From: Luteitalea pratensis
Lineage (GTDB): Bacteria > Acidobacteriota > Vicinamibacteria > Vicinamibacterales > Vicinamibacteraceae
DNA length: 64,000 bases
Reading direction: 5' to 3'
Assembly (NCBI RefSeq): GCF_001618865.1
Contig: NZ_CP015136.1
Span: forward strand, 4,437,001 to 4,501,000
Shown here: positions 1-64,000 of the stretch, piece after piece
Numbering within the stretch: the stretch's first letter is position 1
How the letters are laid out: each line of letters opens with the position of its first letter
Notes under the pieces: model-generated
Seen by the model: only the letters and a program-made list of their open reading frames with translations
What the model was told of the DNA's origin: nothing
Databases searched by the model: none
Program-made: the position numbers and the translations under genes

Positions 1-127
1 CCTTCTGCCTGGCCAGCCACCAGTAGCCGCCCCCGCCACCGACGCCAAGCAGGACGACCAGACCGACGATCAAGGGCAGCTTGCCCTGCCTGGCGCTGAC
101 ATCTGGGGACTTCGCGGCTTTGCTCAT
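1..127 (-). CDS. fliL: Flagellar basal body-associated protein FliL (N-terminus only)
   Basis: Only the first 42 codons lie in the window; the gene runs off the left edge. The reading starts MSKAAKSPDV, then a short basic stretch and one hydrophobic membrane segment (about residues 19-38, LIVGLVVLLGVGGGGGYWW). This is the usual FliL plan of a short cytoplasmic tail, a single transmembrane helix and a periplasmic domain. FliL surrounds the stator at the basal body and supports torque generation. It lies downstream of fliK on the same strand, where fliL is expected in hook and export operons. The call rests on position and membrane topology because the periplasmic domain is not visible. Confidence 0.72.
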   Translation of the reverse strand, partial: MSKAAKSPDVSARQGKLPLIVGLVVLLGVGGGGGYWWLARQK

Positions 128-327
128 GGACACTCCTGCGTCCGCCCGGTGTGGCGGCGGTTGCCGGAGGAAGGAGCAAGGGCGATGCCGCAGCGCAGCA
201 GGCGGCTGTGCCCGCGCCACACGATTCAAGTTGGCGGGAAATCTGCCGATTTCGATGAATCGGTATCGAGCGGGCGGCCGTGCCGCCGCCGCCCCTCCGG
301 CGGGGGTGACGGCAAGGCGACACGGCA

Positions 328-535
328 AGGAGAGAGGAGAGAGGACGGAGGAGAGAGGACGGAGGAGAGAGGACGGAGGAAGGATGGAGGAAGGATGGAG
401 GGAGGAGGGTCGAGGAAACCCCGCCGCCGTCAACGGGCATTTCCTCGGTCCCCTGTCCTCCGTCCTACCTCTGTCCTCCGTCCTCCGTCTTCCTTCCTCT
501 GTCTTCCGTCCTCCGTCCTCCGTCCTCCGTCCTAT
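328..535. repeat. Polypurine/polypyrimidine inverted repeat built of 7-bp units
   Basis: This fills most of the 408-bp fliK-fliL spacer, which holds no credible gene. The left arm is purine-rich on the plus strand, with GGACGGA and GGAGAGA units repeating every 14 bases. The right arm is the pyrimidine-rich counterpart, which on the minus strand reads as GGACGGA-type heptamers beginning directly after the fliK stop. The centre is closed by CGAGGAAA (411-418) and TTTCCTCG (440-447). The transcript could fold into a very long hairpin and separate fliK from fliL expression. The two overlapping plus-strand ORFs here are made of repeat and are not believed. Confidence 0.8.
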
Positions 536-2188
536 CTAGGCTTTCAGCTCGAATCGCGGCGCGGCGGGGTCCTGGTTGTCCTTCGTGGTGCCGCGAGGAC
601 GACGACCCCCTGGTTCGGGTGACTCTTCACGCGACTGCTGGCGCTGGTCGTCGGGCGACACCACGAGTTCGTCGAGTGTCAGGCCGGCTGCCTCCATCTG
701 CTGGCGAAGCGTCTGCTGGTGCTGAAGGACCCACTCCTGGACCTGAGCCGATTCCGCGCGCACGACCGCGGTCACCGCACCGCCCTCGACCCGAAGCGAC
801 ACGCTCACGGCGCCGAGGGCGTCGGGACGCAGGTGCAGCTTCGCTTCGCCTATCCCGTCTTTCCACTGCATCTTGATCGACGACACGAGCTGATGCAGCA
901 CCTGCTCGCCCGCCGCGGGCGGGAGCGGTGCCGCCGTGGCAGATACGGGCGTCGCCGTGGCGATTGGCGGGGATCCCGCAGACGTCGCGGTCAACACCTG
1001 GCCGGAGGCCGCCGTCGACGGTCCCGGTTCGCGCGGGTCGCGGGAGCCGCTTTCGCCGAGCGCCAGTCGCGTCAGCACGTCGGCCGCTCGGGCCGTGGGA
1101 AGCGGAGGATTCGAGAGCGGGGACTGGCCATCGACCTGCGCCCCTTCCTGGCGGGATGCCGTCCCAAGCGCCTGGGCGAGGCGACTGACCGCCTGTCCCG
1201 GCGCGCGTGAGACACCTGTGGCCTCGCCCTTGCGCTGCGCCACAATCGATGGCGGTGCGGGAACGTCGCCGCCCGATCGGCGGGCTGCAACGTGCCAGCG
1301 CGCCAGCATCTCGGCGGCCGGATTCGCCGATGGGGCATCAGACGATGCGACCTCGGGCCCCAGGGCGGGCGCCCAGTCTTCGCCCGCTCGTTGCGCGGTC
1401 AGCGCGGGCCCGTGCTCGACCGCTGGCGCGCTACCCGGAGGCAACGGAAGCGCCGCGCCTCCAGGCGCATCTTCGGGCGAGTTCGTGATCGGCTCGCTGC
1501 TGTCGCTTATGACGCCGACCGGCCCTGGCAGGGATGCTCTCCCGGGGACCACACCGTCGCTCGGGGTGCCCAATGTCGCTGGCGCGTCTGCGGGACTCCC
1601 CACGGCAGCGGCACGTGCACCGCTCATGGCGAGCGTTGACACGCCAGCCTCGCCGGCAGGGCTCTGGGCCACGGCCACGGCTGGCACACCTGTCTCGGTC
1701 ACGCCGATCGTGAGGGCGTGTTCCGCGGCAGGCTCAAAGCATTCAACCAATGGCACTGCCGATTCGCTGGCAGCTTCATCGACGCGCGAGTACGCGCCAG
1801 TGCCGAGCGCCAGAAGCAGCCAGGGTGCCTGAACCGGCGCAGCGCCGGGCGACTCGACTGGCACCGGCACGATCGACGACGAGCCGTCGGCATCGTCGAG
1901 GACCTTCTCCGGCGTTTCTGCCTCGGCAACGTGCGCGACACGGCCAGCGCGACCGGCGTTGGCGTTCGCGGCAGGCGGGCCCTTCTGCTCCTGGACGACA
2001 GCCAGGACGTGGGCAAAGCGCGACGCGGGTCGATCTGCGGCGGGCTTCGCGTCGCTGCGCCCGATGGCGGCGTGGCCTCGCCCGGCGAGGGGAACGAGGG
2101 ACGCCTTCGATGGCAGGGCTGCGGCCCGTGCCACGCTTGACGGTCCCCTGGCATTGGCAGTGGACGCAGGAAACGGAACGAGGCTCAT
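536..2188 (-). CDS. fliK: Flagellar hook-length control protein FliK
   Basis: 550 residues. The first ~430 are Ala/Pro/Ser-rich and of low complexity, as expected of the secreted ruler part of FliK. The C-terminal ~110 residues match the conserved Flg_hook domain: a QVLHQLVSSIKMQW segment, then LHLRPDALGAVSVSLRV and a helix ending LRQQMEAAGLTLDELVV. FliK measures hook length and switches export specificity at FlhB. It follows flgE by 58 bp on the same strand, the normal neighbourhood. The C-terminus is strongly basic. The variable N-terminal part cannot be aligned by eye, so the call rests on the C-terminal domain and context. Confidence 0.88.
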   Translation of the reverse strand: MSLVPFPASTANARGPSSVARAAALPSKASLVPLAGRGHAAIGRSDAKPAADRPASRFAHVLAVVQEQKGPPAANANAGRAGRVAHVAEAETPEKVLDDADGSSSIVPVPVESPGAAPVQAPWLLLALGTGAYSRVDEAASESAVPLVECFEPAAEHALTIGVTETGVPAVAVAQSPAGEAGVSTLAMSGARAAAVGSPADAPATLGTPSDGVVPGRASLPGPVGVISDSSEPITNSPEDAPGGAALPLPPGSAPAVEHGPALTAQRAGEDWAPALGPEVASSDAPSANPAAEMLARWHVAARRSGGDVPAPPSIVAQRKGEATGVSRAPGQAVSRLAQALGTASRQEGAQVDGQSPLSNPPLPTARAADVLTRLALGESGSRDPREPGPSTAASGQVLTATSAGSPPIATATPVSATAAPLPPAAGEQVLHQLVSSIKMQWKDGIGEAKLHLRPDALGAVSVSLRVEGGAVTAVVRAESAQVQEWVLQHQQTLRQQMEAAGLTLDELVVSPDDQRQQSREESPEPGGRRPRGTTKDNQDPAAPRFELKA

Positions 2189-2246
2189 GGAGCGCTCCGA
2201 ACGGTGGTCGGCGGACGGTTCGGGAAACCGCCCGCCTTCACGGGTA

Positions 2247-3506
2247 TTACCGCTTCAACTGGAGCGTTTCGACGAGCACTTCGTCGGCCACGGTGATGGT
2301 GCGTGAGTTGGCCTGGTAGCCGCGCTGCGCGAGGATCATCTGCGTGAACTCGGTCGCGATGTCGACGTTGGACTGCTCGATGGCGCTGCCGATCAACGTC
2401 CCGCGACCGCCGGTGCCGGCGGTGCCGACGTTGGGAATACCGGCCGCCTGGCTCTCGCCATAGCGATTGGCACCGAGCTTCACCAGCCCCTTCGGGTTGT
2501 TGAAGTTCGCCAGCGCGAGCTGGCCCACGGCGACGGTCTGACCGGCGCCGAACGTCGCGATGATCTTGCCCTCGCCGTCGACGGAGATGTTGCTGATCTG
2601 GCCTGCCTCGGAACCGTTCTGTGTCAGCAGCGACGTCTCGGATTTGGAGGAGAAGCTCGTGATGGACGGCTTGTCGGACGGCGGCGGCGTGATGTCCCAC
2701 GTGATGTTGCCGCCGGTGGCCCCGTTGGCCCATGCGGCCGGCGCGGTGAAGACGACGTCGGCAGCGGGATTGGTCAGCGTACCGGTGCCGTCGAACGTCA
2801 GGGTACCGGTCGAGAGCTGGAACAGCCCCGTGCCGCCGTTGACGTCGGCCTGCGGCACCGTCGCGGTGTACGTCCACGCGCCAGGACCGGTCTTCTGGAA
2901 ATCCACGGTGATGACGTGCGACTCGCCGAGCGCGTCGATGATCTTGATCGGCGTGGAGAAGTTGACCGCGCCGGTCACGTTCGCCCCGGCATCGAGGTTG
3001 ATGTTGGTGCGTACGCTCGTCGTGCCCACCGGGTCGCGGAGCACGCCGGGGGGGACGACGATGTCGCTCATCCCGCCGGTCGTCACGACCTCGCCGGTCG
3101 CCGGATCGAGCTGCGTGTAGCCCTGCACGCGCCAGCCATCGGACGTGACCAGTTCGCCGTCGGCGTTGAACGAGAAGTTGCCGGCGCGCGTGTACGCGTC
3201 GCCGCTCTCGCCGCGGACGACGAAAAAGCCGCTGCCCTGGATGGCGACGTTGGTCGCCTCGCGGGTGTTCTCGATGGCGCCCTGGCTGAAGACCGGCGAG
3301 ATCGAGCCGGTCACCACCCCGAGGCCGACCTGCATCGGGTTGATGCTGGTGCCGCCGACCGTCTGGCTCACGAGGTCCGCGAAGCTGACCGAGCTCGTCT
3401 TGTAGCCGATCGTGTTGATGTTCGCGAGGTTGTTGCCAATGACGCTCAGGTACGTCGCATTGGCGTTCAGCCCCGACAACCCGGCAGAAAAGGATCCGAC
3501 TGCCAT
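2247..3506 (-). CDS. flgE: Flagellar hook protein FlgE
   Basis: 419 residues. The N-terminus MAVGSFSAGLSGLNANATYL followed by SVIGNNLANINTIGYK is the flagellar rod/hook signature. The middle contains the FlgE D1/D2 region (QGSGFFVV, TRAGNFSFNADGELV, GWRVQGY). The C-terminus SNVDIATEFTQMILAQRGYQ ending ETLQLKR is the coiled-coil-forming axial-protein motif. FlgE polymerises into the hook outside the cell. It starts one base after the flgD stop, so the two are co-translated, and flgD supplies its cap. Length is close to the E. coli hook protein (402). Confidence 0.96.
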   Translation of the reverse strand: MAVGSFSAGLSGLNANATYLSVIGNNLANINTIGYKTSSVSFADLVSQTVGGTSINPMQVGLGVVTGSISPVFSQGAIENTREATNVAIQGSGFFVVRGESGDAYTRAGNFSFNADGELVTSDGWRVQGYTQLDPATGEVVTTGGMSDIVVPPGVLRDPVGTTSVRTNINLDAGANVTGAVNFSTPIKIIDALGESHVITVDFQKTGPGAWTYTATVPQADVNGGTGLFQLSTGTLTFDGTGTLTNPAADVVFTAPAAWANGATGGNITWDITPPPSDKPSITSFSSKSETSLLTQNGSEAGQISNISVDGEGKIIATFGAGQTVAVGQLALANFNNPKGLVKLGANRYGESQAAGIPNVGTAGTGGRGTLIGSAIEQSNVDIATEFTQMILAQRGYQANSRTITVADEVLVETLQLKR

Positions 3507-3507
3507 G

Positions 3508-3879
3508 TCACTTGCCTCCGTTGCTGGTGGTGCTGGTCCCGGTGTCGCCGGTGCTGCCGGGCGATGTGGCGCCGGTCGACGATGCCGCGCCGGTGCCGGC
3601 GGGGGCGGTCTCCGTGCCGGTGAGGGTCACGCCGAGGGCCGTCCCGATCTGATCGAGCCTGGTCGAGATCGAGGTGAGCTTCTCGAGCGAGCTGAACGTC
3701 GCCAACTGCGCGATGAACTCGCCGTTGTCCTGTGGCTTGGTCGGGTCCTGGTTCTGCAGCTGCGTCGTCAGCAGCTTCAGGAACGCGTCCTGGCCGAGGT
3801 CCCGTGTGGTCCGGTCCGTCTTGCCCTGGGTGGCGTTGGTCGCCGCCTGCGCTGTCGCGCCGATTGCTGGTGTGCTCAC
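3508..3879 (-). CDS. flgD: Flagellar hook assembly scaffold FlgD, short form
   Basis: 123 residues. It carries the conserved N-terminal FlgD segment [20 protein letters not shown] followed by [20 protein letters not shown]. The end is a low-complexity Thr/Gly/Ser/Ala tail. The usual C-terminal tudor/Ig-like domains (E. coli FlgD is 231 residues) are absent. FlgD caps the growing hook so that FlgE can polymerise. The start is GTG, overlapping the fliJ stop as GTGA. Short FlgD proteins with only the N-terminal export/cap segment are annotated in several phyla, so this is probably functional rather than truncated. Confidence 0.9.
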
Positions 3880-4331
3880 TGGAAGTCTCCTGCGCGACGG
3901 GCCGCCTTGGTCGTGGCCAGTTCGTCGATGGCCTGCATCTCGCGCCGGGCCGCCTCGGTGTCGAAGGCGAGCCGTGCGCGATCCTTGAACCGTTCGAGCA
4001 CCCGGCGCTGCTTGAGTGCTTCCTGTGCCTGCTGCAGGCGCAGGTCCCGCGTCTCGAGCCGGTCGCGGACGTCGAGGCGCCCGGCCTCGACGTCACGTGT
4101 CTTCACGACAATCCAATTTCGATGCCACGTGAGCCGGACCACGTCCGCTCCTTCCCGCTCCGCCTGGTTGGCCGATACGTAGGCATCACGCAACCGGTCG
4201 TCGGCGAGCGTGAGTCCGCGTTCTGCCTCCTGCAGGTGCCGTTCTGCCCGTGCGAGCGCCTGTTGCGCCTGGTCCTCGGTGCGTTGGCGCATCTGCAGCA
4301 CCGGCTCGAGCCTAAAGCGGAAGGGCGACAT
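3876..4331 (-). CDS. fliJ: Flagellar export chaperone FliJ
   Basis: 151 residues, almost entirely charged alpha-helix with heptad-like spacing, typical of the antiparallel coiled coil of FliJ. It begins [19 protein letters not shown], the usual FliJ opening (short hydrophobic start, then LxxVLxxR). FliJ is the stalk-like subunit of the export ATPase, binding FliI and FlhA. The start at 4331 is chosen because it gives the canonical N-terminus; the open frame continues upstream without similarity. It sits after fliI across a 127-bp spacer carrying a CGGAGG repeat, and its stop overlaps the flgD GTG. Confidence 0.88.
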
Positions 4332-4458
4332 GCCGATTGGGTCGAGTGTGTGGATCCAGGCCCGCGTGCGCAAAGTGTCGAGCGTACGACAGCCTCGTCC
4401 GGGTGGCTTGCCGCGCCGAAGCCCGGAGGCGGAGGCGGAGGCGGAGGTGGGCCATGAT

Positions 4459-5787
4459 CTAGAGCGCCTCGAGCGACTGGACCGCGCCGTCGTACTCGAC
4501 GAGATCGTCGGACGGCTGCTTGAGGAACGCGTCGACGGCCTCGCGGTGCGCCAGCGCCTCGTCGATGCGCGCGCTGGAGCCGGCAACGTAGGCGCCGACC
4601 GACACGAGATCCTCGTTCTCGCGCACGAGTGACAGCCAGTCACGCACGGTGCCGGCCTTGCGCCGATGGTCCGCCGTGGTCACGTCGGGCATCGTGCGGC
4701 TCACGCTCGAGAGCACATCGATGGCCGGGTAGTGGTTCCTGGCGCCGAGAGCGCGCGAGAGCACCACGTGCCCGTCGAGGATGGCGCGCACGTTGTCGGC
4801 CACCGGCTCGTTGGTGTCATCGCCCTCGACCAGGACGGTGTAGATGGCCGTGATCGATCCGCGGCCCTGCACATTACCGGCGCGTTCGAGCAAGCCGGGC
4901 AGCAGCCCGAAGACCGACGGCGGATAGCCCTTGGCCGTCGGCGGCTCGCCGGCCGCGAGTCCGACTTCGCGCTGCGCCATCGCAAAGCGCGTCAGCGAAT
5001 CCATCATCAGCAGGACGTGCTTGCCCTGATCGCGAAACCACTCGGCCATCGCCGTCGCGGCATACGCGGCGCGTAGCCGGACGAGCGGCGGGTTATCCGA
5101 CGTGGAAACGACGACCACCGAGCGACGACGGCCTTCGGGGCCGAGGTCGTGCTCGAGGAAGCTGCGCACCTCCCGGCCGCGCTCCCCCACCAGGGCAATG
5201 ACGGCGACGTCGGCGCCGGTGCCGCGCGCCATCATCCCGAGCAGGGTGCTCTTGCCGACACCGCTGCCGCCGAACAGGCCGATGCGCTGGCCGCGGCCGA
5301 CGGTGAGCAAGGCGTCGATGGCACGGACGCCAGTGCCGAGCGGGATATCGATTGGCTGTCGTGCCAGCGGGTTGAGCGGCGGCGGATGCAGCGGCCCGAG
5401 TTCAGTGGTGCCGAGCGGGCCGAGATCGTCCAGAGGGCGGCAGAGGCCGTCCATCACGCGTCCGAGCAGGGCGTCGCCGACCGGCACCGATGCAGGCCGT
5501 CCGCGCGACACGATCAGGTCGCCCGGGCGGATGCCGGTGGTGCTGCCGAGGGGCACCGACTGCAGGAGGTTGTCGCGAAACCCGACCACCTCGAGCAACA
5601 GGGGCGGCTCGCCACCACGCGGGGCCAGTTCGCACAACTCGCCGACGCGCACCCGTGGACCGCGCGACTCGACGAGCAGGCCGACCGTGCGCACCACCTG
5701 CCCGACCATGGGAAGGGGATCGGCCGCCTGGACCTGCTCGTGATACCGGGCGAGGGAGAACCCGCTCGCGAAATCGATGACACTCAT
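4459..5787 (-). CDS. fliI: Flagellar export ATPase FliI
   Basis: 442 residues. Rotary-ATPase-like enzyme that powers or times flagellar type III export. Walker A is GLFGGSGVGKSTLLG (about residues 163-177). Walker B is VLLMMDSLTRFAMAQREVGL, followed by the FliI/YscN signature EPPTAKGYPPSVF. The start at 5787 shares one base with the fliH stop (TGATG), so translation is coupled; the frame upstream is only an antisense-like extension inside fliH. Length agrees with the family (E. coli 457). It works with FliH (regulator) and FliJ (stalk), encoded on either side. Confidence 0.97.
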   Translation of the reverse strand: MSVIDFASGFSLARYHEQVQAADPLPMVGQVVRTVGLLVESRGPRVRVGELCELAPRGGEPPLLLEVVGFRDNLLQSVPLGSTTGIRPGDLIVSRGRPASVPVGDALLGRVMDGLCRPLDDLGPLGTTELGPLHPPPLNPLARQPIDIPLGTGVRAIDALLTVGRGQRIGLFGGSGVGKSTLLGMMARGTGADVAVIALVGERGREVRSFLEHDLGPEGRRRSVVVVSTSDNPPLVRLRAAYAATAMAEWFRDQGKHVLLMMDSLTRFAMAQREVGLAAGEPPTAKGYPPSVFGLLPGLLERAGNVQGRGSITAIYTVLVEGDDTNEPVADNVRAILDGHVVLSRALGARNHYPAIDVLSSVSRTMPDVTTADHRRKAGTVRDWLSLVRENEDLVSVGAYVAGSSARIDEALAHREAVDAFLKQPSDDLVEYDGAVQSLEAL

Positions 5788-6539
5788 CAGGCGACACCCC
5801 GCCGGGCCGGCATCATCGGCACGGCCTCGCCGAGGACCGCACGCGCGATCTCGTCGACCTGCGCGTCGACCGACGCGTTGATGAAGCCGAATTCCGATTC
5901 GACCACGCAGCCGCCGCGAGCCACGGACGGATCGGCCAGAATCTCGACCTGGCGGCCAGCCAGCGGGGTCGCGTGCCCGGCAGTGACAGTCGTGTAGTCG
6001 TCGGGATGGAGCCGTACGGTCGCCGGTGTCGCTCCGCCGAGACGTTCGAGCGCGATGTGCGCGAGGGCGGCGGTGAGTTCGGGATCGACACTGACCTCGC
6101 GCTGCAGGATCCGCCGGGCGATCGCCACCGACAGGTGGACCAGTTCGCGTTCGGTCTGGCGCACCATGTTGTCTCGCAGACCGGAGAGTTCCTCGAGCGT
6201 CTGCGCGAGGCGGCGCAGCATGGCCTCCGCGCGCTTGCCGCCGGCTTCGAGGCCGGCGCGCTCCCCCTGCGCATACCCCTTCGTGAATGCATCCCGTTCG
6301 AGCGCGGCCAGTTGGGCCTGCTGCTCGGCGCTGGGCTGCCATGGCTCCGGTGGCGCCGCTGGCGACGCTGGACGCACCGCGGGCGACGTCGCCTGCGTCC
6401 GCTGCACGTCGGCGTCGTGGGGCGCCCAGATCTCGGCCGAACTCGGCGCCTGGAGATGGCCACCGGTCTCGGTGGGACTCCATGCGAAGCGTTCGACCAC
6501 AACCCCGTCGGCACGCAGTCGCCGCGTCTTAAGTGACAT
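5787..6539 (-). CDS. fliH: Flagellar assembly protein FliH
   Basis: 250 residues. The N-terminal ~70 residues are Pro/Ala-rich. Then comes FTKGYAQGERAGLEAGGKRAEAM, which contains GxxxG-type spacing characteristic of FliH, and a C-terminal domain with VHLSVAIARRILQREVS and LHPDDY, matching FliH/HrpE. FliH tethers and inhibits FliI and brings it to the FliN ring. The start overlaps the 3-prime end of fliG by 11 bp and the stop overlaps fliI by one base. Sequence conservation in FliH is low, so the call combines motif and context. Confidence 0.92.
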   Translation of the reverse strand: MSLKTRRLRADGVVVERFAWSPTETGGHLQAPSSAEIWAPHDADVQRTQATSPAVRPASPAAPPEPWQPSAEQQAQLAALERDAFTKGYAQGERAGLEAGGKRAEAMLRRLAQTLEELSGLRDNMVRQTERELVHLSVAIARRILQREVSVDPELTAALAHIALERLGGATPATVRLHPDDYTTVTAGHATPLAGRQVEILADPSVARGGCVVESEFGFINASVDAQVDEIARAVLGEAVPMMPARRGVA

Positions 6540-7557
6540 ACGGCTCCCCGGCGGCAGCGCCGGTCTGCAGCAGGCCTTCCTCCTCCAGCTTGCGCGCGAT
6601 GCCGACCACCTCCTGCTGCGCCTTCTCCACTTCGCGCAGGCGCACCGCGCCGAGCAGCTCGATCTCCTCGCGAATCATGTCCACGGCACGCTTGGACATG
6701 TTCTGGAAGAACCGGTTGCGGATGTCCTCAGACGTGCCCTTGAGGGCGACCGTCAGGACCTTCTTGTCGGCGCGCTGGACGATCTCGCGCAGCGCGTTGT
6801 CGTCGACGTGGAGGAGGTCGTCGAACACGAACATCAGGTGACGGATCGAGACTGCCAGGTCCGGCGTCTGCGATTCGATCGCTTCGAGCACGGGCTGGCT
6901 GACGCTGCGATCGATCCGATTGAGCAACTCGGCCACCGCGCGCACGCCGCCGTACGACTCGTGCGTGCTCGCGCCCAGTGACTTCAACCGCTGCTCGATG
7001 ACCGACGAAATGCGGGAGATGACCTCCGGCGAAATTTCCTCGAGGTTCGCCATCCGCGTCACGACCTCGACACGCAGGTCCTCGGGGAGACTCTGCATCA
7101 ACTGCGCCGCCGGGCCCGGCTTGAGGTGCGCCAGGATCAGCGCGATGGTCTGCGGATGCTCGCTCTGGATGAACTTGGACAACTGCTGCGGATCCGCCTT
7201 CTCGAGGCCGGTGAAGGCCATCGACGACTCGAAGGTCTTGACGACGCGATCGAGCACGCGCTTGGCGAGTTCGGGACCGAGCGACTTGACCAGCAGCTTG
7301 GACGCGTATTCGACGCCGCCCTTGGTGACGTACTCGGCGGCCTTCCACATCTGGTGGAATTCCTCGAGCACGTCGGTCGCCGTCGCTGCCGGCACCGGAC
7401 CGAGCAGCGCGACCTCGCGCGCGATCAACTCGATCTCTTCCTCGTTGAGGTGCTTGAACAGTTCCCCGGACACGTGCTCACCGAGCACCACCGTGAGGAT
7501 GGCGGCCTTGCGGACGCCGTTCAGGACCTCGACCTTCGGAGCGAGCGCCGTGGCCAT
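6529..7557 (-). CDS. fliG: Flagellar motor switch protein FliG
   Basis: 342 residues. Rotor protein that couples stator force to rotation and binds FliF and FliM. Seen motifs: N-terminal RKAAILTVVLGEHVSGELFKHL, the middle-domain SEHPQTIALILAHL (EHPQ motif contacting FliM), and C-terminal torque-helix region LMFVFDDLLHVDDNALREIV with charged residues. The ATG lies 3 bp after the fliF stop. Length is standard (E. coli 331). Confidence 0.98.
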   Translation of the reverse strand: MATALAPKVEVLNGVRKAAILTVVLGEHVSGELFKHLNEEEIELIAREVALLGPVPAATATDVLEEFHQMWKAAEYVTKGGVEYASKLLVKSLGPELAKRVLDRVVKTFESSMAFTGLEKADPQQLSKFIQSEHPQTIALILAHLKPGPAAQLMQSLPEDLRVEVVTRMANLEEISPEVISRISSVIEQRLKSLGASTHESYGGVRAVAELLNRIDRSVSQPVLEAIESQTPDLAVSIRHLMFVFDDLLHVDDNALREIVQRADKKVLTVALKGTSEDIRNRFFQNMSKRAVDMIREEIELLGAVRLREVEKAQQEVVGIARKLEEEGLLQTGAAAGEPYVT

Positions 7558-7560
7558 GTC

Positions 7561-9225
7561 CTAGCTCCTCCCCTCGGTCAGCCAGCCGCGTACCAGCTTG
7601 GCCGCGCTTTCGGGCTCCTTGTTGGCCAGCGTGGCGACCCGTCGCGTCAGCACCGGCTGGCGCCGATCGCCGTCGTTGGGCATCGCGTCGAGCCGCGCCT
7701 CGATCTCGCCCTCGATCTCCTCGATGGTTCGGGGCAGCTGTTGCGGCATGCCGATCGTCGCGTGTGGACGGTCGAGGGCCGGCACGGCGAGCAGGCGGCC
7801 CACCACCGGGCGGACGACCAGCAACAGCACCATGGCGACGATCAGCAGGACCGCCAGGCCACGGACGGCGCCGCTGCTCTGGTCGCTGACACGCTGCCAC
7901 ATCGACGGCTTGGCGATGGGCTCGCTGACGGGCGCCTCGAAGGGGATGTTCTCGACACTGACCATGTCTCCGCGCTGCGTGTCGATGCCGAGCGAGGCGG
8001 CGACAAGCTTCTGCAGCTTCTGCATCGCCCCGGGATCGCGCGGCTTGCGCTTCGTGCTGACCGTGCCGTCCTGCGCCGTAGTGGTCACGTGCTCGTCGTC
8101 CACGAGGACCGCCACCGAGACCTTGGCCACCTCGCCACGCGGGCGGATGGTGTGGGTCACGGTCTTGCTCACTTCGTAATTCGACAGCTTCGTGCTCTTC
8201 GTGAGTCCGCGACTCGTCGTCGTCGAGCCGGTCGTGGACGGCGACGGCGTGCCGTCAGGTCGCACCACCGCGGGCAGATTGGCCTGCGCGCCCGCAATGC
8301 CGCCGTTGCTGTCGGCAGTGTTGCCTTCGGTCAGGGTGCTCTCGCTGCGCAGCACCGTCTCCGGGTCGTACTGTTCCGTCGTCTGCTCCTGCGACGCCCC
8401 GTGCAACTGCACCGAGACGTTGGCGCGCACCCGCTCGACGCCGACCACCGGCTCGAGCAGGGCGACGACCTTCATGCCCATGTCGCGTTCGTATTTCTGC
8501 TGACGCTCGAGATCCGCGCCGGCCATCGCGCCGTCGTCCTGGCCCATCGCGCCGCGGGCGAGGGAGCGGCCGGTGCTGTCGATGATGACGACCTGTTCGG
8601 GTCGCAATCCCTCGACACTGGCGGCGACCAGGTTCGTGATCGACGTGGCAGCCTGCGGCGGCAGCGCCCGCGTGCCCTTCAGCGTCAGCGTGACCGATGC
8701 CTTGGCCGGCTGCTCCCTGGCGCCGAACAACGACTCCTTCTGCATCGCGATGTGCACCCGCGCGGCCTGCACCTCGGTCAGCGTCGAAATCGTGCGCGCC
8801 AACTCGCCCTCGAGCGCGCGGCGGTAATTGACGTGCTCGAGGAACTCGGTCTGCCCGAAGGCCACCTTGTCGAAGATCTCGAAGCCGATGCGGCCGCTGG
8901 TCGGCATGCCCTCGCCAGCGAACTGCAGGCGGAGGTTGTCCGTGCTGTTGGTAGGCACGAGCACGGTGCGGCCACCGTCCTGCAACTGGTAGGCGACGTT
9001 GTCGCCCTTCAGCCGCTCGACGACGCGCGCCGCCTCTTCGCCATTCAACTCGCTGAACAGGACGCGGTACTCGGTGCGATTGAGGTACCACGTCGAGCCG
9101 ATGACCAGGCCCAGGACGCCAACGAACACGGCGGCCAGCGAGATCAGCTGCGCGGTGCTGAGCGAGGCGCGCACCACCTTGCTCTTTTCGACCAGCGCCT
9201 GCCACTGCACGGGAAGGAATGCCAC
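7561..9225 (-). CDS. fliF: Flagellar MS-ring protein FliF
   Basis: 554 residues. Forms the MS ring in the inner membrane, the base on which rotor and export gate assemble. Transmembrane helices are seen near residues 24-46 (LISLAAVFVGVLGLVIGSTW) and about 452-474 (GLAVLLIVAMVLLLVV). Between them are ring-building YscJ/FliF motifs such as EGELARTISTLTEVQAARVH. The C-terminal tail ends in VRGWLTEG, the FliG-binding helix. The GTG start at 9225 is preceded by AGGAG. It lies between fliE (35 bp upstream) and fliG. Confidence 0.97.
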   Translation of the reverse strand: MAFLPVQWQALVEKSKVVRASLSTAQLISLAAVFVGVLGLVIGSTWYLNRTEYRVLFSELNGEEAARVVERLKGDNVAYQLQDGGRTVLVPTNSTDNLRLQFAGEGMPTSGRIGFEIFDKVAFGQTEFLEHVNYRRALEGELARTISTLTEVQAARVHIAMQKESLFGAREQPAKASVTLTLKGTRALPPQAATSITNLVAASVEGLRPEQVVIIDSTGRSLARGAMGQDDGAMAGADLERQQKYERDMGMKVVALLEPVVGVERVRANVSVQLHGASQEQTTEQYDPETVLRSESTLTEGNTADSNGGIAGAQANLPAVVRPDGTPSPSTTGSTTTSRGLTKSTKLSNYEVSKTVTHTIRPRGEVAKVSVAVLVDDEHVTTTAQDGTVSTKRKPRDPGAMQKLQKLVAASLGIDTQRGDMVSVENIPFEAPVSEPIAKPSMWQRVSDQSSGAVRGLAVLLIVAMVLLLVVRPVVGRLLAVPALDRPHATIGMPQQLPRTIEEIEGEIEARLDAMPNDGDRRQPVLTRRVATLANKEPESAAKLVRGWLTEGRS

Positions 9226-9261
9226 GGCGGACTCGACTCCTCGGATGGGTGGACAGCCGCC

Positions 9262-9576
9262 CTAGACGGGCATCCGCATGATTTCCTGGTAGGCGTTCAT
9301 CAGCTTGTTACGCACCTGCACGCCGAACTGCAGCGTCAGGTCCGCCCGCTGCAGCGCGATCATCGCGTCGTGCACGTCGAGTTGCCCATTGATCATCCCG
9401 TTGACGGCGGCATTCGCGCTGTTGTGGCTCTCTTCGACCGTGCCCACGAGACGCGAGAGCGAGGCGCCGAAGCTCTCGCCTCCGTCTTTGCTGCCGGCTG
9501 GCGCAGCCGGCGACGGGGTCGTCGTGCCAATCCCGGTGATGACCTTCGCGGTGATTGCGTCGATGGCCACGCTCAT
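9262..9576 (-). CDS. fliE: Flagellar hook-basal body complex protein FliE
   Basis: 104 residues. Adaptor between the MS ring and the proximal rod. The C-terminal half carries the FliE signature: NAAVNGMINGQLDVHDAMIAL, then ADLTLQFGVQVRNKLMNAYQ and the terminal EIMRMPV. The start overlaps the flgC stop as ATGA. Size equals E. coli FliE (104). Confidence 0.95.
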   Translation of the reverse strand: MSVAIDAITAKVITGIGTTTPSPAAPAGSKDGGESFGASLSRLVGTVEESHNSANAAVNGMINGQLDVHDAMIALQRADLTLQFGVQVRNKLMNAYQEIMRMPV

Positions 9577-10004
9577 GCCCTTCCGAGTTCGAGCGACCGG
9601 GAGACCAGGTCGCGAATGAGGTTGATGGCCGTCAGATTGGCCTGGTAGGCCCGGGAGGCCCCGACCATGTCCACCATCTCCTCGGCCGGGTTGATGTTGG
9701 GCAGTTCGACGAAGCCGTCCTTGTCTGCGTCCGGGTGCGACGGGTCATAGCGACGCCGGGCGGGTGCGGTGTCCTCGACGATGCCCGCGACCTTGACGCC
9801 GGTGGCCGAGGCCGAACCGAGCGCGCTGTCGAAGCTCTGGATCGTGTCGGTGGTCAGCACCACGTCGCGGCGCCGGTACGGTCTGCCATCGGCGCCACGG
9901 GTGGACTCGGCGTTGGCGAGGTTGGACACCGCGACTTCGATGCGGGTCCGCTCGGCGGACAGGGCACTCGCGGCGACGTTGACGGCGGTATTGAGCGTCG
10001 ACAT
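9573..10004 (-). CDS. flgC: Flagellar basal-body rod protein FlgC
   Basis: 143 residues. Proximal rod subunit. The N-terminus ASALSAERTRIEVAVSNLAN is the axial-protein start helix. The middle has RPYRRRDVVL and DPSHPDADKDGFVELPNINP, a hallmark of FlgC. The C-terminus SRAYQANLTAINLIRDLVSR is the paired terminal helix. It lies 9 bp after flgB and overlaps fliE. Confidence 0.97.
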   Translation of the reverse strand: MSTLNTAVNVAASALSAERTRIEVAVSNLANAESTRGADGRPYRRRDVVLTTDTIQSFDSALGSASATGVKVAGIVEDTAPARRRYDPSHPDADKDGFVELPNINPAEEMVDMVGASRAYQANLTAINLIRDLVSRSLELGRA

Positions 10005-10013
10005 GGTCGGTCC

Positions 10014-10424
10014 TTACCGGGACTCGTTGATGGCGTAGCGCACGAGCCGGAACTTGGCGGCCAGCGCCGTCTGGGCACGGGCGAACTCGCCCGAGGCCCG
10101 CGTCATGTTGAGGAGTTCGTGGTCGACCTGCACGGTGTTGCCGTCGCGACGGGCGGCGCCGTCTTCCGAGTCCCTGGTCGTGACGCCGTTGTCGGCCTGA
10201 AGGCTGCCCCCGAGGTGGCGGCTGTTGGTGACCGTCAGCCGGGCGCCTCCGCCCACCTGCTGGTCCAGTGCCTCGTCGAAGTCCACCTCCTGGGCCTTGT
10301 AGCCAGGGGTGCTCAGGTTGGCGAGGTTGCTCGAGGAGACCACCTGCTTGGCCGCGGCCAGGCTGAGGGTCCGTCGCAGCGCACTCATGGTCTGTGCGTC
10401 GGACGTGATGGAAGAAATTGGCAT
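10014..10424 (-). CDS. flgB: Flagellar basal-body rod protein FlgB
   Basis: 136 residues from the chosen start. Proximal rod subunit and first gene of the operon. It carries SLAAAKQVVSSSNLANLSTP followed by GYKAQEVDF, the classic rod-protein N-terminus, and a C-terminal LLNMTRASGEFARAQTALAA helix. The frame stays open to a GTG at 10511, but that start is rejected because a sigma54 promoter lies at 10495-10510, inside the would-be extension, and the extra 29 residues show no rod-protein similarity. The 10425-10494 stretch is then the leader. Confidence 0.94.
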   Translation of the reverse strand: MPISSITSDAQTMSALRRTLSLAAAKQVVSSSNLANLSTPGYKAQEVDFDEALDQQVGGGARLTVTNSRHLGGSLQADNGVTTRDSEDGAARRDGNTVQVDHELLNMTRASGEFARAQTALAAKFRLVRYAINESR

Positions 10425-10494
10425 CGTCGGGTCGCGTTCAAGGACCGCCACCCGGTGCCGATTACCGGTCCGGAGGCGTCCGACGCTGCCGTAG

Positions 10495-10510
10495 AGCAAG
10501 AAGGACGCCA
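10495..10510 (-). promoter_or_regulatory. Sigma54 (RpoN) promoter for the flagellar operon
   Basis: On the minus strand the sequence is TGGCGTCCTTCTTGCT. It has the GG at -24 and GC at -12 separated by exactly ten bases, and the flanking T/TTGCT of the sigma54 consensus (TGGCACG-N4-TTGCT). Transcription would start near 10483, about 60 bases before the flgB ATG. An NtrC-type activator is encoded about 1 kb away, so an FlrC/FleR-like scheme is likely. No enhancer site could be picked out by eye. Confidence 0.75.
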
Positions 10511-10631
10511 CGCCGTCACTGCCTGCAATAGCTGGGGAATTACGCCGCAGGCAGCTGCGTCACCGTGACGGGCCGCCGGAGAGATCGTCGGTGAGCCGAC
10601 GCTCTTGATCGAAGAGGCTGCCGTCGCAGGT

Positions 10632-10700
10632 GTAGCTGCCGGACTCTGTCCGGCAGCCTGCTGGCGGCGCGGTGGCCGTCGGACAAGGTCCGACGGCTAC
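10632..10700. repeat. REPIN-like paired hairpin, locus 1
   Basis: Two inverted hairpins with outward-facing GTAG feet. The left one is GTAG then CTGCCGGAC-TCT-GTCCGGCAG (9-bp stem, 3-nt loop). The right one, on the minus strand, is GTAG then CCGTCGGAC-CTT-GTCCGACGG. They are separated by about 15 bases. The right-hand foot contains the TAG stop of the receiver gene at 10697. It lies between that gene and the flgB promoter, and could also act as a terminator. Confidence 0.82.
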
Positions 10701-11224
10701 GACCGGGCCCGGAGTGCGGCTTCGATGCGAGTGAGGCGGGTCTCGATGCCGTCCAGCCGCATCAACAACGCCTGACGAAGGTCGACCGCGTCACGCTGGG
10801 ACACCTGGCGCGTCAGCCGCTTGTTCTCGGCGTGCAGCATCTGGATGTCGTGAATCCTCTGCAGGACTACATCGATCTGCCCGAGCGAGAACGGCTTGGT
10901 GAGGTAGTCGTAGGCACCGAGGCGCACGGCCTGGATTGCCGAATCGAGCGACGCGAACCCGGTCACGATCACCACGTAGACGGCCGGATTGGCTGCCCGC
11001 GCGGCGCGCAGCACCGCGAGCCCGTCGGCGCCAGGCAGGTGCAGATCGGTGATGATCAGGGAAAAACGTTCCGGGTCTCGCTCGATCGCCTGAACCGCCG
11101 CCCGGCCGTCCGCTGCTCCGGCCACGTCGAAGCCGCGGGCGCGGAAGTACTCCGACAGCAGTTCCCGGATGTCCGCCTCGTCCTCGACGATCAACACCGC
11201 CTGACGTTCCTGGCCCTGGGTCAC
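10697..11224 (-). CDS. Response regulator with receiver domain and C-terminal helix
   Basis: 175 residues. The receiver domain spans about residues 8-125: acidic pair VEDEAD, phospho-acceptor Asp in LIITDLHLPGADG, conserved Thr in VIVTGFASLDSA and Lys in YLTKPFSLGQI. The rest is a coiled-coil-like helix (MLHAENKRLTRQVSQ) with no DNA-binding domain. The GTG start is preceded by GAGGAG. It is divergent from the NtrC-type regulator and immediately upstream of the flagellar operon, so a role in flagellar or chemotactic signalling is inferred. Its TAG stop is part of the REPIN foot. Confidence 0.85.
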   Translation of the reverse strand: MTQGQERQAVLIVEDEADIRELLSEYFRARGFDVAGAADGRAAVQAIERDPERFSLIITDLHLPGADGLAVLRAARAANPAVYVVIVTGFASLDSAIQAVRLGAYDYLTKPFSLGQIDVVLQRIHDIQMLHAENKRLTRQVSQRDAVDLRQALLMRLDGIETRLTRIEAALRARS

Positions 11225-11341
11225 GTGCGCTCCTCGCCGTGCATCCTACCTGAGTCGGCAGGGTCGCAACGTCCGCTCGCGGACGCCTCGCCGGCCGTCG
11301 CGCACCGGCGGACACGCTCGTGGCCAGGCATAAAGTTACCC

Positions 11342-11393
11342 TGTCGGCTGACCGACAATCACGTTGACATGCGACACTGCTCAGCCCAATACT
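11342..11393 (+). promoter_or_regulatory. Promoter and palindrome upstream of the NtrC-type regulator
   Basis: TTGACA at 11364-11369 is a perfect -35 hexamer. After 18 bases comes AATACT at 11388-11393 as a candidate -10 (four of six matches). Just upstream, TGTCGG-N4-CCGACA (11342-11357) is a 6-bp inverted repeat that could be an operator. This is the only strong sigma70-like signal in the 247-bp divergent spacer. Confidence 0.5.
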
Positions 11394-11471
11394 GGCCTCT
11401 CGCCCCGGACGCGGGTTGTCGGTGATACGACCTCAGTCCGTGGTCCCGTCGTGTCCTGTACGGAGGTGCCC

Positions 11472-12887
11472 GTGACCGCTCGTCCCCAGCCGTCGGTCCT
11501 TGTGGTCGAGGACGAGGCCGAACTTCGTCAGACCATCGCCGAGTCGCTCTCCGAGCAAGGCTTCGTCGTCGCCCAGAGCCCGGACGGCTCGGACGCCCTC
11601 GACCGGCTCAAGGGCTTTGCCTACGACGCCATCGTCATCGACCTGCGCCTGCCCGATGCGGACGGCCTCGAGGTCCTGGACGCAGCGATCGGGCGTTACC
11701 CGGACATCCTGGCGGTCATGGTCACCGGCTTCGGCGGCGTTGCCGAGGCCGTCTCGGCGATGCGCCGGGGCGCGATCGACTTCCTCATCAAGCCGTTCCA
11801 GCTCTCGCAGCTGGCCCGCATCCTCAGCACCTCACTCGAGCAGCGGCGACTGCGCGAGGAGAACGCGGAACTGCGTGCGCAGTTGCGCGACCGGTACCGC
11901 TACGACAGTGTCATCGGCCACAGCGCGCCGATGCGCCACGTGTTCTCCACGCTGGAACTCGTTGCCCCGATGAACAGCACGGTGCTGATCCAGGGGGAAA
12001 CGGGGACCGGCAAGGAGTTGATCGCGCGCACGATCCACCACAACAGTCCGCGAGCGAACGAGCGCTTCGTGGCGTTCAACGCGGCGGCGATCCCCGAACC
12101 GCTGGCCGAGGCGGAACTGTTCGGCCACTCCAAGGGTGCGTTCACCGGTGCGGTGCAGGCTCGCGTCGGCAGGTTCGAACTCGCTCACCGTGGCACGCTG
12201 TTCATCGACGAAGTGGCGTTGATGACCATGCCGATGCAGGCAAAGCTGCTGCGCGCGCTCCAGGAAAAGGAAATCGAGCGCGTCGGCGAGAGCAAGTCGA
12301 TCAAGTTCGACGCCCGCATCGTCGCTGCCAGCAACCTGGACCTGAAGAAGCTGGTGAAGGACGGGACCTTCCGCGAGGACCTGTACTACCGGCTGCACGT
12401 GATTCCGATCACCTTGCCGTCGCTGCGCGATCGCAAGGAGGACATTCCCCTTCTCGCCCGACATTTTGTGCAGAAGTCCTGCCGCAACAACAATTTGCCG
12501 GCGCGAACGCTGACCCAGGACGCGATGCGCGCGCTCATGAACTACAGCTGGCCGGGCAATATCCGGCAGTTGGAGAACGCCATCGAGCACGCGGTCGCCA
12601 TGACCGGGCAGGGCACAGAGATTCAGGCGCGCGCGCTCCCCGAAGACATCTCGGCGCCGGCGTCGTCGCTGCTGTTGCCCACGGTGGCGATCCCGGACGA
12701 GGGCATCAACTTCACGCAGGTCGTCTCGCAGCTCGAGCGCGAGTTGATCGTGCGATGCCTCGAGAAGACCGGTGGCAACAAGCGCCAGGCCGCGCGGTTG
12801 CTGCAACTCAGCCGGACGACGTTGATCGACAAGCTGAATCGGTTGAACGTCGCGACGCCGCCCGAAGACATCAGTGCGAGCGCGTGA
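11472..12887 (+). CDS. NtrC-family sigma54-dependent response regulator (FlrC/FleR-like)
   Basis: 471 residues. An N-terminal receiver domain has Asp in [15 protein letters not shown] and Lys in DFLIKPF. The AAA+ domain has Walker [14 protein letters not shown], the sigma54-contact loop GAFTGA, and Walker B GTLFIDEV. The C-terminal Fis-type helix-turn-helix is [20 protein letters not shown]. It remodels RpoN holoenzyme when phosphorylated. The GTG start at 11472 is chosen because GGAGGTG lies just before it and the receiver domain begins a few residues later. The neighbouring flagellar operon has a sigma54 promoter, so control of flagellar genes is inferred; the convergent histidine kinase downstream is a plausible partner. 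Confidence 0.92.
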
Positions 12888-12938
12888 AACGATCGCGCGA
12901 TTGGAAATTTGCAATTTGACATTTCCAATTGCACGACT
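12888..12938. repeat. AT-rich spacer with AATTTG-type repeats
   Basis: A short AT-rich island between two convergent genes, containing the near-tandem words GGAAATTTG, CAATTTG, ACATTTCC and CAATTGC. GGAAAT and ATTTCC pair as an inverted repeat. Composition contrasts with the GC-rich neighbours and resembles the spacers at 38293-38396 and 41160-41215. It may serve as a bidirectional terminator. Confidence 0.5.
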
Positions 12939-13676
12939 TCATCGCGCCGGTACCCGCATCTCTACGACCGACGGCTCGGTGAAGCGCAACGAGCCGCCAA
13001 CCGTTTGCACGAGGGCGCGTGCGGCCGTCAGGCCGAGGCCGATGGCTCCCGCCCTGGTCGTCATGTACGGCTGGAAGTACTCCTCTTCGCGTAACGGATC
13101 GATCCCCGGACCGTTGTCCCGCACCGTCAGCACCAGTGTGTCGCCCTGCCGGCCGTAGGCGATCCAGACGACCGGCTCCGGCCGTCCGGCGATGGACTGC
13201 TCCGCGTTGAGCACCAGGTTGACGAGGATCTGCTCGAAGTACTGCGAGTCGAGCCGCGCTGCGGCAGGTCCATCGGTATTGGGATCCACGTGCACGGTAA
13301 CGCGCGCCCGCGCAAGGTGGTAGCGCCGCAGGTTCAACGCGCGATCGATGCTGCGCGGAACATCCGTCGTCGGTGACGCTTCGTCACGGCGGGCGTAGTT
13401 CATCAGCTCCCGCAGCAGGCCCGAACAGCGCACGGCCTGCCCGTGGATGCGCTGCAGCTTCTGCGCGACGTCATCCGAGATGCCGGGCTTGGTGGCGATG
13501 ATTTCGCCGAGACCGCCGATGACCTGCAGCGCGTTGTTGATTTCGTGCGTGATGTTGGGCAGCACCAGCTCCAGCGTGATGAGCCGATTGGCGAAGACGA
13601 AGTCGCCGGCGCCGAGGTCACGTGCGGGACGGCCCAGGCCTTCTGGCGTCAGGGACAGCGGTTCGGAAGGGGACAC
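12939..13676 (-). CDS. Soluble sensor histidine kinase (FlrB/AtoS-like)
   Basis: 245 residues. The HisKA region has the phospho-acceptor in PNITHEINNALQVIGGLGE (about residue 45). The ATPase domain shows the N box NLVLNAEQS, the G1 box VRDNGPGIDP and G2 AIGLGLTAARALV. There is no transmembrane segment and no obvious PAS domain, so it is a cytoplasmic minimal kinase. The GTG start at 13676 is preceded by AAGGAG; the frame is open further upstream without similarity. Convergent with the sigma54 activator and next to cheY, so it probably belongs to the flagellar regulatory module. Confidence 0.85.
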   Translation of the reverse strand: MSPSEPLSLTPEGLGRPARDLGAGDFVFANRLITLELVLPNITHEINNALQVIGGLGEIIATKPGISDDVAQKLQRIHGQAVRCSGLLRELMNYARRDEASPTTDVPRSIDRALNLRRYHLARARVTVHVDPNTDGPAAARLDSQYFEQILVNLVLNAEQSIAGRPEPVVWIAYGRQGDTLVLTVRDNGPGIDPLREEEYFQPYMTTRAGAIGLGLTAARALVQTVGGSLRFTEPSVVEMRVPAR

Positions 13677-13798
13677 ATCACTCCTTTGCGGCGGCGATCC
13701 TACCTCAAGCCAGCACGAGCTGGGCCGATTAGCCTCCGTGACGCACGTGGGGACGTCGGGCGGCGCCCGGCCCCCAGAGTCTAGCAAGCCGGAGGCCC

Positions 13799-14164
13799 AT
13801 GCGTTTTCTCGTGGTGGACGACTCGACGACGATGCGGCGCATCATCGTCAACACGCTCAACAAGCTGGGCTACACGGAGATCATGGAAGCCGGCAACGGA
13901 CGCGAGGGCCTCGACAAGGTCACCGAGGGACCGGTGGACCTGGTCATCACGGACTGGAACATGCCGGAGATGAACGGCATCGAGTTCATCCGCGCCCTGC
14001 GCGCGATGGATGGCAAGCAGCACCTTCCCGTGCTGATGGTCACCACGAACGCCGCCAAGGACGACATCGTCGAGGCCTTGCGGGCCGGGGTCACCAACTA
14101 CGTGGTCAAGCCGTTCACCAGCGACACCATCAAGGAAAAGATCGACGCGGTGCTGGCCCACTGA
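13799..14164 (+). CDS. cheY: Chemotaxis response regulator CheY
   Basis: 121 residues, a stand-alone receiver domain. It has the acidic pair in FLVVDDSTTMRRII, phospho-acceptor Asp in LVITDWNMPEMNGIEF, Thr in VLMVTTNAAKDDI and Lys in YVVKPF. The DWNMP...NG and TTNA context is distinctive for CheY rather than a generic receiver. Phospho-CheY binds the FliM switch to change rotation. First gene of a set with the CheX-like phosphatase 21 bp downstream. Confidence 0.94.
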   Translation: MRFLVVDDSTTMRRIIVNTLNKLGYTEIMEAGNGREGLDKVTEGPVDLVITDWNMPEMNGIEFIRALRAMDGKQHLPVLMVTTNAAKDDIVEALRAGVTNYVVKPFTSDTIKEKIDAVLAH

Positions 14165-14185
14165 GGGCCCACCCAGGAGCGGACC

Positions 14186-14701
14186 ATGGCATCCCCGGCC
14201 CCCGTGGTCGACCGGCACGCGACCCAGCCGCTGATCGAGACCCTTCGTGCGTGCACTCATGATGTGTTCGGGACCATGGTGGGCACGGCGCTGGCCGAGG
14301 GCACGCCGCTTGTCGGCGACGCGCTGCGTCCGCAGAGCAATGTCGTCGGCCAGATCGGTTTTGGCGGTTCCAGCAGCGGCCTCGTGGTGTTCTACGCCAC
14401 GTTCGCTGGCGCCCGCGCCATCACCTGCTCGCTGCTCGGTCTGGACACGGCCGACGAGCCCTCGAAACCGGAAGTCGCCGATGCGATCGGCGAGATCACC
14501 AACATGATTGCCGGCTCCTTCCGCACCAGGATGGCCACCGAGGGCGACGCCTGGGCCGTCTCCATCCCGACGGTGACGATGGGCTCCGACTTCTACATGA
14601 CGGCACTCACCGACGGCCAGCGCACCATGCTGCCGTTCCGGATGGACGATCACGAGATCTTCGTGGAACTCGTGATCACGACGAAGGTACGACGCACATG
14701 A
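14186..14701 (+). CDS. cheX: CheX-like CheY-phosphatase family protein
   Basis: 171 residues. The key region VADAIGEITNMIAGSFRTRM holds the ExxN catalytic pair (E-I-T-N) of the CheC/CheX/FliY phosphatase fold. The C-terminal half has the FVELVITTKV strand typical of CheX. CheX dephosphorylates CheY-P, which suits its place directly after cheY. An AGGAG precedes the ATG. The last four bases overlap the following HDOD gene (ATGA). Confidence 0.85.
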   Translation: MASPAPVVDRHATQPLIETLRACTHDVFGTMVGTALAEGTPLVGDALRPQSNVVGQIGFGGSSSGLVVFYATFAGARAITCSLLGLDTADEPSKPEVADAIGEITNMIAGSFRTRMATEGDAWAVSIPTVTMGSDFYMTALTDGQRTMLPFRMDDHEIFVELVITTKVRRT

Positions 14702-15532
14702 ACCTGCCAGCCGGGTCGGAGGCCGCCACCGCGGCCCTGGCCCTGCGGAACTCGGATCACCCGTGGCTCCGCCCAGACGACCTGTCCATCCCCATGCTGC
14801 CGTCCCAGGCCCAGCGCGTGCTGGCGCTGGTCGGCGACCCCGACGTCACGATTGCCACGCTGGCGGGCGTGGTGAGCAAGGACCCCGTCCTGGCGACACG
14901 TGTCCTCGGCATGGCCAATTCCGCGGTCTTCGGGGCGATGTCGCCACTCCGCTCGGTGTCTGACGCGGTCGTGCGACTCGGCACGTGCACGGTGCGCAAC
15001 GTCGTCGTCACCGTGTCGATGCAGTCGCAGTTCAAGTCGGCCGAAGTGTATGGCCACGATGGCCACTGCTTCATGGAGCACGCGGTGGGCACCGCCTATG
15101 TCGCGCACCTGATCGCCGACAGGATTCGCGGCGATGTCGAGGAAAGCTTCCTGTGCGGCCTGCTGCACGACATCGGCAAGCTCGTGATCCTGCAGACCGC
15201 GCACCAGTACCAGAAGAAGCACGAGGCGGCGGTCCGCAACGACGAACTGCAGTCGGCCATCGTGCAGCACCACGCGGTGTGTGGTGCGCTGGCGCTGGGG
15301 TTCTGGAACGTGCCGGGCGAGGTGCGTGACGTCGTGCAGTACCACCACGCCTTCGAAGCCGCCACCGACCCACAGGCTGCGGCCGTCTGTTACGCGGCCA
15401 ACCTGCTGAGTCACCGCTACGGGTTCGGTTGCCAGCCCGAGGGCGACGCTGTACTCGAGGACGCGGTGTTCGCGTACCTCGATCTCGATGCGGCCTGGCT
15501 TGCCAAGGCGGACGTGCGTGCGCCCGGCCTGT

Positions 15533-15561
<29 letters not shown>
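14698..15561 (+). CDS. HDOD domain protein
   Basis: 287 residues. The HDOD domain runs from about residue 30 to 240: MLPSQAQRVLALVGDPDVTI, then VSKDPVLATRVLGMANSAVF, and the HD-type stretch SFLCGLLHDIGKLVIL with YHHAFE later. HDOD proteins are regulatory and linked to motility and c-di-GMP signalling; most lack nucleotide-hydrolase activity. Translationally coupled to the cheX-like gene. The last 29 bp overlap the convergent hybrid kinase gene tail to tail. Confidence 0.88.
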
Positions 15562-17254
<1,693 letters not shown>

Positions 17255-17258
17255 GAGG

Positions 17259-18011
17259 TCAGGAGGCTTTCGGGGCGGAAACCTGGAGCGCCTCGACGCG
17301 CTGGCGGGCGTCCGCGGCGTACGGGCTCTGCGGGAACTCGTCGATCACGCGCTGCAGCGTCTGCGACGCCTCCGCCGACCGCCCGGCCTGCTGGTAGGCG
17401 TCGGCGAGCTGGACGAGCACGGCGTCGACCGGCAGTGGACCATCGCGGCGCTGCGCGAGCTCCTGCAGCGCCTTGATCGCCGGATCGAACTGCTTCTGCC
17501 GCACCTGCATGCTGGCGAGGCCGAGCGAGGCCATCCGGCCGAGCAGCGTGGAGGCTCCGGCCTGGTCGCGCACAGCCGCGTAGGCGTCGCCGGCCTCCTT
17601 CGGCCGGTTCGTCTCCGCATACAGCGACGCCGCGTAGTAGCGCGCCCGCATCCCGGCGTCGGTGCCCTTGTACGCGTCGGCGGTGCTGAGCAGCTGCTTG
17701 AGTGCCGCGCCCGCACGGGCCGCCTCGGTGGCATACGTCCCCGGCGCGGCCCCGACTGGTGGCGCACCCGGCGTGGGCGCCGTGGCCACGGGCGCATTCA
17801 GGATTTCCACCGCCGCGGCCAGCTGCCTGTGCGCCCGCTCTTCGGATCGCGCCTTGAAGGCGCGATAACCGAACACGCTGCCCACGAGCAGGAGGACGGC
17901 CACTGCGGCCAGTCCGAGTGTTCGCCCATGCGGGGACAGATAGGTATTGGCGGAGACGAGGGCGTCGACCGCCTCGTTGTGCTTGAGTTGTTCGCGTTCG
18001 GTCTTGTTCAT
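17259..18011 (-). CDS. Membrane-anchored TPR protein (YfgM-like)
   Basis: 250 residues from MNKTEREQLKHNEAVDALVS, the usual start of YfgM-type proteins. One transmembrane helix (about 33-52, LGLAAVAVLLLVGSVFGYRA) is followed by periplasmic TPR repeats, for example ALVQLADAYQQAGRSAEASQ and LQRVIDEFPQSPYA. YfgM-like proteins take part in envelope protein quality control, but specific function cannot be assigned here. The first Met at 18035 is rejected because the conserved start is nine codons later. Confidence 0.75.
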   Translation of the reverse strand: MNKTEREQLKHNEAVDALVSANTYLSPHGRTLGLAAVAVLLLVGSVFGYRAFKARSEERAHRQLAAAVEILNAPVATAPTPGAPPVGAAPGTYATEAARAGAALKQLLSTADAYKGTDAGMRARYYAASLYAETNRPKEAGDAYAAVRDQAGASTLLGRMASLGLASMQVRQKQFDPAIKALQELAQRRDGPLPVDAVLVQLADAYQQAGRSAEASQTLQRVIDEFPQSPYAADARQRVEALQVSAPKAS

Positions 18012-18049
18012 GGTGTCGTCCGGCCCTGCGGGCACTCCCGCGTGGCCGA

Positions 18050-18126
18050 TGGTGAGCGTGCCCGGAGTCGAACCGGGGACCTGCCGCTTAGGAGGCGGCC
18101 GCTCTATCCGTCTGAGCTACACGCTC
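18050..18126 (-). tRNA. tRNA-Arg (anticodon CCT)
   Basis: Complete cloverleaf on the minus strand. The 7-bp acceptor stem GAGCGTG pairs with CACGCTC; discriminator A; CCA is encoded. The D-arm begins TAGCTCAG, the anticodon loop is CTCCTAA with CCT, and the T-arm contains GGTTCGACTCC. 77 nucleotides including CCA. Reads the AGG codon. Confidence 0.95.
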
Positions 18127-18219
18127 ACGCGGTCTGCCCACGTCGCCCCCTGACGGGCCATCCGTCTTGCAGACCATCCGCCATGATGCACTGGCGCGCC
18201 ATGCCTGAGCAAGACTGGC

Positions 18220-18747
18220 CTAGTCGTCGTACGGCAGCACCGCGTGCACGGGGGTCGTGCCGAGGCGCGCGCGCCCCTTCAGGAACGTCAGCTCGACCAG
18301 GAACGCGCAGGCCACGATCTCGGCCCCCAAGCCCGAGACCAGGTCGATTGTCGCTCGCGCCGTGCCGCCCGTCGCCAGCAGGTCATCCACGATCAGGACC
18401 CGCTGCCCCGCCTCGATGGCATCGGCATGGATCTCGAGGGAGTCGGACCCGTATTCGAGGTCGTACGACACCGAGAGGCATCGCGAGGGCAGCTTGCCGG
18501 GCTTCCGGACCGGTACGAAGCCGGCCTTCAGCCGATCGGCCAGGGCGGCGCCGAAGATGAAGCCGCGGCTCTCCATGCCGACGACGAGATCGACCTGGGC
18601 GTCCGTGTACGGGGCCGCCATTGCGTCCAGGGCCAGGCCCAGGCCCGCCGGGTCACGCAGCAGGGTGGTGATGTCGTAGAACAGGATGCCCGGCTTGGGA
18701 AAGTCGGGGACGTGGCGAATCTTGGCCTTGAGCAGGTCTGCAGTCAT
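18220..18747 (-). CDS. apt: Adenine phosphoribosyltransferase
   Basis: 175 residues. Converts adenine and PRPP to AMP in purine salvage. It carries the type-I PRTase PRPP-binding motif VLIVDDLLATGGTA (about residues 121-134), the Apt-specific PDFPKPGILFYDITTLL start and GMESRGFIFGAALA. The start at 18747 (MTADLLKAKIRHV) fits the family; the frame upstream overlaps the acylphosphatase gene. Cytoplasmic. Confidence 0.97.
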   Translation of the reverse strand: MTADLLKAKIRHVPDFPKPGILFYDITTLLRDPAGLGLALDAMAAPYTDAQVDLVVGMESRGFIFGAALADRLKAGFVPVRKPGKLPSRCLSVSYDLEYGSDSLEIHADAIEAGQRVLIVDDLLATGGTARATIDLVSGLGAEIVACAFLVELTFLKGRARLGTTPVHAVLPYDD

Positions 18748-18805
18748 GTCGTTTGTCGATGTTCCTGTGTGATTGGTCGCGCCCGCGGGCGTCCTCTTCC
18801 GCGAA

Positions 18806-19108
18806 TCAGGCGATGCGGAATCCAGTGGCGCCGCCCGGCACCACCTCCTCGCCCGCGACGTCGTCCACCCGCGCCATCGCCGGACCTTGCCAGAGACGCC
18901 ACTCGAAGCGCGCCAACGCCTCCGCGTCGCCTTCGGCATGGACGGCCACGCTCCCGTCGGGCAGGTTCCTGACCCACCCGGCGAGGCCTTCGGCGCGGGC
19001 CGCATCGGCGACGAAGGCGCGGAATCCCACGCCCTGCACACGACCGGACACGGTGTAATTGGTGGCGCGCAGCAAAGCCCCTAATCCTAGCAAGAGAACC
19101 CGCGTCAT
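18806..19108 (-). CDS. acyP: Acylphosphatase
   Basis: About 100 residues. Core YTVSGRVQGVGFRAFVADAA contains the phosphate-binding loop with catalytic Arg (GVGFR). GWVRNLPDGSVAVHAEG contains the catalytic Asn. It hydrolyses acyl phosphates. The ATG at 19108 gives a slightly long, hydrophobic N-terminus (MTRVLLLGLGALLRATN); a TTG start about nine codons later would give the normal ~90-residue protein, so the start is uncertain. 58 bp upstream of apt on the same strand. Confidence 0.88.
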   Translation of the reverse strand: MTRVLLLGLGALLRATNYTVSGRVQGVGFRAFVADAARAEGLAGWVRNLPDGSVAVHAEGDAEALARFEWRLWQGPAMARVDDVAGEEVVPGGATGFRIA

Positions 19109-19340
19109 TCGGAGCCGCACCCGCGGTCGTCGATCGCCGCACACGCGCGACGGCAGATTCTGCCACCCGCCTTGCGGCTCCGATTGGCAACTCCTTCACA
19201 CCCCCGGTTCGAAAGGCCTTCAGGCCAGCCCATTCACGCCTGTCGCGCCCTGGCGCAGCCTTTGCCTTGCCGGGGAGTGGACGTGCGGGAGGTTGGCCCG
19301 CTCCATTTCCGGTGGCGCCGCTGCCGGAGAGGAGGCGTCC

Positions 19341-20678
19341 ATGTGTCGAATCCCGCAGGCGGTCGCGACCGCCCTGCTGCTGCTCGTGCCCGGTCTCTGT
19401 GCCGCGCAGAGCGTGAACATGGGAAGCACATTCCACCGACTGGAGGCACGAGCCAGACGCGTGACTACCACCTTCCCCGATGTCGTGATCGACGTGCGCC
19501 GCGGCGACGACCAGACGATGGAGGCGATTCTTCGGAGCCGCGCAGAGGGCGTGGAGGGCGGGCGGCTGCACGTGAGCACGGCGTCACGCCGGGTGCAATG
19601 GCGACGTGCGGCGGGCGACGATCGACTTTCGGAGTTCGCGCTGCCCGACCAGGCGATCGTCGGTCTCGATTGGGCGGCCTTCCAGTTGTACGCCTTGCAC
19701 GTGGACGAGGCCGCCTCCAACGGCGGTGCACTCGATGTCACGGGTGATGAAGGCGCGTGGGACGGTCACCTCCGGCGCAGTCGTCGTGCGCTCGGTCGCG
19801 GACTGTCTGCCGGGCAACTGGGGACTCGCGTCGAACAGGTCGAAACCGAGTTCGACGGGATCATCGTCCGTGCGGAGCTGGACCGGCACGTCCGCGTGAA
19901 GAGTCCCGGTAAGCGCATCGACTATTCGCGCTTCACCGCGACGATCGTGGACCCGCAGTCGGGCGCACCGCGCGGTTTCGTGCGCTGGTTCGACACCGCG
20001 CAGGTCCTCACCTGGAAGGTCGAGGGCGGTAGCCAGGGCGTGATCCTCCCCGAGCGACTCCCCGGCGGCTGGACGTTCACGCCGACCATGGCCTGGGCCA
20101 ATGTGCAGGCATACCAGTTCGCGACCCAGGCCGCGAAGACACTCGAGCCCGACGAGCCGTTTGCCGGCCTTGCTGGCGCCTTGCTGGGCAAGCCTGTCGC
20201 GCCGACGCCGTTCCTGCAGATTGCCAGGGCAGTGGCGCCGCTGCCTTCAGCCGCACTCGCCGTATCGGGCGCCGTTGCGCGCAACGTCATGGCCGACGTG
20301 CCGGCGCTCGACGGCACGTGGATGCGCGGATGGTCATTCGGGGCGCGCGGTGGCGCCGTGGTGGTCAACGAACCCGGGTGCGACAACCTCCATTGGCTCG
20401 ATGGCTCCATCTTCCGCGCCTGCTGCGACCAACACGATCGCTGCTACGAGGCCAACGGGTGCAGTGCCTCCAGCTGGTGGTGGCCGTTCTCGGGAAGCTG
20501 GTCCTGCGAGCGCTGCAACGCGGGGGCCGTGTACTGCTTCTGCACCGTGTCCAACCCGGCCTACTGTGGTGGCGCCGCGGTCGGATCAGGCGGTGACGGC
20601 GGCGCGGGTGGTGGCGGCTGCAGTTCGGTGGCCGGTGGCTTCTGTCCGATCGAGTGCATGACGTGCCAGTCACGGTGA
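19341..20678 (+). CDS. Exported protein with phospholipase A2-type catalytic motif
   Basis: 445 residues. A signal peptide (MCRIPQAVATALLLLVPGLC, cleavage likely after AAQ) is followed by a ~330-residue region I do not recognise. Then comes a cysteine-rich C-terminal domain with FRACCDQHDRCYEANGC. The block C361-C362-x-x-H365-D366-x-C368-Y369 is the secreted phospholipase A2 active-site signature, with His and Asp as the catalytic pair. At least a dozen further Cys follow, with aromatic WWWPF and a Gly-rich linker. The canonical calcium loop was not found by eye. GGAGG precedes the ATG. Probably a secreted, disulfide-bonded lipase-like protein. Confidence 0.72.
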   Translation: MCRIPQAVATALLLLVPGLCAAQSVNMGSTFHRLEARARRVTTTFPDVVIDVRRGDDQTMEAILRSRAEGVEGGRLHVSTASRRVQWRRAAGDDRLSEFALPDQAIVGLDWAAFQLYALHVDEAASNGGALDVTGDEGAWDGHLRRSRRALGRGLSAGQLGTRVEQVETEFDGIIVRAELDRHVRVKSPGKRIDYSRFTATIVDPQSGAPRGFVRWFDTAQVLTWKVEGGSQGVILPERLPGGWTFTPTMAWANVQAYQFATQAAKTLEPDEPFAGLAGALLGKPVAPTPFLQIARAVAPLPSAALAVSGAVARNVMADVPALDGTWMRGWSFGARGGAVVVNEPGCDNLHWLDGSIFRACCDQHDRCYEANGCSASSWWWPFSGSWSCERCNAGAVYCFCTVSNPAYCGGAAVGSGGDGGAGGGGCSSVAGGFCPIECMTCQSR

Positions 20679-20735
20679 TGGTGATGCGCCTCACCTGAGG
20701 GGCAGTCGACGTTTCGCGGCGTTGGAGGGCAGGCG

Positions 20736-21098
20736 ATGACCGCAGGGGGCACAGCAGTGGCGGTGCTGGCGTGGCTGATCGGCGTGGTCGTGCTCGGGTT
20801 CGACTGGCAGGGTCACGAGCGCGCGCCGGGCGTGTGGGCTGACGGAGTGTCGCTGACGCAATGGTCGGTGTGCTGGGTCCTGCTGGCCCTGCTGGCCGTC
20901 GCCACGGGCAGGCTCTTGCGGGGCTGGGCGGTGCGCCTGCTCGCGCTGCTGCCCCTCGCCGCCTGGATCGTCTGGCAGTTGCGAAACAGCACGCTCGGCC
21001 CGATTCCGATGGTCATCTACCTGGTCCCGACAATCGTCGCCTGGTGCGCAGGACTGATTGCCGGGAGCACCGCGCGGCAATGGCTGGCACGTCCGTGA
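20736..21098 (+). CDS. Small integral membrane protein, unknown
   Basis: 120 residues with four hydrophobic stretches: AVAVLAWLIGVVVLGF (about 7-22), QWSVCWVLLALLAVATG, LLALLPLAAWIVW and MVIYLVPTIVAWCAGLIAG. No family is recognised. It lies 57 bp after the PLA2-motif gene on the same strand and may be co-transcribed with it. Composition is normal for the region. Confidence 0.5.
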   Translation: MTAGGTAVAVLAWLIGVVVLGFDWQGHERAPGVWADGVSLTQWSVCWVLLALLAVATGRLLRGWAVRLLALLPLAAWIVWQLRNSTLGPIPMVIYLVPTIVAWCAGLIAGSTARQWLARP

Positions 21099-21224
21099 AG
21101 ACTCGTGAGACATGAGCAAGAACAACAACGTCCAGTGCCTTGCCCACCGCCACGCTGGGCATCCCGACGCTTCGCGACTCGCGCGCCGGGATGCCCGTGA
21201 TCCGCGCCTCGGCACACCCGGAAC

Positions 21225-21540
21225 CGCGGGAAGGCGCCGACTCCGGCGGCCCTTCCTTCATGTGCCCGAGATGCAAGTCGTCGACGTGCCGCTGGTAGCG
21301 CGCCCGCGACCACCCACCGGCTGAACTGCGCTGTGTCTTCTCGTTCGCGATCGTCTCGGCTCGCTACCGTGCCTGTGGCGCAGGACGAACAGCCGGGCGG
21401 TATTCGTGTTCACGACGAGCGCCGCGTACGTCGAGAACTGCTCGGCCATCCGTGCCAGCGGGAACTGGTGCGGCTCCTCGTCCACGTACAGCCTGTGTCT
21501 GAACCGTCGAGCCGGAGCGTAGCAGCCTACCCACGCCCGT
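21225..21540 (-). pseudogene. Remnant of a baeRF/eRF1-like protein gene
   Basis: Two reading frames together restore a stretch of a baeRF-type protein. The first frame gives RLYVDEEPHQFPLARMAEQF and AALVVNTNTARLFVLRHRH. The adjacent frame continues AETIANEKTQRSSAGGWSRA then RYQRHVDDLHLGHMKE. The shift lies near 21350. The GGWSRARYQRH core is diagnostic of this archaeal-release-factor-like family. Sequence before and after this ~100-residue piece shows no match, so the gene is truncated at both ends as well as frameshifted. The 21099-21684 spacer otherwise holds nothing recognisable. Confidence 0.7.
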
Positions 21541-21684
21541 CGGTCCACGGCGTGATCCTTCGCGAAGCGCGTGCCCCACGGAAGTCGGCACCTGAGCCGT
21601 AAGGAGAGCCCGACGGATGGGTCGCCCGAGCGGGTGATTCCCGGTACACTGCTGTCGCGCCTGCATCCTGATGACCGCAGACCG

Positions 21685-23298
21685 ATGATTCCGCCGCAAG
21701 CGAAAGGTACGTTTTTTCCGTTCGACACGGCCCAGGCCGCAGTCGTGGAGTCGCTGCCGATCATCCTCTGGACAATCGGAACCGACGGCCACGTCGAGCA
21801 CCTGAACGCCGCGGCGCGCGAGTGCACAGGGCTGACCGACGCCGCCGATTTCGAGCGCGCGGTGCACCCTGACGACCTGTCGGCACACCGGGAGCGCTGC
21901 GCGGGGGCGGTGCTTCGAGGCGAACAGCACGACGGGCGCTGTCGCCTTCACCGCGCGTCGGACGGCTCGTGGCGCTGGCATACCGTGCGGGTCGTGCCCA
22001 TCCGCGACGCCGACGGTGCGGTCGTGTACGCGGTGGGGACCGCCATCGACGATCACGAACGGCATGCCCTCGTGCAGGCCAACCAGGCCTTGCTGGCCTC
22101 GGAGCAGCGGGCCTTGCGCGCCGCCGAGGACGCCGCCCGCATGAAGGACGAGTTCCTCGCCGCCCTGGGCCATGAGTTGCGCACGCCGCTCAATGCCATC
22201 GCGGGCTGGACCAGCCTTCTCAAGCGCGGCATCTCCGGAGCGGAGGCGGCGCGCGCCATCGAAGTCATCGAACGCAACTCGCAGGTGCAGCGCGACTTGA
22301 TCGGCCGCATGCTCGATGCCAGCCGCATCCTGTCCGGCCATGTTCGGCTGGATTTGCAGGTGCTGTTCCTCGAGGACGAGGTGACGCTCGGCGTCGAGTC
22401 GATCCGTGCGGAGGTCGAGGCGCGCGGACTGTCAATCCGCACGGACGTGACCACGCCACGAACGGCCGTGAATGCCGACCCGGCGCGGCTCCAACAGGTG
22501 ATCGGCCACCTCCTCGACAACGCGGTCCGGTTCACGCCGCACGGCGGGCAGATTCTGGTCAGGCAATGGCTGCAGGACGGGTCCGTGCACCTCGCCGTGT
22601 CCGACACCGGGAGCGGGATCGAGCCGGCGTTCCTGCCGGTCGTGTTCGACCGCTTCCGCGCCGGCGACGCCGCGGCGGCACATCGGCATGGCGGCCTGGG
22701 CCTCGGCCTGTCCATCGTCCGGCACCTGGTACAGATGCACGGCGGGCAGGTGGAGGCCGCCAGCGAAGGCCCCGGCCTCGGCGCGACCTTCACCTTTTTG
22801 CTCCCCGTCGTCGAAGCGGAAGGCGATGGAGACCTGTCGGGATCCACCGCCGCCCGGGCCACCGAGGACACGACGACGCTTCGCGGCCTGTCCATCCTGG
22901 TGATCGAGGACGATCCGGATTCTCGGGAGATGCTCAGCGTCCTGCTCGAAAACGTCGGTGCGGTGCCCGTTGCGGCCGGCACGGTCGGCGAAGGGCTTCG
23001 CCTGCTCGGCGACCTGGAGATCGACGTCGTCCTGAGTGACATCGGCATGCCGGGACGCGACGGCTTCGACCTGATTCGAGCCCTGCGCGCGTTCCCCAAC
23101 CCGCGCGTCCAGCAGGCGCCGGCCCTGGCCGTGACCGCATTCTCGCGCGACGAGGATCGAGAACGGATCCTCGCGGCCGGTTTCGACGCGCACGTCGGCA
23201 AGCCGGTGGAGCCGCGTGAACTGTTTGCCGCGATCGGCGAGGCGGCAAGACGGCGGGCCGACCGAACCGATCATGTGGCCGACGCGCCTGATCCCTGA
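21685..23298 (+). CDS. Hybrid sensor histidine kinase (PAS-HisKA-HATPase-receiver)
   Basis: 537 residues from the ATG at 21685. A PAS domain (about 12-130, LPIILWTIGTDGHVEHLN to AVGTAIDDH) precedes HisKA with LAALGHELRTPLNAIAGWTS. The ATPase has HLLDNAVRFTPHGG, VSDTGSGIEPAF and LGLGLSIVRHLVQMHGG. The receiver domain has Asp in VVLSDIGMPGRDGF and Lys in HVGKPVEP. Cytoplasmic. The frame is open to 21571 but that extension is without similarity; no clear ribosome site decides the start. It stands alone, so its role is unassigned. Confidence 0.88.
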   Translation: MIPPQAKGTFFPFDTAQAAVVESLPIILWTIGTDGHVEHLNAAARECTGLTDAADFERAVHPDDLSAHRERCAGAVLRGEQHDGRCRLHRASDGSWRWHTVRVVPIRDADGAVVYAVGTAIDDHERHALVQANQALLASEQRALRAAEDAARMKDEFLAALGHELRTPLNAIAGWTSLLKRGISGAEAARAIEVIERNSQVQRDLIGRMLDASRILSGHVRLDLQVLFLEDEVTLGVESIRAEVEARGLSIRTDVTTPRTAVNADPARLQQVIGHLLDNAVRFTPHGGQILVRQWLQDGSVHLAVSDTGSGIEPAFLPVVFDRFRAGDAAAAHRHGGLGLGLSIVRHLVQMHGGQVEAASEGPGLGATFTFLLPVVEAEGDGDLSGSTAARATEDTTTLRGLSILVIEDDPDSREMLSVLLENVGAVPVAAGTVGEGLRLLGDLEIDVVLSDIGMPGRDGFDLIRALRAFPNPRVQQAPALAVTAFSRDEDRERILAAGFDAHVGKPVEPRELFAAIGEAARRRADRTDHVADAPDP

Positions 23299-23319
23299 GC
23301 GCGATACGACCGCGATACC

Positions 23320-24324
23320 ATGCGCGGCATGCGCCTCATCACCAGCCTGGCCCTTGCCGCCGTCATGTGTGCGTCGACGATCGCCGGCGCCGAAGTGCAT
23401 CGCTTCACCCCCACGTCCGGAACGCCGACCTTCGCGGTGCGCGAACCAGTCCTTCGCATCAAGCCTGGCGACGTCGTCGAGTCGAACACCTTCTCGGCGC
23501 CCGGCGACTACTACGAACGGACGGGCGGACCGTGGCCTGGCGAGGTCGGCCCGTTCTTCATCGAGGGGCTGACGCCGTCGGACACGCTGATCGTGAAGAT
23601 CGTCCGCTTGCGACCCAATCGCGACACGGCAATTTCTGCGGTGGTCCCCAACGGCATCAGCGCGGTCGCCGGCGACAACCGCACGCGCATCCTGAACGAC
23701 CCGCTGCCGGCCCGCCGCTTCGTCTGGCAACTGGATCGGACGCGCAATGTCGGCATCCTCGACCTGCCCAATTCGGCGAGCAAGCGGATCGAGTTGCCGC
23801 TGCGGCCGATGCTGGGCCGCGTGGCGGTCGCCCCGGCCGGGCAGGAAGCCTGGGGCGGGCTGTGGCCCGGCAACTTCGGCGGCAACATGGACGCGTCGGA
23901 CGTGCGCGAGGGCGCGACCGTCTACCTGCCCGTGTTCCACGAAGGAGGCTACTTCTACTTCGGCGACGGGCACGCGCTGCAGGGCGACGGCGAGATCGTC
24001 GGCTCCGGCCTCGAGACGACGATGGACGTGACGCTGCAGTTCGACATCATCAAGGGCCAGAAGATTGCGTGGCCGCGGATCGAGGACGACACCCACATCA
24101 TGGTGGCCGGCAGCATCCGCCCGCTCGTCGACGCATTTCGCATCGCGCAGGTCGAGTTGATCCAGTGGCTGGTGGACGACTACGGCTTCGACAAGATGGA
24201 GGCCTACCAAGTCGTGTCGCAGGCCGGCGTCAGCCGTATCGCCAACGTCGTCGATCCGAACTACACGGTCGTGGCGAAGTTCCCGAAGTCGGCGTTGCCG
24301 GCACGTGTGAAACGCACGCCCTGA
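23320..24324 (+). CDS. Exported acetamidase/formamidase family protein
   Basis: 334 residues. FmdA/AmdA fold: LRIKPGDVVESNTFS, GPFFIEGLTPSDTLIVKI, WPGNFGGNMDASDVREG, VYLPVFHEGGYFYFGDGHAL then QGDGEI, and a C-terminal helical segment AYQVVSQAGVSRIANVVDP. The family hydrolyses short-chain amides. Unlike the cytoplasmic enzymes it has an N-terminal signal sequence (MRGMRLITSLALAAVMCAST, then IAGAE), so it is predicted to act in the periplasm or outside. It follows the hybrid kinase by 21 bp. Confidence 0.88.
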   Translation: MRGMRLITSLALAAVMCASTIAGAEVHRFTPTSGTPTFAVREPVLRIKPGDVVESNTFSAPGDYYERTGGPWPGEVGPFFIEGLTPSDTLIVKIVRLRPNRDTAISAVVPNGISAVAGDNRTRILNDPLPARRFVWQLDRTRNVGILDLPNSASKRIELPLRPMLGRVAVAPAGQEAWGGLWPGNFGGNMDASDVREGATVYLPVFHEGGYFYFGDGHALQGDGEIVGSGLETTMDVTLQFDIIKGQKIAWPRIEDDTHIMVAGSIRPLVDAFRIAQVELIQWLVDDYGFDKMEAYQVVSQAGVSRIANVVDPNYTVVAKFPKSALPARVKRTP

Positions 24325-24393
24325 GGGCAGGGGCCGCGAGGCCATGATCCAGCGGTCCGTGGGGCCGTTTCCGAGCCCAGGCTGCCCGGGTAC

Positions 24394-24808
24394 TTGTGGA
24401 ACAAGCTGCAGGACAAGAACGGGGACTTGTTCTTGCCGATCTACTCACAGGTCGGCTGGACGACCGTCTTCGACCACCAGACTGGCGTCAACACCATTGG
24501 CAATGGTCCCGTGATTGTTCCCAGGGGGCGGACGGTCTATTTCGAGACGCCGGCGAAGGTGTTCGGGCACGTGGCGCTCTCGCTCGGCGACGGCAGGTGC
24601 ATCAGCCAGAACTCCGTGATGGACTTCCTTCAGAGCAGCGCTGGACGGCCCGAACGGCGACGAATGGCGAAAGATGAGCGTGGCCGAGACGCACATCCTT
24701 CCCATTCGCGAGATGCTCGATCACAAGTTCAGGCCCGATCACGGCTACCCGAGGCTCAAGATTTCCAACGGTCATTTCTGGGACACCATCTCGATCAAGG
24801 AGCGTTGA
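24394..24808 (+). pseudogene. Frameshifted gene remnant, unknown (possible peptidase/amidase-like)
   Basis: One frame reads coding-like text LWNKLQDKNGDLFLPIYSQV and KVFGHVALSLGDGRCISQNS. A second frame resumes with LDGPNGDEWRKMSVAETHI and DHGYPRLKISNGHFWDTISI, ending at TGA 24806. The switch lies between about 24628 and 24650. The start is also missing, since no good initiation codon precedes the TTG at 24394. The GHVALSLGDG segment is vaguely like CHAP/NlpC proteins, but I cannot name the family. The next 265 bp up to the tRNA contain nothing I can support. Confidence 0.5.
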
Positions 24809-25073
24809 TCGGCGGCATCGCCCGTGGGCCAAGCCTTGACCCGCATGGCGAGAATCCTGTCGATCCCCGGCGCTGTCCATCGGCTCGAGATCCTCGTTCG
24901 ACGCCGATGTCCCGGGTCAGCGGCGACAACCTGAACGACGTGACAGAAAAGTGAGCGTGCGGCACGCGGAATCGCTGATGTTCGCAGCGACGCCGGCAGT
25001 GACCGGAGGCGGAGCTGTGCCGGCGCACGCCGACGCTCTCCGATGGGTCTTACTGAGGGATTATGAGGAATGT

Positions 25074-25151
<78 letters not shown>

Positions 25152-25280
25152 CAACCTGGAGAGTCTACAACGACTCCCCCGCGGGCCGCAAATGACGGCG
25201 AGGACGGGTCAGTGAAAACCGGTTGGCCGGACCGGCAGTTCGGGTCTCACGTTCCGGCCCGGACCGCCGATTGGGACCGT

Positions 25281-25466
25281 ATGACGGGCATTCCTTCCCT
25301 CGCCATCACGGGCAGCGACGCCACTGTCGCGGCCCGGACGGATCGCACGACCCTGGCGGTCAGCAAGGCGCTCCACGAGAAGAGGCGTGAAGCGCACGCC
25401 CTGGTCCGCCTCATCGAGGGTGCCGGCGCGTCCGGGAAGGGCCAGTTGGTGGACTACAAGGCCTGA
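25281..25466 (+). CDS. Small helical protein, unknown
   Basis: 61 residues from MTGIPSLAITGSDATVAART. A helical middle (TTLAVSKALHEKRREAHALV) and the tail GKGQLVDYKA recall, in layout only, the short YjfB-like putative motility proteins that end in a VDxxA tail. The frame is open to a GTG at 25212, which would add 23 residues. The 3-prime end overlaps the convergent surE by 13 bp. Low certainty that it is expressed. Confidence 0.4.
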   Translation: MTGIPSLAITGSDATVAARTDRTTLAVSKALHEKRREAHALVRLIEGAGASGKGQLVDYKA

Positions 25467-26218
25467 CCGCGGACCGACGCGCGCGCGACCAGTGCTGCGG
25501 TGCCTGCGACAGCGGCATGCGCCGTCAGGTCGGCGTGCAGCGGCGTCACCGAGATCAGGCCGGCCCTGACGGCTTCGTAGTCGGTGTCCCCGCCCGCTGC
25601 CCACTCCATACGCCCCTCGTCGAGCCAGAAGTACGGCCGCCCCCAGGGATCGTCGCGCCGCAGCACGTTGGTCGTGTGCGTACGGGCGGCCTGCACGGTG
25701 GTCGCCCAGCCGGTCGGTATCCCCTGCGGCACGTTCACGTTCAACAGCACGCGCGGCGGCAGTCCGTGCGCGAGCACCTCGCCGGCAACACTCGCGCCCG
25801 CTGCTGCGGCGTGGGTGAAGTCGTAGACCGCGCCGCGCTGCATCGAGACGGCCACCGCCGGCACGCCCATGAGCAGGCCCTCGAGTGCCCCGCCAATCGT
25901 GCCCGAATACGTCACGTCGTCGCCGACGTTCCATCCCTTGTTGATGCCGGAGATCACGAGATCGGGCAGGCGCCCGCCGAGTACCGCGGCAACGGCGATG
26001 TTGACGCAATCGGCGGGAGTGCCGTCGACGGCATGGACGTCCGGACCCACGTCACGGAGGCGGAGTGGCCGCGCCAGGGTGAGCGCGTGACCGATGGCAC
26101 TGGCCTCTCCGACCGGGGCGCAGACGATCACGCGGCCAAACGGCCGGAGCGCTGCAGCCAGCGCGTGAATCCCCTCGGACTCGACGCCATCGTCGTTGGT
26201 AAGCAGAATGGTACTCAT
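25454..26218 (-). CDS. surE: 5'/3'-nucleotidase SurE
   Basis: 254 residues. Metal-dependent nucleoside monophosphate phosphatase of stationary-phase survival. It begins MSTILLTNDDGVESEGIHAL, the SurE N-terminal motif with the metal-binding DD pair. Further motifs: VCAPVGEASAIGHALT, VDGTPADCVNIAV and DLVISGINKGWNVGDDVTYS with the conserved SGIN loop and Asn ligand. Length is in family range. A 7-bp repeat array separates its start from hemH. Confidence 0.96.
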   Translation of the reverse strand: MSTILLTNDDGVESEGIHALAAALRPFGRVIVCAPVGEASAIGHALTLARPLRLRDVGPDVHAVDGTPADCVNIAVAAVLGGRLPDLVISGINKGWNVGDDVTYSGTIGGALEGLLMGVPAVAVSMQRGAVYDFTHAAAAGASVAGEVLAHGLPPRVLLNVNVPQGIPTGWATTVQAARTHTTNVLRRDDPWGRPYFWLDEGRMEWAAGGDTDYEAVRAGLISVTPLHADLTAHAAVAGTAALVARASVRGQAL

Positions 26219-26225
26219 CTGGATC

Positions 26226-26272
26226 TCGGGAGTCGGGAGTCGGGAGTCGGGAGTCGGGAGTCGGGAGTCGAG
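26226..26272. repeat. Heptamer array, GGGAGTC units
   Basis: Six consecutive copies of the 7-bp unit GTCGGGA lie between the divergent surE and hemH start regions. Units are near identical, so the copy number may be unstable. It is not inside a gene. A candidate hemH -10 box lies 65 bp further on. Confidence 0.85.
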
Positions 26273-26350
26273 GACGCGGATTGCGGATCGGGAGTCGCCG
26301 GCCGGGCGTGCACCAGTCCTGGCGCGCTACGAGGACTATTATCGGGGGAC

Positions 26351-27379
26351 ATGCCTGCGCCGTTCGACGCCGTCCTGCTCGTCTCGTTCGGGGGTCCCCA
26401 AGGGCCCGACGACATCCGTCCCTTCCTTGCCAACGTGCTGCGGGGCCGGCGCATCCCGCCCCAGCGCATCGAGGAGGTCGCCCATCACTACGAGCTGTTC
26501 GGCGGCGTCTCGCCGATCACGCAGTACACGAACGACCAGGCGGAAGGGCTCCGTCAGCACCTGGCGGGACGGGGTCTCGTACTGCCCGTCTATGTCGGGA
26601 TGCGCAACTGGACGCCGCTGCTGCCCGACGTGCTGGCGCAGATGGCGCAGGATGGCGTACGGCGCGCGATTGGTGTCGTGGCCGCCGCACACCGCTCCTA
26701 CTCGAGTTGCACGCAGTACCGGCACAACGTCCTGCAGGCCCGCGAGGCGGTGTTTGCCGCCGGCAGGACACCCGTCGACGTCACCTACGTCGGCGATTGG
26801 CACCTGCATGAGGGCTTCCTGACGGCGGTCGCCGATCTCGTTGTCGTCGCCCGCGACACGCTGCCGCCCGGTGTGCAGGGCACGGCGCGGCTGGTGTTCA
26901 CGGCCCATAGCGTGCCGACGACGATGGCTGGCGCCGAGGCCTATCGGCTGCAATTGCGGAACTCCGCTGCCGAAGTCGCACGGCGGCTCGGCATCAACGA
27001 CTGGGATCTCGTCTTCCAGAGCCGCAGTGGCCGCCCCGAGGATCCGTGGCTGGCTCCCGACGTCAACGACTACCTGCGCCAGCAACACGCACGGGGTGGG
27101 CTGCAGGCCGTGATTCTCAGCCCGATCGGCTTTGTCTGCGATCACATCGAGGTGTTGTACGACCTCGACCACGAGGCACGGGAGACCTGCGACGCGCTCG
27201 GCCTGCCGATGGTCCGCGCCTCCGCCGTCAACGCGCACCCGGCGTTCGTCGATGCGCTGGCCGACATGGTGGTCCGCACGTGGGAGATGTACAAGCGTGG
27301 CCGCCCGCTGACGCTGGTGCATCCGGACCACCCCGACGCCCTGGAATTGCCTCCGCCCGTCTCGCCTACGGTGAGGTAG
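26351..27379 (+). CDS. hemH: Ferrochelatase
   Basis: 342 residues. Inserts iron into porphyrin at the end of heme synthesis. N-terminal VLLVSFGGPQGPDDIRPFL is the family opening; VGMRNWTPLLPDVL, AAAHRSYSSCTQYRHNV and the C-terminal GLQAVILSPIGFVCDHIEVL YDLD block with the conserved DHIEVLYD Glu follow. A TATTAT box (26337-26342) ends only 8 bases before the ATG, suggesting a very short or absent leader. The TAG stop lies within the GTAG foot of REPIN locus 2, making the C-terminal codons AGG-TAG. Confidence 0.95.
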   Translation: MPAPFDAVLLVSFGGPQGPDDIRPFLANVLRGRRIPPQRIEEVAHHYELFGGVSPITQYTNDQAEGLRQHLAGRGLVLPVYVGMRNWTPLLPDVLAQMAQDGVRRAIGVVAAAHRSYSSCTQYRHNVLQAREAVFAAGRTPVDVTYVGDWHLHEGFLTAVADLVVVARDTLPPGVQGTARLVFTAHSVPTTMAGAEAYRLQLRNSAAEVARRLGINDWDLVFQSRSGRPEDPWLAPDVNDYLRQQHARGGLQAVILSPIGFVCDHIEVLYDLDHEARETCDALGLPMVRASAVNAHPAFVDALADMVVRTWEMYKRGRPLTLVHPDHPDALELPPPVSPTVR

Positions 27380-27460
27380 GGACGGCCGTCCCGGCCGTCC
27401 ATGGCAGCGCCCAGCTCCACGTTCACTGCGGAGATGGACCGCTCGGAGAGCGGTCCCTAC
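27376..27460. repeat. REPIN-like paired hairpin, locus 2
   Basis: The left element is GTAG then GGACGGCCG-TCC-CGGCCGTCC. The right element on the minus strand is GTAG then GGACCGCTC-TCC-GAGCGGTCC. Both have a 9-bp stem and TCC loop although the stem sequences differ. The left foot supplies the hemH stop. It sits between convergent hemH and the bacilliredoxin gene and may terminate both. Confidence 0.88.
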
Positions 27461-27470
27461 CTTCGTAGGC

Positions 27471-27516
27471 CGGTACCCGGTACCCGGTACCCGGTACCCG
27501 TTACCCGTTACCCGAT
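27471..27516. repeat. Heptamer array, GGTACCC / GTTACCC units
   Basis: Four copies of GGTACCC followed by two of GTTACCC, directly between REPIN locus 2 and the stop of the bacilliredoxin gene. GGTACC is itself palindromic, so adjacent copies can form short hairpins. Confidence 0.85.
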
Positions 27517-27520
27517 CTGC

Positions 27521-27949
27521 TCACGCGTTCTGCGTCGCGCAGTACTTGTCGAAGGCAGCCGTCAACGCCGCGGCGATGCCATCGGCGGTGTTCCCCTCGA
27601 TCTGGTGTCGCTCCATCATGTAGATGAGCTTGCCGTCGCGGAGCAGGCCCACCGAGGGCGACGAGGGCGGGTAGCCGGTGAAGTACGAGCGCGCCCGGTC
27701 GGTCGCCTCGATGTCGGCGCCCGCGAACACGGTCACCGCGCGATCGGGCCTGGTGGCGTGCTGCATGGCACGCGCGATACCCGGGCGCGCCTTGCCGGCC
27801 GCGCAACCGCAGACCGAGTTGACGACGACCAGCGTGGTGCCCTTCTCGGTCACGGCGCGGTCCACATCGGGCGCAGTGCGGAGTTCGGTGAAACCGACGT
27901 CGGTGAGCTCTTCGCGCATCGGCGCGATCAGGAATTCAGGGTACGGCAT
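27521..27949 (-). CDS. Bacilliredoxin, BrxA/BrxB family
   Basis: 142 residues, MPYPEFLIAPMREELTDVGF at the start. The active-site block is VVVNSVCGCAAGKARPGI, the CGC motif that distinguishes bacilliredoxins (YphP/YqiW) from thioredoxins. YPPSSPSVGLLRDGKLIYMM and HQIEG are also conserved. These proteins remove bacillithiol from oxidised thiols in Firmicutes; here the thiol cofactor is not known. GGAG lies 11 bases before the ATG. The longer open frame upstream is antisense to the ATP-grasp gene. Confidence 0.92.
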   Translation of the reverse strand: MPYPEFLIAPMREELTDVGFTELRTAPDVDRAVTEKGTTLVVVNSVCGCAAGKARPGIARAMQHATRPDRAVTVFAGADIEATDRARSYFTGYPPSSPSVGLLRDGKLIYMMERHQIEGNTADGIAAALTAAFDKYCATQNA

Positions 27950-27999
27950 GGGTCTTGGTGCTCCTTCATGGGGCCAGGCCCCTAGCATATATGTATGTA

Positions 28000-29019
28000 T
28001 CAGATCGCCGCGGCCACACGCCGCAGCGCGCGGGCCTCGGCATGGGCCGCGACCAGGACGTCGACAAACGGCACCCACGGATCGAAGCCGATCACGGCCG
28101 GGGCATCGGCGACGAAGTTCGACAACGCATTCAGATCGTAGAAGTACGGCCGCCCATCGCGGTCGTCCACGACATATTCGACGCCGCCGACGTCGAAGCC
28201 GGCCGCATCGGTCATCCTCACCACCGCCTCGATCATCTCCCGGGGCGGATGCGCCTGCGCAGCCCGAGTGCCGGTCGCTGCCGGCGTGATGGCGCAGTTG
28301 CCCCCGAGTTCCACCGGTCCGGGTGCTGACGTAACCGTTCCCGGTGGCGGCACTTCGCATGCGTCGGCCGGGCAGAGATTGAAGCTGTGACCGGAGACCG
28401 GCATGTGAATCGCGTAGAGGTACGCGTGGTTCAGCACCTCGACGCGCGTGATGTGACCACCACGTGCGGGAATGAACTCCTGCACGAGCCCAAGGTGATC
28501 GACACCGAAATCGAGTTGATCGGCTTGCACGGCGGCGCGGAGGTCCTCCTCGCGATCGAAGCGCAGGACGCCTGCGCCGCTGCCCCCCACGCTCGGCTTC
28601 ACCACCACCGGCCAACGCAGTCCTTCCGTGGCGGCCAGCGCCTCGCTCGCGGCGTTGATCACCCGCGTCTTCGGGAACGGAAGGCCCAGGTCAGCCAGCA
28701 GCGCCATCTGGCGGACCTTGGAGATCTCGAAGCCATACGCCCTCGAGCCATTGATCACGCGGACCCCGCCTGCCTCGGCCGACTCGAGATACTGCAGCGT
28801 AGGAAGGATGCCGTGGCCGTGACCGCGCCGGTCAGCCGAGGGGCTCATGCGGTTGACCAGCAGGTCCGGCGCGGACTCGCGCGCGGCGGGATCGTGTTTC
28901 CAGTCGGGCACGAACCTGAGCGCCGCGGCATGAACGCGACGGTACGGAACGTCACGCGCATCGAGAGCCTCGAAGAGCCGGGCGAACCACGCCGGGTGCT
29001 CGTACAGGATGTCGATCAT
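28000..29019 (-). CDS. ATP-grasp family ligase (RimK-like)
   Basis: 339 residues. ATP-grasp core: GFEISKVRQMALLADLGLPF, PVVVKPSVGGSGAGVLRF (ATP-binding lysine and Gly loop) and a metal-binding C-terminal YFYDLNALSNF. Members join a carboxylate to an amine or thiol via an acyl phosphate; substrate cannot be deduced. Its start overlaps the TerC gene end as ATGA, so the two are translated together. A small GGGGCC hairpin follows at about 27966-27978. Confidence 0.82.
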   Translation of the reverse strand: MIDILYEHPAWFARLFEALDARDVPYRRVHAAALRFVPDWKHDPAARESAPDLLVNRMSPSADRRGHGHGILPTLQYLESAEAGGVRVINGSRAYGFEISKVRQMALLADLGLPFPKTRVINAASEALAATEGLRWPVVVKPSVGGSGAGVLRFDREEDLRAAVQADQLDFGVDHLGLVQEFIPARGGHITRVEVLNHAYLYAIHMPVSGHSFNLCPADACEVPPPGTVTSAPGPVELGGNCAITPAATGTRAAQAHPPREMIEAVVRMTDAAGFDVGGVEYVVDDRDGRPYFYDLNALSNFVADAPAVIGFDPWVPFVDVLVAAHAEARALRRVAAAI

Positions 29020-29753
29020 TCCGTAGGTTCCTTGAGCAGTTCCGCCGCGTCATCGGCAGACTCGCTGGACGCGACGGGGCCCTGATACCGGGCATAGACG
29101 TAGAACACTCCGAAGATCACGACGATGAGCCCGAGCGACAACCACCGCGGCACTTCGAAATGCAGGTACCCGAGTTGGTGCAGGTACTCGATCAGCAGCT
29201 TGATGCCGACCCACGCGATGATCACGAACGCCCCGTCCACGAGCGCCGGGAATCGCTGTACCACGCTCAGCAACTTGCCGATCAGGAGCCGCATCGCAAC
29301 GATGCCGAGCAGGCCTCCCGTGATGATCACCCAGAGCTTGGGCGACATCGCCACGGCCACGAGGATCGAGTCGATCGCAAAGACGATGTCGGTCAACTCG
29401 ACCTTGATCACAGTGGTCCAGAACGCACCCAGGCCGAGCCAGCTGGTCGCCGGCTTGATCGCGCGGCGTGCCTCGTGGTCGCCGCCACGGAAGTGCTGCA
29501 GCGGCAGCCACAGCAGGTACAGCGCGCCAACCAGCTTCACCCAGGACAACTGGATCATGTACGCCGCGAAGAACGTGGCCAGGGCGCGGAAGGCGAAGGC
29601 GCCCAGGATGCCGTACCGCAGCGCCTTTCGCTGCTGGTCCCGCGGCAGCGCCAGCACCAGGATGGCCAGGACCAGGGCGTTGTCGGCGCTGAGCAGGCCT
29701 TCGAGCAGGACGAGCAGCCCGATGGTCAGCAGGTCGGTTGGCGCGAAATTCAC
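29016..29753 (-). CDS. TerC-family integral membrane protein
   Basis: 245 residues from a GTG at 29753. Multi-pass protein with seven to eight hydrophobic helices. TerC hallmarks: LEGLLSADNALVLAILVLAL near the start, and KVELTDIVFAIDSILVAVAM in the middle, each with the conserved Asp within the membrane. The family is linked to tellurite resistance, metal (Mn/Ca) handling and metalloprotein maturation. The ATG at 29786 would add an unlikely Cys/Gly/Ser peptide, so the GTG (NFAPTDLLTIG) is preferred. Confidence 0.9.
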   Translation of the reverse strand: MNFAPTDLLTIGLLVLLEGLLSADNALVLAILVLALPRDQQRKALRYGILGAFAFRALATFFAAYMIQLSWVKLVGALYLLWLPLQHFRGGDHEARRAIKPATSWLGLGAFWTTVIKVELTDIVFAIDSILVAVAMSPKLWVIITGGLLGIVAMRLLIGKLLSVVQRFPALVDGAFVIIAWVGIKLLIEYLHQLGYLHFEVPRWLSLGLIVVIFGVFYVYARYQGPVASSESADDAAELLKEPTE

Positions 29754-29897
29754 GATGCCTCGACTGCCCGTGCATCCGGACGGCATGTCCGGCGCACGCG
29801 CAGACCTCCAGTATGCGGCAAGCTCGGGCTCGCGCCTACCGACATGACGGACCGCTTCGGGGCACGTGGCTGAGTTGAGGCGATGCGCAGCATCATG

Positions 29898-29939
29898 TTG
29901 ACACGATACGTATCAAGGCATACACTCGGTTCGTGTCAA
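29898..29939 (+). promoter_or_regulatory. hspR promoter with nested palindromes
   Basis: TTGACA (29898-29903), 17 bases, then TACACT (29921-29926) form a good sigma70 promoter. Predicted transcription start is about 29933, which is the GTG start codon itself. The -35 is inside TTGACACGA, whose exact reverse complement TCGTGTCAA lies at 29931-29939. GATACGTATC (29905-29914) is a perfect 10-bp palindrome in the spacer. HspR is autoregulatory in actinobacteria, so these are candidate operators, although they are not the known HAIR sequence. Confidence 0.65.
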
Positions 29940-30310
29940 TGTCCGGCGACCGCTCTCGTACCCCGTCGGCGCCGGCGCAGGGCGATTTCCTGCTGATCAG
30001 CGTCGCCGCGCGACATCTCGGGATGCACCCGCAGACGCTGCGCAAGTACGAACGGCTTGGGCTCGTCCGCCCCACCCGCACGCTCGGCAGCATGCGCGTC
30101 TACTCGCGTGACGAACTCGAGCGGCTGCGGATCATCAAGCACCTGGTCGACGAGGCCGGCATCAACCTCGCCGGCGTACAACGCCTGCTCGAAGTGGTCG
30201 ATGCCGTCCAGCGGATCAGGCCGCTGGCCAGCGGCACCGGCGGGTCGCGGGCGTCGGTCCGCCGGCTCACGCAGGAACTGGATCGCCTGAGCGCCATGCT
30301 CGGGCTCTGA
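29933..30310 (+). CDS. hspR: MerR-family heat-shock repressor HspR
   Basis: 125 residues. Winged-helix MerR DNA-binding domain: FLLISVAARHLGMHPQTLRK followed by YERLGLVRPTRTLGSMRVYS. In HspR the start YxISVAA and HPQTLRxYE are diagnostic. HspR represses chaperone genes and releases them on heat shock when DnaK is titrated. The downstream genes cbpA and clpB agree. The start may be GTG 29933 or ATG 29939; both coincide with the predicted transcript 5-prime end. Confidence 0.93.
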   Translation: MSMSGDRSRTPSAPAQGDFLLISVAARHLGMHPQTLRKYERLGLVRPTRTLGSMRVYSRDELERLRIIKHLVDEAGINLAGVQRLLEVVDAVQRIRPLASGTGGSRASVRRLTQELDRLSAMLGL

Positions 30311-30323
30311 GCAGGGAGGCGGC

Positions 30324-31319
30324 ATGGAATTTCGCGACTACTACGCCACGCTGGGCGTGCCCAAGACCGCCTCCGAGAAGGAGATCAAGCAGGCCTTCCG
30401 TCGCCAGGCACGCAAGCATCACCCGGACGTGAATCCCGGCAACGCAGGAGCCGAGACGAAGTTCAAGGAGCTCAACGAGGCCTACGAGGTGCTCGGCGAC
30501 CCCGAGAAGCGAAAGAAGTACGACGAGCTCGGGGCCAACTGGAAGGCCTACGAACAGGCGCAGAAGGCGGGCTTCGACCCACGCGCGGGCGGCGGCCCCT
30601 TCGGTGGGGGCGGGTGGGGGTTCGGCAGTGGGACGTCGTCGGGCGACGCGGGTGGCAGCGGCTATCGCACCGTCTCGCCCGAGGAGTTCCAGGAGATGTT
30701 CGGTGAGGGGGCCAACCCCTTCTCCGATTTCTTCACGACGTTCTTCGGTGGTGGCGGCCCGGACGCGAGTGCGCCACGCGCGCGCGGCGGGCGAGGGCGC
30801 CGGCAGCAGCACGACGTGACGCCGGAATACGAGGTCACCATCAGCCTCGAAGAGGCATTCAGCGGCACGACGCGCAAGGTGTCGCTCGGTGGGTCGGACC
30901 GGGAACGTTCGTTCGAGGTGCGCTTCCCCGCCGGCATCCGCGACGGCCAGAAGGTACGCGCGGCATCCGAAGGCGGTGACGTGTACTTCCGCGTCCGCCT
31001 GGCGCCACATGGGCGGTTCGAGGCGCGCGGCGAGCACGATCTCGCGACGCGAGTCCCGGTCACGATCCCCGTGGCCGTCCTGGGCGGCGAGGTCGAGGTC
31101 GCGCCGCTCGTCGGCGCGAGGATCAGGGCGAAGGTACCTCCGGGCACTCGCCAGGGCGCAGTCCTCCGCCTGCGCGGGCACGGTCGTCCCGTGCTCGGCA
31201 AGCCCGGCGAGCGAGGCGACCTCCTGGTCACGCTGGAGGTGCAGGTGCCCACGGAACTGACCCCGGAGGAACGCCGCCATTACGAGGCGCTGGCGGCGCT
31301 GCGCACGCAACCGGTGTAG
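30324..31319 (+). CDS. cbpA: J-domain co-chaperone CbpA (DnaJ type without zinc finger)
   Basis: 331 residues. J domain at residues 3-68 with KHHPDVNPGNAGAETKFKEL containing the HPD tripeptide that stimulates DnaK ATPase. A Gly/Phe-rich linker follows (GGGPFGGGGWGFGSGTSSGD), then the two beta-barrel substrate domains (YEVTISLEEAFSGTTRKV, TRVPVTIPVAVLGGEVEV). No CxxCxGxG zinc repeats, so CbpA class rather than DnaJ. 13 bp after hspR. The TAG stop is inside the REPIN foot of locus 3. Confidence 0.94.
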   Translation: MEFRDYYATLGVPKTASEKEIKQAFRRQARKHHPDVNPGNAGAETKFKELNEAYEVLGDPEKRKKYDELGANWKAYEQAQKAGFDPRAGGGPFGGGGWGFGSGTSSGDAGGSGYRTVSPEEFQEMFGEGANPFSDFFTTFFGGGGPDASAPRARGGRGRRQQHDVTPEYEVTISLEEAFSGTTRKVSLGGSDRERSFEVRFPAGIRDGQKVRAASEGGDVYFRVRLAPHGRFEARGEHDLATRVPVTIPVAVLGGEVEVAPLVGARIRAKVPPGTRQGAVLRLRGHGRPVLGKPGERGDLLVTLEVQVPTELTPEERRHYEALAALRTQPV

Positions 31320-31379
31320 GCGTCCGAGTTGTCCGACGCGCGGCGCTGAAACCACTGGCCGGACAAGTCCGGCCGCTAC
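31316..31379. repeat. REPIN-like paired hairpin, locus 3
   Basis: The left element begins GTAG at 31316 (containing the cbpA stop) with an imperfect stem GCGTCCGAG/TCCGACGC. The right element on the minus strand is GTAG then CGGCCGGAC-TT-GTCCGGCC. It lies between co-directional cbpA and clpB and might attenuate read-through. Its stem family (GGAC next to the loop) matches locus 1, not loci 2 and 4-7. Confidence 0.78.
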
Positions 31380-31427
31380 ACAGGACGAGACCTGCCCGAT
31401 CGACTCGACATCGACGGAGGGGAAACA

Positions 31428-34037
<2,610 letters not shown>

Positions 34038-34049
34038 GCATTACGTCTT

Positions 34050-34164
34050 CAGGTCTCAGGTCTCAGGTCTCAGGTCTCAGGTCTCAGGTCTCAGGTCTCA
34101 GACCTGAGGTCTCAGGCCTCAGGAACACGGCCTTGCCTGAGACTTGAGACTTGAGACTTGAGAC
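34050..34164. repeat. Heptamer arrays in inverted orientation (GGTCTCA / TGAGACT)
   Basis: Seven copies of AGGTCTC (34050-34099) and, after a 35-base centre with further TCAGG words, four copies of TGAGACT (from 34137). The two arrays are roughly reverse complements (TCTCA versus TGAGA), so the transcript can fold into a long hairpin just after clpB. It ends about 40 bp before the pcm start. Confidence 0.85.
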
Positions 34165-34204
34165 GCAAGAAGCAACAAGCAAGACACGAGAGCTGCGAGG
34201 TGCC

Positions 34205-34900
34205 ATGCAAACCGTGGCGACGCTTGCCGTCCTGCTGACATCGCTGATCGCCTGTGTGCGCGGCGGTCAGGAGCCATACGTCATGCAACGTGAGGCGATG
34301 GTCCGGGAGCAGATCGAAGCGCGCGGGGTGAAGGACCCGCGCGTACTCGCGGCACTGCGCCGTGTGGCACGGGATCGCTTCGTCCTCAGCGGATCCGAAG
34401 CGGTGGCCTACCAGGATTCACCGCTGTCGATCGGCCATGGCCAGACCATCTCGCAGCCTTACATCGTTGCGGTGATGAGTGAAGCGGCCGCCATCGGCCC
34501 CGACGACGAGGTGCTGGAGATCGGGACCGGCTCGGCCTACCAGACGGCCGTGCTGGCCGAACTCGCGCGCACGGTCTACACGATCGAGATCATCCCTGAA
34601 CTGGCCACGCGAGCAGAGGCACTGTTGCGGGCCCTCGGCTACGGCAACGTGCGCACGCGGCTCGGCGACGGCTACGCGGGCTGGCCGGAGCATGCGCCGT
34701 TCCACGCAATCGTGGTGACCGCGGCGCCACCGGACGTACCCGAGGCCTTGAAACAACAGCTGGCGGTCGGTGGCCGGATGGTCGTGCCCGTGGGCACCGG
34801 CGACCAGGAACTGCTGGTCATCGAACGGACGGCCGACCGATTCACGCAACGCCGACTGATGCCCGTGCGGTTCGTCCCGATGGTAAAGGGCAAGTTGTGA
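34205..34900 (+). CDS. pcm: Protein-L-isoaspartate O-methyltransferase, predicted exported lipoprotein
   Basis: 231 residues. SAM-dependent repair of isoaspartyl residues. Family motifs: ALRRVARDRFVLSGSEAVAY, GHGQTISQPYIVAVMSEAA, the SAM site DDEVLEIGTGSAYQTAVLAE, and GGRMVVPVGTGDQELLVI. The N-terminus MQTVATLAVLLTSLIACVRG is a hydrophobic export-like segment with a lipobox-like LIAC, so the protein may be anchored in the periplasm. GAGG lies five bases before the ATG; the 18-codon extension upstream runs into the heptamer array and is rejected. Confidence 0.92.
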   Translation: MQTVATLAVLLTSLIACVRGGQEPYVMQREAMVREQIEARGVKDPRVLAALRRVARDRFVLSGSEAVAYQDSPLSIGHGQTISQPYIVAVMSEAAAIGPDDEVLEIGTGSAYQTAVLAELARTVYTIEIIPELATRAEALLRALGYGNVRTRLGDGYAGWPEHAPFHAIVVTAAPPDVPEALKQQLAVGGRMVVPVGTGDQELLVIERTADRFTQRRLMPVRFVPMVKGKL

Positions 34901-34907
34901 CGGGAAG

Positions 34908-35065
34908 GTAGGGACCGCTCTCCAAGGTAGGGACCGCTCTCCAAGGTAGGGACCGCCCTCCTAGGTAGGGACCGCTCTCCGAGCGGTCCATCTTCGCCTC
35001 CGGTCAATCTCCGCATCCGTCTGTTCCGGGGCGAGGAGGTGGACGCCTCGGAGAGGCGTCCCTAC
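34908..35065. repeat. REPIN-like element with four tandem heads, locus 4
   Basis: The left side has a 19-bp unit GGTAGGGACCGCTCTCCAA repeated from 34907, 34926, 34945 and 34964, the last completed to a full hairpin GGACCGCTC-TCC-GAGCGGTCC. The right side, on the minus strand, is GTAG then GGACGCCTC-TCC-GAGGCGTCC. Located between convergent pcm and rho; the right foot directly follows the rho TAG stop. Half-element amplification suggests slippage or repeated insertion. Confidence 0.88.
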
Positions 35066-36451
<1,386 letters not shown>

Positions 36452-36585
36452 GCTGTCTGCGGTGTGGAGATGGTGTGGGATCGCCGGGCGCGGACGCGAC
36501 ACGCGAGGCGCGCGGCACCGTAGCCTGGAACCACGAGGTGAGGCGCCAGTATAGCCGAAAACCCATGGTGTAGAATCCGCCAAGC

Positions 36586-38289
36586 GTGTCGCGGCATGTG
36601 CTCATACTCGGCCTGGTCTGCTTCCTGACCTTTTTCGCAGGCCTCGGCCGCGGCGCGATCGGAGATTCCGACGAGGCGTTCTACGCCGAAGCCGCCCGCG
36701 AGATGGTCGTCTCGGACGACTGGCTCACGCCGTACTACAATTACGAGCTCCGTTTCCAGAAGCCCATCCTGTTCTACTGGTTCGTGTCGATGGCCTACAA
36801 GGCCGCCGGCGTGGGCGAGGCGGCGGCGCGCTTTCCCGCCGCGCTCGCCGGGTTCGGCCTGGCCATCCTCACCTACCTGGCCGGGCGGCGCTGGTTCGAT
36901 GCCGGTACCGGGTTCTTCGCCGCCAGTGTCGTCGCCACCAGCTTCGGCTACTTTTCCATCGGGCGCTTGTCACTGCCCGATCTCCCGCTCGCCTTCTTCA
37001 TCGCGGCGGCCACATGGGGATTGGTCGAAGGCATCGGCTCGCCCCTCGCGACCGCGACCACGTCGGTCTCGCGACGGCGACTCTGGCTCGCGTTTGCCGG
37101 CGTCACGATGGGGCTCGGGCTGCTCGCGAAGGGTCCGGTGGGCGTCGCGCTGCCGGTGCTGGCCGCGATTGCCGTGTGGTGGAAGGAACACCGCAACGCC
37201 GGCACCGAGGACGAAGCCCGGCTGCCCGCCATGATGGACATCCTGCTCGTCGGCGGCCTGGTCGTGCTGGTCGCCGCGCCATGGTTCATGGCGATGGCCC
37301 AGCATCATGGCCTCGCGTACGTCCACCGCTTCTTCATCGGCGAGAACCTCGAGCGCTTCGCCACCGATCGATACAACGAGCCGCGCCCGCTGTGGTTCTA
37401 CGTGCCGATCGTGCTCGGCGGGCTGATGCCGTGGTCGCCGTTCATCCTGCTGTGGCTGCCGACATGGCGGCGGGTGTTCCGCGGCGAACGCATGGTCACG
37501 CGTGCCGAGTGGCGCGCGATCATCTGGGCGGCGGTTCCCTTCGTGTTCTACTCGGCTTCGATCGGCAAGCAGCCGCGGTACATCCTGCCGATGCTGCCGC
37601 CGATGGCGCTGCTGCTCGCGCGGACGGTGATTGCGCGGCTGCCCGACGAGCAGCCGGAGAATTCGCCTCGCACCGGACGCCAGACCGCGCTGGCATGGTG
37701 CGGCACCCTCTGCGCCGTACTCCTGATGATGCTCGGGCTGCTGCTGCACCGCGCCCGCCCGCTGCTCTTCGTGCTCACGCCCTCGCTCGCCCTGGTGTGC
37801 ACGGGCATCATCACCGTCGGCGCCCTGTCGGTGCTGGCCGCCGCCTGGAGCCGGCGCCGCTGGGCGCTGCCCGTCACCATGGCAGTGGCGTCGATCGCGA
37901 CGCTGTTGTCGCTGCAGTATTCGGTGGCGTCGGCGGCCGACCTCGAGCCCGTCCAGGTGATGGCCCGCAAGTACGCCGCGGCCTACCAGGGGCACGAACC
38001 CTCGGCGACCTACCGCGTGTTCGTCCGCAACCTGGTGTTCTACACGGGCGTGAAGCAGACCGATCTCGTACAGCCGCACGAGGTCATCGAGTTCCTGCGG
38101 CGACCCCAGCGCGTGCTCTGCGTGATCACCAAGGACGACCTCGCGACCCTCGCCGGCGACCACGGCGTGGTCACGAGAACACTCGCCGAGGTCCAGTACT
38201 TCAATCCCGCCGGCGTGCGCCTCCGCACCCTGCTCTGGCCCGATCCCGCACGCGACCTCGAGACGGTGCTGCTCGTCACAAACCAGTAG
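36586..38289 (+). CDS. ArnT/PMT-family membrane glycosyltransferase
   Basis: 567 residues, about a dozen hydrophobic helices. The first periplasmic loop has [20 protein letters not shown] and [20 protein letters not shown], the catalytic-Asp/Glu and DWxxP signature of ArnT-like GT-C lipid-linked sugar transferases. A second conserved loop contains [15 protein letters not shown]. They move sugars from polyprenyl phosphate to lipid A or protein. The GTG start lies 9 bases after a TAGAAT box (36571-36576), again pointing to a near-leaderless mRNA. Divergent from rho. Confidence 0.88.
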
Positions 38290-38292
38290 GAC

Positions 38293-38396
38293 CAATTTCA
38301 GAAGTCAGGAATTTCACAATGTCATTACCGCCAGCAAAGCTCCGAAGATTGGCTGCGGCGATGAAATTCTGCAATTCTGAAATTCTGCAATTTCCA
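38293..38396. repeat. AT-rich spacer with 8-bp repeats
   Basis: Between two convergent genes. The right part reads GAAATTCT-GCAATTCT-GAAATTCT-GCAATTTC, an 8-bp near-repeat, and the left part has AATTTCAG and GGAATTTC in the complementary sense, so a long weak hairpin is possible. It contains no gene and ends at the stop of the GlcD-like gene. Confidence 0.6.
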
Positions 38397-39809
38397 TTAT
38401 TCGGGAAACATCTTCCCCGGATTGAGGATGTTCAGCGGATCGAAGGCGGCCTTGATGCGGCGCTGGAGACTGATCTCGATCCACGACAGTTCGAGCGGCA
38501 CGAACGGCAATTTCGAGAAGCCGATGCCGTGCTCGCCGCTGATCGACCCTTCCAGGGCGACGACGCCCTCAAACAGCGCGCGCTCCGCGGCCCGGGCCGA
38601 AGCGACGGCCACCGGATCGGCCGGGTCGAGCATGAGGTTGACGTGGATGTTGCCGTCGCCGACGTGCCCGAAGCTTGGAATGCGGACCCCAGGCGACGTC
38701 GCCCGCAGCCGCGCGATCAGGTCGAACAGTTCCGGGACACGGCCCTTCGGTACGACCACGTCGTGATTGATCTTCAGCGGCGCCAGCACCTTCAGCGACA
38801 GTGACAGGGCCCGCCTGACGCGCCACAGTTCTTCGCGCGTCGCCTGGTCGCGCGCGACCAGCACCTCGGTCGCTCCGGCGTCGCGGCAGGCCTGTTCGAC
38901 TCGCCGCCCTTCTTCCTCCACCGCCTCGGCGAGCCCGTCCACCTCGAGCAGCAGCAGGGCGCCGGTGCCCGCTGGCGCCAGCGCCCGCGTCTCGAGACTG
39001 GTGGCCACGGCATCCAGCGAATCGCCGTCGATCAACTCGAGCGCCGACGGCACGACCCTGGCGCGAACCAGGTCGACCACCGCGTCCACCGCCGCGCGGA
39101 TCGTCGTGAAGGTCGCGCGCAGCGTGACCTGCGTCGGCGGCAGCGGCACCAGTCGCACGATCACCTTCGTGATCACCGCCAGCGTCCCTTCCGACCCGAC
39201 CAGCAATTGCGTGAGGTCGTAGCCGACCACGTTCTTCACGCTCTTGCCGCCAGTGTGGATGATTTCCCCGGACGGCAGCACGGCCTCGAGCCCGAGGACG
39301 TAGCGCTTGGTGACACCGTACTTGAAGGCACGTGGCCCGCCGGCGCACTCGGCCACATTGCCGCCGATGGTCGACGTCGAGAGACTCGCCGGGTCGGGTG
39401 GATAGAACAGGCCCACGGCCTCGACCGCCTTCTGCAGGTCGCCGGTGACGACATGGCACTCGGCCACGGCGAGCAGGTTGCGCTCGTCGATCTCGAGGAT
39501 CTTGTCGAGGCGTTGCAGCGAAAGGACCACGCCACCGAACGAGGGCACGGCCCCGCCCGTATACCCCGTGCCTGCACCGCGCGGCACGACCGGAACCCGG
39601 TACGACGAACAGGCGCGCAGCACGCCCGCCACCTCCTCGGTCGAGCCCGGCCACACCACCACGTCGGCCGGATGTCCCTTCTTCAATGCATCCGCGCCAT
39701 AGGTGGTGCGTGCCTCCTCGTCGGTGCGTACGTGCTCACTGCCGACGACGTCGCGCAGGATGTCGAGGAAGGCCTCGTTCACGTCGCCATACGGACGGTT
39801 GCTGGACAT
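38397..39809 (-). CDS. glcD: FAD-linked oxidase, GlcD (glycolate/D-lactate dehydrogenase) family
   Basis: About 470 residues. FAD-binding_4 domain with VVPRGAGTGYTGGAVPSFGG and STIGGNVAECAGGPRAFKYG, then ITKVIVRLVPLPP, and a C-terminal FAD-oxidase domain with FGHVGDGNIHVNLML and GSISGEHGIGFSK, the metal-binding His motif. Oxidises a 2-hydroxy acid. No glcE or glcF subunit is adjacent, so the true substrate (glycolate, D-lactate or D-2-hydroxyglutarate) is open. A GTG two codons upstream is the alternative start. Confidence 0.9.
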   Translation of the reverse strand: MSSNRPYGDVNEAFLDILRDVVGSEHVRTDEEARTTYGADALKKGHPADVVVWPGSTEEVAGVLRACSSYRVPVVPRGAGTGYTGGAVPSFGGVVLSLQRLDKILEIDERNLLAVAECHVVTGDLQKAVEAVGLFYPPDPASLSTSTIGGNVAECAGGPRAFKYGVTKRYVLGLEAVLPSGEIIHTGGKSVKNVVGYDLTQLLVGSEGTLAVITKVIVRLVPLPPTQVTLRATFTTIRAAVDAVVDLVRARVVPSALELIDGDSLDAVATSLETRALAPAGTGALLLLEVDGLAEAVEEEGRRVEQACRDAGATEVLVARDQATREELWRVRRALSLSLKVLAPLKINHDVVVPKGRVPELFDLIARLRATSPGVRIPSFGHVGDGNIHVNLMLDPADPVAVASARAAERALFEGVVALEGSISGEHGIGFSKLPFVPLELSWIEISLQRRIKAAFDPLNILNPGKMFPE

Positions 39810-39828
39810 GGTCACGGACCGTGTTGTC

Positions 39829-39940
39829 TCAGGGCTCAGGGCTCAGGGCTCAGGGCTCAGGGCTCAGGGCTCGGGGCTCAGGGCTCAGGCTCACGGCTCA
39901 CGGAGCACGGAGCACGGAGCACGGAACACGGCGTGAGACC
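39829..39940. repeat. Heptamer arrays (GGGCTCA then GAGCACG)
   Basis: About eight copies of GGGCTCA (one degenerated to GGGCTCG) followed by GGCTCAC twice and GAGCACG three times with a fourth GAACACG. The outer ends TGTCTCA and TGAGACC pair as an inverted repeat. It occupies almost the whole spacer between the aminotransferase stop and the GlcD start; it could hamper or modulate transcription between them. Confidence 0.85.
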
Positions 39941-39943
39941 TGT

Positions 39944-41152
39944 CTACGACGTGACGCGTGCCGAGTATTTCCCCGCATCCACGTCGGCGATGAAGGCGTG
40001 CAGGCGGCGCGCCGCTTCCGCGAGCGTCTCGATGGAGGCGGCGTAGGAGATGCGCAAGAAGCCGGGTGCGTCGAACGCCTCGCCGGCCGTGACGACTACA
40101 TGCTGCTGCTCGAGCAACGCCTGGCAGAAGTCGGCGCTGGTGCGCAGTCGCTCCGGCGACAGAAATGCCGAGACGTCGACAAACAGGTAGAACGCGCCCG
40201 CCGGCGTGAGGCACGAGAACCGTGGATCCTGGACGACGCGCGCCTGGATCAGGTCCCGTCGACGACGGTACTCGTCGAGCATGTCGGTCACGCACTGCTG
40301 CGGCCCGGTGAGCGCGGCCACGACCGCCTTCTGCGTGATCGAGCAGACGTTGCTCGTGCAGTGGCTCTGGATCGCATTGCACGCGGCCACCACTTCTCTT
40401 GTGGCCAGGAGCCAGCCACAGCGCCAGCCCGTCATCGCGTAGGCCTTGGACGCCGACCCGGCCAGGATCGTCCGATCGCGCATCCTTTCGCCAAGCACCC
40501 GCGGCAGGTTGTGGGCGACAGGGTCGTAAATCAGCCTCTCATAGCACAGGTCGAGGATGATCCAGATGCCGCGCGGCGCCGCGACGTCGGCAAGCCGAAT
40601 CATCTCCGCTTCGGTCATCAACGCACCGGTCGGGTTGGCCGGCGAATTGATCACGATGGCCTTGGTCCGCGGCGTGATCGCGTCGAGAAACGGCTGCGCC
40701 CGCACCGCGAAGCCGTCCTCGGGCGACGTCCGCACGATGACCGGCGAGGCATCGGCCAGCTTGATCTGCTCCACGAGCGTCGGCCACCCGGGCGTGTGCG
40801 TGATCACCTCGTCGCCGGGGTCGAACACGACCAACGCGCCATTGAGCAGCGCCTGCTTGCCGCCGGCGCAGACGATGACCTCGCTCACGTCGTACTCGAC
40901 GCCGTAGTCGGCGCGGTAGCGTCCGACAATCGCCTGCTTGATCTCGGTCGACCCGGAGTTCGGGGTGTACTTGGTGTAGTTGGCCGCGATGGCGGCGTGC
41001 GCCGCGTCCTTGACGTGCTCGGGCGTCGGGAAGTCGGGCTCACCCGCACTGAGATCCACCACGTTCACGCCGGCCGCGCGGAGGCGCTCCGCGGCGATGA
41101 GTCCCTTCATGGTCGGTGAGGACGAGATGCGGGTGGTGCGTGCGGCGAGCAT
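39944..41152 (-). CDS. Class I PLP-dependent aminotransferase (aspartate aminotransferase type)
   Basis: 402 residues. VVDLSAGEPDFPTPEHVKDA, YTKYTPNSGSTEIKQAIVGR, VIVCAGGKQALLNGAL (cofactor phosphate loop), NSPANPTGAL with the conserved Asn, DLCYERLIY with Asp/Tyr, and the Schiff-base lysine in GSASKAYAMTGWRCGWLL. Family Ib aspartate/prephenate aminotransferases look like this. Cytoplasmic. AAGGA lies upstream of the ATG within an AT-rich spacer. The final Arg for the substrate carboxylate is in FLRISYAAS. Confidence 0.92.
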   Translation of the reverse strand: MLAARTTRISSSPTMKGLIAAERLRAAGVNVVDLSAGEPDFPTPEHVKDAAHAAIAANYTKYTPNSGSTEIKQAIVGRYRADYGVEYDVSEVIVCAGGKQALLNGALVVFDPGDEVITHTPGWPTLVEQIKLADASPVIVRTSPEDGFAVRAQPFLDAITPRTKAIVINSPANPTGALMTEAEMIRLADVAAPRGIWIILDLCYERLIYDPVAHNLPRVLGERMRDRTILAGSASKAYAMTGWRCGWLLATREVVAACNAIQSHCTSNVCSITQKAVVAALTGPQQCVTDMLDEYRRRRDLIQARVVQDPRFSCLTPAGAFYLFVDVSAFLSPERLRTSADFCQALLEQQHVVVTAGEAFDAPGFLRISYAASIETLAEAARRLHAFIADVDAGKYSARVTS

Positions 41153-41215
41153 ACGTCAGCAATCCTTACAATTTGACGGTTCGAATGTGAAATTCCGCAT
41201 TTCAACGTTCAAATT

Positions 41216-41716
41216 TCAAGTCTTGCCGTCGGCCTGGTCACGGCGTCCGAGGTGCGTGAGCACGGCCGGCGGCACGAACGCATCGATCGCGCCACCAAGC
41301 GCATGAATCTGTCGCACGAGGCTCGAGCTCACGTGCGCCCATTCCGCCGAGGCGGAGACGTACACCGTTTCGAGACCGGGCAACAGCCTGGCATTCATCC
41401 TCGCCATCGGCCACTCGTGCTCGTAGTCGGTCACCGATCGCAGTCCACGCACGACGACCGTCGCGCCATGCGTCACTGCCGCCTCGACCAGCAGACCCTC
41501 GAAGGCAACGACGTCGATGCCGGCAATGCCAGCGACCGTGTCGTGGATGACGGCAAGCCGCTCGTCGAGCGACAGCATCGGTGACTTGCCCGGATTGACG
41601 AGCACGGCGACAACCACGCGTCCGAACAGGCGGTGGGCGCGCTGGATCACGTCGAGATGCCCGTTCGTGATCGGGTCGAACGACCCGGCGACGAGGGCGA
41701 CACGTGCTTCGCTCAC
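41216..41716 (-). CDS. coaD: Phosphopantetheine adenylyltransferase
   Basis: 166 residues. Penultimate step of coenzyme A synthesis. ALVAGSFDPITNGHLDVIQR holds the nucleotidyltransferase (T/H)xGH motif; VVVRGLRSVTDYEHEWPMAR MN and the ISSTxxR-like HVSSSLVR follow. The GTG start directly adjoins the rsmD stop (TGAGTG). RsmD-CoaD adjacency is very common in bacteria. Confidence 0.96.
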   Translation of the reverse strand: MSEARVALVAGSFDPITNGHLDVIQRAHRLFGRVVVAVLVNPGKSPMLSLDERLAVIHDTVAGIAGIDVVAFEGLLVEAAVTHGATVVVRGLRSVTDYEHEWPMARMNARLLPGLETVYVSASAEWAHVSSSLVRQIHALGGAIDAFVPPAVLTHLGRRDQADGKT

Positions 41717-42274
41717 TCAGGCCTCCGGTCCGGCTGTGCCGGGAGCGTAAAAGGTCAGGGCGCTGTCGCCCTGCCGCAGGCGACGCGACACCGCGAGACC
41801 ATCGGCCGCTGCGGGCGCCTCGAGCCGCGACGCGTGCTCGAGGATGACGATCCCGCCAGGCGCCAGATGGGCGGCCCCCAGGTGGAGCCAGGGCTCGAGG
41901 GATCGCTGCGCGTACGGAGGATCGAGGAACACGATGTCGAAGGGTCCGCCAGCGAACACCGCCGCGCGCGCAAGCGCGTTGCGACGCTCGATAGTATAGC
42001 CTTCGCGTACCTCGCAGTGTCCCAGGTTGACCTCGATCAGCGCCAGGGCGCGGCGGTCTTCTTCGACGAAGGTGACCGACGCCGCACCGCGGCTCAACGC
42101 TTCGATGCCGACGGCGCCGGTGCCGGCGCAGACGTCGAGGAAACTGACGCCCTCGATGCGTGGCGCCAGGATGTTGAAGAGCGTCTCGCGCAACCGATCG
42201 GACGTCGGACGGAGACCCTCCCACGCCGGCGTCTGCAGCACCCGTCCCTTCAACGCGCCCGCGATCACGCGCAT
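41717..42274 (-). CDS. rsmD: 16S rRNA (guanine-966-N2)-methyltransferase RsmD
   Basis: 185 residues. MRVIAGALKGRVLQTPAWEG and LRPTSDRLRETLFNIL are the RsmD opening; FLDVCAGTGAVGIEALSRGA is the SAM site; FDIVFLDPPYAQ is the N-methyltransferase DPPY motif. The start at 42274 shares one base with the recG stop (TGATG). The open frame further upstream lies in recG. Confidence 0.96.
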   Translation of the reverse strand: MRVIAGALKGRVLQTPAWEGLRPTSDRLRETLFNILAPRIEGVSFLDVCAGTGAVGIEALSRGAASVTFVEEDRRALALIEVNLGHCEVREGYTIERRNALARAAVFAGGPFDIVFLDPPYAQRSLEPWLHLGAAHLAPGGIVILEHASRLEAPAAADGLAVSRRLRQGDSALTFYAPGTAGPEA

Positions 42275-44373
42275 CAGCCGACCTGCGCCAGGTTGAACCG
42301 GCCAGCCCATGCCGCCCGCGCCAGGCGGCGAGGCAACGCATCGTCGGGTACCTCGGCGACGAGACCGCGCGCGATCTCGTGCGCGTCCGCCATCAGATCC
42401 TGGTCCCGGGCGAGGTCGCCGATGCGCAACGTCGGCAGCCCCGCCTGTCGCGTCCCGAACATGTCGCCAGGGCCACGGATCGCCAGGTCGCGCTCCGCGA
42501 TCACGAAGCCGTCGGTCGTGTCGGTCATCGCCTTGAGGCGCTCGCGGGCCTCCTCGCTCAGAGGCCGGTCAAACAGCAGCACGCAATAACTCTGCGCGGC
42601 GCCTCGTCCCACCCGCCCGCGCAGTTGATGCAGTTGCGCCAGGCCGAATCGCTCGGCGTGCTCGACCACCATGACGCTCGCGTTCGGGACATCGACGCCG
42701 ACTTCGATCACCGTGGTGCTGACGAGCACGTCGACGTCGTGCGCGACGAATGCCTGCATCACCGTCTGCTTCTCGGCGGCCTTCAGCTTGCCGTGCAGCA
42801 GGCCGATACGCAGTCCGGCCAGGGCCCCGTCACGCAAGGCCTCTTCCATGCTGACGGCGGCACGCACGTCGATCTTGTCGCTGTCCTCGATGATCGGCAG
42901 CACGACGTAGGCCTGCCGGCCTTCGGCGACCTGCTCGCGCACGAACGCATAGGCCTCGTTTCGACGCTCCTCGGGACGGGCGGTGGTGCGCACCGGCTGA
43001 CGCCCCGGCGGCAGGTCGCGAATCACGGAGACGTCCAGGTCGCCGTACGCCGTCAGTGCCAGTGTGCGGGGAATCGGCGTGGCCGTCATGACCAGAACGT
43101 CGGGAAGCCGGCCCTTGCCCCGCAATCGGGCACGCTGACCGACGCCGAAGCGGTGCTGTTCGTCGATGATCACGAGGCCGAGACGATTGAAGAGCGCGGG
43201 GTCCTCGAGAACGGCATGCGTGCCGACGACCAGTTGCGCCTGTCCCGACGCAATCGCGGCGAGCGCGTCGCGACGCGCGACGCTGCGCTGGCTGCCCGTA
43301 AGCAGGACCGAACGAAAGGGCGTGCCGTCCAGCCGCGAGGCCACGGTACGCGCGTGCTGCTCGGCGAGGAGTTCGGTCGGGGCCATCAGCACGACCTGCA
43401 GGCCGTTGGCCATCGCCACGATCGCGGCGAGCAACGCGACGATGGTCTTGCCGGCGCCGACGTCGCCCTGCAGGAGGCGATTCATCGCCGTCGGGCGTTG
43501 CAGGTCCTCGACGATCTCACGCAGCGCCTGCTTCTGGCCGGGCGTCAGCACGAACGGCAGCACGCGCCGGGCCAGCGTCCGGATTTCGTCCGAGACGAGC
43601 ACGCGATGCGGCTTCGCGGTGGTGACAACGCGCGCCCGCTGGTCGGCGAGCGCGAGCTGGAACAGCACGAACTCCTCGAGGATCAGCCGCACTTGTGCCG
43701 GCGTACGGAACGCATTCAGCGTGTCCACGCTCGTGCCCTCGGGGGGAAAGTGCGTATCGAGCAGCGCCTCGCGGCGCGTAGGCAGGCCGCGTGCACGGCG
43801 CACCTCGATGGGTAGCGGATCGGTAATCACCTCGGGCAGGCGATCGAGCGCGCGGGCGACGAGATCACGCTGCAGCTTCGGCGTCAGTGGGCCGATGCGC
43901 TCGTAGATCGGGACGATGCGGCCGGTGTGGACACTGTCGCCCTCGTCGACGCTGGTGAGGTCGACGAATTCATACTGCGGCGACTGGAACTGCGGACCGA
44001 GGCTCGTCCACTCGACCTTGCCGTGCAGCACCACCTGCTGGCCGGGCCGGAAGACCTGCGCGAGGAAGCGCTGGTTGAAGAAGACGGCGCGCGCCGAGCC
44101 GGTGGCATCGCGTACCGTCACCTCGAAGACCGTGAAGCGGGGACGACGCGTGGGCTTGATCTGAGCGTCGACGACTTCGCCTGCGATCGTGGCCGTGCCC
44201 GGTCGCAGCGTGGCGATGGCGACGATGTGCCCACGATCTTCATAGCGGAGCGGGAACCGGAGCAGCAGGTCCTCGAGCGTGCGCAGCCCCGCCGACGCCA
44301 GCGCGGCGGCGCGAGTCGGCCCGACGCCGGTCAGATCGCCGAGCGGGGCCTGGAGCGGATCGGCCGCGGTCAC
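42274..44373 (-). CDS. recG: ATP-dependent DNA helicase RecG
   Basis: 699 residues. Wedge/OB domain (PRFTVFEVTVRDATGSARAV, FFNQRF), helicase motif I LLQGDVGAGKTIVALLAAI, motif II VIIDEQHRFGVGQR (DEQH), motif III VLVMTATPIPRTLAL, and the TRG region ERLKAMTDTTDGFVIAERDL followed by AIRGPGDMFGTRQ. Remodels stalled forks and Holliday junctions. GTG start overlaps the preceding gene (GTGA). First recognised member of the recG-rsmD-coaD set. Confidence 0.98.
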   Translation of the reverse strand: MTAADPLQAPLGDLTGVGPTRAAALASAGLRTLEDLLLRFPLRYEDRGHIVAIATLRPGTATIAGEVVDAQIKPTRRPRFTVFEVTVRDATGSARAVFFNQRFLAQVFRPGQQVVLHGKVEWTSLGPQFQSPQYEFVDLTSVDEGDSVHTGRIVPIYERIGPLTPKLQRDLVARALDRLPEVITDPLPIEVRRARGLPTRREALLDTHFPPEGTSVDTLNAFRTPAQVRLILEEFVLFQLALADQRARVVTTAKPHRVLVSDEIRTLARRVLPFVLTPGQKQALREIVEDLQRPTAMNRLLQGDVGAGKTIVALLAAIVAMANGLQVVLMAPTELLAEQHARTVASRLDGTPFRSVLLTGSQRSVARRDALAAIASGQAQLVVGTHAVLEDPALFNRLGLVIIDEQHRFGVGQRARLRGKGRLPDVLVMTATPIPRTLALTAYGDLDVSVIRDLPPGRQPVRTTARPEERRNEAYAFVREQVAEGRQAYVVLPIIEDSDKIDVRAAVSMEEALRDGALAGLRIGLLHGKLKAAEKQTVMQAFVAHDVDVLVSTTVIEVGVDVPNASVMVVEHAERFGLAQLHQLRGRVGRGAAQSYCVLLFDRPLSEEARERLKAMTDTTDGFVIAERDLAIRGPGDMFGTRQAGLPTLRIGDLARDQDLMADAHEIARGLVAEVPDDALPRRLARAAWAGRFNLAQVG

Positions 44374-45038
44374 TGCAGCACGGTCACCTGGCCGGGCTCG
44401 ACCCGGATCTCGCGAATCGACGAGGGCAGGTCGAAAGGCGCGTCGAGGTCGATGCCGTTGGGTTCGTCGGGCGACACGCTATAGCGCGAGACCAGCTGCG
44501 AGACGAGCACGCGCGGCAATGGGATGCCACCCAGTTCGGCCGACTCGAGTTCGAACCGGCCACTGCCGTTCTCGGTGACGAGCCGCCCGGTCACCTTCGC
44601 GGGCAGGCTGCCCGTCAGCATGCGCAACGGATCGAAGCCCTCGCTGGGTGGCCGGCTGGCATTCATCACCTCCAGATCGAAGGTCGCGGTTGCACTCAGC
44701 CGGTTGTCGGCGAGGATGCGCAGCACGGGCGTCGAAATCCCCGGCGGAATCTCCGCCCGCAGGTAGTGCTCGAGATATGCGTTGACCTCGCCCTCCTCGA
44801 TCACGGTGCTCTGTGTCTCGAGGCGCGGGATCGCTCCGAAGCGCACGATCGCCTCGAGCTTCTGCTGCATGCGATCGGCGGCAGCAGTGCCGTTCTGGAC
44901 GACGCTGGCCGATGCCGCGAACACGACGCTCGGCAGCACCGCCGGCGACGTCGTTACCGCGCCGGCGACAATCGCGAAGGCCGCCACGAAGTGCGACAAA
45001 AACCCGGCGTTACGAGGCGAAAGCGACGGTCTCTGCAT
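44370..45038 (-). CDS. Exported protein of unknown function upstream of recG
   Basis: 222 residues from MQRPSLSPRNAGF. An N-terminal hydrophobic segment (FVAAFAIVAGAVTTSPAVLP) looks like a signal peptide. The mature part contains EEGEVNAYLEHYLRAEIPPG and LPRVLVSQLVSRYSVSP, which resemble lipid-binding or LmeA/DUF2993-like beta-rich proteins only loosely. I do not recognise the family. Translationally coupled to recG, which may be incidental. The frame is open to 45068. Confidence 0.6.
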   Translation of the reverse strand: MQRPSLSPRNAGFLSHFVAAFAIVAGAVTTSPAVLPSVVFAASASVVQNGTAAADRMQQKLEAIVRFGAIPRLETQSTVIEEGEVNAYLEHYLRAEIPPGISTPVLRILADNRLSATATFDLEVMNASRPPSEGFDPLRMLTGSLPAKVTGRLVTENGSGRFELESAELGGIPLPRVLVSQLVSRYSVSPDEPNGIDLDAPFDLPSSIREIRVEPGQVTVLQ

Positions 45039-45088
45039 CAGGGGCACTGAGACTTTGGAGTCTAGCATCGGGCCTTTGGCCGGGGCGC

Positions 45089-45117
45089 TTGACTTTCGCT
45101 TTTTATTTGCATACGCT
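45089..45117 (+). promoter_or_regulatory. Candidate lexA promoter
   Basis: TTGACT (45089-45094), 17 bases rich in T, then TACGCT (45112-45117). The -35 is good and the -10 weak. The T-rich spacer is the lowest-GC stretch nearby. No SOS box of the CTGT-N8-ACAG or GAAC-N4-GTTC type is visible, so the operator of this LexA is unknown. Confidence 0.4.
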
Positions 45118-45181
45118 CGCCGGCATCGACGCAGACGCCCAGTGTCGGGCTGACGCGACCGTGCCTCCTGGAGTGACCATC

Positions 45182-45787
45182 GTGCAGCCGCTCACCAAAC
45201 GTCAGCGCGAAATCCTCGACTACCTCAACGACTTCATCCAGCAGCACGGGTACGCCCCGAGCCTCGAGGAAGTCGGCCGGCGCTTCGGGCTGTCGTCGCT
45301 GGCCACCGTGCACAAGCACCTCACCAACCTGCAGGACAAGGGTTTCATCAAGCGCGCCTGGAACCGGAGTCGCTCGGTCGAGCTCATCCCCGCACGTATC
45401 GGCGGACGTGCGCTCGAATTGCCGCTGCTCGGGTACGTCGCGGCGGGGCGGCCGATCGAGGCCATCACCAGTACCGAGACCATCACCGTCCCCGAAGCGC
45501 TGGTCGGCAAGCGCGACACCTACGTCCTGCGCGTCAAGGGCGACTCGATGATTGACGAACAGATCCGCGACGGCGACTTCGTCATCGTCGAGGATCGGAA
45601 GACCGCCGCCAATGGCGAGATGGTGATCGCGTTGCTGGCCGGGTCCGACGTCACCTTGAAGAAGTTCTACAAGGAGCAGGACCAGGTGCGGCTGCAGCCC
45701 GCCAATCCGACGATGGCGCCGATCGTGGTGGCGGCGGCCGACGTGCAGGTGCAGGGAGTGGTGATCGGCGTGATGCGGCGATACTGA
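45182..45787 (+). CDS. lexA: SOS repressor LexA
   Basis: 201 residues. Winged-helix N-domain starting MQPLTKRQREILDYLNDFIQ with GYAPSLEEVGRRFGLSSLAT. Autocleavage site Ala88-Gly89 in GYVAAGRPIE. Catalytic Ser122 in VKGDSMIDEQI and Lys160 in SDVTLKKFY. RecA filaments induce self-cleavage and derepress DNA-damage genes. The GTG at 45182 is chosen because GGAG lies eight bases upstream and it gives the standard length; a GTG at 45173 is less likely. DUF3467 and an ImuB-like gene follow. Confidence 0.97.
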   Translation: MQPLTKRQREILDYLNDFIQQHGYAPSLEEVGRRFGLSSLATVHKHLTNLQDKGFIKRAWNRSRSVELIPARIGGRALELPLLGYVAAGRPIEAITSTETITVPEALVGKRDTYVLRVKGDSMIDEQIRDGDFVIVEDRKTAANGEMVIALLAGSDVTLKKFYKEQDQVRLQPANPTMAPIVVAAADVQVQGVVIGVMRRY

Positions 45788-45791
45788 CGGC

Positions 45792-46121
45792 ATGAGCCAG
45801 CCTCCCGAGTCCCGCCAGATCAACTTCACGATCGTGCCGGCCGACACGCCCGACGTCCCGCGCGTCTACGCGAACTTCTGCGCGGTGGCCAACACGCCGT
45901 TCGACTTCACGTTGACGTTCTGCGAGGTGCAACCGTTGTCGCCCCAGGACGTCCAGGCCGCCGAACGCGACCATGCCGTGCCCGCTCCGGTGAAGGCGAA
46001 GATCGTCGTGCCCGTGCCGTTCATCCCGACGATGATCGCGGCGCTTCAGGAACACATGCGCGCCTTCACGGAGTCGCAGAAGCAGGGTGCCCCCGGCTGG
46101 TCGGGCGAACCGGTCCACTAG
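45792..46121 (+). CDS. DUF3467 family protein
   Basis: 109 residues. RVYANFCAVANTPFDFTLTF CEVQP matches the DUF3467 pattern (VY-N---V--TP-DF-L-F) and the proline-rich KIVVPVPFIPTMIAALQEHM helix ends the domain. Function is unknown; these small proteins are widespread in bacteria and often near regulatory genes. It begins four bases after the lexA stop, so it is probably SOS co-regulated. Confidence 0.85.
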   Translation: MSQPPESRQINFTIVPADTPDVPRVYANFCAVANTPFDFTLTFCEVQPLSPQDVQAAERDHAVPAPVKAKIVVPVPFIPTMIAALQEHMRAFTESQKQGAPGWSGEPVH

Positions 46122-46125
46122 CATG

Positions 46126-46191
46126 CGAAAGAGGGAACGAGGACAAGGAAAGAGGGACAAGTGACTTCTTCCCTCTTCCTCGTCCCTTTTT
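46126..46191 (+). terminator. Long purine/pyrimidine hairpin terminator after lexA-DUF3467
   Basis: The left arm GAAAGAGGGAACGAGGACAA and following purines pair with CTTCCCTCTTCCTCGTCCC on the right, around a GTGAC turn, and the hairpin runs into TTTTT. This fits an intrinsic terminator. It resembles the purine arms at 328-535 in style. Confidence 0.7.
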
Positions 46192-46235
46192 CACCGTCAG
46201 CAAGGGCCGCTGTCCTGTAAGGCGCCCCTCCCCTG

Positions 46236-46352
46236 TCAGACGACGACGGCCAGGCGCGTCACTTCCCCGTTCGGGGCATGGCGACGCGCCCCATTCAGCT
46301 CGATCAGCTTCGCCTTTTCTTTGCGCGACAGCGTCTGAACGGAAGGCAACAC
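46236..46352 (-). CDS. Possible 38-residue basic peptide divergent from imuB
   Basis: Reads MLPSVQTLSRKEKAKLIELN GARRHAPNGEV and ends RLAVVV. The Lys-rich, coding-like text differs from the Arg/Ala-rich shadow frames around it, and AGGAG lies ten bases before the GTG. Its start is back to back with the imuB GTG. The same DNA can form a hairpin (GGCGCGTC 46253-46260 with GACGCGCC 46283-46290 and CCCCGTTCGGGG inside), so it may instead be a regulatory structure or the tail of a lost gene. Confidence 0.3.
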   Translation of the reverse strand: MLPSVQTLSRKEKAKLIELNGARRHAPNGEVTRLAVVV

Positions 46353-46354
46353 AC

Positions 46355-47509
46355 GTGGCCACGCTCCTCACCCTCGTCCTGCCGGATTTCGTCGTCGACG
46401 TCGAACGACGTTGGGAAGGCCTGGCGCCGACACATCCGTTGATCGTCGGCGGCGCCGCCGACGGCCCGGGCCAGGTCGTCGCGGCCTGCCGGGTGGCGCG
46501 TGCCGCAGGCGTACGGCCGGGCATCAGCTTGCGGGAGGGGGCGCTACTGGTTCCGCACGCCCGTTTCGTGCCGGGCATCCTGGACCGGTATGCCGAGGCC
46601 GCGTCGCAACTGGACGAACTGGTGCGGCGCTGGTGCGCGGAAGTGGACTGGGTGGCCATCGACCGCGCGGTCGTTGCCGCGAGCGCGGTGAAGTCGGGCT
46701 CGCTGGCCGCGGCTGCCGACGCCATGCAGCGCGCCATCCGCGACGAACTGGGGCTTGGCTCGGCGGCCGGGTTGGCCGACACGGAGGTGGCTGCGAGCGT
46801 CGCCGCCGCGCTGGTCGCGCCGTCGGGCCTGCTCCAGGTACTGCCGGGCTACGACGAACGCTTCCTCGCGCCGCTCGACCTCTGCTGGCTGCCCCCGCTC
46901 TCTGCCGCCGCGCGCGAGCGCCTTGCCGAACGAGGCGTCACCACGATTGGCGCCCTCGCAGCGATGGCTGGGCACGAGGCCGAAGCCGCGATCGGTGCGG
47001 GCTGGGCGACCGCGTGGCGTTCGGCGCGGGCCGAGGCACCGCGTGCGCTGGCCGGAACCGCACTACCGCGGACGCTGACGCGGGTGCTGCCCCTCACCCA
47101 CCAGGTCAGTTCCGAGGATGTGCAGTTGGCCGCCGAGCACCTGGCGGACCAGTTGTCGCAGGGGCTCGCGCAGATTGGCGCGTTCGCACACGCACTGACC
47201 GTACGCGTCATGGGCGTAGACCAGCGCTTCCGCGGTCGCGGTTTCACGCTGCGCGAGTCCACGCGCCAGCGCGCCGACCTCGCCCCGGTGGCCCGTACGC
47301 TGGCCGCGCGTCTGTGGAAGTTCGGTGATCCACCGGTGCGCGTGAGCGTGGTAGCCAGTGGCCTGACCGCGGATGGGCCGCAGCTCAGCCTGTTCGGAGT
47401 GCCGAGCCACGACCAGTCATCGTCGCGCCGCCTGGAGGGACTGCGTACGGCGCGCAACTTCCGCGCCCTCGCCAGGGGGTCGCTGGCGCGCCGGCCCCGG
47501 GCGAGTTGA
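46355..47509 (+). CDS. imuB: Degenerate Y-family polymerase, ImuB-like
   Basis: 384 residues. The Y-family fold is recognisable: LTLVLPDFVVDVERRW at the palm start, VDWVAIDRAVVA at the SIDE position, the GLADTEVAASVAA helix, LPPLSAAARERLAERGVTTI GAL helix-hairpin-helix region and a little-finger domain. The metal-binding carboxylates are altered: the DxD at the N-terminus is missing and SxDE reads AIDR. QLSLF at residues 343-347 is a consensus beta-clamp-binding motif. This is how ImuB looks, a clamp-bound inactive scaffold for mutagenic synthesis. imuA and dnaE2 are not nearby. Confidence 0.8.
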   Translation: MATLLTLVLPDFVVDVERRWEGLAPTHPLIVGGAADGPGQVVAACRVARAAGVRPGISLREGALLVPHARFVPGILDRYAEAASQLDELVRRWCAEVDWVAIDRAVVAASAVKSGSLAAAADAMQRAIRDELGLGSAAGLADTEVAASVAAALVAPSGLLQVLPGYDERFLAPLDLCWLPPLSAAARERLAERGVTTIGALAAMAGHEAEAAIGAGWATAWRSARAEAPRALAGTALPRTLTRVLPLTHQVSSEDVQLAAEHLADQLSQGLAQIGAFAHALTVRVMGVDQRFRGRGFTLRESTRQRADLAPVARTLAARLWKFGDPPVRVSVVASGLTADGPQLSLFGVPSHDQSSSRRLEGLRTARNFRALARGSLARRPRAS

Positions 47510-47517
47510 GGAAAGCG

Positions 47518-47579
47518 CCTCAGGTCTCAGGTCTCAGGGCTCAGGGTTCACGTGAGACTTGAGATTTGAGACTTGAAAC
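47518..47579. repeat. Heptamer arrays in inverted orientation (GGTCTCA / TGAGACT)
   Basis: GGTCTCA twice, GGGCTCA and GGGTTCA, then TGAGACT, TGAGATT, TGAGACT and TGAAACG. The two halves are reverse complements of each other in core (TCTCA/TGAGA). Between convergent imuB and the gamma-subunit gene. Same words as at 34050-34164, 13.4 kb away. Confidence 0.85.
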
Positions 47580-47586
47580 GCAGGAC

Positions 47587-48279
47587 CTATGCGTGCTTTC
47601 CGTCGTGCTCGCAGTCGGGATACTTCTCGTGGAACACGTTGCCCGTGTATCCGAGTTCCTTGAGCCCGGGCTCGGACGCGAAGTAGATCCCCGACACCCA
47701 CCCCTTGATGTGGTCGAAGTGGTCGCGCAGGGTCATCGGGCCGGCCGCCGGCGCCGGCACCGGGATGGGATCACCCTTCTTCCAGAACACGGGCGACCGG
47801 CTCGGCTGCCCGGTCGACGCCTCGGTGAGCAAGGCGATCTGGTCGGCCTCGGTGAGGTCCTTGAACGGCTTCTGCTTCGACTTGAGGGCCGCACCTTCGA
47901 AGGCACCGAGCGCGGAGATGAACCGGCGCCGGGTTTCGGCTGACTCCACCGTGAGCAGCTTGTCGAGGAACTCCGGCGAGCCGGACGCCTTCGCCCCGGG
48001 AACGATCAACTCCGAGAGCACGACCACGGTTGCGAACTGGTGCGCGTCCAACGTCGTCGGCTTGTAGGCGGGCGCCGGCTTGCCGGCGGCCCCGGGCTTC
48101 CTGGTCTGCTCGGCGACGGCAGCGACGTGCTTGTGGACGGGGTGATCGCTGGCCTCGGCAAGGCCGGGCACCGCTATCGATGCGCCGAGACCCGCGGCCA
48201 GCGACTGCAGCGCGGCGCGCCGCGACAGCCCTGCGTCAGGCGCGGGTTGGATGACGGGCAGCGTGCGACCTTCCTTCAT
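47587..48279 (-). CDS. Tat-exported gluconate 2-dehydrogenase subunit 3 (gamma) family protein
   Basis: 230 residues. Twin-arginine signal LSRRAALQSLAAGLGASIAV near residue 20. The mature domain has FATVVVLSELIVPGAKASGS PEFLDKLL and DHFDHIKGWVSGIYFASEPG LKELGYTGN, the PF13618-type pattern. In FAD-dependent gluconate/glucose dehydrogenases this small subunit carries the catalytic flavoprotein through the Tat pore. It is divergent from the GMC gene at 48609. AAGGAG precedes the ATG by nine bases. Confidence 0.9.
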   Translation of the reverse strand: MKEGRTLPVIQPAPDAGLSRRAALQSLAAGLGASIAVPGLAEASDHPVHKHVAAVAEQTRKPGAAGKPAPAYKPTTLDAHQFATVVVLSELIVPGAKASGSPEFLDKLLTVESAETRRRFISALGAFEGAALKSKQKPFKDLTEADQIALLTEASTGQPSRSPVFWKKGDPIPVPAPAAGPMTLRDHFDHIKGWVSGIYFASEPGLKELGYTGNVFHEKYPDCEHDGKHA

Positions 48280-48321
48280 GCGCGAGCACTCCTTCAGTCG
48301 AGGTTTCGCGAACGATAGCAC

Positions 48322-48404
48322 AAGGGTTCCGGGTACCGGGTAACGGATACCGGGTATCGGGTATCGGGTATCGGGTATCGGGTATCGGGTATCGGGTATC
48401 GAGC
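48322..48404. repeat. Heptamer array, GGGTATC units
   Basis: Seven copies of GGGTATC, preceded by degenerate copies (GGGTTCC, GGGTACC, GGGTAAC, GGATACC). The core is within the 329-bp divergent spacer between the gamma subunit and the GMC gene. The rest of the spacer (48405-48608) holds a promoter candidate and nothing else recognisable. Confidence 0.87.
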
Positions 48405-48543
48405 CGGGAATCGTGGAACTCGAAATCGGTTGGGCGTTGCACACGGCGCTCATCGTCCAAAGGTAGCGCCGGGTTGCGCCAGCCGGCAGCCTGCGTTCGA
48501 CATTGCGGCATTCGCAGCATTCCGGCATTGCGTGATCGACTAT

Positions 48544-48573
48544 TTGACCCATGTGCGAACCAATGACTATGCT
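48544..48573 (+). promoter_or_regulatory. Candidate promoter of the GMC oxidoreductase gene
   Basis: TTGACC (48544-48549), 18 bases, TATGCT (48568-48573). The predicted transcript would start about 30 bases before the GTG at 48609. CAGGAG-type purines at 48596-48602 provide a ribosome site. Plausible but not strong. Confidence 0.4.
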
Positions 48574-48608
48574 GCGCCTCGTCGTCCTTTTCAGCCAGGA
48601 GTGGTGCA

Positions 48609-50303
48609 GTGGCGCAAGCCTCGCGTGATCAAGCGGGTCAGACGTTCGATGTGATCGTGGTCGGATCAGGCGCCTCGGGCGGTTGGGCCGCCAAACGGCT
48701 CTCGGAGGCGGGCATCAACGTCGTGCTGCTCGATGCCGGCCGGGCGCTCACAGATGCCGACTACAAGGAGCACGCGCCGGCATACACGCTCGAGTACCGC
48801 AACCGCGCCGACGACCGCATCCGCGAAACCCGCGCCAGGCAGAAGGACTGCTACGCCTGCACCGAGTACAACTACGAGTGGTTCGTCAACGACAACGAGG
48901 AGCCCTATACCACCGCGCAGGGCAAGCCGTTCTCGTGGCAGGGACGCACCCGCATCATCGGCGGCCGCACGAACATCTGGGGACGCCAGAGCTATCGCTT
49001 CAGCGACAACGACTTCAAGGCCGCGAGCAGCGACGGCCATGGGATCGACTGGCCCATTGCCTACAAGGACCTCGAGTCGTACTACGACATGGTCGAGGAG
49101 TACGTCGGCATCTCGGGCATGCCCGAGCAGGACCCGATGCTGCCCGACAGCAAGTTCCACCCGCCGATGGGACTCAACTGCGCCGAGCACCACGTCCGCA
49201 ACGTCATCAGGAAGAGCTTCAACCGGACGCTGACGATTGGCCGCGCCGCCAACATCACCAGGCCGATCAACGGCCGCGCGCCCTGCCACTATTGCGGCCC
49301 GTGCGAGCGCGGATGCGCGACGCATTCGTACTTCAACTCCGCGTTCACCACCGTTGCCGACGCCATCAAGACCGGCAAGTGCACCCTCATCCAGAACGCG
49401 ATGGTGTACCAGGTCCTGATGGACGCTTCGGGCAAGAAGGCCCGCGGCGTCTCCTACATCGACCGGAACACGCGGCAGTTGAAGGAAGTCAACGCCCGCG
49501 TGGTGATCCTGGCGGCGCAGGCGCTCGAGTCGTCGCGGATCCTGTTGAACAGCCGCGAGGGTGGCCTGGCCAACAGCAGCGGTGTCCTCGGCAAGTACCT
49601 GATGGACCACACGTGGGTCGCCGGTGGCGCGAGCGGCGAGTTTCCCGATTACGCGCAGAAGCCGAGCGTGAACGGTCCGAACCGTCCGAATGGCACCTAC
49701 GTCATCCGCTTCCGCAACCGTCCCGGCGAGCCGAAGCACAAGGACTTCCTGCGCGGCTACGGCTACCAGGGCGGCGGTGCGAGCAATTTCAACTACGGCG
49801 TGTCCGGCTTCGGCCGCGACTACAAGGAGGCGGTGGCCAACTCCAGCGTGACGCAGTTTGCCTTCTCCGGCTTCGGCGAGGTGCTGCCCTACGAGGACAA
49901 CCAGGTGTCGATCGACCCGAACGTCGTCGACACGTTCGGGATCCCCGTGCTGCGCATTTCCATGGCGTGGAAGGAGAACGAGCAGAAGATGATCCCGGAC
50001 ATGGGCTACGCCGCGGCCGAGATGCTCGAGGCTGCCGGCGCCAGGAACATCCGTCCGTTCTTCTTCCTCGATCGCGTACCGGGCTACGGCATCCACGAGA
50101 TGGGCGTCGCCCGGATGGGCGCCGACCCGAAGAACTCGGTCCTCAACCAGTTCCAGCAGACGCATGACATCGGTAACCTTCTGGTGACCGATGCGAGCGG
50201 CTTCGTGTCCGGCGGCTGCCAGAACCCGACGTTGACCATCATGGCGCTGACCGTGCGCTCCTGCGACCACCTGATGGAACAGATGAAGGCCGGGACGATC
50301 TAG
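48609..50303 (+). CDS. GMC-type FAD-dependent oxidoreductase, sugar dehydrogenase alpha-subunit-like
   Basis: 564 residues. FAD dinucleotide motif VIVVGSGASGGWAAKRLSEA near the N-terminus; GGRTNIWGRQSYRF; C-terminal GMC domain with PGYGIHEMGVARMGADP and SGGCQNPTLTIMALTVRSCD, holding the catalytic His/Asn region. CHYCGPCERGC gives Cys226, 229, 232 and 236, resembling the iron-sulfur motif of FAD glucose dehydrogenase alpha subunits. No own signal peptide, so export by the Tat gamma subunit next door is inferred. Substrate (sugar or sugar acid) is not known. Confidence 0.9.
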   Translation: MAQASRDQAGQTFDVIVVGSGASGGWAAKRLSEAGINVVLLDAGRALTDADYKEHAPAYTLEYRNRADDRIRETRARQKDCYACTEYNYEWFVNDNEEPYTTAQGKPFSWQGRTRIIGGRTNIWGRQSYRFSDNDFKAASSDGHGIDWPIAYKDLESYYDMVEEYVGISGMPEQDPMLPDSKFHPPMGLNCAEHHVRNVIRKSFNRTLTIGRAANITRPINGRAPCHYCGPCERGCATHSYFNSAFTTVADAIKTGKCTLIQNAMVYQVLMDASGKKARGVSYIDRNTRQLKEVNARVVILAAQALESSRILLNSREGGLANSSGVLGKYLMDHTWVAGGASGEFPDYAQKPSVNGPNRPNGTYVIRFRNRPGEPKHKDFLRGYGYQGGGASNFNYGVSGFGRDYKEAVANSSVTQFAFSGFGEVLPYEDNQVSIDPNVVDTFGIPVLRISMAWKENEQKMIPDMGYAAAEMLEAAGARNIRPFFFLDRVPGYGIHEMGVARMGADPKNSVLNQFQQTHDIGNLLVTDASGFVSGGCQNPTLTIMALTVRSCDHLMEQMKAGTI

Positions 50304-50353
50304 ATCGCGGATCGGGAACCGGGAATCGGAATCGGACGATCGAGGGCTCGATG

Positions 50354-50416
50354 GTAGGGCCGGCTCTCCGAGCCCGGCCCTTTATCTGAAGGCCGCGTTC
50401 GGCGAACGGGCCCTAC
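50354..50416. repeat. REPIN-like paired hairpin, locus 5
   Basis: The left element is GTAG then GGCCGGCTC-TCC-GAGCCCGGCC. The right one on the minus strand starts GTAGGGCC with inner stem CGTTC-GCC-GAACG. It lies between the two GMC genes and is the only locus not touching a stop codon. Degenerate heptamers GGATCGG, GAACCGG and GAATCGG precede it at 50309-50335. Confidence 0.75.
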
Positions 50417-50454
50417 CGGCGGCGGCACTCACCAGGCACATGCAGGAGCTGCGA

Positions 50455-52143
50455 ATGACGAGTTCCGCCCAGGTGGCCGGACAGACGTTCGATGCCGTAG
50501 TCGTCGGGCCGGCGCATCCGGCGGCTGGGCCGCGAAGCGCCTGAGCGAGTCCGGCCTGCAGGTCTGCATGCTCGAGGCCGGGCGAGCCCTGACCGATGCC
50601 GACTACAAGGAGCACGTTCCGGCGTCCTCCCTGCCCTATCGCAATCGTGCCGACGAGGTGATCCGCCGGACGCGTCCGAAGCAGAAGGACTGCTACGCCT
50701 GTCGTGAGTGGAACTACGACTGGTTCGCGAACGACATCGACGAGCCGTACACCACGCCTGACGACAAGCCCTTCGCGTGGATGGGCCGGATGCGCGTGGT
50801 CGGCGGTCGCACGAATGTGTGGGGGCGCCAGAGCTACCGTCTCGGTGACATCGACTTCAAGGCGGCGAGCCGGGACGGCCATGGCGTCGACTGGCCGCTG
50901 TCCTACGCCGATCTCGCGCCGTACTACGACATCGTCGACGAATACGTCGGCATCACCGGCATCAACGAAGGCGCCGATGCCGTCGTGCCCGACGGCAGGT
51001 TCCACCCGCCGATGGGAATGTCGTGCATCGAGCACGCGGTTCGCCGGCGGTTGCGGACGCAGTTTGGCCGGACGATGACGCTGGGTCGCTCTGCCAACCT
51101 CACCAGGCCCATCAACGGACGGTCCGCCTGCCACTATTGCGGGCCCTGCGAGCAGGGGTGCGCCACGCACTCGTACTTCAACAGTGCCTTCACGACGGTG
51201 GCCGATGCGCTTCGCACTGGGCGCACGACCCTCGTCACCGGCGCGATGGTCCACCAGGTCATCGTCGATCCGGCGACGGGCAAGGCGCGAGGCGTCAGCT
51301 ACATCGACCGTTCGACGCGCCAGGTACGCGAGGTGTACGCGAGGGTGGTGGTGATGGCCGCGCAGGCCCTCGAGTCCACTCGCATCCTGCTGAACAGCCG
51401 CGAGGGCGGACTTGCCAATGGCAGCGGCGTGCTGGGCAAGTACTTGATGGATCACATCAGCGGCGGCGGCGCATCGGCGGAGTTCCCCGACCTGGCCGGT
51501 ACCGTGATGGGCCCCGACAGCCCACGACGGCCGAACGGGATCTACCTGATGCGCTTCCGCAACCTGCCGGGCCAGCCTGCTGCGAAGGATTTCCTGCGCG
51601 GCTATGGCTACCAGGGCGGCGGCAGCACCGGCCTGCGCGGCAACGCGCCTGGCTTCGGCGCGGCCTACAAGGCGACCGTGCGCGACACCGCCACCACCTT
51701 CAACTTCGGCGGCTTCGGCGAATGCCTGCCGTACGCGGACAATGAGGTCTCGATCGATCGCGACGTGGTGGATACATGGGGAATCCCGGCTGCGCGTGTC
51801 CATGCGGTGGCACGACAACCAACTCGCCCTGCGCCGCGACATGGCCTTGCAGGCCGCAGAGATGCTCGACGCCCTGGGCGGCACGCGCATCCAAATCCGC
51901 CTCAACGAGCAGCAAGCGCCAGGCTATGGTATCCACGAAGTCGGCACGGCCCGCATGGGCCCGGACGCGAAGTCGTCGGTGCTCAATCAGTTCCAGCAGG
52001 CGCACGAGGTGAAGAACCTGTTTGTCACCGACGGCGCCGGCTTCCCGTCGATCGCCTGCCAGAACCCGACCCTGACGATCATGGCGCTGACCGTGCGGTC
52101 GTGCGACTACATACTCGACGAAATGAAAAAGGGGAACCTGTAA
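50455..52143 (+). pseudogene. Second GMC oxidoreductase, disrupted by two compensating frameshifts
   Basis: A close paralogue of the preceding gene (same order of motifs, most residues identical, including the CHYCGPCEQGC cluster). From ATG 50455 the frame reads TSSAQVAGQTFDAVVVG, then loses one base near 50510 inside the FAD motif (GSGASGG is restored in the next frame). It continues to about 51785, where two bases are missing in the WGIP-RLRVSM segment, returning to the original frame and ending at TAA 52143. Net loss is three bases. It is either a young pseudogene or contains two sequencing errors. Confidence 0.8.
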
Positions 52144-52144
52144 G

Positions 52145-52252
52145 GTAGGGACGCCTCTCCGAGGCGTCCACCTCTCTCTCCGTGGCATCCACCACTCTCC
52201 ATCGGCGAGTCCGGCGGCTGCGGAGATGGACCGCTCGGAGAGCGGTCCCTAC
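52145..52252. repeat. REPIN-like paired hairpin, locus 6
   Basis: The left element is GTAG then GGACGCCTC-TCC-GAGGCGTCC, one base after the GMC2 TAA. The right element on the minus strand is GTAG then GGACCGCTC-TCC-GAGCGGTCC; its foot supplies the TAG ending the minus-strand remnant. The middle ~60 bases are unrelated. Confidence 0.88.
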
Positions 52253-52440
52253 CTGATCGATACCTTCTGCGACCCGGCCTGCAACGGGTAACGCTTCCCT
52301 TTCCAGAACAGATCGCCGCTCACGCCGTCCGGCAGTGTCACCGTTGCCTCGAGCGCGTCGCCGGTCCGCTTCAGGACGACGTCCACGAAGCCCGTCGGGT
52401 GCGGCACGCGTCCCGACACTTCAGTCAGGTCGCCGAGGTG
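52249..52440 (-). pseudogene. C-terminal remnant resembling alpha-L-rhamnosidase or a related glycosidase
   Basis: About 60 residues, VSGRVPHPTGFVDVVLKRTG then ATVTLPDGVSGDLFWKGKRY and PLQAGSQKVSIR. The LPxGVxGxxxWxGKxxPLxxGxQ pattern looks like the last beta-strands of bacterial alpha-L-rhamnosidases. Upstream the frame runs into 7-bp repeats, so the rest of the gene is gone. Its TAG stop is the REPIN foot of locus 6. Resemblance judged by eye only. Confidence 0.45.
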
Positions 52441-52454
52441 GGGCCTGCCTTCGC

Positions 52455-52577
52455 GACTGGGACTCGGGATTCGGGACTGGCCTTCGGCCTGGCGCGTATG
52501 CGTCAGGCATGAGGCATGAGGCATCAGTCGTTAAGCGTTAGGCGTTAGGCGTTAATATGCCCCGTGCCCCGTGCCCC
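52455..52577. repeat. Cluster of four different heptamer arrays before nth
   Basis: In order: GGGACTC, GGGATTC, GGGACTG (52464-52486); GGCATGA repeats (52506-52525); GGCGTTA repeats (52531-52556); CCCCGTG twice (52560-52573). The last array contains the GTG used here as the nth start. The 52144-52563 spacer is otherwise filled by REPIN locus 6 and the glycosidase remnant. Confidence 0.85.
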
Positions 52578-53478
52578 TAAAGGCGCGCCGACCCTCGTGC
52601 CGGCCGCGGCCGTGCTGGAGCGTCTGCTCCGCCACTACCCGACGCCGGACACCGAACTCGCCTACCGCAACGCCTTCGAACTGCTGATCGCGACCGTGCT
52701 GTCGGCGCAATCCACCGACCGGCGCGTGAACGAGACGACGCCGGCCCTTTTTGCGCTGTATCCCGATGCGCGCGCGCTGGCCGTCGCGGATCCAGCCGAT
52801 GTCGAGCCGATCATCCACGCCACCGGGTTCTTCCGCGTCAAGTCCAGGGCCATCGTCACGCTCTCGCAGCGGCTCGTCGCGGAGCATGGCGGCGACGTGC
52901 CGGCGACCATGGACACCCTGACGACGTTGCCGGGCGTCGGGAGGAAGACCGCCAACGTCGTGCTCGGCCACGCGCTCGGCGTGCCGGGACTCCCCGTCGA
53001 TCGCCATGTGCTGCGCGTCACCGAACGCATCGGCCTGACCTTCGAGACCACGCCCGAAGGTGTGGAACGCGACCTCTGCGCGGCGCTGCCCGCATCCGAC
53101 TGGACGCGCATGTCCGACGCGCTGATCCTGCACGGCCGGCGCATCTGCCGGCCGCGGCCGCTCTGCGGCGAGTGCTTCGTCGCCGATGTGTGTCGCTACC
53201 CGTTCAAGACCGGAGGGATTGCGCCACTCGACCTCGGTGCGCCACCCACAGGCAGGCCTGCGGGCCGGGCTCGGCCACCTTCGCGCAACGCGCCGGGATC
53301 GCAGCGGTCTGATAAGGCTCCGCGCCCAACGATCGGGAACGCCATCAAGCGAACGACGACGAACCCGCAGGCTGGCTCGTCGCGCCGAAGCGGCAACGCC
53401 GCGAAGGCGGACTCGTCGCGCCGAAGCGGCAACGCCGCGAAGGCGGAAGGCCGACGGACGAAGGCCGTCAAGAAATGA
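52564..53478 (+). CDS. nth: Endonuclease III with repetitive C-terminal tail
   Basis: 304 residues. Bifunctional DNA glycosylase/AP lyase for oxidised pyrimidines. Helix-hairpin-helix LPGVGRKTANVVLGHALG with catalytic Lys, VDRHVLRVTERIGL with catalytic Asp, and the [4Fe-4S] ligand set CRPRPLCGECFVADVC (C-x6-C-x2-C-x5-C). The enzyme core ends near residue 220; the remaining ~85 residues are a basic, low-complexity tail with a 12-residue unit SSRRSGNAAKAD/E present twice in tandem. The GTG lies in a heptamer repeat; the true start may differ. Confidence 0.93.
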   Translation: MPRAPKGAPTLVPAAAVLERLLRHYPTPDTELAYRNAFELLIATVLSAQSTDRRVNETTPALFALYPDARALAVADPADVEPIIHATGFFRVKSRAIVTLSQRLVAEHGGDVPATMDTLTTLPGVGRKTANVVLGHALGVPGLPVDRHVLRVTERIGLTFETTPEGVERDLCAALPASDWTRMSDALILHGRRICRPRPLCGECFVADVCRYPFKTGGIAPLDLGAPPTGRPAGRARPPSRNAPGSQRSDKAPRPTIGNAIKRTTTNPQAGSSRRSGNAAKADSSRRSGNAAKAEGRRTKAVKK

Positions 53479-53873
53479 CCCGAGACGAGTTCGCGACATT
53501 GATCGAGGAGGCGCTGACGCTGATTCCCGAGAACTTCCGGGACGCGATGCGCAACATTGCGATCATCGTCGAGGAGTACCCGCCAGCCACGCTCCTCGAG
53601 GAGATGGAGATCGAGGCACCCGACACGCTCTATGGTCTCTATCTCGGCACGCCCATCACCGAGCGGCAATGGGACGACGGCAATCGCGAGCCCGATCAGA
53701 TCGTCCTCTACCAGGGGCCGCACGAGGAGGACGCGATCAACGAGGACGACCTCGTGGCCATGGTCGCCGAGACGCTGATCCACGAGATCGGGCATTACTT
53801 CGGCATGTCGGAGGAGGAGATCCAGGAGGTCGAGGAGCACTTCTGGGCCGAGCAGGACGGAGATCACGACTAG
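53475..53873 (+). CDS. Minimal zincin metallopeptidase (HExxH)
   Basis: 132 residues. LVAMVAETLIHEIGHYFGMS EEEI carries HEIGH-x-x-G-x-x-E-E, the zinc site with His, His and Glu ligands of the small acidic metallopeptidase family (PF06262-type). Extremely acidic overall. Substrate unknown. The start overlaps the nth stop (ATGA) and the stop overlaps the rsmA GTG (TAGTG), so all three are translated in series. Confidence 0.9.
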   Translation: MTRDEFATLIEEALTLIPENFRDAMRNIAIIVEEYPPATLLEEMEIEAPDTLYGLYLGTPITERQWDDGNREPDQIVLYQGPHEEDAINEDDLVAMVAETLIHEIGHYFGMSEEEIQEVEEHFWAEQDGDHD

Positions 53874-54691
53874 TGGTTCCGCCTTCGCCAGGGCTTCGGC
53901 GGACAGGACAGGCGCGCAAGCGATTCGGGCAGCACTTCCTCGAGCGCCCGTGGGTCGACAAGGTCGTCGCCGCCATCGCCCCGCAGCCTGGTGACGTCTT
54001 CCTCGAAATCGGCCCCGGCCGCGGCCAGTTGACCGTCCCGATCGCGCGGGCCGGCGCGGTCGTTCATGCCGTGGAGATCGATCGCGACCTCGTGGCCGAG
54101 TTGCGGGCCCGCGCACTGCCCCGCGTCCACGTGCACGAAGGCGACTTCCTCGATGTGCCTCCCGAGACATGGTTCGAGGGAGACCGCCCGTATCGCGTCG
54201 CCGCCAACCTGCCCTACAACATCTCGACGCCGGTGCTCGGTCGCCTGTTGCGCCACGCCCGGGAGGGACGCGTCGCCGATGCCGTCCTGATGCTTCAGAA
54301 GGAAGTGGCTGACCGCTTGATCGCCGTCCCGGGCACGGGCGATTACGGGCCGCTGGCGATCGCGATGGCCTTGCAGGCCGACGTGAGCCGTGCCTTCGTG
54401 CTTCCGCCGGGGGCATTCCGCCCGCCCCCCAGGGTCCATTCTGCGGTCGTCCGTATCGGCTTCCGTGCCGACCGGGTGACCATCGCGGACCAAGCCCGCT
54501 TCGACGCCATCGTCCGGCACGTGTTCACCCAGCGCAGGAAGATGCTGGGGACCACGCTGCAAGCGCTGGCCAGGGGGGAAGGCGCCGACGCGAAGGCGTG
54601 GCTCGCCGAGGCCGGCATCGACGGACAGCGGCGCGCCGAGACGTTGTCGCTCGAGGAGTTCGCGCGCCTGGCCGCTGCGGCCCGAAGGTAG
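53873..54691 (+). CDS. rsmA: 16S rRNA dimethyladenosine transferase RsmA (KsgA)
   Basis: 272 residues. Dimethylates A1518/A1519 in 16S rRNA. RKRFGQHFLERPWVDKVVAA start, SAM motif VFLEIGPGRGQLTVPIA, the NLPYNISTPVLGRLL motif (N-L-P-Y), and FVLPPGAFRPPPRVHSAVVR. The GTG start at 53873 gives family length; a GGAG lies about ten bases upstream. Confidence 0.96.
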   Translation: MVPPSPGLRRTGQARKRFGQHFLERPWVDKVVAAIAPQPGDVFLEIGPGRGQLTVPIARAGAVVHAVEIDRDLVAELRARALPRVHVHEGDFLDVPPETWFEGDRPYRVAANLPYNISTPVLGRLLRHAREGRVADAVLMLQKEVADRLIAVPGTGDYGPLAIAMALQADVSRAFVLPPGAFRPPPRVHSAVVRIGFRADRVTIADQARFDAIVRHVFTQRRKMLGTTLQALARGEGADAKAWLAEAGIDGQRRAETLSLEEFARLAAAARR

Positions 54692-54735
54692 CCGCCGTTC
54701 CCGTGTTATCTTGTTGTCCGCTGTAGGACTTAGCG

Positions 54736-54854
54736 GATCCAGCCCAACCCAGTGGGTCTGGATTCTCACAGCCGACGCTGGCGCCCGCCAGGCCGGTCGG
54801 CTGTCCGTGTCCGCTGCGCCGGTCCCCCGCCTCGACCGGTGCTGGTGGCGCAGC
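54736..54854 (+). ncRNA. Strongly structured spacer/leader upstream of rnj
   Basis: Three consecutive hairpins in the 245-bp rsmA-rnj spacer. (1) ATCCAG/CTGGAT with inner ACCC/GGGT. (2) CAGCCGAC/GTCGGCTG (54769-54776 with 54796-54803) enclosing CTGGCG/CGCCAG. (3) GCTGCGCC/GGCGCAGC (54813-54820 with 54847-54854) enclosing CGGTC/GACCG. No known RNA family is recognised (no SRP GGAA loop, no riboswitch core). It may be a 5-prime leader controlling RNase J or a small RNA; unproven. Confidence 0.4.
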
Positions 54855-54936
54855 ACGTGTGCAGGACCGACGTGGCCTTTCGCTGCGCTCGGAGGTGTTG
54901 TCGGCGTATTGCCGGCCCTGGGAAGCTTCGATAAAG

Positions 54937-56613
54937 ATGATCGTGCCCGAGACGACGCTGGCGCTGCCGGTCGACGTGGTGCCGCTTGGCGGCCTGCGCG
55001 AATTCGGCATGAACACGATGGCGATCACGTGTGGAGACACGACGATCGTTGTCGATGCCGGCGTGATGTTCGCAGAGCCCGATCTGCCCGGCGTCGACCT
55101 GGTCGTGCCCGACCTGGCCTACCTCGAGGGCCTGGGCCACAAGGTGGCCGCCGTCTTCCTCACGCACGGCCACGAGGATCACATCGGCGGGCTGCCGTAC
55201 CTGATGCCGCTGGTCGAAGGCCCGGTCTACGGTTCGCGACTGGCGCTGGCGCTGGTGGAAAATCGCCTCGAACAGCACAGCATCGACGTCCGTGGACGGC
55301 TCAAACCGGTGGCGCCTCGCGAACGCGTGCAGGTGGGGCCGTTCACCATCGAGTGCCTGCGCGTCACGCACAGCATGCCGGACTGCCTGGCGCTGGCCAT
55401 CCACACGCCGGCTGGCGTACTGGTCCACACCGGCGATTTCAAGATCGACCACACGCCGCTCGATGCCGAGACGACGGACCTGCCGCGCCTGGCCGAACTC
55501 GGTCAACAAGGCGTACTGGCGCTGTTTGCCGACAGCACCAACGTCGACCGGCCCGGCGTCGCCGGCTCGGAACGCGACGTCATCGACGGCTTCGAGGAGA
55601 TCTTCACGTCCACGGCCGGCAAGATCGTCGTGGCGATGTTCGCCTCGAGCATCCACCGCATGCAGATCCTCGTGGATCTCGCGGCGCAGTTCGATCGCAA
55701 CGTCGCCTTCGTGGGCCGTGGCGTGATCGACAACTCGGAAACCGCGCAGCGCCTGGGATTGCTGCGTATCCCCTCCGGCGTGCAGATTCGCGACAGCGAG
55801 GTCCGGAACTTCCCCGGCAGCGACGTGGTCTGCATCACGACCGGGTCGCAGGGCGAACCGGCGGCTGCCCTGTCGCGCATCGCGATCGACGACCACCGGT
55901 TCGTGAAGGTGGACGATGACGACGTGGTCGTGTTCTCGGCACGCGCCATCCCGGGCAACGAACGGGCGATCGGCCGGGTGATGAACCACCTCGCGCTGCG
56001 CGGCGCCGACGTGATCTACGAGGGCCAGAAGCACATTCATGTCTCCGGGCACGGACATGTGGAGGAACTGAAGCTGATGCACTCGTTGGTCCGGCCGAAG
56101 TACTTCGTCCCGATCCATGGCGAGTATCGCCAGCTCGCACGTCATGCCCGGGTCGCGCAGACCGTGTCGCGTGGTACCGAGATCCTGGTGATCGACAACG
56201 GCGACGTGCTGCGCTTCGACGGCGAGGGCGCCGCCATCGAGGGTCGCGCCGAAGTCGGCAGGCGGCTCATCGACGGCACGCGGACCGGCGAGGTCGCCGA
56301 CGAGGTGCTGCGCGATCGCAAGCACCTCGCGGGCGACGGCCTGATCGTGCCGATGCTCGCCGTGAACATGCAGACCGGTGAGCTTGCTGGCACGTTCGAG
56401 ATCATCACGCGCGGGTTCGTCGTCGACGAGGCGTCGGAGGCCTTGCTGCGTGACGCCACCGCGATGATTCGGGATGCCGTGCGCGCCGCGCCGATCGAGG
56501 AACGAACAGATGTGGGGCTGCTGCGCGAACGCGTGCGGTCCGAGTTGCAGCGTGTGCTGCGGCGCAAGGCGGGGCGGCGCCCGCTCATCGTGCCCGTGGT
56601 GATGGAGATCTGA
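54937..56613 (+). CDS. rnj: Ribonuclease J
   Basis: 558 residues. Metallo-beta-lactamase/beta-CASP nuclease for 5-prime exo- and endonucleolytic mRNA decay. Motif HGHEDHIGGLPYL (His77, His79, Asp81, His82), later TGDFKIDHTP, FADSTNVDRPG, VSGHGHVEELKLMHSLVRPK YFVPIHGEYR, and a C-terminal domain. The start at 54937 (MIVPETTLALPVDVVPLGGL) fits; the 26-codon extension lies in the structured spacer. Coupled to ftsK by a TGATG overlap. Confidence 0.95.
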   Translation: MIVPETTLALPVDVVPLGGLREFGMNTMAITCGDTTIVVDAGVMFAEPDLPGVDLVVPDLAYLEGLGHKVAAVFLTHGHEDHIGGLPYLMPLVEGPVYGSRLALALVENRLEQHSIDVRGRLKPVAPRERVQVGPFTIECLRVTHSMPDCLALAIHTPAGVLVHTGDFKIDHTPLDAETTDLPRLAELGQQGVLALFADSTNVDRPGVAGSERDVIDGFEEIFTSTAGKIVVAMFASSIHRMQILVDLAAQFDRNVAFVGRGVIDNSETAQRLGLLRIPSGVQIRDSEVRNFPGSDVVCITTGSQGEPAAALSRIAIDDHRFVKVDDDDVVVFSARAIPGNERAIGRVMNHLALRGADVIYEGQKHIHVSGHGHVEELKLMHSLVRPKYFVPIHGEYRQLARHARVAQTVSRGTEILVIDNGDVLRFDGEGAAIEGRAEVGRRLIDGTRTGEVADEVLRDRKHLAGDGLIVPMLAVNMQTGELAGTFEIITRGFVVDEASEALLRDATAMIRDAVRAAPIEERTDVGLLRERVRSELQRVLRRKAGRRPLIVPVVMEI

Positions 56614-59036
56614 TGTCGGCATCCGTGATGTCACGACGTGCCAGCGAGGCGCTGGGCGTGGCGCTGTTCTTCGGCGCCCTGCTGTGGTTCGTCGCGCTGG
56701 CCAGTTACACCCCCGGCGATCCCGCGTGGTTCTTCTACGCGGGCCCACCGAAGCAGGCGGCCAACTTCGCCGGCACGTTCGGCGCCTTCATCGCCGAGTC
56801 GTCGTTCCAGTTGCTCGGCTATGCGTCGTTCCTGATTCCGGTCGTCTTGATCGTGGCCGGCTATCACTACTTCTGGTGCCGGAGCCTGCCGGCCGGCTAC
56901 ACCAAGTCGATCGGCGCCGTCGTGCTCCTGCTCTGCGTCTCCGCGTTGCTTGGCCTCGCGGGTGACGCACCGCGTGCCGGCGACGCGTCCGTGCCCGCAG
57001 GTGGGCACCTCGGAGCGATCCTCTCCGAACTCGCCGTGCAGTATCTCAATCGCACCGGCGGTGCGATCGTCATCCTGTCGCTCGGCCTGCTCGGGTTCAT
57101 CCTCACGACCCAGGTCTCGCTGAGCGCGCTCGCCGCCGCCGCGGCCGAAAGAATCCGCGTGCGCGTCAGCACATTCACCGAGGAAATGAAGGCACGCCGC
57201 GAGGTGAAGCGACGCGAGGAACAGCGGCGTGAAGTCGTGCGCAAGCGACTCGGCCGCGATGCGACGCCGGAGGACCTCAAGGCGATCAAGCCGCGCACCG
57301 ACGGGGACGCCGCGGACGTCACCCCGGCCAGGCGCCAGCCGACGCCAGCGACCTCACCGACGGCTTCCACGCCCGCTGCGGCGGCCAGGCCGGACCGGGC
57401 TACGGCCACCGCGGCTTCCGTGGCCGGCGTCGGGCCGTCTCCGGCGCGTATCGCCGCCGAGATGCCGGCCGTGCGCCCCAAACCGCCCGTGCGCGTGGCA
57501 CCCTCATCGACGCCGACGTCCCTGCCCGAGCACGAGTCCGAATTGAAGGCGCCAGCAGAGCGCAAGGCCGGGGGCTACACGCTGCCACCGCTTGCCCTGC
57601 TCGACCCGGCCCAGGCCGAGCGCAAGGTCGACGAGCGGGAGTTGATGGATTCGGCGCGACAGCTCGAGGACAAGTGCCGCGAGTTCTCGGTCGAGGGCGC
57701 CGTCGTCCAGATCCTGCCGGGCCCGGTCGTGACCACCTACGAGTTCAAGCCCGATGCGGGCGTGAAGTACAGCAAGATCACCGGACTCTCCGAGGATCTC
57801 TCGCTGGCCATGCGCGCCGAGTCGGTGCTGATCGACCGCATTCCCGGCAAGAGCACGGTCGGTATCCAGATCCCCAACCCCGTTCGCGAATCGATCTCGC
57901 TGCGGGAACTGCTGGAGTCTGAGCCGTACCGGAAATCCAGTTCCAAGCTCGCGATCGCGCTCGGCAAGACCATCCACGGCGAGCCCTACGTCAGCGACCT
58001 GGCGACGATGCCGCACCTGCTCATCGCCGGTTCGACCGGCACGGGCAAGTCGGTCGGGCTCAACGCGATGCTGACGAGCATCCTCTACCGCGCCACGCCG
58101 GATCAGGTGCGCTTCATCATGATCGACCCGAAGCGCCTCGAACTCGGCATGTACGAGGACATTCCGCACCTGCTCACGCCGGTCGTGGTCGAGCCCAAGC
58201 TCGCGGCCAATGCCCTGCGCTGGGCTGTGCGGGAGATGGAAGAGCGCTACAAGACGCTGGCCGCGTTCGGGGTCCGCAACATCGAGCAGTTCAACCGCAA
58301 CCTCAAGGCGTCGATCGACGCCGGCGAGGTGCGGACCGACTCGAAAACCGGCGAAGCCCTCAAGCCACTGCCGTTTGTCGTCGTCGTCATCGACGAACTC
58401 GCGGACCTGATGATGGTGGCCTCGAGCGAAGTCGAGCAATCCATCTGCCGGCTCGCGCAGATGGCACGCGCGGTGGGCATCCACCTGATCCTCGCGACCC
58501 AGCGGCCATCGGTGGACGTCATCACCGGCCTGATCAAGGCGAATATGCCGTCGCGCATCTCCTTCCGCGTGTCGTCCAAGGTCGACTCACGGACGATCCT
58601 GGACGCCAACGGCGCGGAGCAGTTGCTCGGCAAGGGCGACATGCTCTTCCTGCCGCCTGCGTCCTCGCGCGTCATGCGCCTGCATGGCGCCTACATCTCG
58701 GAGCAGGAGAGCGCGCGACTGGCGAGCTTCCTGCGCAAGCAGGGCCAGCCGTCATACGACCGATCGATCACCGACGAGGAGAAGTCGGGCGAGACGATGG
58801 CGGGCGGATTCGAGAAGGACGACCTCTACGACGAGGCGGCGCGGATCGTGGTGTCGAGCGCGCAGGCGTCGATCAGCTACCTGCAGCGGCGACTCCGCAT
58901 CGGCTTCAGCCGTGCGGCGCGCCTTGTGGACATGATGGAGGCCGAAGGGCTGGTCTCGAGCGGCCAGGGCGGAAAGGCCCGCGAGGTGCTCGTGCCCAAG
59001 GACTACTTCGACGAGGTGGACGCGCAACTGCGCTGA
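56613..59036 (+). CDS. ftsK: DNA translocase FtsK
   Basis: 807 residues. Four N-terminal membrane helices (within 1-180), a short Pro/Ala-rich linker (about 230-320), then the RecA-like motor: FtsK alpha/beta region (AVVQILPGPVVTTYEFKPDA), Walker A AGSTGTGKSVGLN (about 472), Walker B FVVVVIDELADLMM, and the C-terminal winged-helix gamma domain that reads KOPS (ASISYLQRRLRIGFSRAARL). Pumps chromosomes at the division septum. Length as in Bacillus SpoIIIE rather than E. coli FtsK. Confidence 0.97.
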   Translation: MSASVMSRRASEALGVALFFGALLWFVALASYTPGDPAWFFYAGPPKQAANFAGTFGAFIAESSFQLLGYASFLIPVVLIVAGYHYFWCRSLPAGYTKSIGAVVLLLCVSALLGLAGDAPRAGDASVPAGGHLGAILSELAVQYLNRTGGAIVILSLGLLGFILTTQVSLSALAAAAAERIRVRVSTFTEEMKARREVKRREEQRREVVRKRLGRDATPEDLKAIKPRTDGDAADVTPARRQPTPATSPTASTPAAAARPDRATATAASVAGVGPSPARIAAEMPAVRPKPPVRVAPSSTPTSLPEHESELKAPAERKAGGYTLPPLALLDPAQAERKVDERELMDSARQLEDKCREFSVEGAVVQILPGPVVTTYEFKPDAGVKYSKITGLSEDLSLAMRAESVLIDRIPGKSTVGIQIPNPVRESISLRELLESEPYRKSSSKLAIALGKTIHGEPYVSDLATMPHLLIAGSTGTGKSVGLNAMLTSILYRATPDQVRFIMIDPKRLELGMYEDIPHLLTPVVVEPKLAANALRWAVREMEERYKTLAAFGVRNIEQFNRNLKASIDAGEVRTDSKTGEALKPLPFVVVVIDELADLMMVASSEVEQSICRLAQMARAVGIHLILATQRPSVDVITGLIKANMPSRISFRVSSKVDSRTILDANGAEQLLGKGDMLFLPPASSRVMRLHGAYISEQESARLASFLRKQGQPSYDRSITDEEKSGETMAGGFEKDDLYDEAARIVVSSAQASISYLQRRLRIGFSRAARLVDMMEAEGLVSSGQGGKAREVLVPKDYFDEVDAQLR

Positions 59037-59044
59037 GGACTTCT

Positions 59045-61042
59045 ATGCGACGCAGCTTACGCATCATCGCCGCGGCGACGCTCGGCCTGGCCATCTGTGG
59101 GCCGGTGGACGCCACGCAGAAGAAGAAGCCGGGTTCCACGAAGACGGAACCTGCGGCAACGTCTCGGACCGCGAGCACTGCCAGGAGCGCCTACGATCGG
59201 ACGCTGGCGCGCGAGCGCACGCTGCGCGTGTCGCGCCGTCAGGCGCCACTTTCGCAGATGCGGGCCGTGATCGAGGCCTACGAGGCAATCGCCCGCAGGT
59301 GGCCCACGAGCGGGTACGCCGACAACGCCCTCTGGAACGGCGCCAACCTGGCCTACGACGCCAACATTTCCTACGGCGCCAGGCAGGAGCGCGACCGCGC
59401 GATGGAGATGCTGCGCTGGCTGGTGAAGGAGTACCCGTCGAGTTCGCTCGCGCGCGACGCCCAGACGCGCCTGCGCAAGATCTCGGCGGCGGCGCCAAAG
59501 ACGACCAAGGCAGACGCCGGCACGCGAAGCGCACGGGCCGAGCGCGCCGCGCCTTCCCCCGCCGCCACCGAACTCGCCAAGGCCAACATCCGGACCGCCG
59601 AGGCGGAGCCGACGGCGGCCGATGACGCGACCGTGGACGAAAGCCCCGCGGTCTCGTCTGCCGCGGCCACCGCGGCAAGTCGTACGTCCACCACTCCCCC
59701 ACCGGCGCCCAAGCCCGTGCCGGCGATGCCGAACGTCCCGACACGGCCGGCCGTCGCCGGCAAGGTCGTGGTGCGGGACGTGAAGCGCGTCGTCCTGCCG
59801 GAAGTGGTACGTGTCACGATCGAACTCGACGGCGAGGTCGCCTATCACGAGGAAGCGCTCCAGAATCCGTCACGCCTGTTCTTCGATCTCACCGGCGCCA
59901 GCCTCGCATCCGCGATCGAGGAAGGCGTCAGGACCTTCACGGACGGCGACATCGTGCGCGAGATTCGCATCGGCACACATCCCGGCGGTGTCGCGCGCGT
60001 GGTGATTGATACCCGCGGCGTCGCCAGGCACAGCCTGTTCACGCTCTACAACCCCTACCGGCTCGTGCTCGACATGTATCGTGAGCCCGGCGCACTGACG
60101 CAGAAGGGGCCGACGTCTGCTCCAACGGCCGTCGCCTCCGGGCCGCGCCCCGCCGGTAGCGACACGCTCGTGCCGAAGAACACGATGCCGGCGCGCCCGC
60201 TCCCGCCACCCGCGCCAGTCGCCGAGACGACGCGTGCGACAGACGCGCCAATAGGGTCCGCGCCTGCGGGCCCGAATGTCGCCGCGGTGCCGACGGCACC
60301 CGAATCCAACAGCTCCGGCAACTACTCACTCGCCCGTCAGCTGGGCCTCGGTGTCTCGCGCATCGTCATCGACGCCGGCCACGGCGGCCACGACACGGGC
60401 GCGCTCGGCGACGGCATCCGCGAAGCCGAACTCGTGCTCGACGTCGCCCTGCGCGTGGAGAAATTGCTGAAACAGGAGGCGGGCATCGATGTCGTGATGA
60501 CGCGTCGGACCGACGAGTTCATCGAACTCGAGGAACGGACGCGGATCGCCAACCGGCAGAACGCCGACATGTTCCTCTCGATTCACGCCAATTCCAGCCG
60601 GAAGAAGACGGCGCAGGGCGTGGAGACGTTCATCCTCAACTTCGCCAACACGAGTGACGCCGAGGAAGTGGCGGCGCGCGAGAACGCCATCGCCAAGGGC
60701 TCGATGCGACAGCTCCCCGACATCGTCAAGGCGATTACGCTGAACAACAAGGCCGACGAGTCGCGCGACCTCGCGGAGATCGTCCAGGGCAACCTCGTGT
60801 CGCGGCTGCGCAAGAGCGAGAGCGAGTTGCCCGATCGCGGCATCAAGCAGGCCCCGCTCGTGGTGCTCATCGGGGCGTCCATGCCGAGTGTGCTGGCCGA
60901 GATCGGCTTCGTGAGCACGCCCGACGAGGGCGGGCGCCTGAAGACCGCGAAGTATCGGCAGGAGATCGCGGAAGCGCTCCGCGATGCGGTGATCCGCTAC
61001 CAGCGATCGCTCAAGGGCAATACCACGACCGCCTCCAGGTAG
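59045..61042 (+). CDS. N-acetylmuramoyl-L-alanine amidase with AMIN domain (AmiC-like)
   Basis: 665 residues. Signal peptide (LRIIAAATLGLAICGPVDA), a TPR-like repeat region (ARRWPTSGYADNALWNGANL), a long Ala/Thr linker, an AMIN domain (about 240-345, VVRVTIELDGEVAYHEEALQ), and the Amidase_3 domain: RIVIDAGHGGHDTGALG, zinc Glu in GIREAELVLDVALRVEKLL, DMFLSIHANSS and VLAEIGFVST. Cleaves peptidoglycan cross-bridged peptides from glycan during septation. Follows ftsK by 8 bp. TAG stop supplied by REPIN foot (AGG-TAG). Confidence 0.95.
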   Translation: MRRSLRIIAAATLGLAICGPVDATQKKKPGSTKTEPAATSRTASTARSAYDRTLARERTLRVSRRQAPLSQMRAVIEAYEAIARRWPTSGYADNALWNGANLAYDANISYGARQERDRAMEMLRWLVKEYPSSSLARDAQTRLRKISAAAPKTTKADAGTRSARAERAAPSPAATELAKANIRTAEAEPTAADDATVDESPAVSSAAATAASRTSTTPPPAPKPVPAMPNVPTRPAVAGKVVVRDVKRVVLPEVVRVTIELDGEVAYHEEALQNPSRLFFDLTGASLASAIEEGVRTFTDGDIVREIRIGTHPGGVARVVIDTRGVARHSLFTLYNPYRLVLDMYREPGALTQKGPTSAPTAVASGPRPAGSDTLVPKNTMPARPLPPPAPVAETTRATDAPIGSAPAGPNVAAVPTAPESNSSGNYSLARQLGLGVSRIVIDAGHGGHDTGALGDGIREAELVLDVALRVEKLLKQEAGIDVVMTRRTDEFIELEERTRIANRQNADMFLSIHANSSRKKTAQGVETFILNFANTSDAEEVAARENAIAKGSMRQLPDIVKAITLNNKADESRDLAEIVQGNLVSRLRKSESELPDRGIKQAPLVVLIGASMPSVLAEIGFVSTPDEGGRLKTAKYRQEIAEALRDAVIRYQRSLKGNTTTASR

Positions 61043-61202
61043 GGACGCCTCTCCGAGGCGTCCATGACCTCTCCGAGGCGTCCATGACCTCTCCGAGGCG
61101 TCCATGACCTCTCCGAGGCGTCCATGACCTCTTTGGGGCGTCCATGACCTTTCCGCGACGTCGCCGGCCAGCCATGGACCGCTCCGAGAAGCGGGTCCCT
61201 AC
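61039..61202. repeat. REPIN-like element with internal 20-bp tandem repeat, locus 7
   Basis: The left element is GTAG then GGACGCCTC-TCC-GAGGCGTCC. The right element on the minus strand is GTAGGGACC with a damaged stem. Between them the unit CTCCGAGGCGTCCATGACCT is repeated four times exactly (61051-61130) and once with changes (61131-61150). Each foot provides the TAG stop of the convergent gene on its side (amidase and membrane protein). Confidence 0.9.
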
Positions 61203-61636
61203 CTCTCCGTAAGCGAGATGTGCTGCTCGGCGTCCTTCTCCGGACCGCCCCATCCGAGGCGGTGCTTCACCAGCACGAGGACACCGCCGAGCACGGCCCC
61301 GAGCATCACCGACGCGAGCACGGCGATGAAGACGATGCCGATGGAGCCCATCAGGACGTCGGCCACGCCCTTGGCCGGGGTGATCGGCCCGACCTCCACG
61401 CGTGTGCCTGCCGGCGCGTCCTTCTGGATCGACATCAGGGGCACCTGCTGCGGCGGCACACCAGGCGCACGCAGGATACCCGTGCCCGCGGGAGGGCCGG
61501 AAGGCATCGCCGGCTGAGTCGCGGGATTGTCCTTCGTCGCGTCGCGAGGAGTCGGTGGGGCCGGCGGCGGCGCATCCGACTTCGGCTGTGCGGGAGCCTG
61601 CGATCCGCCTTCGCCAAGGCTAGGGCGGACGGACAT
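61199..61636 (-). CDS. Proline-rich membrane protein, unknown
   Basis: 145 residues. The first ~70 are Pro/Ala-rich and hydrophilic. One or two hydrophobic helices follow (ADVLMGSIGIVFIAVLASVM then LGAVLGGVLVLV) and a charged tail HRLGWGGPEKDAEQHISLTE. No family recognised. Starts two bases after the pepA stop, so it is in the same transcript. Ends AGG-TAG inside the REPIN foot. Confidence 0.65.
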   Translation of the reverse strand: MSVRPSLGEGGSQAPAQPKSDAPPPAPPTPRDATKDNPATQPAMPSGPPAGTGILRAPGVPPQQVPLMSIQKDAPAGTRVEVGPITPAKGVADVLMGSIGIVFIAVLASVMLGAVLGGVLVLVKHRLGWGGPEKDAEQHISLTER

Positions 61637-61638
61637 CG

Positions 61639-63150
61639 TCAGCCCCAGCTCGCCGACGACCGCGCGAGCTCGATCAGCGTACGAACGGCGACGCCAGTCG
61701 GGCCCTTCGGCTGGTACGGCTTCGGCTCGTCGGCCCACGCCGTGCCAGCGATGTCCAGATGCGCCCAGGAGGTGTCGCCGATGAAGGCCTTGAGGAACAG
61801 CGCAGCGCTGATGGCGCCACCATAGCGAGTGCCCGCCGCGTTCACCATGTCGGCGATGTCGCTCTTGAGCAGCTCCTTGTAGTCGTCGGTCATCGGCAGC
61901 GGCCACAGGAAGTCGCCACCACGCACGCTGGCCGCCTGCACCGTGTCGCGCCATGTGTCGGGCGAACCGAAGAGGCCGGACGCGACACGGCCGAGCGCCA
62001 CGGCACATGCGCCCGTCAACGTCGCGATGTCCACCATGTGCGTCGCGCCCAGTTGCCTGGCGTACCACAAGGCATCGCCGAGGATGAGGCGTCCTTCGGC
62101 GTCGGTGTTGGTGATCTCGACGGTCAGTCCGCTCGCACCCGTGAGGATGTCACCTGGACGGAATGCCGCACCGCTCGGCATGTTCTCCACCGACGGGATG
62201 ACGCCGATCACCTTGCCTGGTGCGCCGGTCCGGGCGATGGCGTGGAAGGCGCCGAGCACGGCGGCTCCTCCGCACATGTCGTACTTCATCTTGTCCATGT
62301 TGTCGGCAGGCTTGATCGAGATGCCGCCGGTGTCGAACGTGACCGCCTTGCCCACCAGCGCGAGCACCGGTCCTACGGAGGCCTCCGCCGGTTCGTAGGT
62401 CAGCACGATCATGCGTGGCGCGTGCACGCTGCCCTGGGCCACGCCGAGCAGCAGGCCCATGTGCTTCTCGCGCAGTTGGGCCTCGTCGAGCACGTCGACC
62501 TGCACGGGTGTCCCCACGAACAGGGCCTTCGCGCGATCGGCGAGCACAGCCGGCGTGAGGACGTTGGGCGGCTCGTGGGCAACGGCGCGCGCGACGTTGA
62601 CGGCCTCGCCCAGCACCGATCCAAGCGCCACCGCATCAGCCAGGGACTCTGCTCCCCCGGTCGAGACGACGATGGCCCCTGACTGCAGATCGGCGAGCTT
62701 GCGATCGCGTGTCTTGTAGGCGTCGACGTGGAAGGCGGCGAGTGTCACGCCCTCGGCCAGCGCCCTGACAGTCGCTTCGCCTTGCAGCGGGCCATGCGCC
62801 ACGATGGCCACCCGGCCCTGGCCCCGTGTGCGCGTGGCCAGGCCGGCCGCGGTTCCCAGCCGGCGCGCAACGTCGGCGGAGGCACTGCCAGCCGGCCCAC
62901 CGCCGAGCAGCAACACCCTTCCAGCGGCCACCCCGTCAGCACGAAGCCAATGCTGCTCGTAGGGTTCGCCCTTCAGTTCCTGCGTGCCGCGCAACGCGAC
63001 CATTCCCTGCGTCACGTCGTCTGGAAGATCGAGGGTGGCGGGGTCCGTGTCTGCAAAGACGGGAATCACCAACACATCCGCGTCGACCCTGGCGGTGGCT
63101 CCGACCACCAGACGCAGCGTGGGCGTGGTGAAGAACTCGTGCGACGGCAT
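61639..63150 (-). CDS. pepA: Leucyl aminopeptidase (M17)
   Basis: 503 residues. C-terminal M17 catalytic domain: LVGKAVTFDTGGISIKPADN (metal Lys/Asp), MKYDMCGGAAVLGAFHAIAR, and the signature NTDAEGRLILGDALWYAR with catalytic Arg and metal Asp/Glu. The N-terminal macro-like domain has GRVLLLGGG. Di-zinc/manganese cytoplasmic enzyme that removes N-terminal residues. The ATG at 63150 and a GTG at 63156 are both possible. TACAAT at 63159-63164 sits directly before them, suggesting a leaderless mRNA. Confidence 0.95.
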   Translation of the reverse strand: MPSHEFFTTPTLRLVVGATARVDADVLVIPVFADTDPATLDLPDDVTQGMVALRGTQELKGEPYEQHWLRADGVAAGRVLLLGGGPAGSASADVARRLGTAAGLATRTRGQGRVAIVAHGPLQGEATVRALAEGVTLAAFHVDAYKTRDRKLADLQSGAIVVSTGGAESLADAVALGSVLGEAVNVARAVAHEPPNVLTPAVLADRAKALFVGTPVQVDVLDEAQLREKHMGLLLGVAQGSVHAPRMIVLTYEPAEASVGPVLALVGKAVTFDTGGISIKPADNMDKMKYDMCGGAAVLGAFHAIARTGAPGKVIGVIPSVENMPSGAAFRPGDILTGASGLTVEITNTDAEGRLILGDALWYARQLGATHMVDIATLTGACAVALGRVASGLFGSPDTWRDTVQAASVRGGDFLWPLPMTDDYKELLKSDIADMVNAAGTRYGGAISAALFLKAFIGDTSWAHLDIAGTAWADEPKPYQPKGPTGVAVRTLIELARSSASWG

Positions 63151-63243
63151 GACCACGAATTGTATACCGCGGGTCCGCGGGCCCGGGCACCGCAGCGGGT
63201 GCTACGATCCCGGGATATCGGCGGTTTCGAGCAAGGGACAGCG

Positions 63244-63702
63244 ATGACTCGCATGTGGCGGACAGCAATCCTGGTGGGCGCGTGGAGCGTGGCAGCGGCC
63301 GCGCAGGCGCCCGTGCAGGAGAAGGACGGCAAGGCGCCGAAAGATGAGGCGCGCCCCGAAATCGGGCTCAAGGTTTCGCCGCTCATCGCGTTCTCGCCAG
63401 CCAAGATCGCTGTCCGCGCCGAGCTCAAGGGCGGCGCTCTCGACTATGAGCCCTTCTACTGCAACACCATCATCTGGGACTGGGACGACGGCACCACGTC
63501 GGAGAACACGCCCGACTGCCCGCCGTACGAACCGGGCCAGAGCCAGATCCGCCGCTACTACAGCAGCACGCACACCTACCAGACGGCGGGCCGCTACAAC
63601 GTGCGCTTCCGGATGAAGAAGGGCGATCGCACGGTCGGTGGGAACGCCACGGTGGTCCAGGTGCGGCCGGGCATTCGAGACGCCTCCGAGCCGCCCCAGT
63701 AG
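63244..63702 (+). CDS. Exported PKD-like domain protein
   Basis: 152 residues. Signal peptide MWRTAILVGAWSVAAAAQAP. The mature part holds a PKD/Ig-like fold: TIIWDWDDGTTSENTPDCPP and STHTYQTAGRYNVRFRMKKG, with the WDWDDGT and HTYxxAGxYxVxF signatures of PKD domains. Function not assignable; probably a periplasmic or surface protein. AAGGGA precedes the ATG. Divergent from pepA. Confidence 0.75.
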   Translation: MTRMWRTAILVGAWSVAAAAQAPVQEKDGKAPKDEARPEIGLKVSPLIAFSPAKIAVRAELKGGALDYEPFYCNTIIWDWDDGTTSENTPDCPPYEPGQSQIRRYYSSTHTYQTAGRYNVRFRMKKGDRTVGGNATVVQVRPGIRDASEPPQ

Positions 63703-63734
63703 GTCGCACCCCGTTCGGACGGCGTACCTCCGCC

Positions 63735-64000
<266 letters not shown>

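Follow-up and report, generated by a model that had tools for sequence, protein, structure and literature searches.

The window analyzed here, a stretch of 64,000 nucleotides of the Luteitalea pratensis genome, contains the nth gene for endonuclease III, preceded by a mosaic of short tandem arrays and overlapped at its 5′ end by a further 7-bp tract (Table 1). The frame annotated as nth scores 224.5 bits against TIGR01083 (cut-off 211.7), and a search of genome contigs for Nth returned three loci, the sole close relative being L039 with 82% identity. At the other end of the gene, the C-terminal tail contains a 36-bp direct repeat (2.2 copies, 53369-53447) that encodes a basic, low-complexity extension.

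Table 1. Features of the nth start region, with window positions, strand and supporting evidence
Feature	Positions	Strand	Evidence
Heptamer-array mosaic, intergenic: AGGCATG x 2.9 at 52505-52524; GTTAAGC/GTTAGGC/GTTAATA from 52530	52505-52557	+	TRF
TAATAT, proposed -10 hexamer	52553-52558	+	TANNNT position in 7/7 family members
ATG of the preliminary description; opens MPRAPCP frame; probably no start codon	52557-52559	+	Sequence, frames
TGCCCCG x 2.9; exact 14-mer TGCCCCGTGCCCCG	52558-52577	+	TRF; 14-mer search of genome
nth, endonuclease III, 304 aa	52564-53478	+	TIGR01083; HhH-GPD PF00730; orthologs
GTG, proposed leaderless nth start codon	52564-52566	+	Distance to FELL; MPR N-terminus of orthologs
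GTG, alternative internal in-frame start	52597-52599	+	No TANNNT and no Shine-Dalgarno core within the distances scanned

A preliminary description of this locus read its start as an ATG followed by two CCCCGTG units and CCCCTAA, and the letters bear this out, with the units at 52560-52566 and 52567-52573 and CCCCTAA at 52574-52580. Its frame arithmetic is equally correct: with two units the ATG opens a frame of seven codons, M-P-R-A-P-C-P, closed by the TAA at 52578-52580, and the removal of one unit carries the same ATG into the nth frame as M-P-R-A-P-K-G. The description went on to conclude that translation of the present gene has to begin at a GTG within the repeat, and that the tract has the makings of a slipped-strand phase switch with possible mutator consequences. 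Only one GTG of the repeat (52564) lies in the nth frame, the other (52571) being out of frame; the homology evidence presented below backs the former, but the claim of necessity is slightly too strong, as further in-frame GTG codons follow downstream of the repeat at 52597 and 52612.

We compared the start regions of 36 Nth orthologs of the order Vicinamibacterales, obtained from 40 genomes. Four genomes (G010, G027, G034 and G037) were left out; their best matches, with values of only 1.8e-31 to 2.5e-37, are probably paralogs. The family of the window is represented by seven members (G000, the window genome, to G006). A TANNNT hexamer located 5 to 7 nt upstream of an in-frame nth start was present in 13 of the 36 orthologs, and its distribution follows the family boundary, with all seven family members sharing this promoter-start geometry and 6 of the 29 remaining orthologs displaying it. 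The family start, a GTG or an ATG, falls 35 to 45 codons before a conserved FELL motif (FQLL in L020): 37 codons in the window, L002 and L003, 38 in L005, 45 in L004, and 35 in L020 and L022. The preceding hexamer reads TAATAT in the window, TACCAT in L002, L003 and L004, and TACGAT in L005, L020 and L022. The spacer between TAATAT and GTG 52564 is 5 nt, with those of the other family members lying within 5 to 7 nt, and the M-P-R N-terminus read from this GTG recurs in L004, L005, L020 and L022. No Shine-Dalgarno core (AGGA, GGAG or GAGG, 4 to 12 nt upstream) was found at any candidate nth start in the seven family members, the three candidate starts of the window included. On the basis of homology, GTG 52564 is most likely the true start of nth. 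Translation could instead initiate at the internal GTG 52597, leaving the repeat untranslated, and a matching in-frame GTG does occur 26 codons before FELL in L001, L002 and L004. This codon, however, has neither a TANNNT nor a Shine-Dalgarno core upstream, and no start codon is present at the equivalent position in L003, L005, L020 and L022, making its use as the start very improbable.

The geometry shared by the family suggests a leaderless-type start. TAATAT would serve RNA polymerase as the -10 element of nth, and transcription would begin on GTG 52564 or directly beside it, so that this GTG would double as the start codon of a leaderless mRNA. The A and T of the upstream ATG (52557-52558) are the final two bases of the hexamer, and this ATG is probably untranscribed, because it overlaps the site at which all seven family members carry a TANNNT before their start; it would thus be promoter sequence. 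The upstream array, belonging to a class of intergenic 7-bp repeats that extends across the genome, would reach TAATAT and form part of the -10 element, whereas the two CCCCGTG units would represent a short local duplication, or a coincidence, on a native GTG-CCC-CG (M-P-R) start, with a unit number that is presumably stable. We assign a probability of about three in four to this reading as a whole, that is, to a leaderless-type nth start lying beside an ordinary heptamer array and containing no phase-variable tract.

Leaderless genes were reported in all three Acidobacteria genomes surveyed in the relevant section of PMC3160421, where they make up on average 13.3% of genes. Like the TA-led genes described there, in which TANNNT lies some 12 bp upstream of the start codon, nth combines a TANNNT at short distance with the absence of a Shine-Dalgarno sequence; it differs from them in its 5-nt spacer and in having a hexamer that forms the end of a heptamer array. 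To place this spacer in context, TANNNT distances were surveyed at 1240 candidate starts of 288 open reading frames (ORFs) in the window genome and at 1115 starts in G001; the gene calls behind these and the later array and promoter counts are GC3-based ORFs, not curated genes. In the window genome the hexamer peaks at spacers of 6 nt (13 starts) and 7 nt (9), against roughly 3.4 per spacer between 12 and 30 nt, and the corresponding counts in G001 are 14 and 8 against roughly 2.3. Part of the evidence counts against the leaderless reading. The 5-nt spacer seen at nth is not enriched, being found at 1 of 1240 starts in the window genome and at 2 of 1115 in G001, where 6 to 7 nt is the norm, and a scan of 52140-52700 with the sigma-70 consensus (-35 plus -10) yielded no promoter. 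A terminator scan around nth gave no match.

The consequences of changes in unit number can be enumerated directly. An in-frame nth start is available at every number of CCCCGTG units from one to six, so that nth on a leadered mRNA would not be turned off at any of these numbers; indeed, the product of the ATG with one unit begins MPRAPKG, exactly as does that of the GTG with two. A GTG lying 5 nt after TAATAT, in contrast, is in the nth frame solely at two and at five units (zero to six tested). Toggling of nth by unit number would hence arise only if the mRNA is leaderless, in which case two units would be ON and one or three OFF, inverting the switch originally proposed. Such an inverse contingency, in which adding or dropping a unit shuts off nth, would constitute a mild mutational hot spot for nth loss and not a regulated switch. 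The frame table and the conserved leaderless geometry speak for it, but in-frame GTG codons persist further inside the mRNA and slippage of two short units is rare, and we regard it as unlikely.

The switch as first conceived, with two units OFF or weak and the loss of one unit allowing the ATG to translate Nth, rests on correct arithmetic and on the existence of 7-bp phase-variable tracts such as that of hmw1A (described in part of PMC8262952). Against it stand the in-frame GTG that remains at two to six units, the overlap of the ATG with the conserved -10 position, and the lack of a tandem run at the start codon in all six other family members. The tract is also not of the long, slippage-prone type: with 2.9 copies it belongs to the shortest runs, which account for 41 of the 76 exact ones, and the hmw1A strains and constructs covered in the same passages of PMC8262952 carry 13 to 24 heptamer units. 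We consequently judge phase switching of nth, with its mutator implications, to be unlikely, and this specific form of it to have scant probability; the corrected description places the nth start most likely at GTG 52564, the ATG being partly covered by the proposed promoter hexamer. Among the open-licence papers searched, none was found that joins endonuclease III, phase variation, tandem repeats and mutators.

A third arrangement would have nth also read from a longer mRNA beginning upstream, with the frame from the ATG to the TAA at 52580 acting as a leader peptide, MPRAPCP, that overlaps GTG 52564 and couples translation. The seven-codon frame is indeed present and terminates only a short way into nth, but AGGA, GGAG and GAGG are absent both before the ATG (by eye) and before the nth starts, and an ATG overlapping the hexamer occurs in none of the six other family members (by eye). 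We deem this arrangement extremely improbable.

As for the CCCCGTG tract, a search of the 7.48-Mb genome (a contig of 7,480,314 bases) for its exact 14-mer of two units gave a single match; this exact search detected no TGCCCCG array elsewhere, which also speaks against a phase-variable tract. The relatives L005 (GTGCCCCGT) and L004 (GTGCCCCGC) lack a tandem run at their start codons and present the same start letters, both beginning GTGCCCCG as well, which indicates that the unit probably developed out of the native M-P-R start or happens to match it. Exact period-7 runs with at least 12 self-matches were absent from two dinucleotide shuffles of the window and from two of a 400-kb sample, so the nth run, with 13 self-matches, is not attributable to compositional chance, a result that counts against the favored reading.

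The arrays upstream of nth, on the other hand, are partly similar to 39 other places in the genome (40 scored out of 253 candidates), of which 20 were inspected in context. Period statistics, drawn from genome samples, reveal that the window contains 13 exact period-7 runs, a separate 400-kb sample of the same genome 63 and a 400-kb sample of G001 44; both shuffles of each of these three sets contain none. Across 22 stretches from 20 other relatives, period 7 accounts for 14 runs and no other period between 4 and 13 for more than 3, all 14 being concentrated in 7 of the 22 stretches. Merging of the 7-bp repeats in 464 kb yielded 65 arrays, of which 52 are intergenic, 5 extend across a gene end and 8 lie inside called ORFs, even though 75% of that sample is called coding; the 8 coding cases may correspond to over-called ORFs. 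In these genome samples, period 7 is therefore over-represented and mainly intergenic, as expected of intergenic heptameric simple sequence repeats (SSRs), and the units vary widely within a single genome (GTTAGGC, GGCATGA, TCGGGAG and CTCAGGT, among others). By eye, other heptamer arrays are visible upstream of nth in L003, L026, L006 and L019, the CCGGTTG run of L003 having been confirmed, whereas L020 and L022 display 8-bp units, not heptamers, in this position. In the set of loci L082-L101, several GTTAGGC arrays seem, also by eye, to abut an opposite-strand stop codon (TAACGCC TAACGCC as seen from the end of the gene), and look like filling between that stop codon and the next promoter.

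Heptameric intergenic SSRs as such are an already known kind of bacterial repeat. Those of Xanthomonas and Nostoc, for which the authors judged a phase-variation-like function unlikely in the part of PMC4692102 that treats them, resemble the arrays of the window genome in their 7-bp units, their intergenic location and their proximity to genes of mixed function, and differ from them in that the window genome combines many different units; the term Acidobacteria is absent from the main text of that paper. The TAACTGA heptamers of Beggiatoaceae, proposed in the pertinent text of PMC4679880 as sites for a post-transcriptional regulator, are likewise found just 5′ of start codons that mostly have no recognizable Shine-Dalgarno sequence, but they consist of one unit type (PMC4679880). 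The hmw1A gene of Haemophilus influenzae shares with nth a heptamer repeat overlapping the promoter -10 box, with the difference that hmw1A is a phase-variable adhesin gene with 13 to 24 copies and nth a repair gene with about 3 copies per unit type; by analogy with this precedent, as outlined in PMC8262952, an overlap between array and -10 element can be functional. No report of heptamers in Acidobacteria was found among the open-licence matches listed, nor inside PMC4060949 or PMC5900883.

The genome of L. pratensis shows dense heptamer arrays of many units, some of which appear to enter leaderless-type promoters. It contains the pattern GCGTTA-NNN-T-N5-8-RTG 25 times, whereas two control spacings of equal width give 16 and 12 matches. 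The reversed pattern, however, returns 36, 37 and 35 matches at the test and the two control spacings, and because these reversed controls exceed the pattern counts, the raw count of 25 alone is no evidence. An array precedes 13 of the 25 GCGTTA-NNN-T sites, and 11 of these 13 open a frame that is rich in GC3 and at least 100 aa long; the twelfth array-linked frame, L134, is 97 aa long and matches DUF167. At the control spacings, 18 of 28 sites were examined, the other 10 being dropped as coinciding with test sites; 7 of the 18 had an array, and 3 of those 7 such a frame, one of which (L162), with a GC1 lower than its GC2, is perhaps no gene. There are, accordingly, about ten genes in which an array seems to continue into the -10 element.

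Extrapolated to the genus, these cases would imply that the turnover of intergenic heptamers builds promoter ends, with GCGTTAG-type arrays entering the GCGTTA-NNN-T -10 element of a set of leaderless genes that includes nth. We hold this generalization to be doubtful, having lowered its odds in view of the reversed-pattern controls. If true, the gain, loss or replacement of a 7-bp unit would reshape the promoter, the transcription start and even the start codon in one step, and array turnover would bring about changes of regulation in many ordinary genes. The function of the arrays is open to test in L. pratensis, a cultured soil bacterium.

Adjacency to arrays was also considered as a general mark of leaderless genes. 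In the window-genome sample, flanking by arrays is hardly more frequent at starts with TANNNT at 6 to 7 nt (2 of 22) than at control starts (4 of 64), leaving the proposal unsupported there, and it is weakly supported in G001, with 8 of 22 TA-led starts flanked against 7 of 43 controls. Array-flanked genes include three with roles in repair, encoding DinB (L165), a Fapy glycosylase-like protein (L097) and Nth. Among the 10 array-flanked proteins scanned out of 15 listed, the others comprise UxaC, DUF167, histidine phosphatase, aminotransferase, S4 and penicillin-binding proteins, and 2 have no family; with such mixed functions, no enrichment in repair genes is apparent in these 10, as judged without a formal statistic.

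Several further features were noted in the window. A 91-aa open frame on the reverse strand (52249-52524) has no Pfam or NCBIfam match and is probably not a gene. In the GMC oxidoreductase gene at 50568-52148, the N-terminal domain occupies one frame (from 50568) and a C-terminal part of a related family another (51604-52143), and the gene may be frameshifted; relatives were found, including a neighboring paralog in the window genome, with open-frame lengths that are indecisive on this point. Dispersed palindromes with the core CTCGGAGAG and varying self-complementary stems occur at 34905-34980, 52155-52199, 52234 and 61048-61155. They are REP-like, are often followed by CCTACC (by eye) and form tandem copies at 61048; 36 such cores were counted in 464 kb of the window genome, compared with 9 in 400 kb of G001.
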